From NCBI GenBank assembly GCA_003202005.1, contig QJJF01000001.1:1209099-1273098 (forward strand): 64,000 nucleotides of DNA, written 5' to 3'. This document shows positions 1 to 64,000 of the stretch, piece after piece. How positions within the stretch are numbered: the stretch's first letter is position 1; each line of letters begins with the position of its first letter. The stretch comes from Williamsia faeni (GTDB taxonomy: Bacteria; Actinomycetota; Actinomycetes; Mycobacteriales; Mycobacteriaceae). Position numbers and translations under genes: made by a program. The notes beneath the pieces are model-generated. The model did not search any database. It had not been told where the DNA came from and saw only the letters and a program-made list of their open reading frames with translations.

Positions 1-194
1 TTGCCGCCGTCGGCGGCGTGCGAGTTCCAGTCGGGTGCGACGACATGGAAATCCTGATCTGCCACACGTGCCGCCAGCGGCCGCACCGCAGCGCGGGCGT
101 CGGTCTGCATCCCGTGCCAGAGCAACACGGTCTGATCGCGTGGGTCGCCGAATACGTCCGCCGCGCGGCCCGGAGCATATTCGGTGGTCTTCAT
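1..194 (-). CDS. Alpha/beta hydrolase, N-terminal part (cut by window edge)
   Basis: The minus strand reads from an ATG at 194 to the window edge without a stop, giving 64 codons of the N-terminus. The segment LLWHGMQTDARAAV is the usual first beta strand plus oxyanion HG motif of alpha/beta hydrolases, and FHVVAPDWNSHAADGG follows as the next strand and loop. The nucleophile elbow and the rest of the catalytic triad lie outside the window, so the substrate cannot be guessed. The gene is divergent from the SDR at 286, and a perfect palindrome (238-256) lies between them. Confidence 0.7.
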   Translation of the reverse strand, partial: MKTTEYAPGRAADVFGDPRDQTVLLWHGMQTDARAAVRPLAARVADQDFHVVAPDWNSHAADGG

Positions 195-237
195 GTCCCG
201 AGTCTGCCTGACAACCAAGAGAACTGAACTCCGAAAA

Positions 238-256
238 GTCAGAATGATATTCTGAC
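238..256. promoter_or_regulatory. Palindromic operator candidate between divergent genes
   Basis: GTCAGAATGATATTCTGAC is a perfect 8-bp inverted repeat with a 3-bp spacer. It lies 44 bp upstream of the hydrolase start and 29 bp upstream of the SDR start, where a TetR-like or similar dimeric repressor would act on both genes. Its sequence differs from the ACTGTAA-type operator found later in the window. Confidence 0.5.
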
Positions 257-285
257 CGAACCTGAGGCGACTGGTGGGAGTGCAC

Positions 286-1059
286 ATGAATGCTGCGGTA
301 GAAACCCTGACCGGGCGTCGAATCATCGTGACAGGCGGTGCCAGTGGGATGGGTGCCGGACTGGTACGTGCGTTGCCGAAACTCGGTGCGTCGGTGGTGT
401 CGTTGGACAGCGCGGCGGAGGCCGGAAGTGTGGTCGCCGCCGACGCGGGAGTGAAGTTCATCGAATGCGATGTCAGCAACCCGGTCGAGGTGAACGCTTC
501 GGTGGCGGCTGCCGTCGATCATCTCGGCGGTCTCGATGTCCTGGTCCATTCAGCGGGTATTGCTCCGGGCGCGCCCGCCGGTGAATTGCCGATCGAGCAG
601 TGGAACGCCGCGATGGCCGTCAATGCGACGGGCACCTTCCTCATCAACCAGGCCGTGCTCCCCGCGTTGATCGAAGCCGGCGGCGGCCGGATCATCAACT
701 TCGCATCGGCGGCCGGGATCACCGGCTATCCGGGCAAGGCCGCCTATGCCGCATCCAAGGGCGCAGTGGTGGCCTGGACCCGCACGGTTGCACTCGAATG
801 GGCCACCTACGGGATAACGGTCAATGCCATCGCGCCCGCAATCTGGACGCCGATGTATGACCGCACCCGGGCGTCGATGACTCCAGAACAGCTGGTGGCG
901 CACGACGCGAGCATGGCCAAGACGGTTCCGCTCGGTGGCCGGCTCGGTGATATCGACCGTGACCTGGTGCCGGTGGTCGCGTTCCTGGCCGGTCCGGGTT
1001 CAGGCTTCATGACAGGTCAGGTCTATTCGGTGGACGGTGGCAAACTGATGCTGCGCTGA
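286..1059 (+). CDS. SDR family oxidoreductase
   Basis: This 257-residue classical short-chain dehydrogenase should oxidise an alcohol or reduce a ketone with NAD(P). It has the Rossmann motif GGASGMG near the N-terminus, an acidic residue after the second strand (LDSA, suggesting NAD), a Ser (SAAG) and the catalytic YAASK. ATG 286 was chosen because GGGAG precedes it by about 5 bp; a GTG at 274 in frame would add MGVH. The C-terminus (YSVDGG) is typical of the family. It stands alone and is divergent from a hydrolase. Substrate unknown. Confidence 0.85.
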   Translation: MNAAVETLTGRRIIVTGGASGMGAGLVRALPKLGASVVSLDSAAEAGSVVAADAGVKFIECDVSNPVEVNASVAAAVDHLGGLDVLVHSAGIAPGAPAGELPIEQWNAAMAVNATGTFLINQAVLPALIEAGGGRIINFASAAGITGYPGKAAYAASKGAVVAWTRTVALEWATYGITVNAIAPAIWTPMYDRTRASMTPEQLVAHDASMAKTVPLGGRLGDIDRDLVPVVAFLAGPGSGFMTGQVYSVDGGKLMLR

Positions 1060-1100
1060 CCGCCGATCGGTGGTTACGCGACTGACGCCGACCTCGGAGG

Positions 1101-1877
1101 TCAGGTCAGCAGCAGCATGGTGACGTCGACGGCGGCGATGGCGATGGCGCCGTAGAAGGGGGCTCGGCCGGATCGGCGCATCGTTGTCAGTGCGATGACA
1201 ATTACCACGCCCAGGCCGATCCAGAGCCACATCACCTGCGAGTTCGCGACGACAGCGATGGCAGTGGCGCCGATGAGCAGGCCGGCCGCGACGCCCGGAA
1301 TCCGCCGCGCACCCAGCCGGTGAGGAAGTCCCGTGATGCCGGTGGCGGCGTCATCGTCGAGGTCGGGCATCACGTTGAGCAGGTGTGCGCCGACGCCGAG
1401 CAGTCCGCTGACCGCGATCATCCAGGCCGGCGGCAGGTATGTCGGGTCCGCCGTGAGCGTGACGACCAGCGGCAGCGAACCAAATGCGACAAAGTAGGGA
1501 AGCCAGGACAGGTAGGTCGACTTGAGCCCGGCGTTATACGCAAGGGCAGAACCGATGCCGAGCACCAGATGTACCGCCGCGGCGGCCAGGCCGCACGCCA
1601 GTGACGCCACTACGCAGACAACACCGGCGACCGCGACGGCGACCACTGCGGTCGTCGGGCTCAGGTCGCCGGACGCCAGCGGCTTGTCGGTCCGTCCCAC
1701 CTGACGATCCCGCTCTCGGTCGATCAGGTCATTGGTCCAGCCGACGACGAGCTGGCCGCTGAACACGGCGACCATGAGTATGGCAATCGAGCCGACATCC
1801 AGATCTTCGGCGACGCCGACCGCTGCGGTCAGCAGCGTCACCGCAACCGCCGGGATCGTGTGCCCGGCAACCAGCAA
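1101..1877 (-). CDS. UbiA family prenyltransferase
   Basis: This is an integral membrane aromatic prenyltransferase of about 258 residues with some eight or nine hydrophobic segments. Both Asp-rich motifs that bind the Mg-diphosphate are present: NDLIDRERD near residue 50 and DLDDD near residue 170. No ATG lies near the start. The best available start is a TTG at 1877; codons upstream (RSPLKAAVG) look homologous but offer only CTG, so the real start may be slightly earlier and overlap the upstream gene. It is 14 bp downstream of the phosphatase-superfamily gene and probably co-transcribed with it. The acceptor substrate cannot be predicted. Confidence 0.8.
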   Translation of the reverse strand: MLVAGHTIPAVAVTLLTAAVGVAEDLDVGSIAILMVAVFSGQLVVGWTNDLIDRERDRQVGRTDKPLASGDLSPTTAVVAVAVAGVVCVVASLACGLAAAAVHLVLGIGSALAYNAGLKSTYLSWLPYFVAFGSLPLVVTLTADPTYLPPAWMIAVSGLLGVGAHLLNVMPDLDDDAATGITGLPHRLGARRIPGVAAGLLIGATAIAVVANSQVMWLWIGLGVVIVIALTTMRRSGRAPFYGAIAIAAVDVTMLLLT

Positions 1878-1891
1878 TCCGACGGCGGCCT

Positions 1892-3067
1892 TCAGCGGAG
1901 ACCGCGGATCACGATTGCGGGAACGAGTTGTTCGGCACTGTCCCAGGAACCGTGATTGCCGACGAGTGTGGACTCGAGTGGCTCGGCCACCGAGCGGATC
2001 ATCGCGGTATCACCACGGGCAGCGGCCACCACATCACCGATGCGAACGCGGATGTTTCCGCGGACCGACTGTCCGAACCAGCCCGCGTCGATGGCGTCGT
2101 CGCGCCGGAGAACCGTTGCGCGATCGGCGAGCATCGTCTGCCAGGCCTCGTGAACATCTTCTGCCGCACCGTCTTTCGCGTAGACATGCCGGACCCGTGC
2201 TTCGCCGGCGATCGCAGTGGTGCCGGCGGTGAGTTCGTCGTGTAGGTCGATGTCGAACCGGCCGGAAGATGTGTCGACCATGCCGTGATCGCCGGTGATG
2301 ACCAGCACGCGACCCGCCGGGAGTTGCTCGGCGAGCTCTCCGATCATCGCATCGATCAGGCGCAGCTGCTCGCGCCAGGGCTCTGAACCGGGACCGGTGA
2401 GGTGGCCGGCGAGGTCGAGCCCGCCGTAGTATGCGTAGCCGAGTGTTGCTGCCGGCGTGCTCATCTCGGCAAGAATCGAGGCCCGCAGATCATCTAGATG
2501 CTCGGCGGCGACCACTTTGGCGGCACCACGCAAGGCTGCCCGCGACAATCCGGAGTCGAGGTGCAGTCCCGGCACGATCTGCCGCGTGGCGAAACCCTGG
2601 GCATGGCATTTCTCGAAAATTGTTGTGGTGGTCTGGAAGTCCTCGGGGACCACCGTTTTGATGAGGCTGTGATCGTGATTGCCGTGCACACACCAGCGCA
2701 GGGAATTGAGAATCGGCGCTTCCGGGATGAGCCCCCCGGCACCGGCCCGGAATGTGTACCCCAGGATGCCGTGGGTGCCAGACGGGCGTCCGGTGGCCAG
2801 GCTGGTGAGACTGACCGCGGTGGTGGCGGGAAATCCGGCGGCGACGGTCGTGGAGTTGTCCAGGGCGGCGGCATTGAGGTGGGGTGCGTCGTCAGGGTGG
2901 GAGGCAACGAGTTCGGCGCCGAGACCGTCGATCAACAGCAGTGTCGCCGACTGTGCGGGCACCATCTTCAGGTGGTTGTCGAGGTCGGCGGCACCGAGGG
3001 AGGCCGCCATCGATTCGAGGACGGCTGACAACGGCGGCAGGCTATGGCGCGGATCCAGATCACTCAT
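1892..3067 (-). CDS. Alkaline phosphatase superfamily / nucleotide pyrophosphatase-type enzyme
   Basis: This 391-residue protein has the metal-binding pattern of the type I phosphodiesterase/nucleotide pyrophosphatase branch: LLIDGLG with the first metal Asp, the nucleophile region PATTAVSLTSLATG, GDHGM late in the chain, and NHGSWD near the C-terminus. A two-metal phosphodiesterase or phosphatase is therefore expected. No signal peptide is visible, so it is probably cytosolic. ATG 3067 is preferred to the GTG one codon upstream. It lies directly before the UbiA-type gene, and the pair may act on a prenyl or polyprenyl phosphate, which is inference only. Confidence 0.8.
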   Translation of the reverse strand: MSDLDPRHSLPPLSAVLESMAASLGAADLDNHLKMVPAQSATLLLIDGLGAELVASHPDDAPHLNAAALDNSTTVAAGFPATTAVSLTSLATGRPSGTHGILGYTFRAGAGGLIPEAPILNSLRWCVHGNHDHSLIKTVVPEDFQTTTTIFEKCHAQGFATRQIVPGLHLDSGLSRAALRGAAKVVAAEHLDDLRASILAEMSTPAATLGYAYYGGLDLAGHLTGPGSEPWREQLRLIDAMIGELAEQLPAGRVLVITGDHGMVDTSSGRFDIDLHDELTAGTTAIAGEARVRHVYAKDGAAEDVHEAWQTMLADRATVLRRDDAIDAGWFGQSVRGNIRVRIGDVVAAARGDTAMIRSVAEPLESTLVGNHGSWDSAEQLVPAIVIRGLR

Positions 3068-3124
3068 CACCGATGACGCTAACCTGTGGCGTCAACGCGC
3101 AGGGGGGTATGTGGCTGCCGGACG

Positions 3125-3772
3125 TCATGGCGTGGCGGCGACAGTCTTTCGCGGCAGGGAGATCAGGGACGCGACCAGGAAGCACAGCGCACCGACGAAG
3201 GTGCCGCCCTGGCTGAGCAGGGGCTTGATCGCCTCTCCGGAGGTATCCACGTATGCGCCGATCGCGGAGAAACCGAAGGCAATCGAGCCGATGGTGTTCA
3301 AGACGGTCGCCGACCAGCCGGGTGCGTCCGGTTCGTCGCGGCGCCGGTAGATCTCGGTGGCGAACACCGCCAGCGCAGAGCTGACGAGGAAGGCGATCGA
3401 CCCGTAGACATCCGGACGCCAGCTGTAATGGTTCGTGTTGACGATCGAATGCACCACCAGGGCCGCCCCGGTGCTGATGTTGAAGGCGATGGTGCCGAAC
3501 TGTTGCACCGCGGCCGACAGCCATTCGGAGCGGTGGACTTCTCGTCCGGCCCGGACCGATCCGGCAATGGGGTCGGCGGCAGCACGGAACGGTCCGCACA
3601 GCTGGAGCTGGACGAACGCCGCGAACGTGAAAAACCACGAACCGACGAAAAATGAGCTGTTGGCCACCGTCGTCCCGGCCCACTCGGCAAATCCGGGTGC
3701 CGAACCCAGTGCGAAGAGCGCCGACCCGATGGCGAATCCCCAGCATTCGGTGCGCACTGAGTGGCGGATCAC
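3125..3772 (-). CDS. Six-helix membrane protein of unknown function
   Basis: The 215-residue product contains about six hydrophobic segments (roughly residues 10-30, 38-60, 90-110, 122-142, 158-177 and 190-207). These are separated by short charged loops such as RRRDEPDAPG and RAGREVHRSEW. There is no signal peptide, cysteine pair or recognisable catalytic motif. The repeated GSIAF-type segments hint at an internal repeat. It lies upstream of the phosphatase-superfamily gene with a 57-bp gap and could belong to the same transcript. I do not recognise the family and assign no function. Confidence 0.65.
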   Translation of the reverse strand: MIRHSVRTECWGFAIGSALFALGSAPGFAEWAGTTVANSSFFVGSWFFTFAAFVQLQLCGPFRAAADPIAGSVRAGREVHRSEWLSAAVQQFGTIAFNISTGAALVVHSIVNTNHYSWRPDVYGSIAFLVSSALAVFATEIYRRRDEPDAPGWSATVLNTIGSIAFGFSAIGAYVDTSGEAIKPLLSQGGTFVGALCFLVASLISLPRKTVAATP

Positions 3773-3941
3773 GAGTTAGACATTAGCGCCCATCTCCGGA
3801 TCAGGCGTCCTCTGACCACCGAAGATCCTCATTGCAACTTTGATGCAACGGCCCCGCTCGTAGTGTGTGTTTCAGGTCACAAGGGGCCGACCGCTGCGGG
3901 TCGGTCACCGAGAGACATATAAGGCGAAGAGGAGCTCAGAA

Positions 3942-5465
3942 ATGACCGTTTATGCCAATCCCGGAACACCCGGTGCCGTGATGAACTACGAATCACGGTA
4001 CGAGAATTGGATCGGTGGCCAGTGGACGCCGCCGGTCAAGGGACAGTACTTCGAGAACCCGTCACCGGTGAACGGCAAGACCTTCTGTGAGGTCGCCCGA
4101 TCGACGTCTGAAGACATCGACCTTGCTCTCGATGCGGCCCACAAGGCTGCTCCGGGGTGGGGCAAGACCTCGGTCGCCGAGCGTTCCCTGGCCCTGCTCC
4201 GCATCGCGGACCGCATGGAAGAAAACCTCGAGAAGATCGCCGTTGCCGAGGCCTGGGACAACGGTAAGGCTGTTCGCGAGACCCTCGCCGCCGACATTCC
4301 GCTTGCGATCGATCACTTCCGTTACTTCGCCGGCGCGCTGCGCGCCCAGCAGGGTTCGCTCTCGCAGATCGACGAAGACACCGTGGCCTACCACTTCCAT
4401 GAGCCGCTCGGTGTTGTCGGACAGATCATTCCGTGGAACTTCCCGATTCTGATGGCGGTCTGGAAGCTCGCACCCGCACTGGCCGCCGGCAACGCGGTGG
4501 TCCTCAAGCCGGCCGAACAGACACCTGCCTCGATTCTGTTCCTCATGGAGCTGATCAAAGATCTGCTCCCCGCCGGAGTCCTGAACGTTGTCAACGGGTT
4601 TGGCGTCGAGGCCGGCAAGCCGCTGGCATCGAGCAATCGGATCCGCAAGATCGCCTTCACCGGTGAGACCACCACGGGCCGTCTGATCATGCAGTACGCC
4701 TCGGAGAACATCATCCCGGTGACCCTGGAACTGGGCGGCAAGAGCCCCAACATCTTCTTTGCCGATGTGATGGCAGAGGACGACGGCTTCCGCAATCGTG
4801 CGCTCGAGGGGTTCACGATGTTCGCCCTCAACCAGGGTGAGGTGTGCACCTGCCCGAGTCGCGCGCTGATCCAGGAGTCGATCTACGACGACTTCATCGA
4901 CCTCGCGGTGGAGCGGACCAAGAAGATCAAGCAGGGCAACCCGCTCGACACAGACACCATGATGGGTGCGCAGGCGTCGAACGATCAGTTCGAGAAGATC
5001 ACCTCGTACCTCGCGATCGGTAAGGAAGAGGGCGCCAAGGTCCTGACCGGCGGCGAAGCCGTCTCGCTCGATGGCGATCTCGCGGGTGGCTACTACATCC
5101 AGCCGACGATCTTCGCCGGAACCAACCGGATGCGGATCTTCCAGGAAGAGATCTTCGGCCCGGTGTTGTCGGTGACGAAGTTCTCCGATTACGCGGACGC
5201 GATGTCGATCGCCAACGACACGCTCTACGGCCTCGGTGCCGGTGTGTGGACGCGTGACGGCGCCACCGCCTACCGCGCGGGACGTGAAATCCAGGCCGGC
5301 CGGGTGTGGACGAACACCTACCACGACTACCCGGCGCACGCGGCATTCGGTGGCTACAAGCAGTCCGGTATCGGGCGCGAGAACCACCTCATGATGCTCG
5401 AGCACTATCAGCAGACCAAGAACCTGCTGGTGGGTTACGCTCAGGATGCCAAGGGCTTCTTCTGA
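3942..5465 (+). CDS. exaC: NAD-dependent acetaldehyde/aldehyde dehydrogenase (ExaC type)
   Basis: This 507-residue aldehyde dehydrogenase oxidises short aliphatic aldehydes to acids with NAD. Visible motifs are the Rossmann GETTTGR, the Glu of LELGGKSPN and the catalytic Cys in [11 protein letters not shown] near residue 305, with IFGPVLSV further on. The double Cys is typical of the acetaldehyde dehydrogenase II branch used in ethanol oxidation. ATG 3942 follows AGAGGAG at a good distance. The DUF779 gene 53 bp downstream is the classic partner in this operon type, which supports the ExaC assignment. It lacks the ACTGTAA operator and is probably unrelated to the island downstream. Confidence 0.9.
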
Positions 5466-5518
5466 TCCAGCTCTATCCTCAAGCGTTACAAGTAATTTCA
5501 TCAAGAAGGTGAACACAG

Positions 5519-5935
5519 ATGACTCCCGCAGACAGAGTCGTCGCAACTGACTCCGCCGTGGAGCTCTTGACCAAGTTGTCGGAGCTCCACGGCGGCCTCA
5601 TGATCCACCAGTCCGGTGGATGTTGTGACGGCAGCGCCCCAATGTGTTACCCGGCAGGCGAATTTCGTGTCGGCAGTCGTGATGTGCTGCTCGGTGAGAT
5701 CGAACTACCTGAACTGTTGCCGGCCGTCCGGGTGTGGATCCAAGGCGACCAATACGAACTGTGGAAGCACACCCAGCTGATCCTGGACGTGGTTCCCGGA
5801 CGTGGCGCCGGGTTCAGTCTCGAAGCGCCGGAAGGTGTTCGTTTCCTCGCTCGCTCCCGGGTTTTCGACGAGGCCGAAAACACCTGGCTCGACGCGTGCC
5901 CGCCGCGTCGGGGCGCGGACGTCACCATCGAATAG
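5519..5935 (+). CDS. DUF779 family protein
   Basis: This 138-residue soluble protein carries the family's Cys-rich motif SGGCCDGSAPMC near residue 30, which probably binds a metal. DUF779 genes usually follow acetaldehyde dehydrogenase genes, as here, but their biochemical role is not established. ATG 5519 has AAGAAGG about 7 bp upstream. The arrangement indicates co-transcription with the dehydrogenase. Confidence 0.88.
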   Translation: MTPADRVVATDSAVELLTKLSELHGGLMIHQSGGCCDGSAPMCYPAGEFRVGSRDVLLGEIELPELLPAVRVWIQGDQYELWKHTQLILDVVPGRGAGFSLEAPEGVRFLARSRVFDEAENTWLDACPPRRGADVTIE

Positions 5936-6090
5936 CAAATCCGACCCCGTCCGCGGGGGCGAGGAGCCAGGCCTCCTTCGGCAGACTGCCTGGTCATGGC
6001 ATATTCTTCCCCCAGCCGTTCATCGCCGTGGTGGACGCCACCGCAGGCCGGCGACCTTGATTCCCGGCTGCGCTGCCCCGGGAAGGAACG

Positions 6091-6483
6091 TTGATAATTG
6101 GTACAGGTCGAGCTGTGACCGCGCCCGGACCGACCAGGTTTCGTACCGCGCTCCGAAGTCTGGGCCCTGTCAGCGCCGCCGGTCAGCCGCGCGAGGTTGT
6201 TCGCGCCAACGACGTGAACCCGTGCAGCCGATTCGGGAAGGCGACGCTGTCGTGGGCAGATCGGCGTCCACCGGTGGTGAGGGCGAGCGACATCATGGCT
6301 GTGAAACCTGCGGTCGCAGCACCGAGCACCCCGGTCGCTGCCCTACTGCCGTTGTTGTCCCAAAGTGGTTGCCATGCAGTCCCTGTCCTGGACGGCGACC
6401 TGATCGTCGGGATCGTCACACAGACCGACCTGATCGCTTCGTTGTCCCGGCAGGCACTGAGATTGGACCCCGAGCTGATCTGA
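6091..6483 (+). pseudogene. CBS-domain protein, probably truncated
   Basis: Codons 65-130 read as a CBS half-pair: VRASDIMAVKPAVAAPSTPV, then CHAVPVLDGDLIVGIVTQTDL. This matches the C-terminal CBS repeat that often follows HPP-type membrane domains. The preceding 60 or so residues have no recognisable fold, there is no convincing ribosome binding site before the TTG at 6091, and a second CBS repeat is missing. I read this as the tail of a decayed regulatory gene, though a small single-CBS protein cannot be excluded. Confidence 0.45.
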
Positions 6484-6495
6484 GCGGCCTGCGGC

Positions 6496-6687
6496 TCACT
6501 CGACGAGTGAGATGGCCTGTCGTGGGCACTGCCGCACGGCTTCCCGGATCCGTGTTTCGTTCTGCGGCGTCACGTCGGGTGACAGCACGTGGAGGTCATC
6601 TCTCGCGTCGAGGTCGAACACCTCCGGGATGAGGCCCGCACAGATACCGTTGCTCTCGCACAGGCCGAAGTCGACCTGGACTCTCAT
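6496..6687 (-). CDS. 3Fe-4S ferredoxin
   Basis: The 63-residue product is a P450-type ferredoxin. CESNGICAG gives the C-x5-C pair of a 3Fe-4S cluster, and the third ligand is in QCPRQAIS near the C-terminus; PEVFDLD is the usual following strand. Its ATG overlaps the P450 stop (ATGA), so the two are translationally coupled and it should pass electrons to that P450. No ferredoxin reductase gene is in the window, so a reductase encoded elsewhere must serve it. Confidence 0.88.
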   Translation of the reverse strand: MRVQVDFGLCESNGICAGLIPEVFDLDARDDLHVLSPDVTPQNETRIREAVRQCPRQAISLVE

Positions 6688-7889
6688 CGGAGAACCCGGA
6701 CAGGTACGTTGCTCCATCCCGCGACGTTCTGCATGGTCACCCGCTTGCAGCCGTCCCAGTCCACCTTGTAGCGGGGCATGAAATCGAGCAGCTTGTCCAG
6801 GGCGATGGCACTTTCCATGCGAGCGAGCGCGGCACCGAGGCAACTGTGGATCCCGTAGCCGAACGCGAGGTTCTGCGCCTCGGTCCGGTCGCGGTCGATG
6901 TCGAACACATCTGGATCGGTGAAGGCCTCGGGGTCGCGATTCGCCGACCCGCCGAGGAGAAACACGGGTTTACCCACCGGAATGGTTACGCCGTGGAGGT
7001 GTACCTCCTGGAGCGAGTAGCGCACGTTGTACTGGGCCGGGGCCTCGTAGCGAAGGAGTTCTTCGACGGCGGCCGGAATCTTGCTGCGATCGGCTAGTAG
7101 CAGCTCCCACTGATCGGGGTTCTGCGCGAAGACAACTGCCGCATTGCCGATCAGCTTTGCCACGGTCTCCGCTCCCGCACCGCCCAACAGCGTTGCGAAA
7201 CTGGCGATCTCGATGTTGTCGAGGCCGGTCATCTCGCCGTCTTCGCGTTCGATCTCGGCACCGACCAGCTTGCTGAGCATGTCGTCCTGCGGATTGTCGC
7301 GCCGCTCCTTGGCGAGGCCGTAGTAGAGCATCGCGGATTCGATGGCAGCCTGCATGCCGGCCTCCGACATTTCCACCTGGCCGGGTTCGCGGTGCAGCAG
7401 TTCATCGATCCACAGCCGCACCTGCTGGCGGTGTTCGGCCGGGACGCCGAGCATCCGGGTGACGACCTCCACCGGGAACAACACCGAGAAGTCCTGGACG
7501 AGGTCGAATCCGTCGGGGTCCACCTGGCCGAGGAAGCGATCGATCTGCACGGAGACCATCGGCTCGAGGGAGCTGATCGCGCGCGGGGTGAACACCTTGC
7601 TCAGCAGCCCGCGCATCTGGCGATGCTCGGGCGGGTCCATCACGATGATCGACTTGTGCTCCGCGATACCACCGGTACGCACCTGGGCCAGGTCCACTCC
7701 GCGCGACGACGAGAAGGTGGCGAAGTCGGTGAGACCCCGCGACACATCCGCGTGACGGCTGAGCGCATAGAAGTCGTATTCCTCGCTGTAGTAGACCGGC
7801 GCCTCTTCTCGCATCCGCCGGTAGACGTCGTACGAGCCGTTGAAGAACTCCTGCGAGAACGGGTCGAATACGAGTTTTGCCTTGGTCAT
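6684..7889 (-). CDS. Cytochrome P450 (first of two)
   Basis: This 401-residue soluble bacterial P450 has the acid-alcohol pair in the I helix (GGAGAETVAK), EELLRYEAP as the ExxR helix, and the haem loop FGYGIHSCLGAALARME with its Cys ligand. It should hydroxylate a hydrophobic substrate using electrons from the coupled ferredoxin. ATG 7889 is fixed by a strong AAGGAGG four bases upstream; residues before it in the same frame show no P450 homology. The operator at 7975-7991 lies 86 bp upstream. The CYP family cannot be assigned by eye. Confidence 0.92.
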   Translation of the reverse strand: MTKAKLVFDPFSQEFFNGSYDVYRRMREEAPVYYSEEYDFYALSRHADVSRGLTDFATFSSSRGVDLAQVRTGGIAEHKSIIVMDPPEHRQMRGLLSKVFTPRAISSLEPMVSVQIDRFLGQVDPDGFDLVQDFSVLFPVEVVTRMLGVPAEHRQQVRLWIDELLHREPGQVEMSEAGMQAAIESAMLYYGLAKERRDNPQDDMLSKLVGAEIEREDGEMTGLDNIEIASFATLLGGAGAETVAKLIGNAAVVFAQNPDQWELLLADRSKIPAAVEELLRYEAPAQYNVRYSLQEVHLHGVTIPVGKPVFLLGGSANRDPEAFTDPDVFDIDRDRTEAQNLAFGYGIHSCLGAALARMESAIALDKLLDFMPRYKVDWDGCKRVTMQNVAGWSNVPVRVLR

Positions 7890-7974
7890 GCATCCTCCTT
7901 GGGGCACGAAGCGATCGGCCAACCACCTGGTCACTTCGGCAAAATTTCCGGCCGACTCACCCACCATACCGGTT

Positions 7975-7991
7975 ACCGTAAGCCATACTAT
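7975..7991. promoter_or_regulatory. Island operator copy 1 (upstream of P450/ferredoxin)
   Basis: ACCGTAA-GCC-ATACTAT matches the 17-bp palindrome ACTGTAA-N3-TTACAGT at 6 of 7 left-arm and 4 of 7 right-arm positions. It lies between the divergent P450 (start 7889) and SDR (start 8162). The same right arm, ATACTAT, recurs in copy 3. Confidence 0.5.
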
Positions 7992-8113
7992 AGGTAACTC
8001 CCCTCCGTCGCGAGTCGGATATCGCCGGATTGGGGATCCCGGGGCCCGACGGGCATCGAATCGTCTGGAGGAGTGCAGCCGAGGGGGTGTTGCCCGGGTC
8101 ACAGGATGAGGTT

Positions 8114-8130
8114 ACAGTTGTGCTTACAGT
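8114..8130. promoter_or_regulatory. Island operator copy 2 (upstream of SDR/P450 operon)
   Basis: ACAGTTG-TGC-TTACAGT has a perfect right arm and a weaker left arm. A second, overlapping TTACAGT (8112-8118) makes a 12-bp-phased direct repeat. The site ends 31 bp before the SDR ATG, a position where a bound repressor would block transcription. Confidence 0.55.
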
Positions 8131-8161
8131 GAATGCTTCGAGCGATGGGATTCTGACAAAC

Positions 8162-8947
8162 ATGGGTACTGGGCAGCGGAGAGTCATCGTCGTCGGCGCC
8201 GGATCGGGGATCGGCGCGGCCACCGCGGCCCATTTCCATGCGCGCGGGGATTACGTTCTCGCAGTGGATGTCAGACCGAACGAAACCCCGGCGTCGAAAC
8301 ACCTGCAGGTTGATCTGCGCGAGCCCGAGGCGATCACGGCGCTGCTGACCGAGATCGGTCCGGGCTGGGATCTCCTCGCGCATGTGGCAGGAGTCCCGGG
8401 GACCGCGCCGGCGAACGACGTCTTGCTGGTCAACTACCTGGGAATGCGGTTGATGACCGAGGGCATCCTGCCGCTGATGAACCACGGGGGTGCGATTGTC
8501 GCTGTCGCCTCTGTTGCCGCCCTCGGATGGGAGCAACGGGCCGGCGACCTCGCCGGGCTGCTCGATGCCACCGATCCCGAGGCAGTGGTGACCTGGCAGG
8601 CGGGTCAGGACCCGGCCTATCCGGTGTACAGCACGTCGAAGCAGGCGCTGATCCTGTTCGCCAAACGCATTGCGGGCCCGGCCTGGACGAAATACGGGGT
8701 CCGGGTCAATACGGTGAGCCCCGGTCCGACGGACACCCCGATCCTGGTCGACTTCGAGGCGTCGATGGGCAAGGACGCGCTCGACATGGCCAAGGCCGCG
8801 GTGGGCAGACATGCCCGGGTGGACGACGTCGTCCCGGTCATCTCTTTCCTCGGGTCGCCGGATGCCGGCTGGATCAACGGGCAAGACCTCCACGTCGACG
8901 GCGGGTTCCTGTCATCGCTCACCTCGGGTACCCCGATCCAGCTGTAG
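8162..8947 (+). CDS. SDR family oxidoreductase (3-alpha-HSD/carbonyl reductase-like)
   Basis: This 261-residue short-chain dehydrogenase has VGAGSGIG as nucleotide loop, an Asp after the second strand (AVDVRP, NAD preference), and a catalytic YSTSK. Before the Tyr it carries an insertion of about 30 residues (AGDLAGLLDATDP and on), as in 3-alpha-hydroxysteroid dehydrogenase/carbonyl reductase and coniferyl-alcohol dehydrogenase relatives. ATG 8162 gives the normal family N-terminus. It leads a six-gene plus-strand operon with a P450, crotonases, an F420-type oxidoreductase and a thioesterase, so it probably oxidises a hydroxylated intermediate. The family does not fix the substrate. Confidence 0.87.
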   Translation: MGTGQRRVIVVGAGSGIGAATAAHFHARGDYVLAVDVRPNETPASKHLQVDLREPEAITALLTEIGPGWDLLAHVAGVPGTAPANDVLLVNYLGMRLMTEGILPLMNHGGAIVAVASVAALGWEQRAGDLAGLLDATDPEAVVTWQAGQDPAYPVYSTSKQALILFAKRIAGPAWTKYGVRVNTVSPGPTDTPILVDFEASMGKDALDMAKAAVGRHARVDDVVPVISFLGSPDAGWINGQDLHVDGGFLSSLTSGTPIQL

Positions 8948-8998
8948 GCGAACCCGGTTCGGTAGCGGCAGACCAACACATCACCCCAGAGGAAATCC

Positions 8999-10273
8999 AT
9001 GACGATCGACAGCCCACCCACGTCGCCGCATCCCTATCACCGACTCGATATCTCGGACGAGAACTTCTGGAAGACCGGTGACTTCCGCACGCGCGATGAG
9101 ACTTTCGCCCAATTGCGTTCGGAGGAGGGACTGAGCTGGCATCAGCCGATGTCCGCCGTCTTTCCGCACGAGGAGACCGGTTACTGGGCGCTGACCCGGC
9201 ACGCCGACATCCGTGAGGTCAGTCAGAACAACGCCGTGTTCGGCTCCAGCCTCGGCGTTGCGCTCGATCCCATGCCCGCCGAAATTCAGCGCATGACAAC
9301 GTATTTCCTCTCGATGGATCCGCCGGATCACACCCGCAACCGGCGCCTGATCAGTTCCGCATTCACTCCGCGACAGGTCAAGCGCATCGAAGGGCAGATC
9401 AAAGAGAATGCCCGGCAGGTTGTCGACGACCTACTCGTGGACCTGCGGACCGGCAATGAGTTCGACTTCGTGTCGGCGTGCTCGGCCAAACTTCCCATGA
9501 AAACGATCTCGGACATGATCGGCATCGAACCGGAGGATCAGGAGGCGGTCGCCTACGCTGCCGAAAGCCTCTTCAGCAGTAGTGATGACGAGTACGCGTC
9601 GTTGGAGGAACGTGCGATGCACGTGATGGGCCAACTCGGCATTCTCCAGAATGCCGGGATCGAGCTCGCCAAACTCCGCCGAGAAGATCCGCGTGAGGAC
9701 CTCATGACGAACATCGTCAACGCAGAGGTCGACGGACACAAGGTGTCCGACAACGACATCGGATCGTTCATGGTGCTGCTCGGCTCGGCGGGTAATGACA
9801 CGACCAAGCAGACCACGACGCACGTGTTCAAGGCACTGGTCGAGAACCCCGATCAGCGGGCCTGGCTGCTCGAGGACTTCGACGGCCGAATCAACACCGC
9901 CATCGACGAATTCGTCCGTTGGTCCACGCCCGTCGTCTCGTTTGCCCGGCACGCCCTGGTCGACACCGAGCTGGCCGGCACCCCGATCGCCGCCGGTGAA
10001 AAGCTGGGCATGTTCTACTGCTCGGCGAACCGGGACCAGGACGTGTTCGACCGTCCGCACGAGTTCGACATCACCCGCACCCCGAACCCGCATGTCGGCT
10101 TCGGCGGTGGTGGTGCGCACTTCTGCCTGGGCGCGCAACTCGCGAAGATGGAACTGCGCCACCTGTTCTACGAATTACTCACGCGCGTACCAGATGTCAC
10201 GCTCGGTGAGCCTGAGTACCTCAACAGCAGTTTCGTACACGGCATCAAGCGGATGCCGGTGAGTCTGGCGTAG
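8999..10273 (+). CDS. Cytochrome P450 (second; CYP125/CYP124-like)
   Basis: This 424-residue P450 has FLSMDPPDHTRNRRL in the C helix, GSAGNDTTKQ in the I helix (acid-alcohol pair D-T), DEFVRWSTP as ExxR, and the haem loop FGGGGAHFCLGAQLAKMEL. The glycine-rich haem loop and the RTPNPHVGFGG lead-in resemble the CYP124/125/142 group, which hydroxylates methyl-branched or steroid side chains. AGAGGAAA precedes the ATG. It is second in the operon after the SDR. Steroid or terpenoid use is inference from family likeness; no redox partner is adjacent. Confidence 0.92.
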   Translation: MTIDSPPTSPHPYHRLDISDENFWKTGDFRTRDETFAQLRSEEGLSWHQPMSAVFPHEETGYWALTRHADIREVSQNNAVFGSSLGVALDPMPAEIQRMTTYFLSMDPPDHTRNRRLISSAFTPRQVKRIEGQIKENARQVVDDLLVDLRTGNEFDFVSACSAKLPMKTISDMIGIEPEDQEAVAYAAESLFSSSDDEYASLEERAMHVMGQLGILQNAGIELAKLRREDPREDLMTNIVNAEVDGHKVSDNDIGSFMVLLGSAGNDTTKQTTTHVFKALVENPDQRAWLLEDFDGRINTAIDEFVRWSTPVVSFARHALVDTELAGTPIAAGEKLGMFYCSANRDQDVFDRPHEFDITRTPNPHVGFGGGGAHFCLGAQLAKMELRHLFYELLTRVPDVTLGEPEYLNSSFVHGIKRMPVSLA

Positions 10274-10342
10274 CGCCGGCCTCCGTGTGCTGATGAACCA
10301 CCTATTCGAGATCGAAACGTGTCGAGACGTTGGGAGATGTCC

Positions 10343-11104
10343 ATGTCGGTCGTGACCGAGCAGCACGGGTCCGTCCTGATCGTGACGCTGAACCGGCCGT
10401 CGCGGCACAATGTCGTGGACGTCGAGATGATGGCGGGCATCGGCGGGGCGCTCGCCGATGCCGAATCCGACGATTCGGTCGCCGCAATCGTGATCACCGG
10501 CGCCGGTGAGCGGATGTTCTGTGCCGGGCTGGATTTGAAGGCGTTTGCCGCGGTTGGTGCACGTCGTCCGGTGGGTGGCCCGGGGCTCGAGGTTCTCCTG
10601 GAGCGGACGTACCCGAAGCCCATCGTGGGTGCCGCGAACGGCAGCGCATTCGCCGTCGGCTTCGAACTCCTGCTGGCATGTGATCTCATCGTCGCCGCCG
10701 ACCACGCCACGTTCGGCATCCCCGAGGTGAAACGCGGTCTCGTGGCGGCGGGCGGAGGAATTTCTCTTCTGCCGCGGCGGATTCCGCTGGCGATCGCGCT
10801 GGAGATGGGCTTGACCGGCGAGCCGCTCGATGCCGTGCGAGCGCATTCTCTCGGCCTGGTGAACCGGGTGGTCCCCGCCGAACGGGTCCGGGACGAGGCA
10901 GTGGGACTGGCCGAGTCCATCGCGGCGAATGCGCCGCTGGCGGTGCGCTTCACCAAGGAGCACATGTACAGCGCCGTTGCCGGTGATGAATCGGCACGCC
11001 GCCGCATGCACGAACTGTCCCAGGATGTGTTCGCGAGCGTCGACGCCAAGGAGGGCGCGCAGGCATTCGTGGAGCGTCGAAAGCCGGTGTGGCGTGGTCA
11101 GTGA
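10343..11104 (+). CDS. Enoyl-CoA hydratase/isomerase family protein
   Basis: This 253-residue crotonase-fold protein has the first oxyanion element CAGLDLKAF and the second element NGSAFAVGFELLLACD; the usual GGG is GSAFAVG here. Both catalytic glutamates of hydratases appear present (GFELLL and GIPEVKRG). It should hydrate or isomerise an enoyl-CoA. ATG 10343 was chosen over ATG 10337 because GGGAG sits 6 bp upstream. It lies between the P450 and the F420-type oxidoreductase in one operon. Confidence 0.88.
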   Translation: MSVVTEQHGSVLIVTLNRPSRHNVVDVEMMAGIGGALADAESDDSVAAIVITGAGERMFCAGLDLKAFAAVGARRPVGGPGLEVLLERTYPKPIVGAANGSAFAVGFELLLACDLIVAADHATFGIPEVKRGLVAAGGGISLLPRRIPLAIALEMGLTGEPLDAVRAHSLGLVNRVVPAERVRDEAVGLAESIAANAPLAVRFTKEHMYSAVAGDESARRRMHELSQDVFASVDAKEGAQAFVERRKPVWRGQ

Positions 11105-11173
11105 TACCGCAAGAGTGCAACTATCGAAGTTATTCGGAACCATTGACAACATCGACGCCCTGGAGGTTTTCGT

Positions 11174-12256
11174 ATGAGCCCGAGCCAGACAACCGGGTCC
11201 ACCCGCGAGGTGACCGCCGCGGATCGCCCGCTCGACGAGCTGGGCTACTACCTCCTGGCCGGTGCCGGTGGCCTGGGGCCCGCGACGCTGGTCGACGAGG
11301 CCCGGCAAGGCGAACAATTGGGTCTGGGCACCGCATTCATCTCTGAGCGATGGAATGTCAAGGAGGCCTCGTCGCTCGTCGGTGCGGCTCTGGCCGTGAC
11401 CGACCGAATGCAGATCGCCACTGCCGCAACAAATCACAACACCCGGCACCCGCTGATCACCGCATCGTGGGGAACCACCATGCACCGGATGTCCGGTGGT
11501 CGATTCACATTGGGTATCGGCAGGGGTGTCGCGGCCATGTACGCGGCGTTCGGCGTGCCGGCGGTGACCACCGCGCAGATGGAGGACTGGGCGCAGGTCA
11601 CCCGCAGGCTGTGGCACGGCGAGATCATCCTCAACCATGACGGGCCGATTGGTAAGTACCCGGTCCTGTTCCTGGACACGGAGTTCAATGAGGACATCCG
11701 ATTGGCGATCGTCGCCTTCGGTCCCAACACCCTCAAGCTCGGTGGCCGGGAGTTCGACGACGTCATCCTGCACACCTATTTCACCCCCGAAACCTTGCAG
11801 CGGGCCGTCAAAACGGTGAAAGATGCTGCGGAACAGGCGGGACGCGATCCGGCCAGCGTACGGGTGTGGTCGTGCTTCGCCACCGTCGGCGACCATCTCC
11901 CCGAAGAGCTGCGCCTGAAGAAAACCGTCGCGCGATTGGGAACCTACCTGCAGGGCTATGGCGATCTGATGGTGTCGACCAATGGCTGGGATCCGGCTGT
12001 GCTGGAGCGCTTTCGGGCGGATTCGGTCGTGACGTCCATCCCGGGTTCGATAGATGGCAAGGCCACTGCCGAACAGATCGAGCACATCGCCACACTGATC
12101 CCTGACGAATGGCTCGAACCCTCGGCCACGGGGACGTCGCAACAGTGCGTCGATCGCATCCGCAAGGAGTTCGAGTACGGAGCCGACCGGGTCATCCTGC
12201 ACGGTGTGACACCCGAGGAACTCGCGCCCATCATCAAGACGTACCGAGAGAGCTGA
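11174..12256 (+). CDS. LLM-class F420-type oxidoreductase
   Basis: This 360-residue luciferase-like TIM barrel opens with LGYYLLAGAGGLGPATL and continues with LGLGTAFISER, HNTRHPLITAS and GGRFTLGIGRG, the signature run of F420-dependent members. It probably transfers hydride to or from F420 on a pathway ketone, alcohol or double bond. FMN dependence cannot be excluded. It is fourth in the operon and followed after 5 bp by the thioesterase gene. Confidence 0.85.
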   Translation: MSPSQTTGSTREVTAADRPLDELGYYLLAGAGGLGPATLVDEARQGEQLGLGTAFISERWNVKEASSLVGAALAVTDRMQIATAATNHNTRHPLITASWGTTMHRMSGGRFTLGIGRGVAAMYAAFGVPAVTTAQMEDWAQVTRRLWHGEIILNHDGPIGKYPVLFLDTEFNEDIRLAIVAFGPNTLKLGGREFDDVILHTYFTPETLQRAVKTVKDAAEQAGRDPASVRVWSCFATVGDHLPEELRLKKTVARLGTYLQGYGDLMVSTNGWDPAVLERFRADSVVTSIPGSIDGKATAEQIEHIATLIPDEWLEPSATGTSQQCVDRIRKEFEYGADRVILHGVTPEELAPIIKTYRES

Positions 12257-12261
12257 ATTCG

Positions 12262-12963
12262 GTGACGCGGCCAGAGGATCTACCGTCGTCGACGGTTGCG
12301 GGGGTCGGTGACGCCGGACGGGGGTTCGGTGAGAAGCCGCTCGCCCAGACGGCGGTGGCGGCTACGGCCATCCGGGATCTGATCGGCACGCTGCTCTCGC
12401 TCGAGCACGATCACCCGGCGGCAGACGAGGTCATCGCCCGGTGCGCCGAGTGGCAGCGCGAACTGGCGCCGGTGACACCATCGGACAACGCGCCCAGGAT
12501 CGGGGTGGGCGCCGAGGACCCCACGCGGCGGCTCTATCTCGACCACGCCTTCGACATCGGTTCCTTCAACCCGTGTTTTCCCGAGTACCGGTTCGATCAC
12601 CTCGATGCCGAAACAGCCGCCGGCACAGTGACGTTCCCGATCCCGTACGAGGGACCACCGGGGCTGGTTCATGGGGGATTCCTCGCGGTGTTCTTCGATT
12701 GTGTGACACAGCAACAGAATTGCGCCGCACGACTGTCGGGCAAAACCCGGTCACTGACCACGACCTACCGGCGTCCGACACCGATTCTGACCGAGTTGAC
12801 ATTCGATATCGTCCGCACGGCGGAGGACCGCAACGTGGTCTCGACCGCTCGGTTGTTGCTTGGCGGGGAAGTTCTCTGCCGCGCCGAGGTCGTCACGGTG
12901 GCCTTGGCACCCGAACAACTTGCCGGTAGCGCATATGGCAGACGCCGGACAGCGCACCGATGA
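12262..12963 (+). CDS. Hot-dog fold thioesterase (PaaI-like)
   Basis: The 233-residue protein has an N-terminal helical stretch of about 110 residues and a C-terminal hot-dog domain. The domain contains GPPGLVHGGFLAVFFD (HGG loop plus acidic residue) and TTYRRPTPI, as in PaaI/YbgC-like acyl-CoA thioesterases. It could release a dead-end acyl-CoA or recycle CoA. The GTG start lies 6 bp after the upstream stop with only a weak ribosome binding site, so translation probably depends on coupling. The N-terminal extension is longer than in minimal thioesterases. Confidence 0.8.
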   Translation: MTRPEDLPSSTVAGVGDAGRGFGEKPLAQTAVAATAIRDLIGTLLSLEHDHPAADEVIARCAEWQRELAPVTPSDNAPRIGVGAEDPTRRLYLDHAFDIGSFNPCFPEYRFDHLDAETAAGTVTFPIPYEGPPGLVHGGFLAVFFDCVTQQQNCAARLSGKTRSLTTTYRRPTPILTELTFDIVRTAEDRNVVSTARLLLGGEVLCRAEVVTVALAPEQLAGSAYGRRRTAHR

Positions 12964-12982
12964 TCAAAAAGGAGATTGACAG

Positions 12983-13897
12983 ATGACCTTGTCGAGCGTT
13001 GGAGGTGATCGGATCCTCTTCGATGTGGATCGTGACACCAGGATCGCCACCATCACACTGAACAACCCCGAACGCCGCAACTCCTATGACGCCGCGATGC
13101 GTGATGAACTCGCCCGTTGCCTCGATCAGGTCGCCGATGACGACGATCTGACGGTGGTGCTGCTGCGCGGAGCGGAGGGCGTCTTCAGCACCGGGGCCGA
13201 CATGAACAACGCGTACGGCTGGTACGGCGAGGAAGGCGGCACCGCCGCCACCAACGGAGCGAAAGCGGCGAATCGTCGCCCGAGCCAGCGCCGTCGTCTC
13301 ACCGTCGACCGGAAATCGTTCGGTTTCTACCACGAGTTCATGGGGTTCCCCAAGGTCACGGTGGGTGAGATCGGTGGGTTCGCGCTCGGTGGCGGTTTCG
13401 AGATGGCGCTGATGTGTGACATCTCGGTCATCGCCCGGGACACCCGAATCGGTATGCCCGCCACCCGCTTCCTCGGCCCGGCACTGGGCAGTCTGCACAT
13501 GTTCTTCCATCGCCTCGGACCGGTGCTGGCGCGTCGGATGTTGCTGACCGGCGACATCATCACTGCCGGTGACGTTGAGCATCTGGGTGTGTTCACCGAG
13601 ACCTGTGACCCGGCCGAGCTGCAGGCGTCCGCCCGGTACTGGGCGCGGAAGACCGCCAAGATGCCGGCAGATGGCGTTGTCATCGCCAAAGAGGCGTTCC
13701 GGATGGTGGAACAGAGCCAGGCATACCAGGGAGAAGAGGTGGCCAGCTACCTCTTTCACGCATACGGCACCAATCTGCAGTTCGCGCCGGGTGAGTTCAA
13801 CTTCGTCAAGACGCGCGCCGAGCACGGAACCAGAGAAGCATTCCGGCTGCGGGACGAGCACTTTCACGTCGACCGCGAAGAGCTGGATCAGGACTGA
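12983..13897 (+). CDS. Crotonase-fold protein with altered active site
   Basis: At 304 residues this is longer than usual for the family because of an insertion rich in Gly, Ala and Arg after the first oxyanion loop (STGADMNNAYGWYGEEGG). The second loop, GGFALGGGFEMALMCD, keeps the first hydratase Glu. The second, normally in a 'PE' motif, is replaced (GMPATRFLG). Simple enoyl-CoA hydration is thus doubtful; isomerase, hydrolase or ring-opening activity is possible. AAAAGGAGA precedes the ATG. It is the last gene of the operon, before a strong terminator. Confidence 0.82.
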   Translation: MTLSSVGGDRILFDVDRDTRIATITLNNPERRNSYDAAMRDELARCLDQVADDDDLTVVLLRGAEGVFSTGADMNNAYGWYGEEGGTAATNGAKAANRRPSQRRRLTVDRKSFGFYHEFMGFPKVTVGEIGGFALGGGFEMALMCDISVIARDTRIGMPATRFLGPALGSLHMFFHRLGPVLARRMLLTGDIITAGDVEHLGVFTETCDPAELQASARYWARKTAKMPADGVVIAKEAFRMVEQSQAYQGEEVASYLFHAYGTNLQFAPGEFNFVKTRAEHGTREAFRLRDEHFHVDREELDQD

Positions 13898-13914
13898 TCC
13901 GTCCGTTCGCCCGT

Positions 13915-13976
13915 AAACCCAACAGTCCCGGTCACACCCACTGCAACTCGTGGGTCTGACCGGGACTGTTGGGTTT
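13915..13976. terminator. Bidirectional terminator with 20-bp stem
   Basis: Positions 13915-13934 and 13957-13976 are perfectly complementary over 20 bp (AAACCCAACAG... pairing with ...CTGTTGGGTTT). The 22-nt loop contains a second hairpin, ACCCAC with GTGGGT. It sits between two convergent genes and has A-rich and T-rich flanks on both sides, so it should stop transcription from either direction. Confidence 0.85.
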
Positions 13977-13981
13977 GTCGT

Positions 13982-14929
13982 TCAGGCGGGGACGGCGGCC
14001 GGGGTCAGGACACCGGTGAGGAACCGGACCTGATGTTCACTGATCGACTCATGCCACGGCTTGCCCGGGTACACGTCGAAGTGGTCGCAGGGGTAGTGCC
14101 GGATCTGCGCACGCGCCTGGACCGCGGCCTTCACCGCGGCGCCGACCGAGACGCAACGGTCGAAGTCTGCGATCTGAAACAGGATCGGTACCCGCAAGCC
14201 CTTGGCGAATCGGTTCGGGCGGTGGCGCATGGCCTCGATGGCAATCGACGCGTTCACCTCGTTGCGCCAAGTCGGCCCGGCGATCGAGGCGTAGTCGTCG
14301 TAGGTGCCGGGAAGGTTGAGGAGCGCAACCTCGCCGGGACGTCCGACCGCAGGCAACAGAACGCGCGTGCGACCGGCAGCCGCGGCCCGCTTGTCTCGAA
14401 TCCCTTGTGTCAGTAGGCGTGCGGTCGTCGCCGCGCGATTGGCCGGCAGCCCCTGGTCAGGCGCGGTCAGCGGCGCCGCCGGTGCCGGCATGTCAGGGTT
14501 GCTCGTCACGAGCGGAGTGAGCGCGATGACGGCGGCGATGTCGGTGCGGCCGGCCGCGACCTCGAGGACCAGACCCCCCGACATAGACACTCCCCAGAGC
14601 ACCAGGCGATCGGGGTCGACGCCGGGCAGTTGCGCGGCGGTTCGAAGCGCGGCCTGATAGTCCTCGACCTGTCCCGAGAGTGAGATGACCTGCCGCGGTT
14701 CGCCGGCGCTCGAGCCGAAGCCGCGATAGTCGAAGGCCAGGACATCAAGCCCGGCAGCGGCGAGATTCTCGCCGAAGGATTGCAGGCCGCAGTCCTTGGT
14801 CCCGGCGAAGCCATGTGCCATCACGACACAGGGACGCCCGGCGGGGGTGGCGAGCCGGTCGTCGACGGCCGGGAAATGCCAGGCGTCGAGTGCGACACCC
14901 TGCGATTGAAATGTGGTTGATGTAGGCAC
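13982..14929 (-). CDS. Alpha/beta hydrolase
   Basis: This 315-residue hydrolase has an oxyanion loop MAHGFAGTKDCG, strand DYRGFGSSAGEP, nucleophile elbow GVSMSGG near residue 115, acid region ADFDRC and a C-terminal His in CDHFDVY. The fold matches dienelactone-hydrolase/DUF1100-like esterases found beside monooxygenases. It starts with GTG overlapping the TetR stop by one base, so FMO, TetR and hydrolase form a minus-strand operon. Cleavage of an ester or lactone made by the FMO is a reasonable guess, but the FMO is not a clear Baeyer-Villiger enzyme. Confidence 0.88.
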   Translation of the reverse strand: MPTSTTFQSQGVALDAWHFPAVDDRLATPAGRPCVVMAHGFAGTKDCGLQSFGENLAAAGLDVLAFDYRGFGSSAGEPRQVISLSGQVEDYQAALRTAAQLPGVDPDRLVLWGVSMSGGLVLEVAAGRTDIAAVIALTPLVTSNPDMPAPAAPLTAPDQGLPANRAATTARLLTQGIRDKRAAAAGRTRVLLPAVGRPGEVALLNLPGTYDDYASIAGPTWRNEVNASIAIEAMRHRPNRFAKGLRVPILFQIADFDRCVSVGAAVKAAVQARAQIRHYPCDHFDVYPGKPWHESISEHQVRFLTGVLTPAAVPA

Positions 14930-15561
14930 TATTCGGTCTCCGTTCCGTAGATCGCCCGTAGCCAGATGGTGACGAGCGTGGTGATGCGCTGCTCGAGATC
15001 GAGGTCGTCGCTGCGCGAGATCGATTCGATGGATCGGTCGTTGAGTTCGAGGAGGACAGTCGCCAACGCGGTGCTGTCCGGGCCGTCCGGTGCGGTCCCG
15101 GCCGCCCGTTCTGCATCGATCATCACTGCCAGGGGCTTGATGAACGCCTTGCGGCCGGTCTCGAACTGTTCGTGGACGGTCGTGTTGCTGTACCGAGCAT
15201 CGAGCATGGCCCGGTACAGGTAGCGGTGGTCGGACCAGGCGGCGACCAATCCGCGAATCAGCGTCTCGAAGCGGGTGCGTGGCGGACCGGTCATCTCGAA
15301 CACATCCCGAGCCGCTCCGGCCGCCTCGTCGTTCATCTGCTCTGACAGTGCCGCGACCGCGTCGGCCTTGCTCGCGAAGTAGAAGTAGAACGCCGACCGC
15401 GTCACGCCGGCCCGCTCGGAGATCTTCGCGATGTTGATCGATTCGAGGGTGCCGTCGCGCAGTAGGTCGTCGAGAGCTTCCAAGAGTCGCTGCCGGCTCC
15501 GGTCGCCGCGGTCGGTGCTCGTGCGGTCGGTGCCGGTGCGCTCCGAGACCGATTCGCTCAC
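14929..15561 (-). CDS. TetR family transcriptional regulator
   Basis: The 210-residue protein has an N-terminal TetR DNA-binding domain: SINIAKISERAGVTRSAFYF is the helix-turn-helix, followed by YFASKADAVAALSEQM. A variable ligand-binding domain follows. The GTG start overlaps the FMO stop (GTGA), and the gene also overlaps the hydrolase, so regulator and enzymes are made together. It is a second candidate for the ACTGTAA operator (copy 3 controls its own operon). The TetR at 18664 is preferred because it has its own upstream copy. Confidence 0.9.
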   Translation of the reverse strand: MSESVSERTGTDRTSTDRGDRSRQRLLEALDDLLRDGTLESINIAKISERAGVTRSAFYFYFASKADAVAALSEQMNDEAAGAARDVFEMTGPPRTRFETLIRGLVAAWSDHRYLYRAMLDARYSNTTVHEQFETGRKAFIKPLAVMIDAERAAGTAPDGPDSTALATVLLELNDRSIESISRSDDLDLEQRITTLVTIWLRAIYGTETE

Positions 15562-16919
15562 ACCCGGCCCCGGCTTTGCAACACCGGCCCGAGTTGGTGT
15601 GCGCGACTGCGTCCTTCAGGGAGTTCCTGGACTCTCATCTGGCGCTCGTAGTCGTAGAAGTCCACCTGCTGGGTGTGGCGCGGCCGATCGAGAACGTGGC
15701 CGATGTACATCTGCTCGTCGGTGGTGATGATCTGCTGCATCTCGTCGATGGCAGGTGGGCGGTATTCGCCGGCGGCGTAGGCGGCGATCAGGCGCGATTG
15801 GCATTCCACGAATGGGAACAGGGTCGGGACGGACTGCGCGAATCCGGCAAAGGCCAGATCGTCGAGGCCCGGCTTGAGGATGCGCTTGTAGAGCCCGATG
15901 CGATTGTCCACCGCACTGATGAAGTCGGGGTCGAAGAACGGGAACGTGATGTTGTAGCCGGTGGCGTAGATGATCACGTCGAAGTCGGCGGAGGTGCCGT
16001 CATCGAAATGGACGGTGTCGCCGTCGAGCAGGCGGACATTCGGTTTGGGAGTGACGTCACCGGAACCGAGCCGCAGCGGCAACTCGACCGACTGGGTTCC
16101 GTGCGCATCCATGAAGCGGTGCTGTGGCTTGGGAAGGCCCCACTGTTCCGGATTCCCGGAGATGAACTCGGCAAAATTGTTGATCAGCTTGCGCTGCAAC
16201 TTCTTCGGTACGAAAGGCATGGCGCCGCCGTACTTGTCGACCGGGCGCCCGGCCATGTACTTGGGAACGATCCATGAACCGGACCGGGTCGAGAGGTACA
16301 CGGTGTTCTCGATCGAACGAGACGACACCTCGACCGCGATGTCGGCGGCGCTGTTGCCGATGCCGACGACGAGGATTCGCTTACCGTGCAGGTCGAGCGG
16401 ATTGAGCGGATCGATGTAGTGATGGGAGTGGATCGTCTGCCCGTTGAACTCACCGGGAAAGTCCGGGAAGCGCGGGTCCCAGTGATGTCCGTTGGCCACC
16501 ACCAGGAAGTCGAACTCCCGGGACGATCCGTCGCCGGTGTGCAGGTTCCAGCCGCCGTCGTCGCGGTGCTCGGCCCGGACGACACCGTTCTCGAACTCGA
16601 TCTTGTCCAGTAGACCGAACGCGTCGGCGTAGTTGTCGAGGTACGCCTTGATCTGCGAATGGTGCGGGAAGTCCGGGTATTCCTCCGGCATCGGGAAGTC
16701 CTGGAACGAGAGCTTGTACTTCGAGGTGTCGATGTGGAGCGAACGGTAGGCGCTCGAATGACCGTTCGGGTTGCCGAACGCCCAGTTACCACCGATTCGG
16801 TCGGAGGTCTCGAAACACGTATACGGCACACCGTAATCGCCTAGCATCTTGCCGGCCGTCAGGCCGGCGATACCGGCGCCGATGATCGCGGTGGACGGGG
16901 CGTTGGAATGTAGGGCCAT
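15558..16919 (-). CDS. Flavin-containing monooxygenase
   Basis: This 453-residue FMO-like enzyme has IIGAGIAGL near residue 12 for FAD, GIGNSAADIAVE near residue 195 for NADPH, and FNGQTIHSHHY between them. The last matches FxGxxxHxxxY of FMOs rather than the BVMO fingerprint that ends in W. ATGYN near residue 330 is the usual late motif. It should oxygenate a heteroatom or ketone. It heads the FMO-TetR-hydrolase operon and is divergent from the SDR pair, with operator copy 3 between them. Confidence 0.9.
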   Translation of the reverse strand: MALHSNAPSTAIIGAGIAGLTAGKMLGDYGVPYTCFETSDRIGGNWAFGNPNGHSSAYRSLHIDTSKYKLSFQDFPMPEEYPDFPHHSQIKAYLDNYADAFGLLDKIEFENGVVRAEHRDDGGWNLHTGDGSSREFDFLVVANGHHWDPRFPDFPGEFNGQTIHSHHYIDPLNPLDLHGKRILVVGIGNSAADIAVEVSSRSIENTVYLSTRSGSWIVPKYMAGRPVDKYGGAMPFVPKKLQRKLINNFAEFISGNPEQWGLPKPQHRFMDAHGTQSVELPLRLGSGDVTPKPNVRLLDGDTVHFDDGTSADFDVIIYATGYNITFPFFDPDFISAVDNRIGLYKRILKPGLDDLAFAGFAQSVPTLFPFVECQSRLIAAYAAGEYRPPAIDEMQQIITTDEQMYIGHVLDRPRHTQQVDFYDYERQMRVQELPEGRSRAHQLGPVLQSRGRV

Positions 16920-16956
16920 GTATCGGATCCTTGTCTGAAGCTCAATCAGAAGCGTT

Positions 16957-16973
16957 ACTGTGTGCCATACTAT
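16957..16973. promoter_or_regulatory. Island operator copy 3 (FMO operon / SDR pair)
   Basis: ACTGTGT-GCC-ATACTAT shares its spacer and right arm with copy 1 and matches the consensus left arm at 5 of 7 positions. It lies 38 bp upstream of the FMO start and 61 bp upstream of the SDR at 17034. Confidence 0.45.
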
Positions 16974-16980
16974 AAGTCCA

Positions 16981-16998
16981 AATTGACACGCGTCAATT
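16981..16998. promoter_or_regulatory. Second palindrome in the FMO/SDR intergenic region
   Basis: AATTGACACGCGTCAATT has 7-bp arms (AATTGAC/GTCAATT) around ACGC. It lies 7 bp from operator copy 3 and contains a possible -35 element, TTGACA. It may bind a different regulator, for example the TetR of the adjacent operon. Confidence 0.4.
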
Positions 16999-17033
16999 GT
17001 ATTGGGCGCATGTGGAGAAACGAGGATTTCGGG

Positions 17034-17795
17034 ATGAGTGAACGCGTGGCTGTAGTAATCGGCGGAGCGTCGGGTCTGGGCAAGGCGACGGCGCTTGCCC
17101 TGCACGCGGAGGGATATCAGGTGACCGTGGCAGATCGCGACGGCGATGGCGCGAAGGCCGTCGCCGCGGAGTTCGGCGGGATCGGGGAAGCCGTCGATGT
17201 CATCGATGAGGCAGGTGTCGAGGCACTGTTCACCGGCGTCAAGAAGCGGGACGGCGCCGTACACACCGTCGTCAACACGGCCGGCCTGAGCAGCTGGTCG
17301 CCGATCATCGACCACGACGTCGCGGAATGGCGACGGGTCGTCGACATCAACCTCGTCGGCGCGTTCATCGTCCTGAAGCACGCCGGCCGGGTGGTTGCCG
17401 CCGGCGGCACGCTCATCTCTCTGACGTCGCTCAACGGCAGGCAACCGGGCGCCGGCCTGTCCGCCTACTGCGCCGCCAAGGCGGGGCTCTCGATGCTCAC
17501 CCAGGTTGCCGCGCTCGAACTGGCGCCGCGCCAGGTCAGGGTCAACGCCATCGCTCCGGGCTTGGTGATGACTCCGCTGACCGAAGGCATGCAGGGAATC
17601 CCCGGCGTGACAGAGGATTACGTGGAGAACACGCCGCTCGGCCGCGCCGGGACACCCGAAGAGATCGCAGCCGCCGCCGTCTACCTCAGTTCCGATCAGG
17701 CCCGATGGATCACCGGTGAGGTTCTCGACATCAACGGCGGTGCGCACATGCTCCGCTACCCGAATCTCCAGAAGCACTTTGCGGGGCTGATGTGA
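17034..17795 (+). CDS. SDR family oxidoreductase
   Basis: This 253-residue classical SDR has IGGASGLG as nucleotide loop, ADRDGDG after strand two (NAD preference), Ser in TSLNG and catalytic YCAAK, and it ends with the usual INGG motif. ATG 17034 follows GAGGA by 7 bp; in-frame residues before it are not SDR-like. Its stop overlaps the next SDR start (GTGA). The pair is divergent from the FMO operon and under operator copy 3. Probably a pathway alcohol dehydrogenase; substrate unknown. Confidence 0.87.
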   Translation: MSERVAVVIGGASGLGKATALALHAEGYQVTVADRDGDGAKAVAAEFGGIGEAVDVIDEAGVEALFTGVKKRDGAVHTVVNTAGLSSWSPIIDHDVAEWRRVVDINLVGAFIVLKHAGRVVAAGGTLISLTSLNGRQPGAGLSAYCAAKAGLSMLTQVAALELAPRQVRVNAIAPGLVMTPLTEGMQGIPGVTEDYVENTPLGRAGTPEEIAAAAVYLSSDQARWITGEVLDINGGAHMLRYPNLQKHFAGLM

Positions 17796-18643
17796 ACGCG
17801 AAACTGGTCGAACGCTTCGAGGGTCGCACCGCGATCGTGACCGGAGGCGGATCCGGGATCGGTGCCGCCCTCACCGCCGCACTGGTCGGGGTCGGGGCCC
17901 AAGTCTGGTGCGCCGACATAGATCTCGCGGCAGCCAAGGCAGTGGTGTCTGCTCTGACCGGACCGGGATCGGCCGAGGCGGTTGCGCTCGACGTCACCGA
18001 TGCGGCCGCCGTCCAAATCCTGGTCGACGACGTGGTCGCACGATCGGGCAAGCTGGACCTGATGTTCAACAACGCCGGAATCGTCATCGGCGGCGAGACC
18101 CAGCTGCTGACCCTGGAACAGTGGAACCGGATCATCGACATCAATATTCGTGGCGTTGTCCATGGTGTCCATGCGGCATATCCGCACATGATCGAAGCCC
18201 GGAGCGGGCACATCATCAACACCGCCTCCGCAGCGGGGCTGACGGCGTCGGGGTTGCTCACCAGCTACTGCGCGACGAAGTTCGCCGTGGTCGGTTTGTC
18301 CAACGCACTGCGGTCCGAGGCCGTCAGATACGGCGTCGGTGTCACCGTGATCTGTCCGTCGGCGGTGGAGACCCCGATTCTCGACAAGGGTGCGGTCGGC
18401 AACTTTGCCGGCCGGGACTTCTTCCTTGGTGCCGAGAAGTCGAAACAGGCGTACTCACCCGAACGCCTCGCCACGGAGATCCTCACCGCGGTTGTCAAAG
18501 ACGAACCGTGGCTCGTTGTTCCGCGCAAGACCCGAATCGGCTGGACCGTAGGCAGGTTGGCGCCGAAGTTCATCCAGAACAGGCTGACCCGCTACATCGC
18601 CAGTCAGAGTCCCGAATTGGCCCGGACCACGAGCGACCGCTGA
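17792..18643 (+). CDS. SDR family oxidoreductase
   Basis: This 283-residue SDR has TGGGSGIG, CADIDLAAA (NAD preference), NNAG, Ser in TASAAG and YCATK. The C-terminal 45 residues (VVKDEPWLVVPRKTRIGW and on) extend beyond the catalytic core, as in the SDR group often annotated near steroid or lipid genes. The GTG start overlaps the previous stop by 4 bp, giving translational coupling. The two SDRs are not close copies and may act on successive alcohols or opposite stereoisomers. Confidence 0.86.
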   Translation: MNAKLVERFEGRTAIVTGGGSGIGAALTAALVGVGAQVWCADIDLAAAKAVVSALTGPGSAEAVALDVTDAAAVQILVDDVVARSGKLDLMFNNAGIVIGGETQLLTLEQWNRIIDINIRGVVHGVHAAYPHMIEARSGHIINTASAAGLTASGLLTSYCATKFAVVGLSNALRSEAVRYGVGVTVICPSAVETPILDKGAVGNFAGRDFFLGAEKSKQAYSPERLATEILTAVVKDEPWLVVPRKTRIGWTVGRLAPKFIQNRLTRYIASQSPELARTTSDR

Positions 18644-18663
18644 GTCGACCGGTCCGGTCGCCG

Positions 18664-19425
18664 CTAGCGCACCGCCGCGGCCTTGCTGCCGCGGCGGGGC
18701 GCAGCCGCCTTCTTCTGAACCTTCGTGTTCGCTTCGATGAGACGACCGGCGTGATCGAGGATGCAATCGAGGCCGTAGTCGAAGTTCTTGTCGTCGGGTG
18801 CGCCGATGCTGTGCCCGCGACTGATTCCTTCGGCGAGATTGGGTGTGGTCTCGGGCGTGATCACCAGTTGCTCGTAGTAGGCACGCGATTCAGGATCGGC
18901 GGCCTTCTGCTTCTGCTGAAGCCGCGCCAGCACCACCGAACCCCGGACATGCAGTGCGACAGCCGAATACGTGTCGAAGGCATCATCGAGTGGGAGCCCG
19001 GCGTCGACCAGGTTTGCCACTGCCTTCTCAATCGGTGGTGAACCGAGCTGAGCGACCTTCGGACTCAGATTTGCCCTGATCAAGATGAGGTCACACAAGA
19101 TCGGGTTGCCGAGGAACGTCTCGCGCATCGAATGCGCATGCCGGCTCAGCGTCTCGCGCCAGTCGCTGGCCTCGATGTACGGGGTGGCGAACACGTACCG
19201 CTTGAGTGCGCGGTCGGTCATGGCATTGAGGAGGTCGTCCTTCTTGCGGAAGTACCAGTAGATGCTCGTGACGCCGACGCCGAGGTGTTTGCCGAGCAAC
19301 GGCATGCTCAGGTTGTCGATCGAGACCTCTTCGGCCAACTCGAATGCGCCCTCGATGATGTCGTCCGGATCGATGGACCCGCGCTCACGCCGCTGGCGCT
19401 TCTCCGGGGCGTTCTGTTTCGCCAT
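18664..19425 (-). CDS. TetR family regulator, candidate regulator of the island
   Basis: The 253-residue protein has a TetR helix-turn-helix (LSMPLLGKHLGVGVTSIYWY, then FRKKDDLLNAM) near residues 40-70. A ligand-binding domain follows, then a basic Ala/Lys/Arg tail (VQKKAAAPRRGSKAAAVR), which is unusual for the family. ATG 19425 has GGAGG eight bases upstream; the TTG two codons earlier lies too close to it. A copy of the island palindrome (19556-19572) lies 130 bp upstream, suggesting autoregulation, and the gene is central in the island. Its effector is probably a pathway intermediate such as an acyl-CoA; that is inference. Confidence 0.9.
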   Translation of the reverse strand: MAKQNAPEKRQRRERGSIDPDDIIEGAFELAEEVSIDNLSMPLLGKHLGVGVTSIYWYFRKKDDLLNAMTDRALKRYVFATPYIEASDWRETLSRHAHSMRETFLGNPILCDLILIRANLSPKVAQLGSPPIEKAVANLVDAGLPLDDAFDTYSAVALHVRGSVVLARLQQKQKAADPESRAYYEQLVITPETTPNLAEGISRGHSIGAPDDKNFDYGLDCILDHAGRLIEANTKVQKKAAAPRRGSKAAAVR

Positions 19426-19555
19426 GCCCAACCACCTCCGTGTAACCGTTCCCGACGTAGCGCGACCGCCGGCTCATCGTGGGCGGGTCGCTGGCTTGAA
19501 CCAGATGCGAAAACCCGACCATGTCACCTGCGTGACACGATGACTCGAAGGTCAC

Positions 19556-19572
19556 ACCGTAAACCTTACCGA
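19556..19572. promoter_or_regulatory. Island operator copy 4 (upstream of TetR)
   Basis: ACCGTAA-ACC-TTACCGA matches 6 of 7 left-arm and 5 of 7 right-arm positions. It lies 130 bp upstream of the TetR start, so the regulator may control itself. Confidence 0.5.
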
Positions 19573-19919
19573 ACGTCTAGCCATACATTTGGTATCCGTA
19601 TTGTGACATCCATCTCGGCTCACCAGCGGTATTTACCGCGCGTTTCACGTGCGCGACGCAGTGCATGGTCCGGTCTCGCTTCCAGTATGCCACCCTCCAC
19701 GGCCACGAATGAAGCTCCGACCGACCGTATCCGCGGCTGCCGAATTCGGTCACTCCGATCGGGGACACACCCGCCGGCCGGCCGGACGGGCCTCCGAAAG
19801 TCAATGCGAGGCAACTTGTCACGGTGCTCCGGGATCAGGGCTACGTTGAAGATCAGCTGGATCCGGAACTCGTTCGCCTCGCTTGTGAATCGGCATTTCC
19901 GGAATGTCTTGAAAACGTA

Positions 19920-19936
19920 ACTATTGTCCTTACAGT
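19920..19936. promoter_or_regulatory. Island operator copy 5 (upstream of Liv transporter)
   Basis: ACTATTG-TCC-TTACAGT has a perfect right arm and 4 of 7 left-arm matches. It lies 152 bp before the fused Liv gene, with an extra half-site ACTGTAA at 19949-19955. Confidence 0.5.
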
Positions 19937-20088
19937 TCCTGCTACGGTACTGTAATGCGCATCACAAGTCCCCGGTTGAACGGCCTGCATCACGAGACCA
20001 TCACGTGTAGGTCGAATCCCGGATCTTCAACGGTTGGTTTGCGCCCACACATCATCGGTGCCCGCCCCGGATTCGAAGGAAGCCGACC

Positions 20089-22833
20089 ATGACAGAACAT
20101 TTGCAGTTCCTCGTCCTCGGAATCAGCGGAGGAGGTGTGTTCGCGGCGCTCGCCGTGGCGCTGGTCGTGATCTACCGGAGCTCGGGCGTGGTCAACTTCG
20201 CGACCGGTGCCATCGCCCTGTACGGCGCATACGTTTACGCATTTCTGCGTAAGGGCGAGCTCGTCATCCTGATCCCCGGCTTTCCGAAGACGATCGACGT
20301 GGGTTCGGATCCCGGGTTCTGGTTGTCCACGATCTTTTCCGTTGTCTTCTGCGCGGTCCTCGGACTGGTGATGTACCTGCTGATCTTTCGGCCGCTCCGC
20401 AGTGCGCCGCCCATTGCACGAGCCGTCGCCTCCATTGCTTTGATGATCGTGTTCGTCGCCATCGCAGTCCAGCAGGTCGGCACGAATCCCGTTGGCGCGG
20501 ATGCCATCTTCCCCACCGGGATCTGGAACGTCGGCGACATCCGGATCCCACAGGACCGGATCTACTTCGGACTCACGGTCATGCTGATCGCGATCGCCGT
20601 GGCCGCCGCGTATCGGTTCACCCGGTTCGGGCTCTTCACCCGGGCCACCTCCGAAAGCGAAGAGGGTGCGTTTGTCAGCGGTGTCTCGCCGGACCGGATC
20701 GCCGCCTTCAACTGGATGATCGGCTCCGCGGTGGCGGGTTTGGCCGGCATTCTGATCTCGCCGATCGTGCCTCTGACCCCGACCGCGTACACCCTGTTCA
20801 TCGTTCCGGCCCTGGCTGCGGCGGTCATCGGTCGATTCACCTCGGTCATCGCTGCAGCGGTGGCCGGCATCGCGATCGGAATGCTGCAGTCCGAGGCCAC
20901 CTATCTCCCGCGGGTCTACGACTGGCTCCCGTCGACCGGACTGGTCGAGTTCATCCCGCTCATCCTGATCTTGATCGTCTTGGTCGCCTGGGCGAAACCG
21001 CTGCCGTCGCGGGGTGGGGTCATCGTCGCCGAACTCGGAAATGCGCCATATCCCAAGCGATTGTGGTCGACCACCATCATCGCGACAGCGGTCGCCGCAG
21101 TCGGGCTGATCGCACTCGGGGGTGACGTGCGCTCGGCGTTGATCACCAGTTTGATACTCGGTGTCATCGGGTTGTCGCAGGTGGTTGTCACCGGCTATGC
21201 CGGGCAGGTTTCGCTGGCACAGCTGGCCTTGGCGGGAGCCGCCGCATTCCTGGTCGGTCCGATCACCTCGGACTGGGGGATCCCGTTCCCGTTCGCACCC
21301 CTGCTGGCGGCGTTCGGAGCGATGGTCCTCGGTGTTGTCGTCGGGTTGCCGGCGCTGCGAATACGCGGACTCACCGTCGCGGTGGTGACACTCGCGCTGG
21401 CCTACGCCATCGAAGCCATGTGGTTCCGGAACACCGACCTCGTCGGGTCCATGGGTATCGACGTCCCGTCCCCCAAGATCTTCGGCCATGACATCGGCAT
21501 CGGCATCGGTGACAGCTATCCCCGGGTCGAGTTCGGTCTGCTGTGTCTGTTCGTTCTTGTGGTCGTCGCACTCGGCTTGGCATTCCTGCGCCGGAGTCGA
21601 CTCGGGACCAGGATGCTGGCGGTGCGCGCGAATGAGCGTTCCGCGGCAGCGTCGGGCGTGGACGTGGTTCGAACGAAGTTGCTGGCCTTCGCAATCGGAG
21701 CCTTCATCGCGGGTCTGGGCGGATGTCTCTATGCGTACCAGCAGACGAATGTCTCGTTCCAGCCCTTCATGGCGATCGCCGGCCTGACCCTCTTCGCGAC
21801 CGTCTACCTCGCGGGTGTCACCTCCATCTCTGGAGGTGTGCTGAGTGGACTCCTCGGCGCCGGCGGGCTGGTCTTCTATGCGATGGATCGTCTGATGGGC
21901 GACAGCGGCGGCGATTGGTATCAGGTGGCGGTGGGGATCGGACTGGTGCTGGTTGTTCTTCAGAATCCCGAAGGCCTTACCGGTCCCGCGCACCGTGCCA
22001 TCGCACGCGTCGGCAGCAAGGCCGACCGCGGCCGTATCGGTTCCGTGGTCACCGCGGACGTTCCCGGTGCCGTCGACACCCCGGTTGTTCTGGGGGAACC
22101 GATACTCGAATTGAGCCACGTGAGCGTGCATTACGGCGGTGTCGTGGCGATCGACGACGTGAGCTTCGACGTACCGCGTGGTGCGATTCTCGGCCTCATC
22201 GGACCCAACGGTGCGGGAAAGTCGACGCTGATCGATGCCATCACCGGCCTCGCCCGATCGAGCGGCAGCATCACGCTGTCCGGCAACCGGATCGACGGCC
22301 AAAAGACTCACCAGCGGATTCGTGGCGGGCTGGCCCGGACGTTCCAGGCGATCGACCTGTACGAGGATCTCAGTGTTCGCGAGAACGTGCTGGTGGGTCT
22401 GTCGGCGGACCGCCCGGGCGCCGGATCGACAGGTGCGGCAACCGATGTCGACGACATCTTCGAACTGCTCGGACTCACCGAAGTCTGTGAAGTGCGGGCC
22501 GGCGAACTCTCGCAGGGCCAGCGTCAACTGGTGTCCATCGCCAGGGCCCTGGCCGGGCGCCCCGAGGTACTGCTCGTCGACGAACCGGCAGGCGGCCTGG
22601 ACACTGTCGAAAGCCATTGGCTCGGTGAACGTCTGCGGGCCATCCGGGCGAGCGGTGTGACGATTCTGTTGGTCGAGCACGACATGAGTCTGGTTCTCGG
22701 CATCTGTGACCACATACAGGTCCTGAACTTCGGTCGAACCCTCGCGGCGGGTACACCCGAAGAGATCCGACACGACCGCGCTGTCACCGAGGCATATCTC
22801 GGAAGTACCTTCGCAGGGGAGACGGTCAAATGA
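20089..22833 (+). CDS. LivH-LivM-LivG fusion: ABC importer permease-permease-ATPase
   Basis: One 914-residue frame contains three subunits usually encoded separately. Residues 1-310 are a LivH-like permease (VVNFATGAIALYGAYVYAF) and about 325-645 a LivM-like permease (YAGQVSLAQLALAGAAAFLVG). After a 25-residue linker, about 670-914 is a LivG-like ATPase with Walker A GPNGAGKST near 705, signature LSQGQRQ and Walker B VLLVDEP. It should form the membrane core of a branched-chain-amino-acid-type importer; in catabolic islands such systems often carry aromatic or other carboxylate substrates. LivF overlaps it by 4 bp and a binding lipoprotein follows. The frame is continuous, so the fusion is not an assembly effect of a missing stop. 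Confidence 0.93.
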   Translation: MTEHLQFLVLGISGGGVFAALAVALVVIYRSSGVVNFATGAIALYGAYVYAFLRKGELVILIPGFPKTIDVGSDPGFWLSTIFSVVFCAVLGLVMYLLIFRPLRSAPPIARAVASIALMIVFVAIAVQQVGTNPVGADAIFPTGIWNVGDIRIPQDRIYFGLTVMLIAIAVAAAYRFTRFGLFTRATSESEEGAFVSGVSPDRIAAFNWMIGSAVAGLAGILISPIVPLTPTAYTLFIVPALAAAVIGRFTSVIAAAVAGIAIGMLQSEATYLPRVYDWLPSTGLVEFIPLILILIVLVAWAKPLPSRGGVIVAELGNAPYPKRLWSTTIIATAVAAVGLIALGGDVRSALITSLILGVIGLSQVVVTGYAGQVSLAQLALAGAAAFLVGPITSDWGIPFPFAPLLAAFGAMVLGVVVGLPALRIRGLTVAVVTLALAYAIEAMWFRNTDLVGSMGIDVPSPKIFGHDIGIGIGDSYPRVEFGLLCLFVLVVVALGLAFLRRSRLGTRMLAVRANERSAAASGVDVVRTKLLAFAIGAFIAGLGGCLYAYQQTNVSFQPFMAIAGLTLFATVYLAGVTSISGGVLSGLLGAGGLVFYAMDRLMGDSGGDWYQVAVGIGLVLVVLQNPEGLTGPAHRAIARVGSKADRGRIGSVVTADVPGAVDTPVVLGEPILELSHVSVHYGGVVAIDDVSFDVPRGAILGLIGPNGAGKSTLIDAITGLARSSGSITLSGNRIDGQKTHQRIRGGLARTFQAIDLYEDLSVRENVLVGLSADRPGAGSTGAATDVDDIFELLGLTEVCEVRAGELSQGQRQLVSIARALAGRPEVLLVDEPAGGLDTVESHWLGERLRAIRASGVTILLVEHDMSLVLGICDHIQVLNFGRTLAAGTPEEIRHDRAVTEAYLGSTFAGETVK

Positions 22834-23552
22834 GCCTTCAAGTCAGCGGTCTCGTGGCAGGCCACGGCAAAGTCAAGATCATCCACGAGTTGGACCTCGA
22901 TGTTCCGAGCGGTTCCGTCCTCGCGATTCTCGGGCCGAACGGTGCCGGCAAGTCGACGCTGATGTTGACCCTGGCCGGCCTCCTCCCGAGACTGGGTGGA
23001 TCGGTGTCCGTCGACGGACACGAGTTGCCGAGCGGTCGCGCGGTGAGCGCCAACCGCGCGGGTCTGGTTCTGGTACCCGACAGCCGGGCGCTGTTCAGTG
23101 GGCTGTCCGTGGAAGAACACATCTCGATTGCGCGGCGCAAGGGTGGGCCGACCATCGCAAAGATCAAGGAGTTGTTCCCGGCGCTGGAGCCCCGGTGGCA
23201 GGTGGCGGCCGGATCCCTGTCCGGAGGCGAGCAGCAGATGCTGGCCATCGCACGTGCTCTGGTCCAGATGCCGAAGGTGCTGCTGATCGACGAGATGAGC
23301 ATGGGGCTCGCCCCGGTCATCGTCGAGAACCTCTTGCCGGTGGTTCGTGAGATTGCCGAGAGTACCGGCGCCACAGTGGTTCTTGTCGAGCAGCATGTCC
23401 GGTTGGCACTGGAGGTCGCCGACCAGGCCATCGTAATGGTGCATGGTGCAGTGACCCTTCGTGGCTCCGCGACCGAGCTGACCCTGGCGCCGGAGCGGCT
23501 CGAAGCCGCCTATCTGGGAGGTGACGTCGTCACCTCTGCCGAACCAAATTGA
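22830..23552 (+). CDS. livF: LivF-type ABC transporter ATPase
   Basis: This 240-residue ATPase has Walker A GPNGAGKST near residue 36, Q-loop region VLVPDSRALFSGLSVEEH, signature LSGGEQQ, Walker B VLLIDEMSMGLAP and the switch VEQHV. MSMGLAP is typical of LivF. Its ATG overlaps the fused gene's stop (ATGA). It supplies the second ATPase half, pairing with the LivG-like domain of the fusion. Confidence 0.93.
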   Translation: MSLQVSGLVAGHGKVKIIHELDLDVPSGSVLAILGPNGAGKSTLMLTLAGLLPRLGGSVSVDGHELPSGRAVSANRAGLVLVPDSRALFSGLSVEEHISIARRKGGPTIAKIKELFPALEPRWQVAAGSLSGGEQQMLAIARALVQMPKVLLIDEMSMGLAPVIVENLLPVVREIAESTGATVVLVEQHVRLALEVADQAIVMVHGAVTLRGSATELTLAPERLEAAYLGGDVVTSAEPN

Positions 23553-23633
23553 TTGTCCTTCAACATAGTTAGACCTTGTCAGCCCTGAACTACCGAACCG
23601 CGAAATCCCAACCAACAAACAGGAGATCGATCA

Positions 23634-24893
23634 ATGTCACTCTCATCGAGGAAGCGGTGGGCTTTGCTGCCCTGCGCCGCACTTGCAGTGGCGCTTGTCG
23701 CCACCAGCTGTTCGAGCGACGACAGCGGCTCATCCGGCGACTCGGCAACGGTCGACTTGTCCGTTCTGGGTACAGAGAATCACGCCACCGGCGAACCGAT
23801 CAAGATCGCGTTCGCCTGGACGGGTGAGAACTCGGTCACCAACGTGAACGAATTGAAGCCGGCACAGGCAGCAGTCGGCTACATCAACGACTACCTCGGC
23901 GGCATCAACGGCCGGCCGATCGAGCTGATCGACGTTTGTGAGGACCAACTCCAGGTGAGTGCGGCCCGCGAGTGCGGTAACAAGTTCGTCCAGTCCGATG
24001 CGGTCGCGGTGGTCACCGGTGAGTTCTCCAACGCGGACGCAATGGCGAGCATCACCTCGGCCTCGGGAATGCCGTACCTGACAGTGGCAGGTGGGCAACA
24101 GTCGATGTCGCTACCGAACACGTATGTGCTCGGCAACCTGCTTGCTCCCATCATCGGTACGCCAGCTGCGTATGCGAAGGACAAGGGCTACAAGAAGGTG
24201 GCCGTCTTGACGATCGACAGTCCGACAGCGGTCCTGCCGCTCAAGGCACTGGGGCCGATGGCATTCGGAAACGCCGGAGTCCAGATGGATCTCGTCCCGG
24301 TCCCGCCCGGCACCCCGGACATGACCTCACAGGTGCAGGCTGCGTTGGAGAAAGACCCCGACATGTTCCATATCCTTGGCGACGCGCCCTTCTGCGCGGC
24401 CGCACTCAAGGCGATGCGGACACTCAACGCCACCCAGGAAACGATGCTGATCACGCAGTGCATCGGTGACGACGAAATCGGCAAGCAGATTCCGGGTGGG
24501 TACGCCGACATGCCGATCGCCGCATCACGCACCCTGGACCCGACCAACGAGGACGTCGCGATCTTCGAGGCGGCTCTCGAGAAGTACAACGGCAAGGGCA
24601 CCGAAGAAGGCGCGTCGGCGTACGTCGGTTTCCTGGGACTGCAGCGCGCGCTGGAGGGAATGACGGGTGATATGACCCGGGAGACCATCGCGGCCCGCCT
24701 GGGTGCGATGCCGGAACCGCTGCCGCTGCCGTTGGGCGCCGGAGTGACGTTCCAGTGTGGCACCAAGCCGATCCCGATCACGCCGAACATCTGCACCAAA
24801 GAGGGACTCGTCGGTAAGTCGGAGGAAGACGGGACGATCGTCGACCTGAAGCCCATCGACGTCGGTTACCTGTTCGTCCAGCCGACGACCTGA
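23634..24893 (+). CDS. Type I periplasmic-binding-like lipoprotein (Liv-type substrate binding protein)
   Basis: This 419-residue extracytoplasmic receptor starts with a lipoprotein signal peptide: KRWALLPCAALAVALVATSC has the lipobox ATSC, with the Cys at residue 26. A Ser/Asp linker and a two-lobe Peripla_BP_6 domain follow (IKIAFAWTGE, VAVVTGEFSNADA, KKVAVLTIDSP). It should deliver the substrate to the fused Liv transporter just upstream. An AGGAG site precedes the ATG and a strong terminator follows the gene. The domain is far from Leu/Ile/Val binders in detail, so the ligand is open. Confidence 0.9.
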   Translation: MSLSSRKRWALLPCAALAVALVATSCSSDDSGSSGDSATVDLSVLGTENHATGEPIKIAFAWTGENSVTNVNELKPAQAAVGYINDYLGGINGRPIELIDVCEDQLQVSAARECGNKFVQSDAVAVVTGEFSNADAMASITSASGMPYLTVAGGQQSMSLPNTYVLGNLLAPIIGTPAAYAKDKGYKKVAVLTIDSPTAVLPLKALGPMAFGNAGVQMDLVPVPPGTPDMTSQVQAALEKDPDMFHILGDAPFCAAALKAMRTLNATQETMLITQCIGDDEIGKQIPGGYADMPIAASRTLDPTNEDVAIFEAALEKYNGKGTEEGASAYVGFLGLQRALEGMTGDMTRETIAARLGAMPEPLPLPLGAGVTFQCGTKPIPITPNICTKEGLVGKSEEDGTIVDLKPIDVGYLFVQPTT

Positions 24894-24917
24894 TCAACTG
24901 ACGGAAGTCGCAAGCAT

Positions 24918-24957
24918 GCTCTGGCGCCGAAGGAGATCTTCGGCGCCAGAGCCTTTT
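24918..24957 (+). terminator. Intrinsic terminator after Liv operon
   Basis: A perfect 15-bp stem (24918-24932 with 24938-24952, GCTCTGGCGCCGAAG) encloses a 5-nt loop and is followed by CTTTT. It ends the transporter operon before the molybdopterin gene, although read-through is possible because that gene has no operator of its own. Confidence 0.85.
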
Positions 24958-24991
24958 CCGAACTTTTCACCCAGAGATGAGGAGGGCTCAG

Positions 24992-27178
24992 ATGGTTGAC
25001 TCGATCGAGTACCGACCGACGTTCTGCCGAATCTGCGAGCCGCTCTGCGGAATGATTGCGACCGTGGAGAATGGTCGGCTGACCGCGCTGCGGCCCGACC
25101 GGGAGCACCCCCTGTCCACCGGCTTTGCGTGCCAGAAAGGCATCGCGTTCACCGAGGTGCAGAACGACCCTGATCGCGTCACGGTGCCGTTGCGGAAAAC
25201 CGGTGATGGCGGATTCGAGGAGGTGTCGTGGGAGGAGGCGATGACCGACATCGCGGCCCGCCTGAGCGGCATCGTGCGGCGGGAGGGGTCGGGTGCCGTT
25301 GGCTGGTACTTCGGAAACCCGGGCGCCTTCAGCTATTCGCACCTGATGTGGGCGGGCATCTTCATCAAAGGACTCGGTCGCCACACGCACTTCTTCACCG
25401 CTGCATCGCAGGACGTCAGCAACCGCATGGTGGCCAGCCAGCTGCTGTACGGTGTTCCGACCGCGTTGCCGATCCCGGACGTGCTGCGGACGGAACTCCT
25501 CGTCGTGATCGGCGCGAATCCCGTTGTTTCCCACGGCAGCGTCCTGACGTTGCCCAGAATCAAGGATCGGATTTCGGACGTCGTCAAGCGCGGCGGCCGA
25601 GTGGTGGTGATCGACCCGCGCAAGACCGAGACCGCCTCGGCGTTCGAGTGGCTCGGTATCCGGCCGGACGGTGATGCCTACCTGCTGCTGTCGGTGCTCC
25701 AGGTGCTCTTCGACGAAGGTCTGGTGGCGTGCGACGCCATCCGCCGACAGGCCGACGGCCTCGAGTGGCTGAAGCATCGGTGCGCGTCGTTCACCCCCGA
25801 GGCCACGTCGGCACGGACCGGTGTCGAACCGGAGGTTGTCCGGGCGCTGGCCCGTGATCTCGCGCGCGCCTCCAGTGCTGCCGTGTATGGCCGATTCGGC
25901 ACCAGCACCGGCCAGAGTGGAACTCTCACCACGTATCTCATCGATGCGGTGAACATCGTCACCGGCAACCTCGACAGCGCCGGCGGCACCCTGTTCGGCG
26001 ATCTGGGTATCCCGGGGCAACGGTGGTCGATGAAGCTCACCGGCGCGTACCTGCGCCGGGCATATCGCACCAAACGGTCCCGGGTCGGTGGATTCCCTCG
26101 CGTGATCGGCGCCGAACCGGCGACCCTCATGGCCAAGGAAATCACCACACCGGGTCGCCGGCAGATCCGGGCGCTGTTCGTCAGTGCCGGTAATCCGGTC
26201 CTCTCGGTGCCGAATGGTGACGAACTCGAGTCCGCGGCAGAGGAATTGGAATTGATGGTCGGGCTCGACCTGTATGTCACCGAGACGACCGCACACTGTG
26301 ACTACATTCTCCCGGTGACCACGATGTACGAGCGCGACGACTTCCCGGTCACCTTCCAGACCCAGCAGACCACGCCGTTCCGGCAGGCGACGGAAGCAGT
26401 GGTCGACCCGGTCGGCGATGTCCGTCAGGAGTGGGAGATCATCGATGATCTGATGCAGCGGATGGTTCCGCGACCACCGGTCTTCACCGTGTTGAGTGGC
26501 GTGCGAAAACTACTGGGATGGTGCGGTGTCGAGTTCACACCGCGAACACTCATCGATGGGATCATCCGCATGTCCTCCGGCGGAGATCGCTTCGGCATGC
26601 GCCGCGGCGGACTGACATTTCGCCGACTGACCGCCGATTACCCCCACGGGAAGGTGCTCGAACAATTCCTGCCCAGCGGCATCGCGAAAACGGTCGTGGT
26701 CTACCGCGGCGGCCGGGTTCACCTCCAGCACGAGAGCATCGCGACTGAGATCCAGAAGCTCTCGAAACGAACTGCGCCCGAGGGGTTCCCGCTGCTGATG
26801 ATCGGACGGCGCGAGCCGCGCTCGGAGAACTCGTGGATGCACAACTCCGAGTTGCTGACGCGAGGAGAGCGAGGCCATCAAGCCCTGATGAACATCAGGG
26901 ACGCAGCCGCGCTCGACATCTTCGACGGTGACCGGATCGGTGTCACGTCGCCGTACGGGACCATCGAGATCGCGGTCAGCACAACCGAGGACATCATGGC
27001 GGGCGTGATCGCCATCCCTCACGGTTGGGGTCACCGGGGTACCGGCGGGTGGCAGGTCGCCAACCGCGCGGGCGGCGCCAATGTCAATCGGCTGACGTCG
27101 AGTTCACCCGAGGACATCGAGGCGATCTCCGGGATGGCCTGGCTGACCGGTGTTCCGGTGCGCGTCGAGCTGCTCTGA
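24992..27178 (+). CDS. Molybdopterin-dependent oxidoreductase, 4Fe-4S containing
   Basis: This 728-residue protein belongs to the DMSO-reductase/formate-dehydrogenase family. An N-terminal 4Fe-4S domain has CRICEPLCG with a fourth Cys in GFACQKG. The Mo-bis-MGD core includes WYFGNPGAF, VIGANPVVSHGS and VIDPRKTETA, and a C-terminal molydopterin-dinucleotide-binding barrel ends in HGWGHRG. The usual Cys or Sec metal ligand is not evident: the corresponding loop reads FFTAASQDVSNR, so Ser or Asp may bind Mo. There is no twin-arginine signal, so it is cytoplasmic. ATG 24992 follows GAGGAGGG. A substrate hydroxylation or hydration role in the island is inference. Confidence 0.88.
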   Translation: MVDSIEYRPTFCRICEPLCGMIATVENGRLTALRPDREHPLSTGFACQKGIAFTEVQNDPDRVTVPLRKTGDGGFEEVSWEEAMTDIAARLSGIVRREGSGAVGWYFGNPGAFSYSHLMWAGIFIKGLGRHTHFFTAASQDVSNRMVASQLLYGVPTALPIPDVLRTELLVVIGANPVVSHGSVLTLPRIKDRISDVVKRGGRVVVIDPRKTETASAFEWLGIRPDGDAYLLLSVLQVLFDEGLVACDAIRRQADGLEWLKHRCASFTPEATSARTGVEPEVVRALARDLARASSAAVYGRFGTSTGQSGTLTTYLIDAVNIVTGNLDSAGGTLFGDLGIPGQRWSMKLTGAYLRRAYRTKRSRVGGFPRVIGAEPATLMAKEITTPGRRQIRALFVSAGNPVLSVPNGDELESAAEELELMVGLDLYVTETTAHCDYILPVTTMYERDDFPVTFQTQQTTPFRQATEAVVDPVGDVRQEWEIIDDLMQRMVPRPPVFTVLSGVRKLLGWCGVEFTPRTLIDGIIRMSSGGDRFGMRRGGLTFRRLTADYPHGKVLEQFLPSGIAKTVVVYRGGRVHLQHESIATEIQKLSKRTAPEGFPLLMIGRREPRSENSWMHNSELLTRGERGHQALMNIRDAAALDIFDGDRIGVTSPYGTIEIAVSTTEDIMAGVIAIPHGWGHRGTGGWQVANRAGGANVNRLTSSSPEDIEAISGMAWLTGVPVRVELL

Positions 27179-27243
27179 CAGGGCGGCCACCAGCGGGTTC
27201 AGCGGATAGGACCGTTCCCGCGCCAACTTCATTGTGTGTTCTT

Positions 27244-27260
27244 ACTGTAAGGTCTACAGT
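27244..27260. promoter_or_regulatory. Island operator copy 7 (upstream of DUF35/thiolase operon)
   Basis: ACTGTAAGGTCTACAGT matches the palindrome at 13 of 14 arm positions, one of the two best copies. It lies 88 bp before the DUF35 start, leading a five-gene operon. (The isolated half-site at 19949-19955 was numbered 6 and not counted as a full copy.). Confidence 0.7.
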
Positions 27261-27348
27261 TAGTCCTACCACTACAGCGTGCCGATCGGCGCGCCGGGTT
27301 CGCCGCCGCAGGTGCGACCCGCGAAGCGTTGTGAGGCAAAGGAGAAGG

Positions 27349-27780
27349 ATGAACGAGCTGGAAAAGTCGATACCGGTTCCGGATCCGGTGACGCAGTTCT
27401 ACTGGGACGCCGCCCTGCGCGACGAACTGGTGATCCAGGGCTTCGAAGGCACGGACTTCGTTCAGTTTCCACCCGAGGCGGTTGCCGAGGGAATGCCGGA
27501 TGCGGGTGCGAGCAAACCGGTTCCGGTCAGCGGCCGCGGCCGGCTCTACGCCTATACCGTCCTGCATCAGGCTTTTCATCCGGCGTTCGCCGACTCTGTT
27601 CCGCTGATCATCGCGCTGACCGAACTCGACGATGCACCGGGCGTGAAGGTCCTGACGAACCTGGTCGATGTCGCGCCTGCCGAATTGGCGGTCGGGATGC
27701 CGCTGGAGGTCACCTTTCAGAAGCGCGGTGAGTGGAAGATCCCGCAGTTCCGCCCGGTCGGGTCGGGGGTGGGGGAGTGA
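27349..27780 (+). CDS. DUF35 OB-fold protein without zinc ribbon
   Basis: This 143-residue protein has the DUF35 order: an N-terminal helix (PDPVTQFYWDAALRDELVIQ), the rubredoxin-like segment, then the OB fold (GRGRLYAYTVLHQAFHPAF and on). The segment that normally holds four zinc cysteines reads GFEGTDFVQFPPEAVAEG, and the whole protein contains no Cys. In the Ltp2/ChsH2 systems of steroid side-chain degradation the DUF35 partner binds the acyl-CoA and stabilises the thiolase-fold aldolase. The same pairing is encoded here by overlapping genes. AAAGGAGAAGG precedes the ATG. Confidence 0.85.
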   Translation: MNELEKSIPVPDPVTQFYWDAALRDELVIQGFEGTDFVQFPPEAVAEGMPDAGASKPVPVSGRGRLYAYTVLHQAFHPAFADSVPLIIALTELDDAPGVKVLTNLVDVAPAELAVGMPLEVTFQKRGEWKIPQFRPVGSGVGE

Positions 27781-28910
27781 ACCCGGCAAAGGCGAGTGTC
27801 GTGGGTGTCGGCTATTCGCCGGTCTACCGGGAAAAGGGGATCGACTGCCGGCCGTTGGTCGTCGAGGCAGCCAGGGCCGCCATCGCCGACGCGGGCCTGA
27901 CCGTCAGTGATGTCGATGGCGTCTTCGAGTATGCCGGAGACGAAGGCGCGCAGGACATTGCCCGGATGCTCGGCATCGATAACCTCACGACGTACGCCGA
28001 CTACACGGCGCGCTGCCCATCGGCGATCACCGCGGCATTGGGTGCGGAGATGGCGGTCAGATCCGGGGCCTGCGAGGTGGCGCTGGTTGTTCGATCGGTG
28101 ACCCGTGAGTGGGGGACGATGAGCGGGCACAGCGCGCCGGTTGCCTCGGGCCGGGCGCAGTTCGACCTCCCCTACGGGGTGATGGGCGGCATCATCCCGG
28201 TGATGGGCATGCGCAAGCAGCGGCGGCTGGCCGAACTCGGCGACACCGAGGAGTCGTACGGCCACGTGTCCGTCGCGGCCCGCACCTGGTCCGCGCTCAA
28301 TGACCGTGCGGTACTGCGTGATCCGATCACCCTGGACGACTACATGGAGTCACGGTTCGTCGCGGACCCGCTGCGGCTGCTCGACTGTGACTATCCGGTG
28401 ACCGGTGCGGTTGCGGTGGTGATCACGTCCGCCGAACGCGCCGCCGACCTGGCGCAGCAACCGGTGACGATCGACGCGAGTTCGATGGGCACCGGGGCGC
28501 GGGCAGACTGGACGTTCACACCGGACTTTCTCTATGGCGGCACTCTCAAATGTGCCGAGAACATGTGGCGGAAGTCGTCAGTGTCGCCCGCCGACGTCGA
28601 CGTGGCTCAGCTCTACGACGGTTTCACCCACATCACGATCTCCTGGACGGAAGCTCTGGGCCTTTGTGGCAGAGGTGAATTCGGCGAGTGGGTCGACAAG
28701 GGACGAACGATTCAGCCAGGTGGATCGATGCCGATGAACACCACCGGTGGCCAACTCGCCGAAGGCCGGCTCCATGGTCTGAGCTTTCTCGCCGAGGCGG
28801 TGCTCCAGCTGCGTGGGCAGGCCGGTGAGCGGCAGGTTCCGGACGCCGAGGTATCGGTGGTCGCGAACGGTTTCGGTCCGCAATGTGCGTCGATGGTTCT
28901 GACGCGATGA
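27777..28910 (+). CDS. Thiolase-fold lipid-transfer/retro-aldolase-like protein (Ltp2-like)
   Basis: This 377-residue thiolase-superfamily protein resembles Ltp/Ltp2 rather than true thiolases. The normal thiolase Cys-His triad pattern is not seen. The segment VAQLYDGFTH near residue 280 carries the Tyr that in Ltp2 aldolases takes part in C-C cleavage, and NTTGGQLAEGRLHG follows. With the DUF35 partner it probably cleaves a beta-hydroxyacyl-CoA to a ketone or aldehyde plus acetyl- or propionyl-CoA. The GTG start overlaps the DUF35 stop by 4 bp. An aldehyde dehydrogenase gene next downstream fits this. Confidence 0.86.
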   Translation: MNPAKASVVGVGYSPVYREKGIDCRPLVVEAARAAIADAGLTVSDVDGVFEYAGDEGAQDIARMLGIDNLTTYADYTARCPSAITAALGAEMAVRSGACEVALVVRSVTREWGTMSGHSAPVASGRAQFDLPYGVMGGIIPVMGMRKQRRLAELGDTEESYGHVSVAARTWSALNDRAVLRDPITLDDYMESRFVADPLRLLDCDYPVTGAVAVVITSAERAADLAQQPVTIDASSMGTGARADWTFTPDFLYGGTLKCAENMWRKSSVSPADVDVAQLYDGFTHITISWTEALGLCGRGEFGEWVDKGRTIQPGGSMPMNTTGGQLAEGRLHGLSFLAEAVLQLRGQAGERQVPDAEVSVVANGFGPQCASMVLTR

Positions 28911-28953
28911 TGGCGACCCCTATCCGGGAAGCTCCGACAACGAGGAGACAAGT

Positions 28954-30495
28954 GTGAGCGACGTCAGCGTCGAAAAGACCGAGTCCAGCCTGGAATTGGG
29001 CGAACGGGCGGCCGGCCGCGCCGAACGCCGCATGCTCATCGACGGGCAGTTGGTGATGGCCGCAAGTGGAGAGGAGTTCGACAACTCCAGTCCGGCCACC
29101 GGCCGGGTGCTCGGTACCACCGCATCGGCGGGTGCCGAAGACATGCTCCGGGCGATCGGAGCGGCCCGCCGGGCATTCGACGAGACCGACTGGTCGACCA
29201 ATCGTGAGCTTCGCCGGCGGTGTCTGCTGCAACTCCATGCGGCGCTGGAAGCCGAGAAGGAGGACCTGCGAGAAGAGCTGATTGCAGAGGTCGGCTGCCC
29301 GGTGTCGACGACGCAGGACGCCCAGCTGGATTGGCCGCTTGCCGAGTCGCTTCGATACCCGGCCCAGCTGATCGAAGAGTTCGATTGGGAACGTGTGCTC
29401 GCCGGCGGCGGGTTGTTCGGTGATCGCAATGTGCGCACTGTCGTCAAGGAACCGGTCGGCGTCGTCGGTGCGATCTGCCCGTCGAATTATCCGGTCGAGG
29501 TCATGCTCAACAAGCTCGGTCCGGCGCTCGCGACCGGCAATACGGTTGTGCTCAAACCTGATCCGAATACACCGTGGAGCGCGACACGACTAGGTCGGTT
29601 GATCGCCGAACACACCGACATCCCGGCCGGGGTGGTGAATGTGGTGCCCACGGCCTCCAATGAGGTCGCCGGCCTCCTGTCCACCGACCCCCGCGTCGAT
29701 ATGGTGTCGTTCACCGGGTCCACCGCGGTCGGCAAGATGCTGATGCGTGAGGGCGCCGAGACGATGAAGCGCACCTTCCTCGAACTCGGAGGCAAGTCGG
29801 CCCTGATCGTTCTCGAGGACGCCGATCCCGCCCGGATCGTCTACGGCGCACTGGCATCCGCCGCGCATGCGGGTCAGGCATGTGCCCTCACCACCCGGCT
29901 GTTGGTCCACCGGTCGCTGTTCAGCGATGCGGTCGCCTCCGTGACCGCCGGGTTCGAGATGTTGCCCGTCGGTGACCCGGTTCTGCCGGACACCTTTGTC
30001 GGCCCCGTCGTCAGCGCCGCCCAGAAGCAGCGGGTGCTGGCACACATCGACCGGGCCCGGCGGGACGGTGCGGAGATCACGACCGGTGGAGGTCCGGCGC
30101 AGAACCTTCCCGCGCATCTGTCCGGTGGCCATTTCGTGGCTCCCACTGTCGTTGTCGGCGTGGACAACAGCGCCGCCATCGCCCAGGACGAGATCTTCGG
30201 CCCGGTCTTGGTGATCGTCCCGTTCGACAACGACGATGAAGCCGTGGCCATCGCCAACGACAGCCCGTTCGGGCTGGCCGGTGCGGTCATGTCGGGATCG
30301 ACCGAACGCGGGCTGAGTGTTGCCCACCGGGTTCGTACCGGCTCGATCGGCGTCAACGGCGGCATGTTCTACGGCGCCGACGCGCCTTTCGGCGGCTACA
30401 AGAACAGCGGAGTCGGAAGGCAATGTGGCATCGAAGGTTTCCAGCAATATCTGGAGACCAAGACCATTGCGCATCGTAAGTCCAGGCGCGCCTGA
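28954..30495 (+). CDS. Aldehyde dehydrogenase
   Basis: This 513-residue NAD(P)-dependent aldehyde dehydrogenase has GVVGAICPSNYPVE at the cofactor entrance, FTGSTAVGK, the Glu in LELGGKSAL, catalytic Cys in HAGQACALTTR near residue 310, and IFGPVLVIV. The GTG start follows a GAGGAGA element. It lies between the retro-aldolase and a mycofactocin-type SDR, so it may oxidise an aldehyde released by either. It is only distantly similar to the ExaC-type enzyme at 3942. Confidence 0.9.
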   Translation: MSDVSVEKTESSLELGERAAGRAERRMLIDGQLVMAASGEEFDNSSPATGRVLGTTASAGAEDMLRAIGAARRAFDETDWSTNRELRRRCLLQLHAALEAEKEDLREELIAEVGCPVSTTQDAQLDWPLAESLRYPAQLIEEFDWERVLAGGGLFGDRNVRTVVKEPVGVVGAICPSNYPVEVMLNKLGPALATGNTVVLKPDPNTPWSATRLGRLIAEHTDIPAGVVNVVPTASNEVAGLLSTDPRVDMVSFTGSTAVGKMLMREGAETMKRTFLELGGKSALIVLEDADPARIVYGALASAAHAGQACALTTRLLVHRSLFSDAVASVTAGFEMLPVGDPVLPDTFVGPVVSAAQKQRVLAHIDRARRDGAEITTGGGPAQNLPAHLSGGHFVAPTVVVGVDNSAAIAQDEIFGPVLVIVPFDNDDEAVAIANDSPFGLAGAVMSGSTERGLSVAHRVRTGSIGVNGGMFYGADAPFGGYKNSGVGRQCGIEGFQQYLETKTIAHRKSRRA

Positions 30496-30545
30496 CCCGG
30501 CGAGACCGCCGGCACCGTCAATCAACCAGGAGGAAAGGTTTCACA

Positions 30546-31394
30546 ATGGGCAAACTCGACAACAAGGTCGCGGTGGTTTCAGGGGCCGCACGTGGGCAGG
30601 GACGTTCACATGCGGTCAATCTGGCTGCCGAAGGTGCGAGCATCATCGCTCTCGACATCTGTGCCGATCTCGAAGGCAATACGTATCCGCTTGCGCGGCT
30701 GGAGGATCTCGAGGAGACCGCGCGTCTGATCGAGAAAGAGAACGTGCGCGTTTTCACCGCGGTGGTGGACGTGCGCGAACGGGCCGCGGTCTGGAAGGCG
30801 ATCGCCGAAGGTGTCGACGAGCTGGGCCGGCTCGACATAGTCGTGGCCAACGCCGGGATCTGTGCGATGGGCGACGGTCAGACGATGCAGTCCTGGTCGG
30901 ACACCATCGACACCGACCTCTCCGGTGTGTTCAACGTGATCCAGGCCAGCCTGCCGCATGTCGGTGACGGCTCGTCCATCATCGCGACCGGGTCGCTGGC
31001 CGCCCAGCTCGGCAGCTCGACCAAACAGGGTCCCGGCGGCTCGGCATACAGCTTCGCCAAGCAGATCGTGGCACATTACGTCAACGACCTCTCCGTCCAG
31101 CTGGCGAAGCGGAGCATCCGGGTCAACGCGGTGCATCCGACGAACGTGAACACCGACATGCTGCACAACGAAGGCATGTACAAGGTGTTTCGCCCGGACC
31201 TGAAGTCCCCGACTCGTGAAGACGCCGAACTCGGCTTCCCGGCGATGCAGGCGATGCCGGTGGCATACATTGAGCCGCAGGATGTCTCGGATGCCGTGGT
31301 CTTCCTCGCCAGCGATCAGTCGCGTTACATCACGGGTACTCAACTGCGTATCGATGCGGGCGGATACGTGAAGGTCAAGCCCTGGGAGGGCTGA
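30546..31394 (+). CDS. Mycofactocin-coupled SDR family oxidoreductase
   Basis: This 282-residue SDR has the extended loop GAARGQGRSHAV, ALDICADLEGN with its insertion after strand two, catalytic YSFAK, and HPTNVNTDMLHNE. These are hallmarks of the subfamily that keeps NAD(H) bound and passes electrons to mycofactocin. It probably oxidises a secondary or primary alcohol. An AGGAGGAAAGG site precedes the ATG. Its neighbours are two aldehyde dehydrogenases. The mft biosynthesis genes are not in the window. Confidence 0.88.
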   Translation: MGKLDNKVAVVSGAARGQGRSHAVNLAAEGASIIALDICADLEGNTYPLARLEDLEETARLIEKENVRVFTAVVDVRERAAVWKAIAEGVDELGRLDIVVANAGICAMGDGQTMQSWSDTIDTDLSGVFNVIQASLPHVGDGSSIIATGSLAAQLGSSTKQGPGGSAYSFAKQIVAHYVNDLSVQLAKRSIRVNAVHPTNVNTDMLHNEGMYKVFRPDLKSPTREDAELGFPAMQAMPVAYIEPQDVSDAVVFLASDQSRYITGTQLRIDAGGYVKVKPWEG

Positions 31395-31459
31395 TCTCGG
31401 CCGACTTCGGACCGTGGTCGAGGCAGGTCCGCTGAACCTCTCCTGAATGGACTCTTGAT

Positions 31460-32974
31460 ATGAGCACAACCGAGCAACGCGCGGAAGCCGGCATCGCGGC
31501 CGGGTCACCGGTTCCCGAACTCCAACCTGTCCTCGATCGGCTTCGGCAATCGTTCCTGGAGGACGGACCACCCGGAATCGCGATCCGCCGCAACCGAATC
31601 GATCGCTTGATGGCGCTCGTCCTCGACAACACCGATGCCTTCGTTGACGCCATGGTCGCGGACTTCGGCTCCCGCTCGCGAACCGCAACGCTGATGACCG
31701 AGATCTTCGGCATGGTTTCGGTGATCGAACACACCCGCTCGCACGTCGGTCAGTGGATGCGGCCGACGAAACTGATGCGGGCCGGACGACTTGTCGGTCT
31801 TCACGCTGAGGTCCAGCCGACCCCGCTGGGAGTTGTCGGGATCGTCGGCCCCTGGAACTACCCCCTCAATCTCGTGATCCTGCCGGCGGCAACCGCATTC
31901 GCCGCCGGCAATCGGGTGATGATCAAGATGTCGGAGGTCACCGCGAACACCGCCGAGCTCCTGAAGAGCCTGGCACCGAAGTACTTCGACGACACCGAGT
32001 TGGTTGTCGTCACCGGTGGCCCGGATGTCGCCGCCGCATTCGTGTCTCTGCCCTTCGACCACATCTTCTTCACGGGTTCGCCCGCTGTGGGCAAACTCGT
32101 CCAGCGTGCCGCAGCGGAGAACCTGGTACCGGTCACCCTCGAACTCGGCGGGAAGAACCCGGTGGTGGTGGCCCCCGACGCGGATATCGCTCGTTCGGCT
32201 GCCCGGATCGCCCGTGGGCGGATGGTCAACGGCGGCCAGGTCTGCGTCTGTCCCGACTACGTATTCGTGCGAGAGGACAAAGTCGACGAGTTCGTCGACG
32301 TCGTGCACAAGACCTTTCGCGAGATGTTTCCGACGGTCCTCGACAATGACGATTACTCCTCGAACGTGAATCAGGCGAACTACGACCGAGTGGTCGGATT
32401 GCTCGAGGACGCGCGGGCACTGGGTGCCCGGATCGAGTCGGCCACTCCGGACGGCGAAACCCTCCCCGATGCACGCACCCGCAAGATCGCACCGACGGTT
32501 GTACGAAACATCGACGCCCGCATGAAGATCGCGGACGAAGAGATCTTTGGCCCGGTGCTGGTCGTCATGGCGTACTCGACCCTGTCGGAGGCCATCGACC
32601 ACGTCAACCGGGGCCCGGCGCCGCTGGTCGCCTATTGGTTCGGCCCGGACGGACACGACTTCCGTGAGTTCGTGCGGAGCACACGCAGTGGCGCGGTGGC
32701 CCGGAACGACTTCGCGATCCACATGATGCCCTCGGATGCCCCGTTCGGCGGGGTGGGCAACAGCGGCATGGGCGCCTATCACGGGAAAACTGGCTTCGAT
32801 ACCTTCAGTCACCAACGAAGCGTGGTCGGCACCGACGTCCGGTTCACAATCACGACGGCGGTCGCCACCCCACCCTTCGGTGGTCTGATGCGCAGATTCG
32901 GCGATCTCTCCATTGCGTCCGTGCGACGCCGAACACATCGCCGACTGAAGAACGATGCTCGCCAGAGTGATTGA
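31460..32974 (+). CDS. Aldehyde dehydrogenase (coniferyl-aldehyde-dehydrogenase-like)
   Basis: This 504-residue aldehyde dehydrogenase is of the class 3/coniferyl type: a long helical N-terminus (RNRIDRLMALVLDN, DFGSRSRTATLM), GVVGIVGPWNYPLNL, FFTGSPAVGK, the Glu in LELGGKNPV and the catalytic Cys in NGGQVCVCPDY. The C-terminus has a basic tail (RRRTHRRLKND) that may touch the membrane. It is the last gene of the DUF35 operon and probably oxidises a hydrophobic aldehyde to an acid for the CoA ligase. No terminator is evident after it. Confidence 0.9.
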   Translation: MSTTEQRAEAGIAAGSPVPELQPVLDRLRQSFLEDGPPGIAIRRNRIDRLMALVLDNTDAFVDAMVADFGSRSRTATLMTEIFGMVSVIEHTRSHVGQWMRPTKLMRAGRLVGLHAEVQPTPLGVVGIVGPWNYPLNLVILPAATAFAAGNRVMIKMSEVTANTAELLKSLAPKYFDDTELVVVTGGPDVAAAFVSLPFDHIFFTGSPAVGKLVQRAAAENLVPVTLELGGKNPVVVAPDADIARSAARIARGRMVNGGQVCVCPDYVFVREDKVDEFVDVVHKTFREMFPTVLDNDDYSSNVNQANYDRVVGLLEDARALGARIESATPDGETLPDARTRKIAPTVVRNIDARMKIADEEIFGPVLVVMAYSTLSEAIDHVNRGPAPLVAYWFGPDGHDFREFVRSTRSGAVARNDFAIHMMPSDAPFGGVGNSGMGAYHGKTGFDTFSHQRSVVGTDVRFTITTAVATPPFGGLMRRFGDLSIASVRRRTHRRLKNDARQSD

Positions 32975-33073
32975 CGGCGGGCAGCCAGCGTTGATGCTCG
33001 TCTTGATGGCAAGTGCTGGTTAGGGGGCTGCTGCTGGCGACTCCCTGATTCTCGGGCTGAGTAGGGTTCGACT

Positions 33074-33862
33074 GTGCAGGTCATCCGGGCGAACGAACTC
33101 GAGATTGCTTACGAGCGGGTCGGCGAGGGGTCGCCCTTGGTCTTCATTCACGGCGCGGCGGAGGACTGCCGCGTCTGGCAACCGCAGCTTGCCGACCTGG
33201 CCGACAGGTTCACGGTCGTCGCCTGGGACGAGCCGGGGGCCGGCCGGTCCTCCGATCTGCCTGCGGGCTTCGGCCTTGCGGACTGGGCGGACTGCCTCGC
33301 GGCGCTGATCGAGTCCGTCGAGCTCGGTCGCACGCATGTCGCCGGCCTCTCCTGGGGCGGCACCGTCGTGCTCGAACTCTATCGCCGTCATCCCGGGCTC
33401 GTCGCGACCCTGATCATGATCGACACCTACGCTGGCTGGAAAGGTTCCCTGTCCGCAGACGAGGTGCGAGAGCGGGTCGCCGGCGCCCGCCAGATGCTCG
33501 CCGCGCCGCCTGAGGAATTCGACCCCACCTTTCCTGGCCTTTTCGCCGGCAGCCCGCCGGCGAAGTTCGTCCCGCTGCTCGCCGACGTACGCCCCGCGAC
33601 GCTTGGGCACCAGCTGTCCGTGATGGTCGAGGCCGACCAGCGCGACCTGCTGCCTCGCATCGCTGTCCCGACCCTGCTGATCTGGGGCGAGCTGGACGCG
33701 CGCTCACCGCTCAGCGTCGCGCGCCAGTTCGAGGAGGCGATCCCGGACACGGAGCTCGTTGTCATCGTGGGCGCCGGCCACATGAGCAACCTCGAGCGGC
33801 CCGAGCCGGTGAATGAGGCGGTGCGCGAGTTCTGCCGCGCCCACCCGCCGCGTTCGTGCTGA
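33074..33862 (+). CDS. Alpha/beta hydrolase (outside the operator regulon)
   Basis: The 262-residue product has FIHGAAEDCRVW, WDEPGAGRSSD, nucleophile elbow GLSWGG near residue 95, acid region WGELDARSP and a late His in GAGHMSNLE. This is a full catalytic triad of the hydrolase/haloperoxidase type. It starts with GTG; no strong ribosome binding site is seen. No island operator lies upstream, and together with the HNH gene it interrupts the island, so it may be a later insertion. Substrate unknown. Confidence 0.85.
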   Translation: MQVIRANELEIAYERVGEGSPLVFIHGAAEDCRVWQPQLADLADRFTVVAWDEPGAGRSSDLPAGFGLADWADCLAALIESVELGRTHVAGLSWGGTVVLELYRRHPGLVATLIMIDTYAGWKGSLSADEVRERVAGARQMLAAPPEEFDPTFPGLFAGSPPAKFVPLLADVRPATLGHQLSVMVEADQRDLLPRIAVPTLLIWGELDARSPLSVARQFEEAIPDTELVVIVGAGHMSNLERPEPVNEAVREFCRAHPPRSC

Positions 33863-34100
33863 TACTGCCGCGGTACCAATTGGTCTCGCCCGCAAGGGTC
33901 GTCTGGGGTCATGCCGCGCGTGGTTGAGCGCTGGGCCGTCACGACCATCAAAGGCCCGGACGCCACAACAGATCAATGTCAGACCCCATTGGTAGCCTGA
34001 GTGGTTTGGCTTTCCAATTACGGTGAAACTGATTGCAGGACAATAGAAATAGTCCTCTAGAACACTTGTGCGAACCGGGATTTGCCGGTACCTTGGAGTC

Positions 34101-35387
34101 ATGGACTTCGGGGGAATGTTCGCCAGACTTTCTGATCTGGCAGGGGATGCGACTTTGGTCGCCGGGGATGATGCTCAAGTGTCGTCGCGTACGGTGGCGG
34201 TTATTCGACTCAATCATGTTGTGGAACAACTACTGTTCCGGCTGGTGGGTGAACTCGACGCTCGTGGGATCGCGCAGAAATCCGGGAAGGGATCTACGGC
34301 GAAGTTGCTACAGGAAGCCGGGATGGCGCCAGTGGTGGCCCACCGCTACGTGCGGGTAGGCAAAGCACTGAAGGACATTCCGTCGGTCGCATCGTACGGG
34401 GTGGACGGAACACTCTCGGGTGAGCATGTGGACTCGATTGTGAAGGGCTTCAACCACATTGCCCACCGCAACCCGGAACTTCCGGACACTGCCCGTACGG
34501 ACTGTGTGCGTGGTCTGCTGGCCGAAGCGTTGACCACCAGCCCGTCAGCGGTAGCGGCCCGGGCACGGCATATGGCGATAGCCCTGTCGCCACCGGATAA
34601 AGAGATACCCGATGCCGAGAATCATGAACTGAACGACTTCTCATTCGGGACCGGCGATGACGGTCGCACTCATGGCACCTTCGATCTGGACAACCTACTC
34701 GGAGAAAAGCTTGCAGTTGCTTTGGATCCGTTGTCCAAACAGGTTCCCGAACCCGATGGGTCACCCGATAGTCGGACCACAGCCCAACGCACCGCCGACG
34801 CGCTGGAGCAACTGTTGGATTCGTATCTCGAACAAGAAGATCGACCCACCCGTGGTGGCGCGAAACCCCACGTCAACCTGACGGTGTCACCCGAACATCT
34901 ACAGGCACTACAACTGCGTGGATTGGGTGGTGTGAAGCCGCCGGCGTTGGCAGCATCGTTTGAATGGACCGGGCCGGCCTCCGCATCGACCGCTCAGATG
35001 GTGGCCTGCGACTCGGTGATCACCAAAATCTTGGTCGACAACAACATGGTCCCGCTCGACGTCGGCCGAGACCACCGGACCGTAACTCCGGCGATCCGCA
35101 AAGCCCTCATCGCCCGGGACCAGGGCTGTGCATTCCCGGGCTGCGGCTGCCCGCCCGGCAGGACCGATGCCCACCATATCCACCACTGGGCTAAGGGCGG
35201 TGTCACCAGCCTGACCAACACCGTTCTCCTGTGCAAGCGACACCACAGGTACATCCATCACATGCGCTGGGAAGTCTTCATCGGTTTCGATGGACATCCA
35301 TGGTTCATCAATCCCGACGACGCAAGCAAAACGCGTCTGCGGTCCCATGCCCGCCGCACCATGACGTCCGACCTCGCTGCCGCGTAA
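34101..35387 (+). CDS. DUF222 and HNH endonuclease domain protein (13E12 repeat family)
   Basis: This 428-residue protein has an N-terminal DUF222 domain (about residues 20-310). Its C-terminal HNH nuclease motif starts near residue 343: CAFPGC, DAHHIHHWAKGG, NTVLLCKRHHR. Such genes occur in many copies in mycobacterial-type genomes and behave like mobile or selfish elements, though no transposition mechanism is established. ATG 34101 follows TTGGAG. The lead-in region (33980-34070) is noticeably more AT-rich than its surroundings, which fits insertion into the island. Confidence 0.9.
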   Translation: MDFGGMFARLSDLAGDATLVAGDDAQVSSRTVAVIRLNHVVEQLLFRLVGELDARGIAQKSGKGSTAKLLQEAGMAPVVAHRYVRVGKALKDIPSVASYGVDGTLSGEHVDSIVKGFNHIAHRNPELPDTARTDCVRGLLAEALTTSPSAVAARARHMAIALSPPDKEIPDAENHELNDFSFGTGDDGRTHGTFDLDNLLGEKLAVALDPLSKQVPEPDGSPDSRTTAQRTADALEQLLDSYLEQEDRPTRGGAKPHVNLTVSPEHLQALQLRGLGGVKPPALAASFEWTGPASASTAQMVACDSVITKILVDNNMVPLDVGRDHRTVTPAIRKALIARDQGCAFPGCGCPPGRTDAHHIHHWAKGGVTSLTNTVLLCKRHHRYIHHMRWEVFIGFDGHPWFINPDDASKTRLRSHARRTMTSDLAAA

Positions 35388-35507
35388 TTGCGGCGAGCGT
35401 CGGAACTGCAAGACCACAAACCTACGACGACATATTCCAAGTACCCCAAGCAACACAGCAACGGCTGTGTACTGCAAGATCTTTGAGAACTTCATAGTGG
35501 ACTCGAC

Positions 35508-35530
35508 GGACCGGGACCATGACCCGGTCC
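35508..35530. terminator. Hairpin between convergent genes
   Basis: GGACCGGG and CCCGGTCC form a perfect 8-bp stem around a 7-nt loop between the HNH gene and the minus-strand operon. No T tract follows, so the terminator role is tentative. Confidence 0.4.
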
Positions 35531-35594
35531 GGGCCGGTGAACTCGCGCACCAGTGCAGACGAACCGGCCCGGCCGGGGTTATGGTTCGGGGACC

Positions 35595-36224
35595 TCACGC
35601 GCTCGGCATGTCTTTCCAAGTTCGCAGTAGGTCGTCGGTGGTGGTCACCGTGGCCAGCAACGACAACGTGTTGTCGATGATGGCATTGCCGTATTCGGCG
35701 GGAAAGCCGGCGACGGCATCTCTCGGCAGGACCACCCGATAGGCGGCGTTGACGGCATCCATCACCAGATTCGGGATCGCCACGTTGAGTGAGACACCCA
35801 CGGCGACAATGGTTGTCACGCCGAGGTTGCGGAGAATGGCGTCGAGGTCGGTACCGCCCATCGGGCCGAGGCCATGCCACCGACTCAAAGTCAGGTCGGT
35901 GGGTTCGGGCCCGAAGTCGGGGAGTAGGGCGGACCCGGGCGTGCCGGGCTCGATGCCGACCTCACTGCGGCCGATGGCAAACAACTTGGCATTGTGGTTG
36001 GAACCGAGCCCATCTGGCCTTCGCTGGACCAGGCAGTGCACAACATGCACGCCCGCCGCCCGAGCGGCGGGAAGTAGCCGGGCGATGTTGGGCAGTGCTT
36101 CGCGGCGCGCCTCCTCGGCGAGCACCCGCAGGCCGGCGTCCGGTCCGACGACGGCACCCTGCAATTCCTGGGTGACGATTGCGGTATGGCCGGGTGCGAC
36201 CAGGTCGGCCAGATCGATCTTCAT
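35595..36224 (-). CDS. Isochorismatase-fold protein lacking the catalytic cysteine
   Basis: This 209-residue protein has the cysteine-hydrolase/isochorismatase fold: TAIVTQELQGAVVG at the start, GGTDLDAILRNLGV in the middle and VAVGVSLNVAIPNLVMDA at the active-site loop. In cysteine hydrolases that loop carries Cys; here Ala stands in its place. The first-strand Asp is Glu, and the usual Lys is not obvious. True isochorismatases also lack the Cys, so activity is possible but not amidase-like. The ATG overlaps the Rieske stop (ATGA), so the two are coupled. Confidence 0.8.
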   Translation of the reverse strand: MKIDLADLVAPGHTAIVTQELQGAVVGPDAGLRVLAEEARREALPNIARLLPAARAAGVHVVHCLVQRRPDGLGSNHNAKLFAIGRSEVGIEPGTPGSALLPDFGPEPTDLTLSRWHGLGPMGGTDLDAILRNLGVTTIVAVGVSLNVAIPNLVMDAVNAAYRVVLPRDAVAGFPAEYGNAIIDNTLSLLATVTTTDDLLRTWKDMPSA

Positions 36225-37237
36225 CGCGCGGACACGCTTTCGTCGGTCGGCGGCACGTCGTAGAACTGGGTCGCCCATTCGCGCATCGCCATATACGGTT
36301 TCGCATCGACCCGGGACAGTGGTGGACGTTCGACGTATTCCTGATAGCGCCAGATGTCGAGGTCTTCGAAGACGGTGACGAGGAACTGTCGCTCGACCTT
36401 CTCGCGAATGTCCTCGGGCGGGATCTCGGACTCGTCGCCGGGGTTGCGTGGCCACCAGATCGAATAGAACAGATCAGAGAAGCCGTCCTCCACCGGGGTG
36501 CACGCGAATATCAGGCGGTAGTTGGTGGCACCTTCGAATGCGCTGATCGCGAAACCGAGCCCGGAGAAGTGGCTGTGGATGAACAAGGCCATCTTGTCGG
36601 GATCATCGCTGCGGACGTCCGGCCAGCCGGTGAGGAATCGCCATTCGTTGTCGACCATCTCCCAGTTCAGGCTCACCGGTGTCACCGTCGCGTTGTGTAC
36701 GTAGCGGAAATGCGCGCTGTCCGGGCCATTCTCGGCCACGATCTGCGGGTGGACCGGTTCATGCTCGGACTTACGGGAGAACTCGGGATACGGGCGGTAG
36801 TAGGCGTCGCGGTCGGTCGGGAACTGGGGGAACTTCTCGAATAGGTCGGGCAGCTCCCAGCTCGGCGCTTTGCCTTCCGGGTGGTGCCACATGAACACCA
36901 AGCCGTATTGCTCCTGCACCGGGAAGACCCGCAGTTTGAGCAACTTGTTCGGGCGATCGGGCTCGTCGGGCCGGTACTTGTTGACACCGTCGGGTCCCCA
37001 TTGCCATCCATGGAACGGGCACTCGACACAATCGCCGACGACTTTGCCGCCGTGGCCGATGTGGGCGCCGAGGTGGCGACAGCGCGCGGAGGTCACGTGC
37101 ATGTCACCGGATTCGCCGCGATAGGCGACGAGGTCTTCGCCGAAGTACTTCAGCGGGCGGACGTCGCCGATCTCGAACTCCTGCGACCAGCCGATCACGA
37201 ACCAGCCGGTGACCTTCCAAGTGAACGGAACTTTCAT
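36221..37237 (-). CDS. Rieske non-haem iron oxygenase, KshA-like
   Basis: The 338-residue oxygenase has the Rieske motif C53-R-H55 ... C73-x2-H76 (CRHLGAHIGHGG, CPFHGW) and the mononuclear iron site N170, D173, H176, H181 (NGPDSAHFRYVH). The third ligand is probably the Asp in FEDLDIWRY. This layout and the C-terminal REWATQFYDVPP match the 3-ketosteroid 9-alpha-hydroxylase oxygenase subunit group. That group hydroxylates or opens polycyclic and terpenoid rings. No reductase is nearby. It follows the F420-type oxidoreductase at 37321 in a minus-strand operon. Confidence 0.9.
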   Translation of the reverse strand: MKVPFTWKVTGWFVIGWSQEFEIGDVRPLKYFGEDLVAYRGESGDMHVTSARCRHLGAHIGHGGKVVGDCVECPFHGWQWGPDGVNKYRPDEPDRPNKLLKLRVFPVQEQYGLVFMWHHPEGKAPSWELPDLFEKFPQFPTDRDAYYRPYPEFSRKSEHEPVHPQIVAENGPDSAHFRYVHNATVTPVSLNWEMVDNEWRFLTGWPDVRSDDPDKMALFIHSHFSGLGFAISAFEGATNYRLIFACTPVEDGFSDLFYSIWWPRNPGDESEIPPEDIREKVERQFLVTVFEDLDIWRYQEYVERPPLSRVDAKPYMAMREWATQFYDVPPTDESVSAR

Positions 37238-37320
37238 GGTGTGCCTTCACATCTCGTAGCTGTTGCCAGGTGTTTGCTGGATGTCTTTGGTGAAAATGGT
37301 TGTGCGGTGGCGTGGCTGGG

Positions 37321-38232
37321 TCAGACGCCGATGACTGCTTCGCCGAATACCTTGATGAAGTTCGTCGCCGCCTGTGGACTCGATCCGTCGACGTGGACGA
37401 CGGCGGAGGTCGCGCCCCGACGTTCCATGTCGGCGAGGAACGTCTGCGCCTCCGACAGTGAGGCGCGGTCGTCGAGGTCGATGTGCGGGCAGACGACCTG
37501 AACGTCGATCGACAAGGGATCTCGCCCGACAGCGAGCAACCGGCTCCGCAGCCGGCCGAGTGCGGCCTCGAACTGATCGGCATCCTCGATGGCGACGGTG
37601 CGAATGGCCGAAGCCAGCCCGGCCGAGGCGATGAGCGGCATCCAGCCGCTGCCGTACTGGACCACGCGGCGCATCGCGGCATTGCCGTTGCCACCGATCC
37701 AGATCGGCGGGTGTGGCTGCTGGGTCGGGCTCTGCAACCAGAGTGGACCCTGCGCTTCGAAGTCCTTGCCGGCGACCGGAACCTGAGGTTTTGTCCAGAT
37801 GGACTGCAGCGCATCGAGGGCTTCATCGAGCAGTTCGGCCCGACGGTCGAAATCGACGCCGACCGCGGCGAACTCCGATCGCAGGTAGCCCGCACCGACA
37901 CCGGCGATCAACCGGCCGCCCGAGATGATGTCGACACTCGCGAGGGCTTTCGCCGACAGGTACGGGTTGCGGAACGGCAACACGTACAGATTTGTCATCA
38001 CCGCGATGCTGTCGGTCACGGCCGCCATGAAGCTCAGTGCGGCAATCGGATCGAGGGTGTTGTGGCCGCCATTGTGGCGCCACTTCATCGACGGGGCCGG
38101 GTGCTCACTGAGAGCCAGCGCCGAAAAGCCTGATGCCTCGGCCGCAGCGGAGACTTCACGGATGACTTCTGGCTGGAGGAAGTCGTCCGGTGCGCTGGGC
38201 AGCTCGCTGGGGTATTCGAGGGTGTACTTCAT
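37321..38232 (-). CDS. LLM-class F420-type oxidoreductase
   Basis: This 303-residue luciferase-like TIM barrel has LALSEHPAPSMKW, VMTNLYVLPFRNPYLSAK, GRLIAGVGAGYLRSEF and PPIWIGGNGNAAMRR, the run typical of F420-dependent members. It leads the LLM-Rieske-isochorismatase-fold operon and is divergent from another LLM gene, with operator copies 8 and 8b between. It probably carries out a hydride transfer on the same ring system as the Rieske enzyme. Confidence 0.88.
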   Translation of the reverse strand: MKYTLEYPSELPSAPDDFLQPEVIREVSAAAEASGFSALALSEHPAPSMKWRHNGGHNTLDPIAALSFMAAVTDSIAVMTNLYVLPFRNPYLSAKALASVDIISGGRLIAGVGAGYLRSEFAAVGVDFDRRAELLDEALDALQSIWTKPQVPVAGKDFEAQGPLWLQSPTQQPHPPIWIGGNGNAAMRRVVQYGSGWMPLIASAGLASAIRTVAIEDADQFEAALGRLRSRLLAVGRDPLSIDVQVVCPHIDLDDRASLSEAQTFLADMERRGATSAVVHVDGSSPQAATNFIKVFGEAVIGV

Positions 38233-38263
38233 CGTCGGGACTCCCGGGTCTGTTCGCGCCTTT

Positions 38264-38280
38264 ACTGTAATGCTTACCGT
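38264..38280. promoter_or_regulatory. Island operator copy 8 (LLM-Rieske operon)
   Basis: ACTGTAATGCTTACCGT matches 13 of 14 arm positions and is one of the best copies. It lies 31 bp upstream of the minus-strand LLM start. Confidence 0.7.
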
Positions 38281-38321
38281 ATCATCGCCGAGGTTCTTTG
38301 GCCCAGTTTTTATCTGTCACT

Positions 38322-38338
38322 ACCGAAGTGCCTACTGT
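38322..38338. promoter_or_regulatory. Island operator copy 8b (plus-strand LLM gene)
   Basis: ACCGAAG-TGC-CTACTGT matches 9 of 14 arm positions and keeps the 3-bp spacing. It overlaps an extra ACTGTAA half-site (38334-38340) and lies 80 bp before the GTG at 38419, so each divergent gene has its own copy. Confidence 0.4.
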
Positions 38339-38418
38339 AACGTCCGATCCATGCTCACGGATTCAACTGGCCACATGCTGATATTCACTTCCGGCGGATC
38401 GATTCGAGGGGCTGCGCA

Positions 38419-39453
38419 GTGAGCGCCCTGTCGAACGGGAGTCTCAAGATCGACGGGGGTATACCGGCCGACCTCGCCACAGTCCCGGAGGTCGCGGCCA
38501 GGCTGGAACGCCAGGGGTTCGACGGGTGCTGGTCCGGCGAGGTCGCCCACGACCCGTTCTTCCCGTTGGTTCTTGCGGCGGAACATACTTCGCGTCTCGA
38601 ACTGGGCACCAGTATCGCGGTGGCCTTCGCGCGGAATCCGATGACCGTGGCGAACCTTGGCTGGGACCTGCAGGACTACTCGCAGGGGCGGTTCACCCTC
38701 GGCCTGGGCACTCAGATCCAACCGCACATCGAGAAACGATTCGGGATGCCGTGGAGCCATCCGGTCCGGCGGATGCAAGAGTTCATTGCCGCGCTGGAGG
38801 CGATCTGGGAGGCCTGGCACGAACAACGCGAGCTCCGGTTCGAGGGTGAGTTCTACACTCACAAGCTCATGACCCCGATGTTTCGGCCCGAACCGTCGGT
38901 CCATCCGGCGCCGAAGGTATTCGTCGCGGCGGTCGGGGAGCGGATGACCGAGATGTGCGGCGAAAGCGCGGACGGAATCATCGGCCATGCGTTCACGACC
39001 CGGTTGTACTACGACGAGGTCACGTCGCCGGCGATAGCTCGCGGACTGCAGCGCTCGGGTCGCGATCGCAGCGACTTCCAGGTGACGTCCCCCGTCTTCC
39101 TCGTGACCGGGGAGAACCCGGCCGAGACAGCCGCCGCCTCGGAGGCGGTCAGGCGCCAGATTGCGTTCTACGGTTCAACTCCCGCGTACGGCAAGGTTCT
39201 CGAGCTGCACGGTTGGGGCGACCTGCACACCAGGCTTCACCGGCTGTCCCGGGAAGGCGAGTGGGCACAGATGGGATCGCTCATCGACGACGAGGTCCTC
39301 GACGCGTTCGCTGTCGTCGCACCGCCTGACGGGGTCGCAGCCGGCCTGTGGGACAGGTGCGGGGGTTCGATCGACCGTGCGATGCCCATGTTTCCGAAGA
39401 CCATCTCGGCGGAGACGGTCTCGGCGGTTCTCGACGACCTCCACGCCCGTTAG
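38419..39453 (+). CDS. LLM-class F420-type oxidoreductase
   Basis: This 344-residue luciferase-like protein has FDGCWSGEVAHDPF, LGTSIAVAFARNPM, GRFTLGLGTQIQPHIEKRFGM and GESADGIIGHAF, fitting the F420-dependent TIGR03617-like subgroup. It starts at GTG 38419. It is the third LLM enzyme of the island. Divergent placement from another LLM gene under paired operators suggests separate reactions in one pathway. Confidence 0.87.
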   Translation: MSALSNGSLKIDGGIPADLATVPEVAARLERQGFDGCWSGEVAHDPFFPLVLAAEHTSRLELGTSIAVAFARNPMTVANLGWDLQDYSQGRFTLGLGTQIQPHIEKRFGMPWSHPVRRMQEFIAALEAIWEAWHEQRELRFEGEFYTHKLMTPMFRPEPSVHPAPKVFVAAVGERMTEMCGESADGIIGHAFTTRLYYDEVTSPAIARGLQRSGRDRSDFQVTSPVFLVTGENPAETAAASEAVRRQIAFYGSTPAYGKVLELHGWGDLHTRLHRLSREGEWAQMGSLIDDEVLDAFAVVAPPDGVAAGLWDRCGGSIDRAMPMFPKTISAETVSAVLDDLHAR

Positions 39454-39498
39454 CCGTCACGTCGATTCGGATCTTCGTCCGGCGCAATTGGTGATGTT

Positions 39499-39515
39499 AC
39501 TGGAAGCATTACGGT
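39499..39515. promoter_or_regulatory. Island operator copy 9
   Basis: ACTGGAA-GCA-TTACGGT matches 12 of 14 arm positions and is itself a near-perfect palindrome. It lies 82 bp before the ATG at 39598, so the gene at 39598 begins a new unit rather than continuing from the LLM gene. Confidence 0.65.
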
Positions 39516-39597
39516 AAACTCGACCCAATCTCCGGGTTGCCCGACTGTGAGCGTAGCGCGGGCCGGTCGGGCCACTCACTCATCGAAAAGAGGCGCC

Positions 39598-40593
39598 ATG
39601 CCGAAGGTCGACATATCCAAGGTCGGCATCGTCCCCTACGTTTCGTTGGCGGACGCATCCGTGCAAGACCATTCGACCGGAGACACCCAGTTTCCCGGGG
39701 TCTACAACGACGCGCTGTTCCTGTGGGCGATGGTCGATACCGAAGACGGCAAACGCTATGAACTCATCCGTGAACTCTCGGCGAGCGCCGCCTTCGATTA
39801 CAACCTCCACGAGTGCTCGACAGATCTGTGGGAGCATCCGCGAAACGTCCGGTTCCCCAGTGAGAGCGACCTGTACGCCGGGCTGATCATGTGGTTCGAA
39901 CGTGACGGGAAGCAGATCGTCTATCCGGCGCACGCCCAGATGCGCGCGAAGCATCGCTTGCGGATCTCACTCGGACCCGACGAATACGTGTGGAAAGAGG
40001 ACGAGAACTGCATCGACGTGGTCCTGTCCCCGCTTCCGATGAACGTGACGGCGATCTACGTCCCGGGCTTCCCCGACGATGTGGGATATACGAGTTCGGG
40101 CTGCACGGTGGAGGGGACGATCGAGGGCTCGAGGATCATCGGCGGATATGGCGGCCTCGACCGCATGTACTGCCTTCCGGGCCGAAGCGCGCACGACTCC
40201 AAGATCGCTGAGCTCGAACACTATTGGTTTGTCTGGGGTTCGATCTCGGCCGACGGAACCTGGGAGACCGGCAACGCGATGCTGGGAACCGGCAACTACG
40301 CGACGGCAACGTTCCATCGCCAAGGTGAACCGCCGATCATTGCGACGAACGACGACGTCGACTCCAAGGTCGTCTGGGAAACGCAGGGTGACCGCAGCCA
40401 ACCACGTTACGCCACACTGTCTTTCGGCGGACGCACCTTCAACTTCGAGGCGACCCACAACGCAGCGGCCGCCGGGATATCGCTCGGCATCGCGTGGATG
40501 CACGGGACCATGCACGAAGAAGGCGCCCCGACTCCGGTCAAGAGCTGGTCGACGATGGAGGTCATCAAGTCGCGTGCGACACCTCGCGACTAG
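39598..40593 (+). CDS. Lipocalin-like protein of unknown function (CrtC/DUF7064-like appearance)
   Basis: This 331-residue soluble protein is rich in Trp, Tyr, Gly and beta-strand patterns: NDALFLWAMVDTEDGKRYEL, HYWFVWGSISADGTWETG, GIAWMHGTMHEEG. Two halves of about 160 residues recall the two-lobed lipocalin fold of hydroxyneurosporene-synthase (CrtC)-like proteins, which act on terpenoids. That likeness is weak and by eye only. There is no signal peptide. ATG 39598 follows AAAAGAGGCG. It has its own operator copy and precedes the DapB-like gene. I do not assign a reaction. Confidence 0.7.
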   Translation: MPKVDISKVGIVPYVSLADASVQDHSTGDTQFPGVYNDALFLWAMVDTEDGKRYELIRELSASAAFDYNLHECSTDLWEHPRNVRFPSESDLYAGLIMWFERDGKQIVYPAHAQMRAKHRLRISLGPDEYVWKEDENCIDVVLSPLPMNVTAIYVPGFPDDVGYTSSGCTVEGTIEGSRIIGGYGGLDRMYCLPGRSAHDSKIAELEHYWFVWGSISADGTWETGNAMLGTGNYATATFHRQGEPPIIATNDDVDSKVVWETQGDRSQPRYATLSFGGRTFNFEATHNAAAAGISLGIAWMHGTMHEEGAPTPVKSWSTMEVIKSRATPRD

Positions 40594-40705
40594 CCGAAAG
40601 CGACCCGACCAGACAATCGAAAGACTGCTACTCGTACTGAGTACAGCCAACCCCCTAACGACGCGGGTGAATTCTCGCGGGCAACCATCGAATGGAGACC
40701 GGCCA

Positions 40706-41785
40706 GTGGCCCTCAAGGTAATACATTGCGGCACCGGAAACATGGGCCGGATCGGGCTCCAACGCATCATCGCAGATCCCGACCTCGAACTCGTCGGGCA
40801 TTACGTCTGGTCGGAGCACAAGGTTGGAGTCGACTCGGGAACGCTGTGCCGCCAACCGCCGACCGGAGTCATCACGACCAACAACTGGGATGAGTTGCTC
40901 GCGCTCGACGCCGACTGCCTGGCCTATTTCGGCGACGCCATCGGTCACGAGGAAGAATCGATCCGGGAATTGATCCCGTTCCTGCAGCGCGGCACCAACG
41001 TGGTGTCGTTGTCCGCGTTCGCGCTGGCTCATCCGTCGTCGGCACCGGCAGAACTGCGCGAACCGGTCGAGGCCGCCTGTGCCGCCGGCAACTCGACCAT
41101 GTACTTCACCGGTATCGATCCGGGTTGGGCAACAACGGATCTGGCAGTCGCCGCGTTGGCGCCTGCTGGACGCGTGGATTGCGTTCGAGTACTCGAACTC
41201 GGTTGGTGGGGCGACTACACCGCAGAGTTCGTCTGCCGCGAATACTTCGGATTCGGCAAACCCCCGGGCTTCTCACCGATCCTGGTGACCGGGGGCTTCA
41301 TCGAAAAGATGTGGAAGCCGACGCTGGAGCAGATCGCGGAGGCGCTGGGTGTCGAGATCGAGGACTGGGAGGTCTCGTACGAGACCGACTCGCTCGATCA
41401 CGACACCGAAACCGGTTTCGGGACAGTGGAAGCCGGAACAGCGTCGGTGGTTCGCTTCGAGCTGCGCGCGATGGCGGGTGGGCAGCCGATCGCGGTTGTC
41501 GAGCACGTCGATGCCGTCGCACGTGGCGCCGGAACGCAGTGGAAAGCACCATACGGACCGTACGAGCTGTCCCATCGCGTCGAGATCGAAGGTGATCCGA
41601 GCTTCTCGGTGGAGATCGGCTATCCGGGGTGGTCCGCCGGACCGGCGACCGTGCTACCGGTGGTCAACAGTATCCACGCCGTGTGCGCAGCACCCGCCGG
41701 ACTTCTCGGCCCGCTGGACCTGCCGCGGTATTGGAGCCGAAATGTCAGGCCGAGCGCCAAGCGGATCAGCTCGGGCGTGCGATAG
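40706..41785 (+). CDS. Dihydrodipicolinate-reductase-like NAD(P) oxidoreductase
   Basis: This 359-residue protein opens with the Rossmann start LKVIHCGTGNMGRIGLQRI and has DADCLAYFGDA and GTNVVSLSAFALAH. It resembles the N-terminal domain of DapB and 2,4-diaminopentanoate dehydrogenase-type enzymes. A long C-terminal alpha/beta domain follows (TGIDPGWATTDLAV, GFIEKMWKPTLEQIAEALG). It should reduce or oxidise a keto or amino group with NAD(P), but lysine synthesis is unlikely in this setting. Such genes often occur in actinobacterial steroid or terpenoid-type clusters with no known role. GTG 40706 has TGGAGA upstream. Confidence 0.8.
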   Translation: MALKVIHCGTGNMGRIGLQRIIADPDLELVGHYVWSEHKVGVDSGTLCRQPPTGVITTNNWDELLALDADCLAYFGDAIGHEEESIRELIPFLQRGTNVVSLSAFALAHPSSAPAELREPVEAACAAGNSTMYFTGIDPGWATTDLAVAALAPAGRVDCVRVLELGWWGDYTAEFVCREYFGFGKPPGFSPILVTGGFIEKMWKPTLEQIAEALGVEIEDWEVSYETDSLDHDTETGFGTVEAGTASVVRFELRAMAGGQPIAVVEHVDAVARGAGTQWKAPYGPYELSHRVEIEGDPSFSVEIGYPGWSAGPATVLPVVNSIHAVCAAPAGLLGPLDLPRYWSRNVRPSAKRISSGVR

Positions 41786-41796
41786 CGCGCCCGAGC
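41769..41796. terminator. Hairpin between convergent genes
   Basis: GCTCGGGCG and CGCCCGAGC form a perfect 9-bp stem around a 10-nt loop spanning the stop codon of the DapB-like gene. It would separate this gene from the convergent alcohol dehydrogenase; no clear T tract. Confidence 0.5.
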
Positions 41797-41814
41797 CGGG
41801 AGAAGTCTTCGCTC

Positions 41815-42939
41815 TCAGCCAGGAAAGTGGATGATTCCGCGGATGTTTCGGCCTTCGCGCATGTCGTCGAACCCCTCATTGATCTGATCGAGTGAGTAGG
41901 TTCGGGTCACCAACTCGTCCAGCTTGAGCTTCTTGACGCGGTACATCTCCAGGAGCATCGGCGTGGCCTCGCGGGGAGACTTCATTCCGTACAGGGCGCC
42001 CTGGATCCGCTTCTGGAACATGGCCAGTCCGAACGCGTTGAGACCGGGAATCGGTCCCTCTTCGTCCATCGCGGACATACCGGTGACGACGAGGGTGCCG
42101 GCCTTGCGGATCGCTTGATATCCCGCACCGAGCAGCTCGTTGTGGACCAGACCGGCGGTGAGGATCGCGACGTCGGCGCCCTGGCCGTTGGTCAGGTGCC
42201 GCACCCGGTCCATGGCGGCCTCGATCGATTCGTACGATTCGGTGGCTCCGAAGTCGAGCGCCCACTTACGTTTGTCCTCAACGGGATCCACGGCGATCAC
42301 ATGCGCCGCGCCACTTTCGCGCGCACCCTGCAAGGCGTTCATGCCGACACCGCCGGCTCCGGCGACGATGACGACGTCACCGGGTTGCACGTTGCCGGCG
42401 GTGGTCGCCGAACCGAAACCGGTCTGCACTCCGCAGGCGACGAGACACGCCAACTCGAGCGGGATGTCCTTGGCGATCTTGACGACCGACAATTGGTCGT
42501 AGACCTGCCACTCGGCAAAACATCCGAGCATCCCCATCGTGGCGATGTCCGCGCCATCGGCACCGTGCATGCGGAAAGTGCCGTCGAATTGGTCGCCGAG
42601 CATCAGCTTGATCCCGTTGTCGCACAGGTTCTGCATTCCCATCGCGCACCACCGGCACGTGCCGCATCCCGGGATGAACGAGGTGACGATGTGGTCGCCG
42701 ACCTCGAGTCCGGTCACCCCCGGCCCGACCTTGCGGACCACGCCGGCTCCTTCGTGACCGCCGGCCATCGGGAGGTGGAAGACGGGGATGTCTCCGGCAG
42801 CCATGTGGTCGTCGCTGTGGCACAGGCCGGTGGCGACCATCTGGACGAGAACTTCGCCTGCCCGGGGGTCATCGAGTTCGACCTCTTCGACCGACCAGCG
42901 ACCGGGTGCCTCACGCAGTACTGCTGCTCGTGTCTTCAT
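41815..42939 (-). CDS. NDMA-dependent zinc alcohol dehydrogenase (mycofactocin-linked type)
   Basis: This 374-residue medium-chain zinc dehydrogenase has the catalytic zinc ligands in GLCHSDDH, GGHEGAG and VACGVQTG. The structural zinc cysteines are in GCGTCRWCAMGMQNLC, and the Rossmann motif is VIVAGAGGVGMNA. The N-terminus (KTRAAVLREAPGRWSVEEVEL) and overall pattern fit the NDMA-dependent group, whose tightly bound NADH is re-oxidised through mycofactocin. It should oxidise a primary alcohol to an aldehyde. It is divergent from the amidohydrolase, with operator copy 10 between. Confidence 0.9.
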   Translation of the reverse strand: MKTRAAVLREAPGRWSVEEVELDDPRAGEVLVQMVATGLCHSDDHMAAGDIPVFHLPMAGGHEGAGVVRKVGPGVTGLEVGDHIVTSFIPGCGTCRWCAMGMQNLCDNGIKLMLGDQFDGTFRMHGADGADIATMGMLGCFAEWQVYDQLSVVKIAKDIPLELACLVACGVQTGFGSATTAGNVQPGDVVIVAGAGGVGMNALQGARESGAAHVIAVDPVEDKRKWALDFGATESYESIEAAMDRVRHLTNGQGADVAILTAGLVHNELLGAGYQAIRKAGTLVVTGMSAMDEEGPIPGLNAFGLAMFQKRIQGALYGMKSPREATPMLLEMYRVKKLKLDELVTRTYSLDQINEGFDDMREGRNIRGIIHFPG

Positions 42940-42987
42940 ATGATCTCGCTTTCATTCCGGCCGCCCCGACGCGAGTGTATAGTACTA

Positions 42988-43004
42988 CTGTAAGACTTGC
43001 GGTT
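42988..43004. promoter_or_regulatory. Island operator copy 10 (alcohol dehydrogenase / amidohydrolase)
   Basis: ACTGTAAGACTTGCGGT matches 12 of 14 arm positions. It lies 48 bp upstream of the alcohol dehydrogenase and 91 bp upstream of the amidohydrolase-led operon. Confidence 0.65.
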
Positions 43005-43095
43005 GAGCCATCAATAGGGCCGATTCGGGCCGAGATGCAGGACGACCATCTGGACGGGAACGCCGAGCGTTCCTTCTTCAACGGAGGTGAATGAC

Positions 43096-44313
43096 ATGAC
43101 GATCGAGTCGGAAAAACGTCAGGGCGAGAAGGTTGAATACACGCTGCCGGTCGACTGCGACAATCACTATTACGAAAAGATCGATGCCTTCACCCGGTAC
43201 CTCGATCCGGAGTTCCGGTCGCGCGGGATCGAGGTCATCAAACGCGGGACGCATACCGAATTGCTCGCTGGCGGAGTGCTTTTCGAGTTCGTGCCGAACC
43301 CGACCTTCGATCCGGTGATCGTCCCCGGCTCGCTGGACGCATTGTTTCGCGGACAGATCCCCGAGGGGGTGGACCCGCGGTCGCTGGCGAAGGTCGCGCC
43401 GCTCAACCCGGCCTATCAGGATCACGACATCCGGCTGGAGATGATCGCGGAGCAGGAGATGTCCGCCGCCATCCTTCTGCCTACCCTCGCCTGCGGTGTG
43501 GAGGAAGCGCTCAAGGACGACATCCCGGCGACGATGGCCAGCGTGACCGCGTTCAACAAATGGCTGGACGAGGACTGGGGCTTTTCGTACAAGGACCGCA
43601 TCTTCGCCGCCCCGATGCTCTCGTTCGCCGACCCGGACGAGGCCGTCCGCGAGATCGATCGGCTGATCGAGCGGAATGTCCGCATCGTCTCCGTGCGACC
43701 GGCTCCGGTGCCGGCCCCGTACGGGAGGTCGAACTCGTTCGGCAACCCGATCTACGACAAGGTCTGGGCGAAACTCGAAGCCGAGGACATCCCGGTCGCC
43801 TTCCACCTCAGCGACAGTGGGTACAACCGATACCTGGCCTCGGCCTGGGGTGCTCCGGATCGGTTCGTCCCGTTCAAGACCAAGAACACTCTGGCCTCTT
43901 TGGTCGTTGCCGACCGGGCGATCCACGACACCTACGCCAGCCTGATCGTCGACGGCGTCTTCACCCGTTTCCCGAAACTGCGCACGGCGAGCATCGAAAA
44001 CGGGTCGGATTGGGTGGCCCTGCTCCTCAAGCGCCTCCGGAAACAGGCAAACCAGACACCATGGGTGTTCGCCGAAGATCCGGCCGACACGATCCGCCGG
44101 CACCTGTGGGTATCCCCGTACTACGAGGAAGACGTCCGCAAACTGGCCGACACCGTCGGGTCCGACAAGGTGTTGTTCGGATCGGACTGGCCGCACGGTG
44201 AGGGCCTCGAGAAGCCGACCGATTTCATCAACGAACTCGATGACTTCACCGCCGCCGAACGAGATCAAATCATGCGAACCAACACTCTGGATCTGCTCGG
44301 CATCAGATACTGA
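43096..44313 (+). CDS. Amidohydrolase-2 family metal-dependent hydrolase
   Basis: This 405-residue TIM-barrel protein has a modified metal motif near the start (DCDNHYYE), HLSDSGYNR in mid-chain and FGSDWPHGEG near the C-terminus. This fits the ACMSD/amidohydrolase-2 group that hydrolyses or decarboxylates ring-cleavage products. ATG 43096 has GGAGG eight bases upstream. It leads an operon with the fused acyl-CoA dehydrogenase, CoA ligase, VOC protein and phosphotransferase. A hydrolytic C-C bond step is plausible; substrate unknown. Confidence 0.87.
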   Translation: MTIESEKRQGEKVEYTLPVDCDNHYYEKIDAFTRYLDPEFRSRGIEVIKRGTHTELLAGGVLFEFVPNPTFDPVIVPGSLDALFRGQIPEGVDPRSLAKVAPLNPAYQDHDIRLEMIAEQEMSAAILLPTLACGVEEALKDDIPATMASVTAFNKWLDEDWGFSYKDRIFAAPMLSFADPDEAVREIDRLIERNVRIVSVRPAPVPAPYGRSNSFGNPIYDKVWAKLEAEDIPVAFHLSDSGYNRYLASAWGAPDRFVPFKTKNTLASLVVADRAIHDTYASLIVDGVFTRFPKLRTASIENGSDWVALLLKRLRKQANQTPWVFAEDPADTIRRHLWVSPYYEEDVRKLADTVGSDKVLFGSDWPHGEGLEKPTDFINELDDFTAAERDQIMRTNTLDLLGIRY

Positions 44314-44380
44314 GCTGCCGGATCCGCCCCCGCCGTAAGCGGTCACCTACCACGCCTATCTGCACAGAATCGAGCTCAGA

Positions 44381-46585
44381 TTGTCTCTCACGGTAACCAG
44401 GGATCAACAGGACCTGGCGGCGTCAATTGGATCCTGGGGCGACCGCTGCGGGCTTCGCCCGGCGGCGCGGGCGGAGGTCAACACACCACCCGGTGATCGT
44501 TCGACGACGCGTCCGCCCTGGTGGACCGAGGCAATCGAGCTGGGTCTTCCGGCGCTGGCGATACCTGAATCGGCCGGCGGAGTGGGAGCAACGGTCGAGG
44601 AGTCCTCGATCGCGATCGCCGAACTCGGGTTTCGGATCGCCACCGGACCGCTGGCACCGGGCACCGTCGGCGCGCTGGTCCTGGCCACGCAGAAGGCCGA
44701 CACCGGTCCGCACGCGGAGGTGCTCCGCGGGGTGGCCGATGGATCGGAGATCGTGGTTGTCGCCCTGGATGGTGACGCCGAAGCGACCCGAACACCGGAT
44801 GGCTGGTTGGTCTCCGGCGACGCCGGTTACGTCATCGGTGCACAGCAGGCGACGCGGATCGTGGTGTCGGTCCGGACCGCGGACGGCATCCGCTGGCTCG
44901 TTGTTCCAACGGGCGATGCGGTCACGGTGACACCCATCGACAGCGTCGATGTCACCCGCCCCTCGGCGCGAGTCAGGATCTCTGATGCGCTGGTGTCCGA
45001 CGACGGTGTTCTCGCCGGCGTCGACTCGGAACTCGTACGTGACCTGTGGGTCACCACCGCCGGCGCCGAAGCCGCGGGGATCGCGCGCTGGGCACAGGAA
45101 ACCGCAACGGAGTACGCCAAGGTGCGTGTCCAGTTCGGGCGTGCCATCGGTTCGTTCCAGTCGATCAAACACCTGTGCGCGGACATGCTGGCGCGGTCCG
45201 AGATGGCCGGCGCGGCGGCGTGGGATGCCGCCGGGGCCGCGACGGCGTATCTGCGTCTCGGAGACAGCGAATCACGCCAACAGCTCGCGGTAGCGGCGGG
45301 TGCCGCAGGAGTGGTGGCCCTGGAGAACGCGGTCCTCAACTCCAAGGACTGCATCCAGGTGCTGGGCGGTATCGGGATGACGTGGGAACACGACGCGCAC
45401 CTGTCCTTGCGTCGGGCGCTCACGCTCAAAGAGATCTCCGGCGGCTCCGATCACTGGCGTGCCCGCATGACCGCGGTCGTCCGGGCGGGGGCGCGCCGGC
45501 AGTGGGCGGTGTCGTTCGGAGCAGAGGCAGACCGACTCCACGACGAGATCAGGCAACTGATCGCCGGGCTCCCGGCAGAGGAATCCAAGCTCCGGATCGC
45601 ACTTGCCGACGAGGGTCTCATCGCGCCGCACTGGCCGCAGCCGTACGGGCGGGCGGCGACGGCGATCGAGCAGATCCTGATCGCGGAAGAGCTCGACCGG
45701 GCCGGGATTCGTGTTCCCGACATCGTGGTGGGTAACTGGGCGCTGCCCACCATCATCGAATTCGGTACGGACGAACAGCGAGAGCACTTCGTCTCACCGA
45801 CGTTGCGTGGTGAGATCACTTGGTGCCAGATGTTTTCCGAGCCGGGCGCCGGTTCGGATCTCGCGTCACTGCGGACGAAGGCAGAGCGCGTCGATGGCGG
45901 CTGGATCCTGAATGGTCAGAAGGTATGGACATCGAATGCGATGCAGGCGGACTGGGCCATCTGTCTGGCCCGCACGGATCCGGATTCGAAGAACCACCGG
46001 GGGATCACCTACTTCATCGTGGATGTGAAGGGCTCCGGTGTCGAGGTCAGGCCGCTGCGGGAGATCACTGGTGACGCCGTGTTCAACGAGGTCTTCCTCG
46101 ATGACGTCTTCGTTCCGGACGACCTGGTGGTCGGTGCGATCAATGACGGATGGAAGCTGGCGCGGGCCACGCTCGCCAGCGAGCGGGTCGCCATCGCAGC
46201 CAATTCCACACTCGGACATGGGCTTGACGAACTGGTCTCCGAGACCCCGGGGAGCCCGCTGTTCGACGATCGCCTCGGCGAGCTGCTGGCGACCGGCCAG
46301 GTCGTCAAAGCCGTGGGGCAGCAGATCGCGCTCCGGCAGATCGAGGGTCTCGATCCCGGCCCGTCGGCCAGCATCCGGAAGCTCGTGTCGGCTCACTTCT
46401 CACAAGCTGTCAGTGAACTCGCGATCAGTGTCCTCGGCCCCGCGGGACTCGATATGACGGACAAGCAAGCAGCACAACGGGTATCGCTCTTCATGCTGAC
46501 GCGGTCCGGCACGATCGCGGGTGGCAGCAGTCAGATCATGCGCAACATCATCGCCGAACGTCTTCTCGGACTACCTCGCGACTGA
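44381..46585 (+). CDS. Tandem-fused acyl-CoA dehydrogenase (FadE34-like architecture)
   Basis: This 734-residue protein is two acyl-CoA dehydrogenases end to end. The first half (about 1-370) has GLPALAIPESAGGVGA, VQFGRAIGSFQSIKH and QVLGGIGMTWEHDAH. The second (about 385-734) has QMFSEPGAGSDLASLRTKA, WTSNAMQADWAI and AGGSSQIMRNIIAERLLGLP. Mycobacterial FadE34 (ChsE3) has this same fused plan and dehydrogenates CoA thioesters of steroid side chains. FAD is needed. The first half looks degenerate at the FAD contacts. The start is TTG 44381, which fits homology best. Confidence 0.9.
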   Translation: MSLTVTRDQQDLAASIGSWGDRCGLRPAARAEVNTPPGDRSTTRPPWWTEAIELGLPALAIPESAGGVGATVEESSIAIAELGFRIATGPLAPGTVGALVLATQKADTGPHAEVLRGVADGSEIVVVALDGDAEATRTPDGWLVSGDAGYVIGAQQATRIVVSVRTADGIRWLVVPTGDAVTVTPIDSVDVTRPSARVRISDALVSDDGVLAGVDSELVRDLWVTTAGAEAAGIARWAQETATEYAKVRVQFGRAIGSFQSIKHLCADMLARSEMAGAAAWDAAGAATAYLRLGDSESRQQLAVAAGAAGVVALENAVLNSKDCIQVLGGIGMTWEHDAHLSLRRALTLKEISGGSDHWRARMTAVVRAGARRQWAVSFGAEADRLHDEIRQLIAGLPAEESKLRIALADEGLIAPHWPQPYGRAATAIEQILIAEELDRAGIRVPDIVVGNWALPTIIEFGTDEQREHFVSPTLRGEITWCQMFSEPGAGSDLASLRTKAERVDGGWILNGQKVWTSNAMQADWAICLARTDPDSKNHRGITYFIVDVKGSGVEVRPLREITGDAVFNEVFLDDVFVPDDLVVGAINDGWKLARATLASERVAIAANSTLGHGLDELVSETPGSPLFDDRLGELLATGQVVKAVGQQIALRQIEGLDPGPSASIRKLVSAHFSQAVSELAISVLGPAGLDMTDKQAAQRVSLFMLTRSGTIAGGSSQIMRNIIAERLLGLPRD

Positions 46586-46628
46586 CGATCATCACCAATG
46601 TGCGACAACATACTTAAAGGAGCCAATC

Positions 46629-48368
46629 GTGACGCTCGGCCCAGCTACTGATCGCCTGACCTTCTCCAGTGACTACGCCACCGATCCACGGCTGGCGGGT
46701 ATGTTCGGCCCAGATGGTCCCTTCGCGGTCGAAGAGGTTCTCATCGACGGGGTCCGAGTGCGTTCGTTCGTGAGTATCCCGGGGTCGCTGGTGGATGTCT
46801 TCGCGATGTCGCAGGCGCATCAGGATCTCGTTCACCTCGTTTTCGAGAACGACCGTCTGACCTTTGGCGACATCCGGGCGCAGGCGCTCAGCTTGGCGCT
46901 GCGCTTGAGATCCGATTTCGGTGTGGCACAGGGTGATCGGGTTGCCATCGCGATGCGGAACTATCCCGAGTTCGTCCCCGCGTTCTGGGCCGCGGTGATC
47001 CTCGGGGCGATCGTGGTCCCGCTGAACTCGTGGTGGCAGGGTGAGGAGTTGCACAACGCCCTCGAAGAGTCGGGCGCCAAGGTGGTGTTCGCCGATGCCG
47101 AGCGAATCGAACGGCTCGCGAGCGTCGAAGGTGGGCAGTCGGCGCTGACCATCGTCGGGGTACGTACGGCCGGAAGCAGCCACGTCGGGGACGCGGCCTA
47201 CGACGACCTGGCATTCGGCCCGGGACTCGATGGGACCGAATTGGCAACCGCCGCAGCCGATGACGTGGTCGCCATCTCGTACACGTCCGGAACCACCGGC
47301 CGGCCCAAAGGGGTGGTCATCACCCATCGGGGCATCCTCTGCAGTGTCATGAACATGGGTTTTGCGACCATCCGCGACGTCATGATCAGTGGGAATCAGC
47401 CGTCGGGCCAACCGGTTCAGTCGAGCGGCATCCAGGCCGCTCCGCTCTTTCACATCGGTGGCATCAACGGGATCACCGGCGCCGCGATGGGCGGCGCGAA
47501 GATCACGCTGTTGCGTAAGTGGGACATCGACGAGGCGATGAAACTCGCTGAACAGGAGAGTGTCACGAGCCTGGGAGGTCCCCCCACGATCGCCCGGGAG
47601 ATGCTCGAACACCCTGACATCGTCAAGTTCCGCCCGCAGGTCACCGGTTTCTCGATGGGTGCGGCCAGCGTGCCACCGGATCTGGTGGGTCTGACCGGAG
47701 AGGTCTTCGGGGATTCGGTCCGCGTGTACAACGGCTACGGACTCACCGAGACGACGTCGGCGGTGGTCAACAACATCGGGGTCGAATACTTCGGGCACCC
47801 GGACAGCGTCGGCAGGCTCAACATCACTGCCGACCTGTTGGTCGAAGGCCCGTCAGGCGAGTCGCTGGGCCCAGGGGAGATCGGCCAGCTGTGCTTTCGC
47901 TCACCGCAGAATGCCAAGGGGTACTGGAACAATCAGGCCGCTACGGACGAATCCTTCGTCGACGGCTGGTTCCGCAGCGGGGACCTCGGGTATATCGACG
48001 ACGAGGGTTACATCTACGTGGTGGACCGGCTCAAGGACGTCGTCATCCGCGGCGGCGAGAACATCTACTGCGCCGAGGTCGAGGCCGTTCTCTTCGAGCA
48101 CCCCGATGTCCAGGATGTGGTATTGATCGGACTGCCGGAACGCATCATGGGGGAACGCGCCTGCGCGGTCATCGTGGCGCGTCCCGGCACCCAACCGACA
48201 CCGGCGGACCTCCGGGAGTTCGCGGGACGACGCCTGGCCGCATTCAAGTGCCCGGAAGCGTTCTACATGACCGACGAGATCCCGAAGACCGCAACCGGCA
48301 AAACCGTCAAGAAGGCCGTGCGTCAACACGTCCTCGACGACGATCAGCGCATCCTCGCCACATGGTGA
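46629..48368 (+). CDS. AMP-forming acyl-CoA ligase
   Basis: This 579-residue adenylating ligase has the P loop YTSGTTGRPKG near residue 220, GYGLTET near 375, SGDLGYID near 450 and the C-terminal PKTATGKTVKK with the catalytic Lys. It activates a carboxylic acid to its CoA thioester and is the entry point to the beta-oxidation-like enzymes of the island. TAAAGGAGCC precedes the GTG. The gene lies directly after the fused acyl-CoA dehydrogenase and overlaps the VOC gene by 7 bp. The acid's identity is not visible in the sequence. Confidence 0.92.
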   Translation: MTLGPATDRLTFSSDYATDPRLAGMFGPDGPFAVEEVLIDGVRVRSFVSIPGSLVDVFAMSQAHQDLVHLVFENDRLTFGDIRAQALSLALRLRSDFGVAQGDRVAIAMRNYPEFVPAFWAAVILGAIVVPLNSWWQGEELHNALEESGAKVVFADAERIERLASVEGGQSALTIVGVRTAGSSHVGDAAYDDLAFGPGLDGTELATAAADDVVAISYTSGTTGRPKGVVITHRGILCSVMNMGFATIRDVMISGNQPSGQPVQSSGIQAAPLFHIGGINGITGAAMGGAKITLLRKWDIDEAMKLAEQESVTSLGGPPTIAREMLEHPDIVKFRPQVTGFSMGAASVPPDLVGLTGEVFGDSVRVYNGYGLTETTSAVVNNIGVEYFGHPDSVGRLNITADLLVEGPSGESLGPGEIGQLCFRSPQNAKGYWNNQAATDESFVDGWFRSGDLGYIDDEGYIYVVDRLKDVVIRGGENIYCAEVEAVLFEHPDVQDVVLIGLPERIMGERACAVIVARPGTQPTPADLREFAGRRLAAFKCPEAFYMTDEIPKTATGKTVKKAVRQHVLDDDQRILATW

Positions 48369-49222
48369 CGCCGGTGGTGAGAACTTCGATCGGTGCGAAA
48401 CTCGATCACTTGGCCATCGGCGTCGTTCAGTGGGCGGATTCGTATCCACGGTTCGTGTCCGAACTCGGTGGCAAGTGGGGCTATGGCGGACCCAACGGCG
48501 ACTTCGCGCCGTACCAACTCGATTTCGGCGAAGGGCTGCGCCTGGAGTTCATCGCACCCCATACGCCTGGTGGATTCATGGAGCGATTCATCGAGCGGCG
48601 TGGGCCTTCTCCGCACCACTTCACATTCAAGGTGCCCTCTCTCGACGACACCATCGCAGACCTCACCCGGCTCGGATTCGAGATCGGCGGTGAGAGCCGT
48701 GAACAGCCGGTGTGGCTGGAGGCCTTCATCCATCCCAAGGAGACGGGTGTGGGCACCCTGGTGCAGGTCGTCGAGTCGGACGATCAGTTCATCGACGGAC
48801 AAGCCTCAAAGATGCCTGCGCCGCAGGACTTTCCGGAGCCGAGTGGTCACGCGCAGGGCATCGCACTGGTCGGTGTGACCACTTCGGATCTGGGCCGGGC
48901 CCACGATCTTCTTGTCACGGCGCTGCTCGGCGATGTTCTCGACAACGGTGATGGCTGGTTCCTCGTCAGCTGGGGTGATCATCGCTCGCTACTCGTCCGG
49001 GATCACACGGTTTCCCCCTGGGCCCCACCACTCTGGGACACGGCAACCGGCGACGGTGTTGCGTTCGTACTCTTCGGATCCGAGAATCAGACGGCAGCGT
49101 CCCTGCGCGAGTCCACGCAGTTGCTGACCAGGCTCCCGCACGAGGCGGCGACCGGAATCCCGGTGTGGCTGCTGGAACCGAACCGAACCAAATCGAAATC
49201 CATGCCGATATCCTTACCGTAG
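48362..49222 (+). CDS. VOC (glyoxalase/bleomycin-resistance) family protein
   Basis: This 286-residue protein has two beta-alpha-beta-beta-beta modules. The first (residues 10-135) has KLDHLAIGVVQW and LRLEFIAPHTPGG with GPSPHHFTFKV. The second (160-275) has IALVGVTTSDLGRAHDLL. The first keeps metal-ligand candidates (DHLA, HHFTF, EFIAP); the second has fewer. VOC proteins can be epimerases, dioxygenases or isomerases on CoA esters; which applies is unknown. ATG 48362 overlaps the ligase stop, so the two are coupled. Confidence 0.8.
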   Translation: MVTPVVRTSIGAKLDHLAIGVVQWADSYPRFVSELGGKWGYGGPNGDFAPYQLDFGEGLRLEFIAPHTPGGFMERFIERRGPSPHHFTFKVPSLDDTIADLTRLGFEIGGESREQPVWLEAFIHPKETGVGTLVQVVESDDQFIDGQASKMPAPQDFPEPSGHAQGIALVGVTTSDLGRAHDLLVTALLGDVLDNGDGWFLVSWGDHRSLLVRDHTVSPWAPPLWDTATGDGVAFVLFGSENQTAASLRESTQLLTRLPHEAATGIPVWLLEPNRTKSKSMPISLP

Positions 49223-49330
49223 CGATGCGGAAGGTATCTCCTCACGCCACTCACCGAAGGAAATCCCGATGAAATCTCCTGTGAAGTACCGATATTTGAC
49301 CCGTTTCCCGCTGACGCAGTCGGTGGCACG

Positions 49331-50425
49331 GTGAGTACGGCGTTGTCGATTCCGCGGCATCCGTCCGACGTCACCAGCGCGTGGCTGTCGTCGGTGCTCA
49401 GCGCGAAAGGCGCCGGCGTCGATGTCGCGGACGTGGATGTCAGTCCGATCGGAACCGGTCAGACCGGCGCCACCTATCGGATCCGGGTGGTCTACGCCAC
49501 GCCCCAGCCGGACCTACCGGCCACGTACGTATTGAAGCTGCCCGCGCAAGACGACTCCACCCGTGACCGCGTCATCCTCGGCTACCGGAGTGAGTGTGCC
49601 TTCTACGAGACGGTGGCGGACAAGGTTCAGATACCGAAGCCGGACTGCTATCACTCCGACATCGACGACAACACAGGGGATTTCGCTCTGTTGCTCGCCG
49701 ATCAGGCCACCGCGGTGCAGGGCGATCAGATCGGTGGTTGTGGCGCCGACCAGGCGGCGGCGGCGTCCCGCGCCCTGGCCGGGCTGCACGGACCGACGTG
49801 GTGCGATCCTGTCTGGCACGACTTCCATGCGTTGTCGATGACGATGAAAGACGACGCATCGATGAAGATGCTCGGCGATGTCGCGGTCATGAGTGCCGGC
49901 ATGGTGATCGAGAAGATCGGTTCGCGGTTGAGTGAGGAGGATCGCGAGACGCTCACCGCTGCAATGGGTCTCGTCGAGCCGTGGCTACGGGATTCGCCAG
50001 AGCGATTTGCACTGATGCACGGGGACTACCGGCTCGACAACATGCTCTTCGACACCGAGAGCGACCGGCTCACGGTAGTCGATTGGCAGACCTTGGGTGT
50101 CGGCCTGCCGGCCCGCGACCTGGCCTACTTCATCGGCACCAGCCTGGTTCCGGAACTGCGCGCCGAGCTCGAGGGACAACTCGTCGACGAGTATCACGAG
50201 GAACTCCTGAAGTATGGGGTCACCGGCTATTCCCGTGAAACCTGTTGGCGCGATTACCGGATCGGGATGTTGCAGGCGTTGCTGATCCCGTCGCTGGGTT
50301 GTGCATTCGCCAGTGACACCGCGCGCGGCGACGACATGTTCATCGTGATGCTAGAACGTGGCTGCCGGGCCATCAGAGAGCTGAACAGCCTCGAACTCAT
50401 CGAAGTGCCCGCAACCGATTCGTGA
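49331..50425 (+). CDS. APH/ecdysteroid-kinase-like phosphotransferase
   Basis: This 364-residue kinase-fold protein has a glycine-loop region (GTGQTGATYRIRV), the conserved Lys in YVLKLPAQ, the catalytic loop MHGDYRLDNMLF and the metal Asp in VVDWQTLGVG. Members near lipid-degradation genes are often annotated as aminoglycoside phosphotransferases, yet probably phosphorylate a pathway alcohol. The GTG start has a poor ribosome binding site. It is the last plus-strand gene of this operon, followed by a hairpin. Confidence 0.87.
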   Translation: MSTALSIPRHPSDVTSAWLSSVLSAKGAGVDVADVDVSPIGTGQTGATYRIRVVYATPQPDLPATYVLKLPAQDDSTRDRVILGYRSECAFYETVADKVQIPKPDCYHSDIDDNTGDFALLLADQATAVQGDQIGGCGADQAAAASRALAGLHGPTWCDPVWHDFHALSMTMKDDASMKMLGDVAVMSAGMVIEKIGSRLSEEDRETLTAAMGLVEPWLRDSPERFALMHGDYRLDNMLFDTESDRLTVVDWQTLGVGLPARDLAYFIGTSLVPELRAELEGQLVDEYHEELLKYGVTGYSRETCWRDYRIGMLQALLIPSLGCAFASDTARGDDMFIVMLERGCRAIRELNSLELIEVPATDS

Positions 50426-50439
50426 ATCGCAGGGAGGCA

Positions 50440-50470
50440 CCACCCGGCCTGATCGAGAACGGCCGGGTGG
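50440..50470. terminator. Bidirectional hairpin terminator
   Basis: CCACCCGGCC and GGCCGGGTGG form a perfect 10-bp stem around an 11-nt loop between the convergent phosphotransferase and SDR genes. No T tract, so termination is probable rather than certain. Confidence 0.55.
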
Positions 50471-50494
50471 CTGCAGGCGATGTAGCTTGCGCGA

Positions 50495-51316
50495 TCAGAA
50501 CTGGGTCGAACCCTGATCGACCGAGATCTGGGCGGCGGTGACCATGCGAGACTCGTTGCTCGCCAACCACAGCACGGCGTCGGCGATGTCGCTGGGCTCG
50601 GCGATATAGTCGGGCAAGAACGGCGTCAGCATGTTGTTCAGGTTCGGATTGGTCTCGGCGGCCCTCATCAGGTTGTTCACCATCTCTCCGGTTCCCATGT
50701 CGGTGTTGACCGGTCCGGGGTGCACGCTGTTCACCCTGATCGAGTGCTTGCCGAGCTCGGCGGCGAAGGCGCGGGCCAATCCGGTCACCGCGTGTTTGCT
50801 GGCGGTGTAATGAACCATGAAGGGCTGCATCTTGACTCCGGCAGCAGAGCTGATCAGGATGATCGAGCCACCGTTGCCACCGTCGATGATCTTCTGGGCG
50901 CCCGCCATCACCGTGTTCCAGGTTCCGGTGGCATTGATGTCCATGACATCGCGAAAGGACTCGGGCGTGATCTCGTTCCAGGCCTCCGGCACGGAGATGC
51001 CCGCATTGGCGACGATGATGTCGAGTCGCCCCAGCGCCGCGACACCGTTTTCGACCGCCTTGCCGAGTCCCTCGAAATCGCGGACGTCGACGACGGAGGC
51101 CTCGATGCGCCGCCCGGTCGCTTCGACCAGGCGGACCGTTTCCTTGAGGTCTGCCTCACTTGCGGAGTTGTACGGCACGCAGCGGGGGAGTTCCGCGGCG
51201 ATGTCGACGGCGATGATATCGGCGCCCTCAGTGGCCATGCGAACTGCGTGCGCACGTCCCTGACCGCGAGCCGCGCCGGTGATGAAAGCTACTTTGCCAC
51301 TGAGCCGATCGCCCAT
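50495..51316 (-). CDS. Mycofactocin-coupled SDR family oxidoreductase
   Basis: This 273-residue SDR has GAARGQGRAHAVRMA, AVDIAAELPRC with the insertion after strand two, NAG, Ser in ISSAAG, catalytic YTASK and HPGPVNTDMGTGE. These are the features of SDRs with non-exchangeable NAD(H) that depend on mycofactocin. It differs clearly from the enzyme at 30546, so two alcohols or stereoisomers may be oxidised. ATG 51316 is 56 bp from operator copy 11 and divergent from an acyl-CoA dehydrogenase. Confidence 0.88.
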   Translation of the reverse strand: MGDRLSGKVAFITGAARGQGRAHAVRMATEGADIIAVDIAAELPRCVPYNSASEADLKETVRLVEATGRRIEASVVDVRDFEGLGKAVENGVAALGRLDIIVANAGISVPEAWNEITPESFRDVMDINATGTWNTVMAGAQKIIDGGNGGSIILISSAAGVKMQPFMVHYTASKHAVTGLARAFAAELGKHSIRVNSVHPGPVNTDMGTGEMVNNLMRAAETNPNLNNMLTPFLPDYIAEPSDIADAVLWLASNESRMVTAAQISVDQGSTQF

Positions 51317-51372
51317 GTTCTTGTCTCCGTCGTGGTCTGTCGCGATGTCCGGTTGCCATTGTCGTAATACTC

Positions 51373-51389
51373 ACTGTAATACTTACCAT
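51373..51389. promoter_or_regulatory. Island operator copy 11
   Basis: ACTGTAATACTTACCAT matches 12 of 14 arm positions. It sits between the divergent mycofactocin SDR (start 51316) and acyl-CoA dehydrogenase (start 51543), and is the last copy seen toward the right-hand end. Confidence 0.65.
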
Positions 51390-51542
51390 AGTGACTCCGG
51401 CCAGTTCAGGGCCGATCGGCGCAAGAGCTGAGCCGTCCGCTGGTGCAGTATGGAGTCGAAGCATGTGCATCGGCGATGGCCCAGGGCCTGGCCGCGGTGT
51501 TCGAACGAATCGGCTCGTGAGCCGGACCTGGAAAGGAAACGT

Positions 51543-52736
51543 ATGACACGACTGGCGCAGACCATCGGTCTCACCGAGTTCCAGACCGAGATCGTCGAAG
51601 CTGTCCGAGGGTTCGTCGACAAGGAGATCATCCCCAACGCAACCGAACTCGAGCGCAACGACACCTACCCACAGGCGATCGTCGACCAGATGCGGAGCAT
51701 GGGTCTGTTCGGCCTGATGATCCCGGAAGAGTACGGCGGGCTCGGGGAGTCACTGCTGACGTATGCGCTGTGCGTGGAGGAACTGGCGCGTGGGTGGATG
51801 AGCGTTTCGGGGGTCATCAACACCCACTTCATCGTCGCCTACATGGTGCGCCAGCACGGAACACCTGCACAGAAGCAGAACCTGTTGCCCCGCATGGCAA
51901 CCGGTGAGGTTCGGGGCGCCTTTTCGATGTCGGAGCCGGATCTCGGTTCCGATGTCGCGGCGATTCGGACCAAGGCGGTGCGTAATCCCGACGAGACGTA
52001 CACCATCGACGGCCAGAAGATGTGGCTGACAAACGGCGGTAGTTCGACGCTGGTCGCCGCATTGGTCCGAACGGACGAAGGCGCGGATAAGCCACACCGC
52101 AATCTGACCACGTTCCTGATCGAGAAGCCGGCCGGATTCGGTGAGGTCAAACCGGGCCTGGTGATACCGGGCAAGCTGGACAAGCTGGGCTACAAAGGAA
52201 TTGACACCACGGAGCTGCTTTTCGACGGGTATGTGGCATCCGCGGACGACATCCTGGGCGGAGCACCGGGGCAGGGCTTCTTCCACATGATGGACGGAGT
52301 CGAGGTCGGTCGCGTCAACGTGTCGGCGCGAGCCTGTGGAGTGGGGATCCGCGCATTCGAACTCGCGGTCCGGTACGCCCAACAGCGCCGGACGTTCGGA
52401 AAACCGATCGCCGAGCATCAGGCGATCGCCTTCCAACTCGCCGAGATGGCAACGAAAGTCGAGTCGGCACACCTGATGATGGTCAACGCCGCCCGTCTGA
52501 AGGACTCCGGGGAGCGCAACGATTTCGCCGCCGGGATGGCCAAGTACCTGACGAGCGAGCTGTGCAACGAGGTCACCACACAGAGTTTCAGAATCCACGG
52601 CGGCTACGGATACTCGAAAGAATACGAGATCGAGCGGCTCATGCGTGACGCACCATTTCTGCTCATCGGCGAGGGAACCAGCGAGATCCAGAAACAGATC
52701 ATCAGCAGGCGTCTACTCGACGAGTATCAGCTCTGA
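51543..52736 (+). CDS. Acyl-CoA dehydrogenase
   Basis: This 397-residue flavoprotein has GLMIPEEYGGLG, FSMSEPDLGSDVAAIRTKA (FAD contacts), QRRTFGKPIAEHQAIAF, and HGGYGYSKEYEIERLMRDA with the catalytic Glu region in IGEGTSEIQKQ. It should introduce an alpha,beta double bond in an acyl-CoA. ATG 51543 follows GGAAAGG. It is divergent from the SDR and overlaps the MFS gene tail to tail by 10 bp, so it ends the island. Confidence 0.93.
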   Translation: MTRLAQTIGLTEFQTEIVEAVRGFVDKEIIPNATELERNDTYPQAIVDQMRSMGLFGLMIPEEYGGLGESLLTYALCVEELARGWMSVSGVINTHFIVAYMVRQHGTPAQKQNLLPRMATGEVRGAFSMSEPDLGSDVAAIRTKAVRNPDETYTIDGQKMWLTNGGSSTLVAALVRTDEGADKPHRNLTTFLIEKPAGFGEVKPGLVIPGKLDKLGYKGIDTTELLFDGYVASADDILGGAPGQGFFHMMDGVEVGRVNVSARACGVGIRAFELAVRYAQQRRTFGKPIAEHQAIAFQLAEMATKVESAHLMMVNAARLKDSGERNDFAAGMAKYLTSELCNEVTTQSFRIHGGYGYSKEYEIERLMRDAPFLLIGEGTSEIQKQIISRRLLDEYQL

Positions 52737-53977
52737 GTCTCACCGCCCGAATTCGGCCGTTGGTGTGTGCGTGACAGGATTGCCATCAGTATCGTTGCGG
52801 CGCACAGGAATAGACCGACGAAGCCGACGATGCCGGCCCACCCGGCGACGGTGAACGCGATCCCACCGAACGCACCGACGAACGCGCTGCCCAGGTAGTA
52901 GCAGAGCATGTACAGCGATGACGCGCCGGCGCGATTGTGGGTTGCACGGGCTCCGACCCAACCACTGGCCACCGAATGGGCCGCGAAAAAGCCTGCGGTG
53001 AAGAGAAGTATTCCGATGAGGACGGTCGGGAGCCAGTCGGGAAGACTCAGGACGAGCCCGATGATCATCACGGCCAGCGCGGCCACGAGTACGCGGTCTC
53101 GACCCCACGCATCCGACATCCGACCGGCGGCGGCCGACGAGATGGTGCCGGCGAGGTACAGCATGAACACCAGGCCGGCCAACATGACCGGGAGATCGAA
53201 CGGGGCGTTGATCAATCGGTAGCCGAGGAAGTTGTAGACGGTGACGAATCCGCCCATCAGCACAAATGCCAGACCGAAGAGGCACAGCAGGGGGACGTCG
53301 CGTAGATGGCCGGCGAGGTTGCGGAGCGTCACACCGGCCGTCATGCGCGCAGGCGTGAAGTTGTTGGAGGGTGGGATCATCCGGACGAACAGGATCGCGA
53401 AGCCGAGCGCAACCAACGAGGCCAGTTCGAGTGCCCACTGCCATGCGATGAGATCGACTGCGAGGGTCGGGATCATCCGTCCGACGAGCCCGCCGATCGT
53501 CGTGCCGGCAACGTAGGTGCCCATGGCGGTCCCGAGTGACCGGCCGTCGATCTCCTCGGCGAGGTACGCCATGGCGACCGCGGGCACTCCGGCGCACAGC
53601 AGACCCTGCAGGGCGCGTCCGGCGAGCAGCACCTCGAAGGTCGGACTCCACGGCAGCACCAGGCCCAGCACGGATGCCGATACCGCGGCGACGCACATCA
53701 ACCGGACCCGGCCGAAGCGTTCGGACAGCAGACTGGCGGGCACGATCGCGAACGCGAGCAGTCCGGTTGCAACCGACACCGCCAGTGCCGCCATGGCGGG
53801 GGACACCCCGTAATGGTCGGAGAAGATCGGTAACAGGCCCTGCACGCAATACAGCGTTATGAAGGTGCCCATGCCGGCGGCGAACAGCGCCAGGGTCGTG
53901 CGCCGGTAGCCTGGACCGCCGACTCGACGGCCCGACGGACGCGGGGCTGTCCCGGTGTTAACAGTGAGGGTCTGCAT
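52727..53977 (-). CDS. MFS transporter
   Basis: This membrane protein of about 416 residues has twelve hydrophobic segments and the MFS loop 2-3 motif SERFGRVRLM, with GRMSDAWGRDRV in the second half. The architecture fits an exporter of the YnfM/drug-resistance type. ATG 53977 is taken; a GTG at 54007 would add 10 residues, and neither has a strong ribosome binding site. It is divergent from the LysR gene with two palindromes between, so it is probably that regulator's target rather than part of the island. Confidence 0.88.
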   Translation of the reverse strand: MQTLTVNTGTAPRPSGRRVGGPGYRRTTLALFAAGMGTFITLYCVQGLLPIFSDHYGVSPAMAALAVSVATGLLAFAIVPASLLSERFGRVRLMCVAAVSASVLGLVLPWSPTFEVLLAGRALQGLLCAGVPAVAMAYLAEEIDGRSLGTAMGTYVAGTTIGGLVGRMIPTLAVDLIAWQWALELASLVALGFAILFVRMIPPSNNFTPARMTAGVTLRNLAGHLRDVPLLCLFGLAFVLMGGFVTVYNFLGYRLINAPFDLPVMLAGLVFMLYLAGTISSAAAGRMSDAWGRDRVLVAALAVMIIGLVLSLPDWLPTVLIGILLFTAGFFAAHSVASGWVGARATHNRAGASSLYMLCYYLGSAFVGAFGGIAFTVAGWAGIVGFVGLFLCAATILMAILSRTHQRPNSGGETQS

Positions 53978-54011
53978 CGATGTCCAGGGTTGCAGCCGAT
54001 CCGGCACGAGG

Positions 54012-54026
54012 GAAATGATTCATTTC
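54012..54026. promoter_or_regulatory. Palindrome upstream of MFS gene (LysR site candidate)
   Basis: GAAATGATTCATTTC is a perfect 7-bp inverted repeat around one T, within the LysR/MFS divergent region. It may be one half of a LysR regulatory and activation site pair with 54033-54055. Confidence 0.45.
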
Positions 54027-54032
54027 GCGGTT

Positions 54033-54055
54033 CCTTATACGCTCAGGACATAAGG
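54033..54055. promoter_or_regulatory. LysR-type binding site overlapping the lysR ribosome binding site
   Basis: CCTTAT-N11-ATAAGG is a perfect 6-bp inverted repeat whose right arm runs into the AAGGAGG ribosome binding site of the LysR gene. The T-N11-A geometry is the classic LysR-family pattern, and the position suggests autorepression. Confidence 0.5.
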
Positions 54056-54063
54056 AGGTGCAG

Positions 54064-54957
54064 ATGAACCACGAATGGTTTGTCACGCTGGCGGAGGTGG
54101 AGAACGTGTCCACGGCGGCCGAGAGGTTGCATGTGACCCAACCCACGCTGTCGCGTCAATTGGCGCGTCTCGAACGTGATCTCGGGGTCTTGCTGTTCGA
54201 CCGGAGGGGAAAGCGGTTGAACCTGAACGCAGCCGGACAGATCTACCTGCGCCATGCGCGGCGAGCGGTCGCCGAGATAGAGACAGCCAAGTACGAGCTG
54301 GCGGAGCTGGTGAACCCTGTCGAGGGCAGGATCGAGCTGGGCTTTCTGCATTCGTTCGGGATCTGGTTGGTGCCCACACTGATTCGCGAGTTCCGCGGTC
54401 AGTCTTCGCACGTTGCATTCGGTTTGGCGCAGGGTGCTTCCGAGGACATGCTCGGGCTGGTTCTCTCCGGTGATACGGATCTGGCGATTGTGTCGCCGCG
54501 ACCGACGAGCATCGAGGTCGGATGGACGCCGATCATGCGTCAGCACCTCGGCGTGGCGGTCGCCGACACGCATCCGCTCGCGCAGCGGGATCAGGTGACG
54601 ATCAACGATGTCCGTGACGAGAGTTTTGTCGCTATGGAGACCGGGTTCGGTATGCGGCGGATTCTGGAAGAGCTGTGCGCCGCAGCGGATTTCCGTCCGA
54701 ATATCACCTTTGAATCCGCCGAGTTGGCAACGGTGGGTGGTTTGGTGGCCGCCGGACTCGGGGTCGCGTTGCTCCCGGTGGAGCACGATTCCCAGCTTCC
54801 GCCAGGGATTTCCCTGGTGACACTCGGTGGATCTCAGAACACTCGCGAGGTCGGGCTCATCTGGAAACGGGAGACCGCGATGAATCCGGCGGCCGCACGA
54901 TTTCGCGATTTCGTCACGGGCTGGTCGAGCGAGCGGTCAGGTCGCCGAGCCCTCTGA
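54064..54957 (+). CDS. LysR family transcriptional regulator
   Basis: This 297-residue regulator has the N-terminal winged helix-turn-helix (ENVSTAAERLHVTQPTLSRQ, then LARLERDLGVLLFDR) and a two-lobe effector-binding domain (IELGFLHSFGIWLVP, FESAELATVGGLVAAGLGV). ATG 54064 follows AAGGAGG by 5 bp. It probably controls the divergent MFS gene, and it overlaps the convergent TetR gene by 21 bp. Confidence 0.92.
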   Translation: MNHEWFVTLAEVENVSTAAERLHVTQPTLSRQLARLERDLGVLLFDRRGKRLNLNAAGQIYLRHARRAVAEIETAKYELAELVNPVEGRIELGFLHSFGIWLVPTLIREFRGQSSHVAFGLAQGASEDMLGLVLSGDTDLAIVSPRPTSIEVGWTPIMRQHLGVAVADTHPLAQRDQVTINDVRDESFVAMETGFGMRRILEELCAAADFRPNITFESAELATVGGLVAAGLGVALLPVEHDSQLPPGISLVTLGGSQNTREVGLIWKRETAMNPAAARFRDFVTGWSSERSGRRAL

Positions 54958-55512
54958 CCTGTCGACGATCGCCTGCACCGTGTGTGCGAACCACGTACCG
55001 ACGTTCTGCACGCTGGTGGCCCCGTCCGGCATCAGGGGGAGCTGCCTGGAACAGAGAACCAAACCCATGCCCATCATGACGATCTCGAATGCGCGCTGCG
55101 GTCCGTCCGGTGGACCGAGCCACTCGGCGAGTGGTTCCAGGACATGGACTTTCGACGACTGCGCCGCGATGTCACGGGCATCGGTGTGACCGATTGCCAA
55201 TGCCACTATCGACGGCCCCAGCAGGTTGGAGTCGGGGTCCAGGAGGACTGACGCGAGGAGTTCGCCGAAAGTGTCCCGGGGGGCGTCGAAGAGACCCCCG
55301 ATGTCGATCGTCTCGGCCAGCGCGGCTTCGAAAAGACTCGCCTTCGTACCGAAGTACCTGTGCAGCATCGGTGACGTCACGTCGGCCCTCGCGGCGATCT
55401 CACGAATGCCCGTCTCCGCATAGCCCTCTTCGGCAAAGGCCTGCTGGGCGGCGGCGAGAATCTGCGCCTTGGTGCGTGGCGCGTTACGTCGCTTCGGGGT
55501 CTGCGCGGTCAT
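54937..55512 (-). CDS. TetR family transcriptional regulator
   Basis: The 191-residue protein has a TetR DNA-binding domain (ETGIREIAARADVTSPMLHR, then YFGTKASLFEAALAE) and a C-terminal domain with MMGMGLVLCSRQLPLM. It is divergent from the hydrolase at 55630, and a near-perfect 22-bp palindrome between them (55562-55583) is its probable operator. That palindrome differs from the ACTGTAA type, so this regulator is not the island's. Confidence 0.9.
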   Translation of the reverse strand: MTAQTPKRRNAPRTKAQILAAAQQAFAEEGYAETGIREIAARADVTSPMLHRYFGTKASLFEAALAETIDIGGLFDAPRDTFGELLASVLLDPDSNLLGPSIVALAIGHTDARDIAAQSSKVHVLEPLAEWLGPPDGPQRAFEIVMMGMGLVLCSRQLPLMPDGATSVQNVGTWFAHTVQAIVDRSEGSAT

Positions 55513-55561
55513 TAACGCACTCTAATGCGGAGAAAACGCTGCGATCGCGGCTTCGAGTCAC

Positions 55562-55583
55562 TAAGTTATCAACTGATTACTTA
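55562..55583. promoter_or_regulatory. TetR operator candidate
   Basis: TAAGTTATC-AACT-GATTACTTA has 9-bp arms with one mismatch. It lies 49 bp upstream of the TetR start and 46 bp upstream of the hydrolase start, as expected for a divergent TetR/target pair. Confidence 0.6.
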
Positions 55584-55629
55584 AAGTCCGGTGTGGTGCC
55601 GGTCTACTGAACAGGGTCGGAGAACTCCT

Positions 55630-56340
55630 ATGGCTACGTTTGTCCTGGTACATGGCGGTGGACACGGCGGTTGGTGTTACCAATCGGTCGCACGCCAACT
55701 TCGGTCGGCCGGCCACGACGTCTACACGCCGACACTGACCGGCCTGGGCGAGCGGTCGCATCTGGTGTCGAAAGACGTGAACCTCGACGTCCAGATCACC
55801 GACGTCGTCAACGTGTTGGAGTTCGAAGATCTCCACGACGTGGTCCTGGTGGGCCACAGCTACGGCGGAATGATCATCACGGGAGTAGCGGATCGGGCCA
55901 CCGACCGGATCGGGCACCTCGTCTTCCTCGATGCCGCCAACCCGGAGGACGGTCAGTCGCTGGTCGATGTCGCGGGGCCGATGATGGAAGCTGCCCGGTC
56001 GGCGAGTCGTTTCGTCGACGGAGTGGAACTCGTGCTGTTCCCGGGCAATGACCCGATGGGGTTCTACGGTGTCACCGACCCCGACCAGATCGCCTGGATG
56101 AAGCCCAAGCTGACCCCACACCCGTGGGCTTGCTTCGAGCAGAAGCTGTTGCTGCACAACGAGTCCGAGATGCGTAAACTCCCGCAGTCGCACATCGTAT
56201 GTTCCGAGACTCTGCCATTCCGTGACGTGGAGAAGCTCAAAGCAGAATCCGACGGCCGCGTCTGGGACATCGACACCGGTCACGACCTGATGATCTCCGA
56301 ACCCACGGCGGTCACCGAGATGCTCCTGCGGGTGGTTTAG
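55630..56340 (+). CDS. Alpha/beta hydrolase (salicylate esterase/EstC-like)
   Basis: The 236-residue product has FVLVHGGGHGGWCYQ, TPTLTGLGERSHL, nucleophile elbow GHSYGGM near residue 83, and a late His in DTGHDLMISEP. This is the plant methylesterase/EstC type of serine hydrolase. ATG 55630 gives the exact family N-terminus. It is probably repressed by the divergent TetR. A role in detoxifying an ester is likely; substrate unknown. Confidence 0.9.
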   Translation: MATFVLVHGGGHGGWCYQSVARQLRSAGHDVYTPTLTGLGERSHLVSKDVNLDVQITDVVNVLEFEDLHDVVLVGHSYGGMIITGVADRATDRIGHLVFLDAANPEDGQSLVDVAGPMMEAARSASRFVDGVELVLFPGNDPMGFYGVTDPDQIAWMKPKLTPHPWACFEQKLLLHNESEMRKLPQSHIVCSETLPFRDVEKLKAESDGRVWDIDTGHDLMISEPTAVTEMLLRVV

Positions 56341-56342
56341 TC

Positions 56343-56445
56343 CCCAAGTTCATCCCCTGGAGCGGGGTCGGAGGGAAATATGCCCCCCTCGGCGGGTGCT
56401 GTCGGGGATGAAGTTGGGCAGGTGTCTGGCCAGGATGAAGTTGGG
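56343..56445. repeat. Three copies of a GGATGAAGTTGGG repeat
   Basis: GGATGAAGTTGGG occurs at 56406-56418 and 56433-56445 in direct orientation and, with one mismatch, inverted at 56343-56355. The inverted pair extends to 15-bp arms. The arrangement resembles the end of an insertion element or a REP-like element left after the hydrolase gene; no transposase is present. Confidence 0.5.
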
Positions 56446-56544
56446 GTGGCAGCCGAAGCGACCGGTTCGGTACTCGGCGACCGTCCCCAGTGGGTAGGTT
56501 CGATCGAGTAGAAATATCGTCCCCACGAGACCGGAGATCCGAAG

Positions 56545-56841
56545 ATGTCATTGACCGCACTTCTCGAGCTGAAGTTCAAAGAAGAATCCCTCGACGATGC
56601 GAAGACCGTGATGCAGCGTGTGCTGGCAGAGACCCGGGCTTTTGACGGATGCGACGGGGTCGAGGTGCTCGTCGACAAGGCGGATCCGACCAGGTTCCTC
56701 GCTGTTGAGCGCTGGGCGAGTGCCGAGGCTGACGCGAAGTACCGCAAATGGCGCGCCGGCGATGGTGCGCCCGTCGACCTGGGTCCGTTGCTGGCCGGCG
56801 CGCCGAGCCTGACGTTCTACGACGCCGCCGCAGGCGTCTGA
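56545..56841 (+). CDS. Antibiotic biosynthesis monooxygenase (ABM) domain protein
   Basis: This 98-residue protein has the dimeric alpha-beta barrel pattern of ABM proteins: LTALLELKFKEESLDDAKTVM, DGCDGVEVLVDKADPTRFLAVERW, then AKYRKWR. These are cofactor-free monooxygenases or small stress proteins. GACCGGAGA precedes the ATG. It stands alone between the repeat region and a strong terminator. Confidence 0.82.
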   Translation: MSLTALLELKFKEESLDDAKTVMQRVLAETRAFDGCDGVEVLVDKADPTRFLAVERWASAEADAKYRKWRAGDGAPVDLGPLLAGAPSLTFYDAAAGV

Positions 56842-56858
56842 CGACCATCAGCTGAACG

Positions 56859-56900
56859 AAAAACTCGCGCCCGGGGTCCTGACCCCGGGCGCGAGTTTTT
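56859..56900. terminator. Strong terminator, 20-bp perfect stem
   Basis: Positions 56859-56878 pair perfectly with 56881-56900, with A5 on the left and T5 on the right, so it works as an intrinsic terminator for the ABM gene and shields the gltBD region. Confidence 0.88.
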
Positions 56901-57294
56901 GCTATCGACACATCGAAGATCTCTAGTCGAGTGCCCCGATCCGGCATGCACGGACTTGTGATCTAGGCAATAGTGGGGCCATCCGGAGCAGCAGGAATCG
57001 TCCGCGGGGACGTGACGGGGTGGCTTTTTACCGGGCGCGATTTCAATCCGGCGTGGGTGCCGTGAGAAAATAGCTCGATGTTTGTTGGCGGGGAGATCCT
57101 CCGTGCAATGATCAGCGATCATCTGTGGTCAGCAACGGCGCTGGCTGGAAGTATGGGGGACTGGTCCGCGAGGCACGTAAGTGCAGGTGGAAGTAGTCTT
57201 TAGGTTTACCTTATCTGGTTGGCCGTGTCCCCGTGTACGTAACCACTGCTGAACCTGTGCGCTCGATGCGAGCGCGGTGTTAAGGGCGAAAAGT
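56901..57294. other. 394-bp leader region of gltB
   Basis: No gene is seen. The sequence becomes AT-richer near 57195-57220, where TTAGGTTTACCTTATCT partly resembles a DtxR/IdeR iron box (about 12 of 19 positions). The promoter of gltBD must lie here, but no clear -35/-10 pair can be fixed. Confidence 0.35.
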
Positions 57295-61870
<4,576 letters not shown>

Positions 61871-61878
<8 letters not shown>

Positions 61879-63337
61879 TCAGCGAGGTTTCATCAAGCAC
61901 ACCGAACGCGAACTGCCGCAGCGTCGTCCGGTGCCGCTGCGCCTGATGGACTGGAAAGAGGTCTACGAGGACTTCGACAAGTCCACGCTCAAGACCCAGG
62001 CCAGCCGGTGCATGGACTGCGGTATCCCGTTCTGCCACAACGGTTGCCCGCTGGGCAACCTCATTCCCGAGTGGAATGACCTGGTGTACAAGGATCGTTG
62101 GGCCGACGGCATCGACCGCCTGCACGCCACCAACAACTTCCCGGAGTTCACCGGTCGGCTGTGCCCGGCGCCCTGCGAGGCGTCATGCGTATTGGGGATC
62201 AACCAGCCCGCAGTGACCATCAAGCAGGTCGAGGTCGAGCTGATCAACAATGCCTTCGACGAAGGCTGGGTCACCCCGGTGCTGCCCACCGTCAAGACCG
62301 GTAAGTCGGTTGCCGTGGTCGGATCGGGTCCGGCCGGACTCGCAGCTGCCCAGCAGCTGACCCGCGCGGGCCACGACGTCACCGTCTTCGAGCGGGCCGA
62401 CCGCATCGGTGGACTGCTGCGTTACGGCATCCCCGAGTTCAAGATGGAGAAGTGGCACATCGACCGCCGTCTCGAGCAGATGGAGGCCGAAGGAACCATC
62501 TTCCGGGCCGGCGTCAACGTCGGTGTGGACCTGACCGTCGATCAGCTTCGCGCCGACTTCGACTCGGTGATCCTCTGCAACGGCTCCACATTGGGCCGCG
62601 ACCTGCCGATCCCCGGGCGTGAGCTCGACGGCATCCATCAGGCGATGGAGTTCCTGCCCTGGGCCAACAGGGTGCAGCAGGGTGACGATGTCCTGGGCGC
62701 CGACGGCCAGCCGCCGATCACGGCCAAGGGCAAGAAGGTCATCATCATCGGTGGCGGTGACACCGGTGCCGACTGCCTCGGCACATCGCTCCGACAGGGC
62801 GCCGAGATCGTGCATCAGTTCGAAATCATGCCGCGGCCTCCGGAGGAGCGCGCAGAGTCCACTCCGTGGCCGACCTACCCACTGATGTTCCGCGTCTCGT
62901 CGGCACATGAAGAGGGCGGCGAGCGTGTCTTCTCCGTGAACACCGAGGAATTCGTCGGTGAAGACGGACGGGTCACCGGGTTGCGGGCTCATGAGGTCGT
63001 CATGAACGCCGGACGCTTCGACAAGGTCGAAGGCAGCGAGTTCGAACTCGAGGCCGACCTGGTGCTGCTGGCGATGGGCTTTGTCGGCCCCGAGCGCGAA
63101 GACTTCCTCGACAAGCTTGGCGTTGCTTACAACGAGCGTGGAAACGTCAAGCGTGGCAACAACTTCGAGTCGACCGTGCCAGGCGTGTTCGTGGCCGGCG
63201 ATGCCGGTCGTGGCCAGTCGCTGATCGTCTGGGCGATCGCTGAAGGCCGTTCCGCAGCAGCTGCAGCGGACGCGTACCTGACCGGTTCGTCGTTGCTCCC
63301 GACACCCATCGAACCCACGCAGGCACCTCAGCGGTAG
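61871..63337 (+). CDS. gltD: Glutamate synthase (NADPH) small subunit
   Basis: This 488-residue FAD/Fe-S subunit feeds electrons from NADPH to GltB. The N-terminal cluster cysteines are in [18 protein letters not shown] and [12 protein letters not shown], the FAD site is [15 protein letters not shown], the NADPH site is [14 protein letters not shown], and [14 protein letters not shown] closes the fold. GTG 61871 lies inside the end of gltB, so translation is coupled. Confidence 0.97.
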
Positions 63338-63348
63338 AGCATGCCGAT

Positions 63349-63368
63349 TCCTCTCGGACCTGAGAGGA
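63349..63368 (+). terminator. Weak hairpin after gltD
   Basis: TCCTCTC and GAGAGGA form a 7-bp stem around a 6-nt loop 12 bp after the gltD stop. No T tract follows, so the terminator call is tentative. Confidence 0.35.
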
Positions 63369-63439
63369 TGTGCACGGGGTAGGCAGCGAGATCGTATCGT
63401 TACTATTACCCGGGTATCGGATCGGTGGAGGGAATCGGC

Positions 63440-64000
63440 ATGCGGTTGCGGCGATGGGTCAGTGCGTTGGCAGCGGTGGTTGTGGCGGCTGGGACGCTGA
63501 CAGCCCTCACCTCTCCTGTTGCCGGAGCTGATCCGCAGGACTGCCCCGAGGTCTATGTTCTGGCGATCCCCGGGACCTGGGAGAAGTCCGCTGACGCCCA
63601 GATCCCAGGGATGCTCGCCTATCCGACCTCGGGCCTGGGTTCGGAAACGAAGACCCAGCTGGTCGGCTACAACGCCACCGCCTTCCCCTGGGAAGACGGC
63701 GGCAGCATCTACGGAGAGTCCAAAGCGCAAGCGGTTTCCAACGCCGAGCGCCTGGCGATCACGATGACCAAGCGGTGCCCGGGCACCAAGGTCGCGCTCA
63801 TCGGTTACAGCCAGGGCGCGGACGCCGCGGGTGACATCGCCGCCGACATCGGTACCGGACACGGCGCGATCGCCCCGGCCCAGTTCGCCGGCGCCGTCCT
63901 GATCTCCGACCCCCGTCGGTCGAAGAGCGACGCGCTGATCGGCCCGAAACTCAGCGGTGAGGGCAACGGCGGTCCGCGGTTGGATGGGTTCGGCTGGGTG
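63440..64000 (+). CDS. Secreted cutinase family protein (3' end beyond window)
   Basis: The visible 187 residues begin with a signal peptide (RLRRWVSALAAVVVAAGTL, cleavage likely after SPVAGA). A cutinase-type serine esterase domain follows: CPEVYVLAIPGTWE, then the nucleophile elbow GYSQGADAAG near residue 118. Cysteines at CPEV and KRCPG fit the usual disulfide. It is exported and should hydrolyse polyester or lipid esters. ATG 63440 has GGAGGGA upstream. The Asp and His of the triad lie outside the window. Confidence 0.88.
   Translation, partial: MRLRRWVSALAAVVVAAGTLTALTSPVAGADPQDCPEVYVLAIPGTWEKSADAQIPGMLAYPTSGLGSETKTQLVGYNATAFPWEDGGSIYGESKAQAVSNAERLAITMTKRCPGTKVALIGYSQGADAAGDIAADIGTGHGAIAPAQFAGAVLISDPRRSKSDALIGPKLSGEGNGGPRLDGFGWV

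Follow-up and report, generated by a model that had tools for sequence, protein, structure and literature searches.

The window, a 64,000 nucleotide stretch of contig C1 of the 5.5 Mb Williamsia faeni genome, contains two overlapping genes on its forward strand. The first one, at positions 27349-27780, encodes P0001, a stand-alone DUF35 protein of 143 residues that was identified by its translation, a match to PF01796 and a structural model. The second one, at 27777-28910, starts with GTG and encodes P0002, a thiolase-fold partner of 377 residues that was assigned to a YDGF/GRxHG clade on the basis of PF22691, PDB matches and a tree. In agreement with the initial annotation, which had noted an overlap with a thiolase-fold gene bearing a YDGF motif, the stop codon of P0001 and the start codon of P0002 share four bases, GTGA (27777-27780), and the motif is formed by residues 280-283 of P0002 (28614-28625). 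Judged from the sequence, this overlap makes translational coupling of the two genes likely. On the same strand the pair is followed by genes encoding an Rv0768-like aldehyde dehydrogenase (28954-30495) and a mycofactocin-coupled SDR oxidoreductase (30546-31394); the window shows no hydratase gene next to the pair. Directly upstream of P0001 lies a gene for a molybdopterin oxidoreductase related to the formate dehydrogenase alpha subunit (24977-27178), and the region directly upstream of the pair also contains genes for a Liv-type ABC transporter and a binding protein (20089-24893).

An orthologous pair is present on plasmid pYLL1 of Rhodococcus sp. YL-1, where the genes are annotated as encoding an OB-fold domain-containing protein and a thiolase family protein. 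These are 63.5% and 68.7% identical to P0001 and P0002, respectively. The gene order DUF35-thiolase-aldehyde dehydrogenase-mycofactocin SDR is common to both loci, with the aldehyde dehydrogenase (60% identical) and the SDR oxidoreductase (58% identical) in the same positions, and the same four-base overlap is found at 13986-13989 of the pYLL1 locus (L100). The YL-1 pair is plasmid-borne whereas the W. faeni pair is located on a large main-genome contig, and the upstream and outer neighbourhoods of the two loci differ. A Liv-type transporter is also encoded near the pYLL1 pair, and its presence at both loci suggests an uptake and catabolism cluster. Among the papers searched, none dealt with mycofactocin in connection with aldolases in Rhodococcus.

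Translation of 27349-27780 gave no cysteine among the 143 residues of P0001, as had been reported in the initial annotation. At the cysteine frequency of 0.85% calculated from the 19 other window proteins, a protein of this length would contain no cysteine by chance in 30% of cases, and the argument therefore rests on the four ligand positions instead. When P0001 was aligned with the DUF35 domain of the Ltp2 aldolase complex (6OK1_B), all four ligand positions of the latter (CAAC...CPHC) were found to be occupied by other residues. The former zinc-ribbon hairpin, delimited by alignment with 6OK1_B and ribbon-bearing relatives and by the flanking strands in the model, corresponds to residues 30-58 (QGFEGTDFVQFPPEAVAEGMPDAGASKPV; 27436-27522) and contains neither cysteine nor histidine. 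In profile searches the zinc ribbon family PF12172 did not match P0001 even at an E-value of 10; PF01796 (OB_ChsH2_C) matched the OB fold, residues 58-124 (27520-27720), with 73 bits at a cut-off of 27.1. A sequencing error or frameshift as the cause of the cysteine loss was ruled out by the YL-1 DUF35 ortholog, which contains no cysteine either. Because this ortholog is Cys-free and is accompanied by the same overlap and the same downstream genes, the alignments indicate that the loss in P0001 is real and has been retained.

The impression that the helix and the OB fold are intact was borne out by an AF2 model of P0001 (pLDDT 86). The model keeps a helix (residues 16-23), the barrel and the strands flanking the former ribbon (residues 27-32 and 55-60), and is predicted to have the two-domain DUF35 fold of an N-terminal helix, a hairpin and a five-stranded barrel, although the modelled hairpin geometry may be biased since the AF2 alignment included ribbon-bearing homologs. 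Over its full length the model superposes on the DUF35 subunits of the Sal aldolase (9MYR_B; Z 18.1, 1.7 Å over 134 residues, spanning residues 4-141 of P0001) and of the Ltp2 aldolase (6OK1_B; Z 17.9, 2.0 Å rmsd over 129 residues, spanning residues 7-141).

P0002 matched PF22691 with 118 bits, and its best PDB matches were 4U4E and 6OK1_A. Its own AF2 model was poor (pLDDT 56) and was set aside. In the tree of thiolase-fold partners P0002 is one of 38 sequences in a YDGF clade (98, starred), whose sister is the clade of Ltp2 (9 rows; 100, starred), the two being joined with an SH-aLRT value of 93. According to the roles assigned to Ltp2 residues, Tyr294 acts as base, His296 contributes to the oxyanion site and Tyr344 acts as acid (PMC12329534). 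In the alignment Tyr294 is retained as Tyr280 of P0002, but His296 is replaced by Gly282 and Tyr344 by Arg331 (28767-28769), the latter belonging to a GRxHG motif that almost every YDGF-clade member has. Thus, since P0002 belongs to a sister clade and has lost the counterparts of His296 and Tyr344, it is by sequence a relative of Ltp2 that lies outside the Ltp2 clade, and of the earlier designation as an Ltp2-like aldolase the kinship and the tyrosine stand while the other two catalytic positions do not. The YDGF/GRxHG clade (L037-L063, L083-L105) is broad and actinobacterial, and its members have DUF35 partners or are fused to DUF35 domains; no characterised member was found. DUF35 is naturally fused to a YDGF-clade thiolase in five distinct cases, two of them in the W. 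faeni genome, and together with the coupled gene overlap these fusions suggest that P0001 and P0002 associate. Viewed singly, the pair is an unremarkable and functionally uncharacterised DUF35-thiolase assembly.

The account that we slightly favour as a whole (probability about 0.55) is that P0001 is a metal-free DUF35 scaffold and P0002 a retro-aldolase feeding the neighbouring aldehyde dehydrogenase. P0001 would have lost the metal ligands of its zinc ribbon and kept the hairpin as a metal-free element. By analogy with Ltp2-ChsH2(DUF35), it would most likely bind P0002 in an alpha2-beta2 complex and form one wall of the active-site cleft. P0002 would then most likely catalyse retro-aldol cleavage of a beta-hydroxyacyl-CoA with Tyr280 as base, and the aldehyde released would be oxidised by the neighbouring aldehyde dehydrogenase. 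In this scheme we infer the metal-free state, the complex and the reaction. Retro-aldol cleavage is our best guess and is helped by the adjacent aldehyde dehydrogenase gene: CtSad oxidises the aldehyde that CtSal produces (PMC12329534), and the aldehyde dehydrogenase beside the pair in the window and in YL-1 may be likened to this Sal-Sad partnership. Such a gene is absent next to the pair in two other genomes, G196 and G671. A steroid is a possible substrate of P0002. Counting against this account are also the lack of a hydratase gene beside the window pair, the absence from P0002 of a counterpart of the catalytic Cys304 of Sal and, in the same protein, the replacement of two of the three Ltp2 catalytic residues.

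These replacements are a reason to consider that the same scaffold pair may not be an aldolase, and that the YDGF/GRxHG clade instead performs acyl transfer, Claisen-type condensation or cleavage, which we regard as possible but rather doubtful. The glycine and arginine found in place of His296 and Tyr344 are conserved through the 38 sequences, which would fit a different chemistry, and Cys80 of P0002 (in ARCPSA; 28014-28016) occupies the column of the thiolase nucleophile. This cysteine is, however, a glycine in every close relative (ASGPSG), and the thiolase histidines of HDAF/NEAF and GHP are both replaced (by YDGF and GRLHG, respectively), so that P0002 does not have the nucleophilic cysteine plus two histidines of a canonical thiolase. 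In addition, the Tyr of YDxF, the base in Ltp2, is invariant across the YDGF clade, and the aldehyde dehydrogenase gene downstream in the window and YL-1 likewise speaks against this reading. Cys80 was also considered as a revived thiolase nucleophile and rejected, since it is not conserved (the 69% identical YL-1 protein included) and its partner histidines are missing.

A structural zinc site made of carboxylates only would be unusual, and we consider it improbable that P0001 binds metal through other ligands (Asp/Glu) and is hence not zinc-free. A change of ligands is possible in principle, as shown by the Cys3His1 site of the Shy DUF35 domain (PMC12329534), and Glu33 and Asp36 of P0001 are retained in YL-1. 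The third and fourth ligand positions, however, differ between the two proteins, and the loop offers no Cys or His. Least credible of all is that P0001 is a decaying pseudo-subunit that lost its ribbon as the pair was no longer needed: a second copy in the genome, on contig C26, is plainly decayed, but the frame, start, overlap and OB fold of P0001 are intact, and the Cys-free form has been kept in YL-1 (64% identical) together with the pattern QGFE..DFVQFPP in the former ribbon and the neighbour order. The C26 copy (L004; C26:13821-14461) is a remnant of a Cys-bearing version of the pair with an internal deletion, in which the DUF35 sequence breaks off at VDVPAG and continues, out of frame, into the end of a P0002-like thiolase (67% identical).

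Returning to the metal-free scaffold, the orthologs of the pair show how the ribbon has behaved over short distances. The thiolase tree delineates an ortholog group of six members (100, starred). Their DUF35 partners carry the ribbon cysteines in G196 and G671, a single cysteine in G219 and none in the window and YL-1; the partner of the sixth member, which is located at a contig end, was not found. Because G219 is paired in the thiolase tree with the ribbon-bearing G196 (96, starred), two separate ribbon losses are suggested inside this one group. The YDGF and GRxHG motifs of the thiolase partner are unchanged throughout the group, whatever the state of the DUF35 ribbon, and for this reason the ribbon ligands appear to be dispensable for the chemistry of the partner. 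A scan of genome contigs with P0001 recovered only relatives that are 31-47% identical, biased to the pattern HQAFHPAF, all of which bear the ribbon where that part is readable.

The frequency of ribbon loss was surveyed using PF01796 domains in 45 genomes spread over the phylum, 19 of which, W. faeni included, gave hits. After exclusion of L120 and L127, which were miscut near contig ends, 111 domains were usable, and ribbon cysteines, scored over the 48 residues that precede the barrel, were missing in 23 of them (about 20%; 22 with none and one with a single Cys). In the W. faeni genome six out of 14 DUF35 domains are of this kind: the window gene, C9:146223, the ChsH2 domain at C4:91872, both modules at C1:431180-431851 and C24:1986. 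By parsimony, the ribbon state switches 12 times on a DUF35 tree of 192 rows, which was built without the ribbon columns and has few columns; only four of these switches are forced by starred branches. In this tree P0001 and its YL-1 counterpart group together as a clade (95, starred) among ribbon-bearing proteins. The sequences thus indicate that the Cys-free state of P0001 is not exceptional among DUF35 domains but common. The two modules at C1:431180-431851 (L026/L027) are arranged in tandem in one protein, and Cys-free tandem modules of a similar kind are present in further survey genomes.

Ribbon loss also affects ChsH2 of the cholesterol aldolase. The ChsH2 of W. faeni (L207; C4:91113-92138) consists of a MaoC and a DUF35 domain, matches M. 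tuberculosis ChsH2 (4WNB) and is encoded in the order acyl-CoA dehydrogenase, ChsH2, ChsH1, Ltp2 (YDHF). Its ribbon region reads KLEDGSLRHPPVPAIWKAKGQDTD and contains no ribbon cysteine. Among the 29 ChsH2 proteins from Mycobacteriales genomes with a match (L207, L208-L235), the ribbon cysteines are lacking in 23, of which 22 have no Cys and one has a single Cys, whereas six have all four. At the loci that extend far enough, the YDHF and GEAY motifs of Ltp2 are kept beside Cys-free as well as four-Cys (L224) ChsH2. The occurrence of Cys-free ChsH2 beside an intact Ltp2 shows, at the level of sequence, that evolution tolerates loss of the ribbon in a real aldolase. In nine ChsH2 proteins from a single genus (g29) the MaoC half shares 70-88% identity with 4WNB, and the ribbon is missing from every one of them; M. 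tuberculosis ChsH2 is presumably without it as well. The proposal in the initial annotation of a zinc-free variant of the steroid-type complex is thus not supported as something out of the ordinary: the alternative that it had itself named, a subfamily commonly without the ribbon, is largely what was found (23/111 DUF35 domains and 23/29 ChsH2, W. faeni's own among them).

Taken together, we think it quite probable that DUF35 can dispense with the metal site of its zinc ribbon and has given it up on many occasions without losing the scaffold role, that metal-free DUF35 domains are widespread, and that the ChsH2-Ltp2 complex of most Mycobacteriales, probably including M. tuberculosis, is zinc-free. 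If true, the latter contradicts the impression given by solved structures that DUF35 binds zinc. Zinc is bound by every DUF35 member whose structure had been characterised by 2019 (PMC6996347), and papers describe the domain accordingly, whereas about a fifth of the sampled domains and most ChsH2 of the order are free of the ligands. In the case of Shy, the shape of the substrate cleft has been attributed to the zinc finger (PMC12329534). The existence of orthologs with and without the ribbon, with partner motifs unchanged, raises the question of what role the ribbon plays in cleft shape or specificity. The repeated loss of the zinc site is more useful than the single pair in the window, and it merits a short study.

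Comparison with known systems places the window pair as follows. Like Ltp2-ChsH2(DUF35) of Thermomonospora curvata (6OK1), it combines a DUF35 with a thiolase-fold protein that has the Tyr of YDxF. In 6OK1, however, the DUF35 domain has a four-Cys zinc site and is fused to a MaoC hydratase, whereas P0001 has no such site and is encoded by a separate small gene; Ltp2 has both His296 and Tyr344, which P0002 lacks. The Mycobacteriales ChsH2-Ltp2 systems, including the igr-type operon on C4 of W. faeni, share with the window a DUF35 without ribbon cysteines beside a thiolase-fold aldolase. There, the DUF35 is a C-terminal domain and the partner has YDHF and GEAY (where the locus reaches) instead of YDGF, and the loss of the ribbon maps to another branch of the DUF35 tree. 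In ChsH4-Atf1 of Mycolicibacterium neoaurum, which resembles the window pair by description, a stand-alone DUF35 protein of 138 residues shares its operon with a thiolase-fold aldolase; the part of this system in sterol side-chain metabolism has been demonstrated (PMC10398937), whereas the window pair is at most a candidate for such a role. The Sal-Shy(DUF35) bile-acid aldolase of Comamonas testosteroni (9MYR) provides the best fold match to P0001 and has an altered zinc site as well. An aldehyde dehydrogenase acts on its product (PMC12329534), and in the window an aldehyde dehydrogenase gene is adjacent. The Shy domain still binds zinc, unlike what is expected for the Cys- and His-free loop of P0001, and the catalytic Cys304 of Sal is situated in YDCY where P0002 has YDGF. 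A further group of Cys-free stand-alone DUF35 proteins (L021, at C9:146070-146417, L057, L130 and L146) is characterised by the pattern YSPS...YVFYPR.LAPGTLADDL, and at the two loci examined, L021 and L057, a YDCY thiolase-fold gene adjoins the DUF35 gene.
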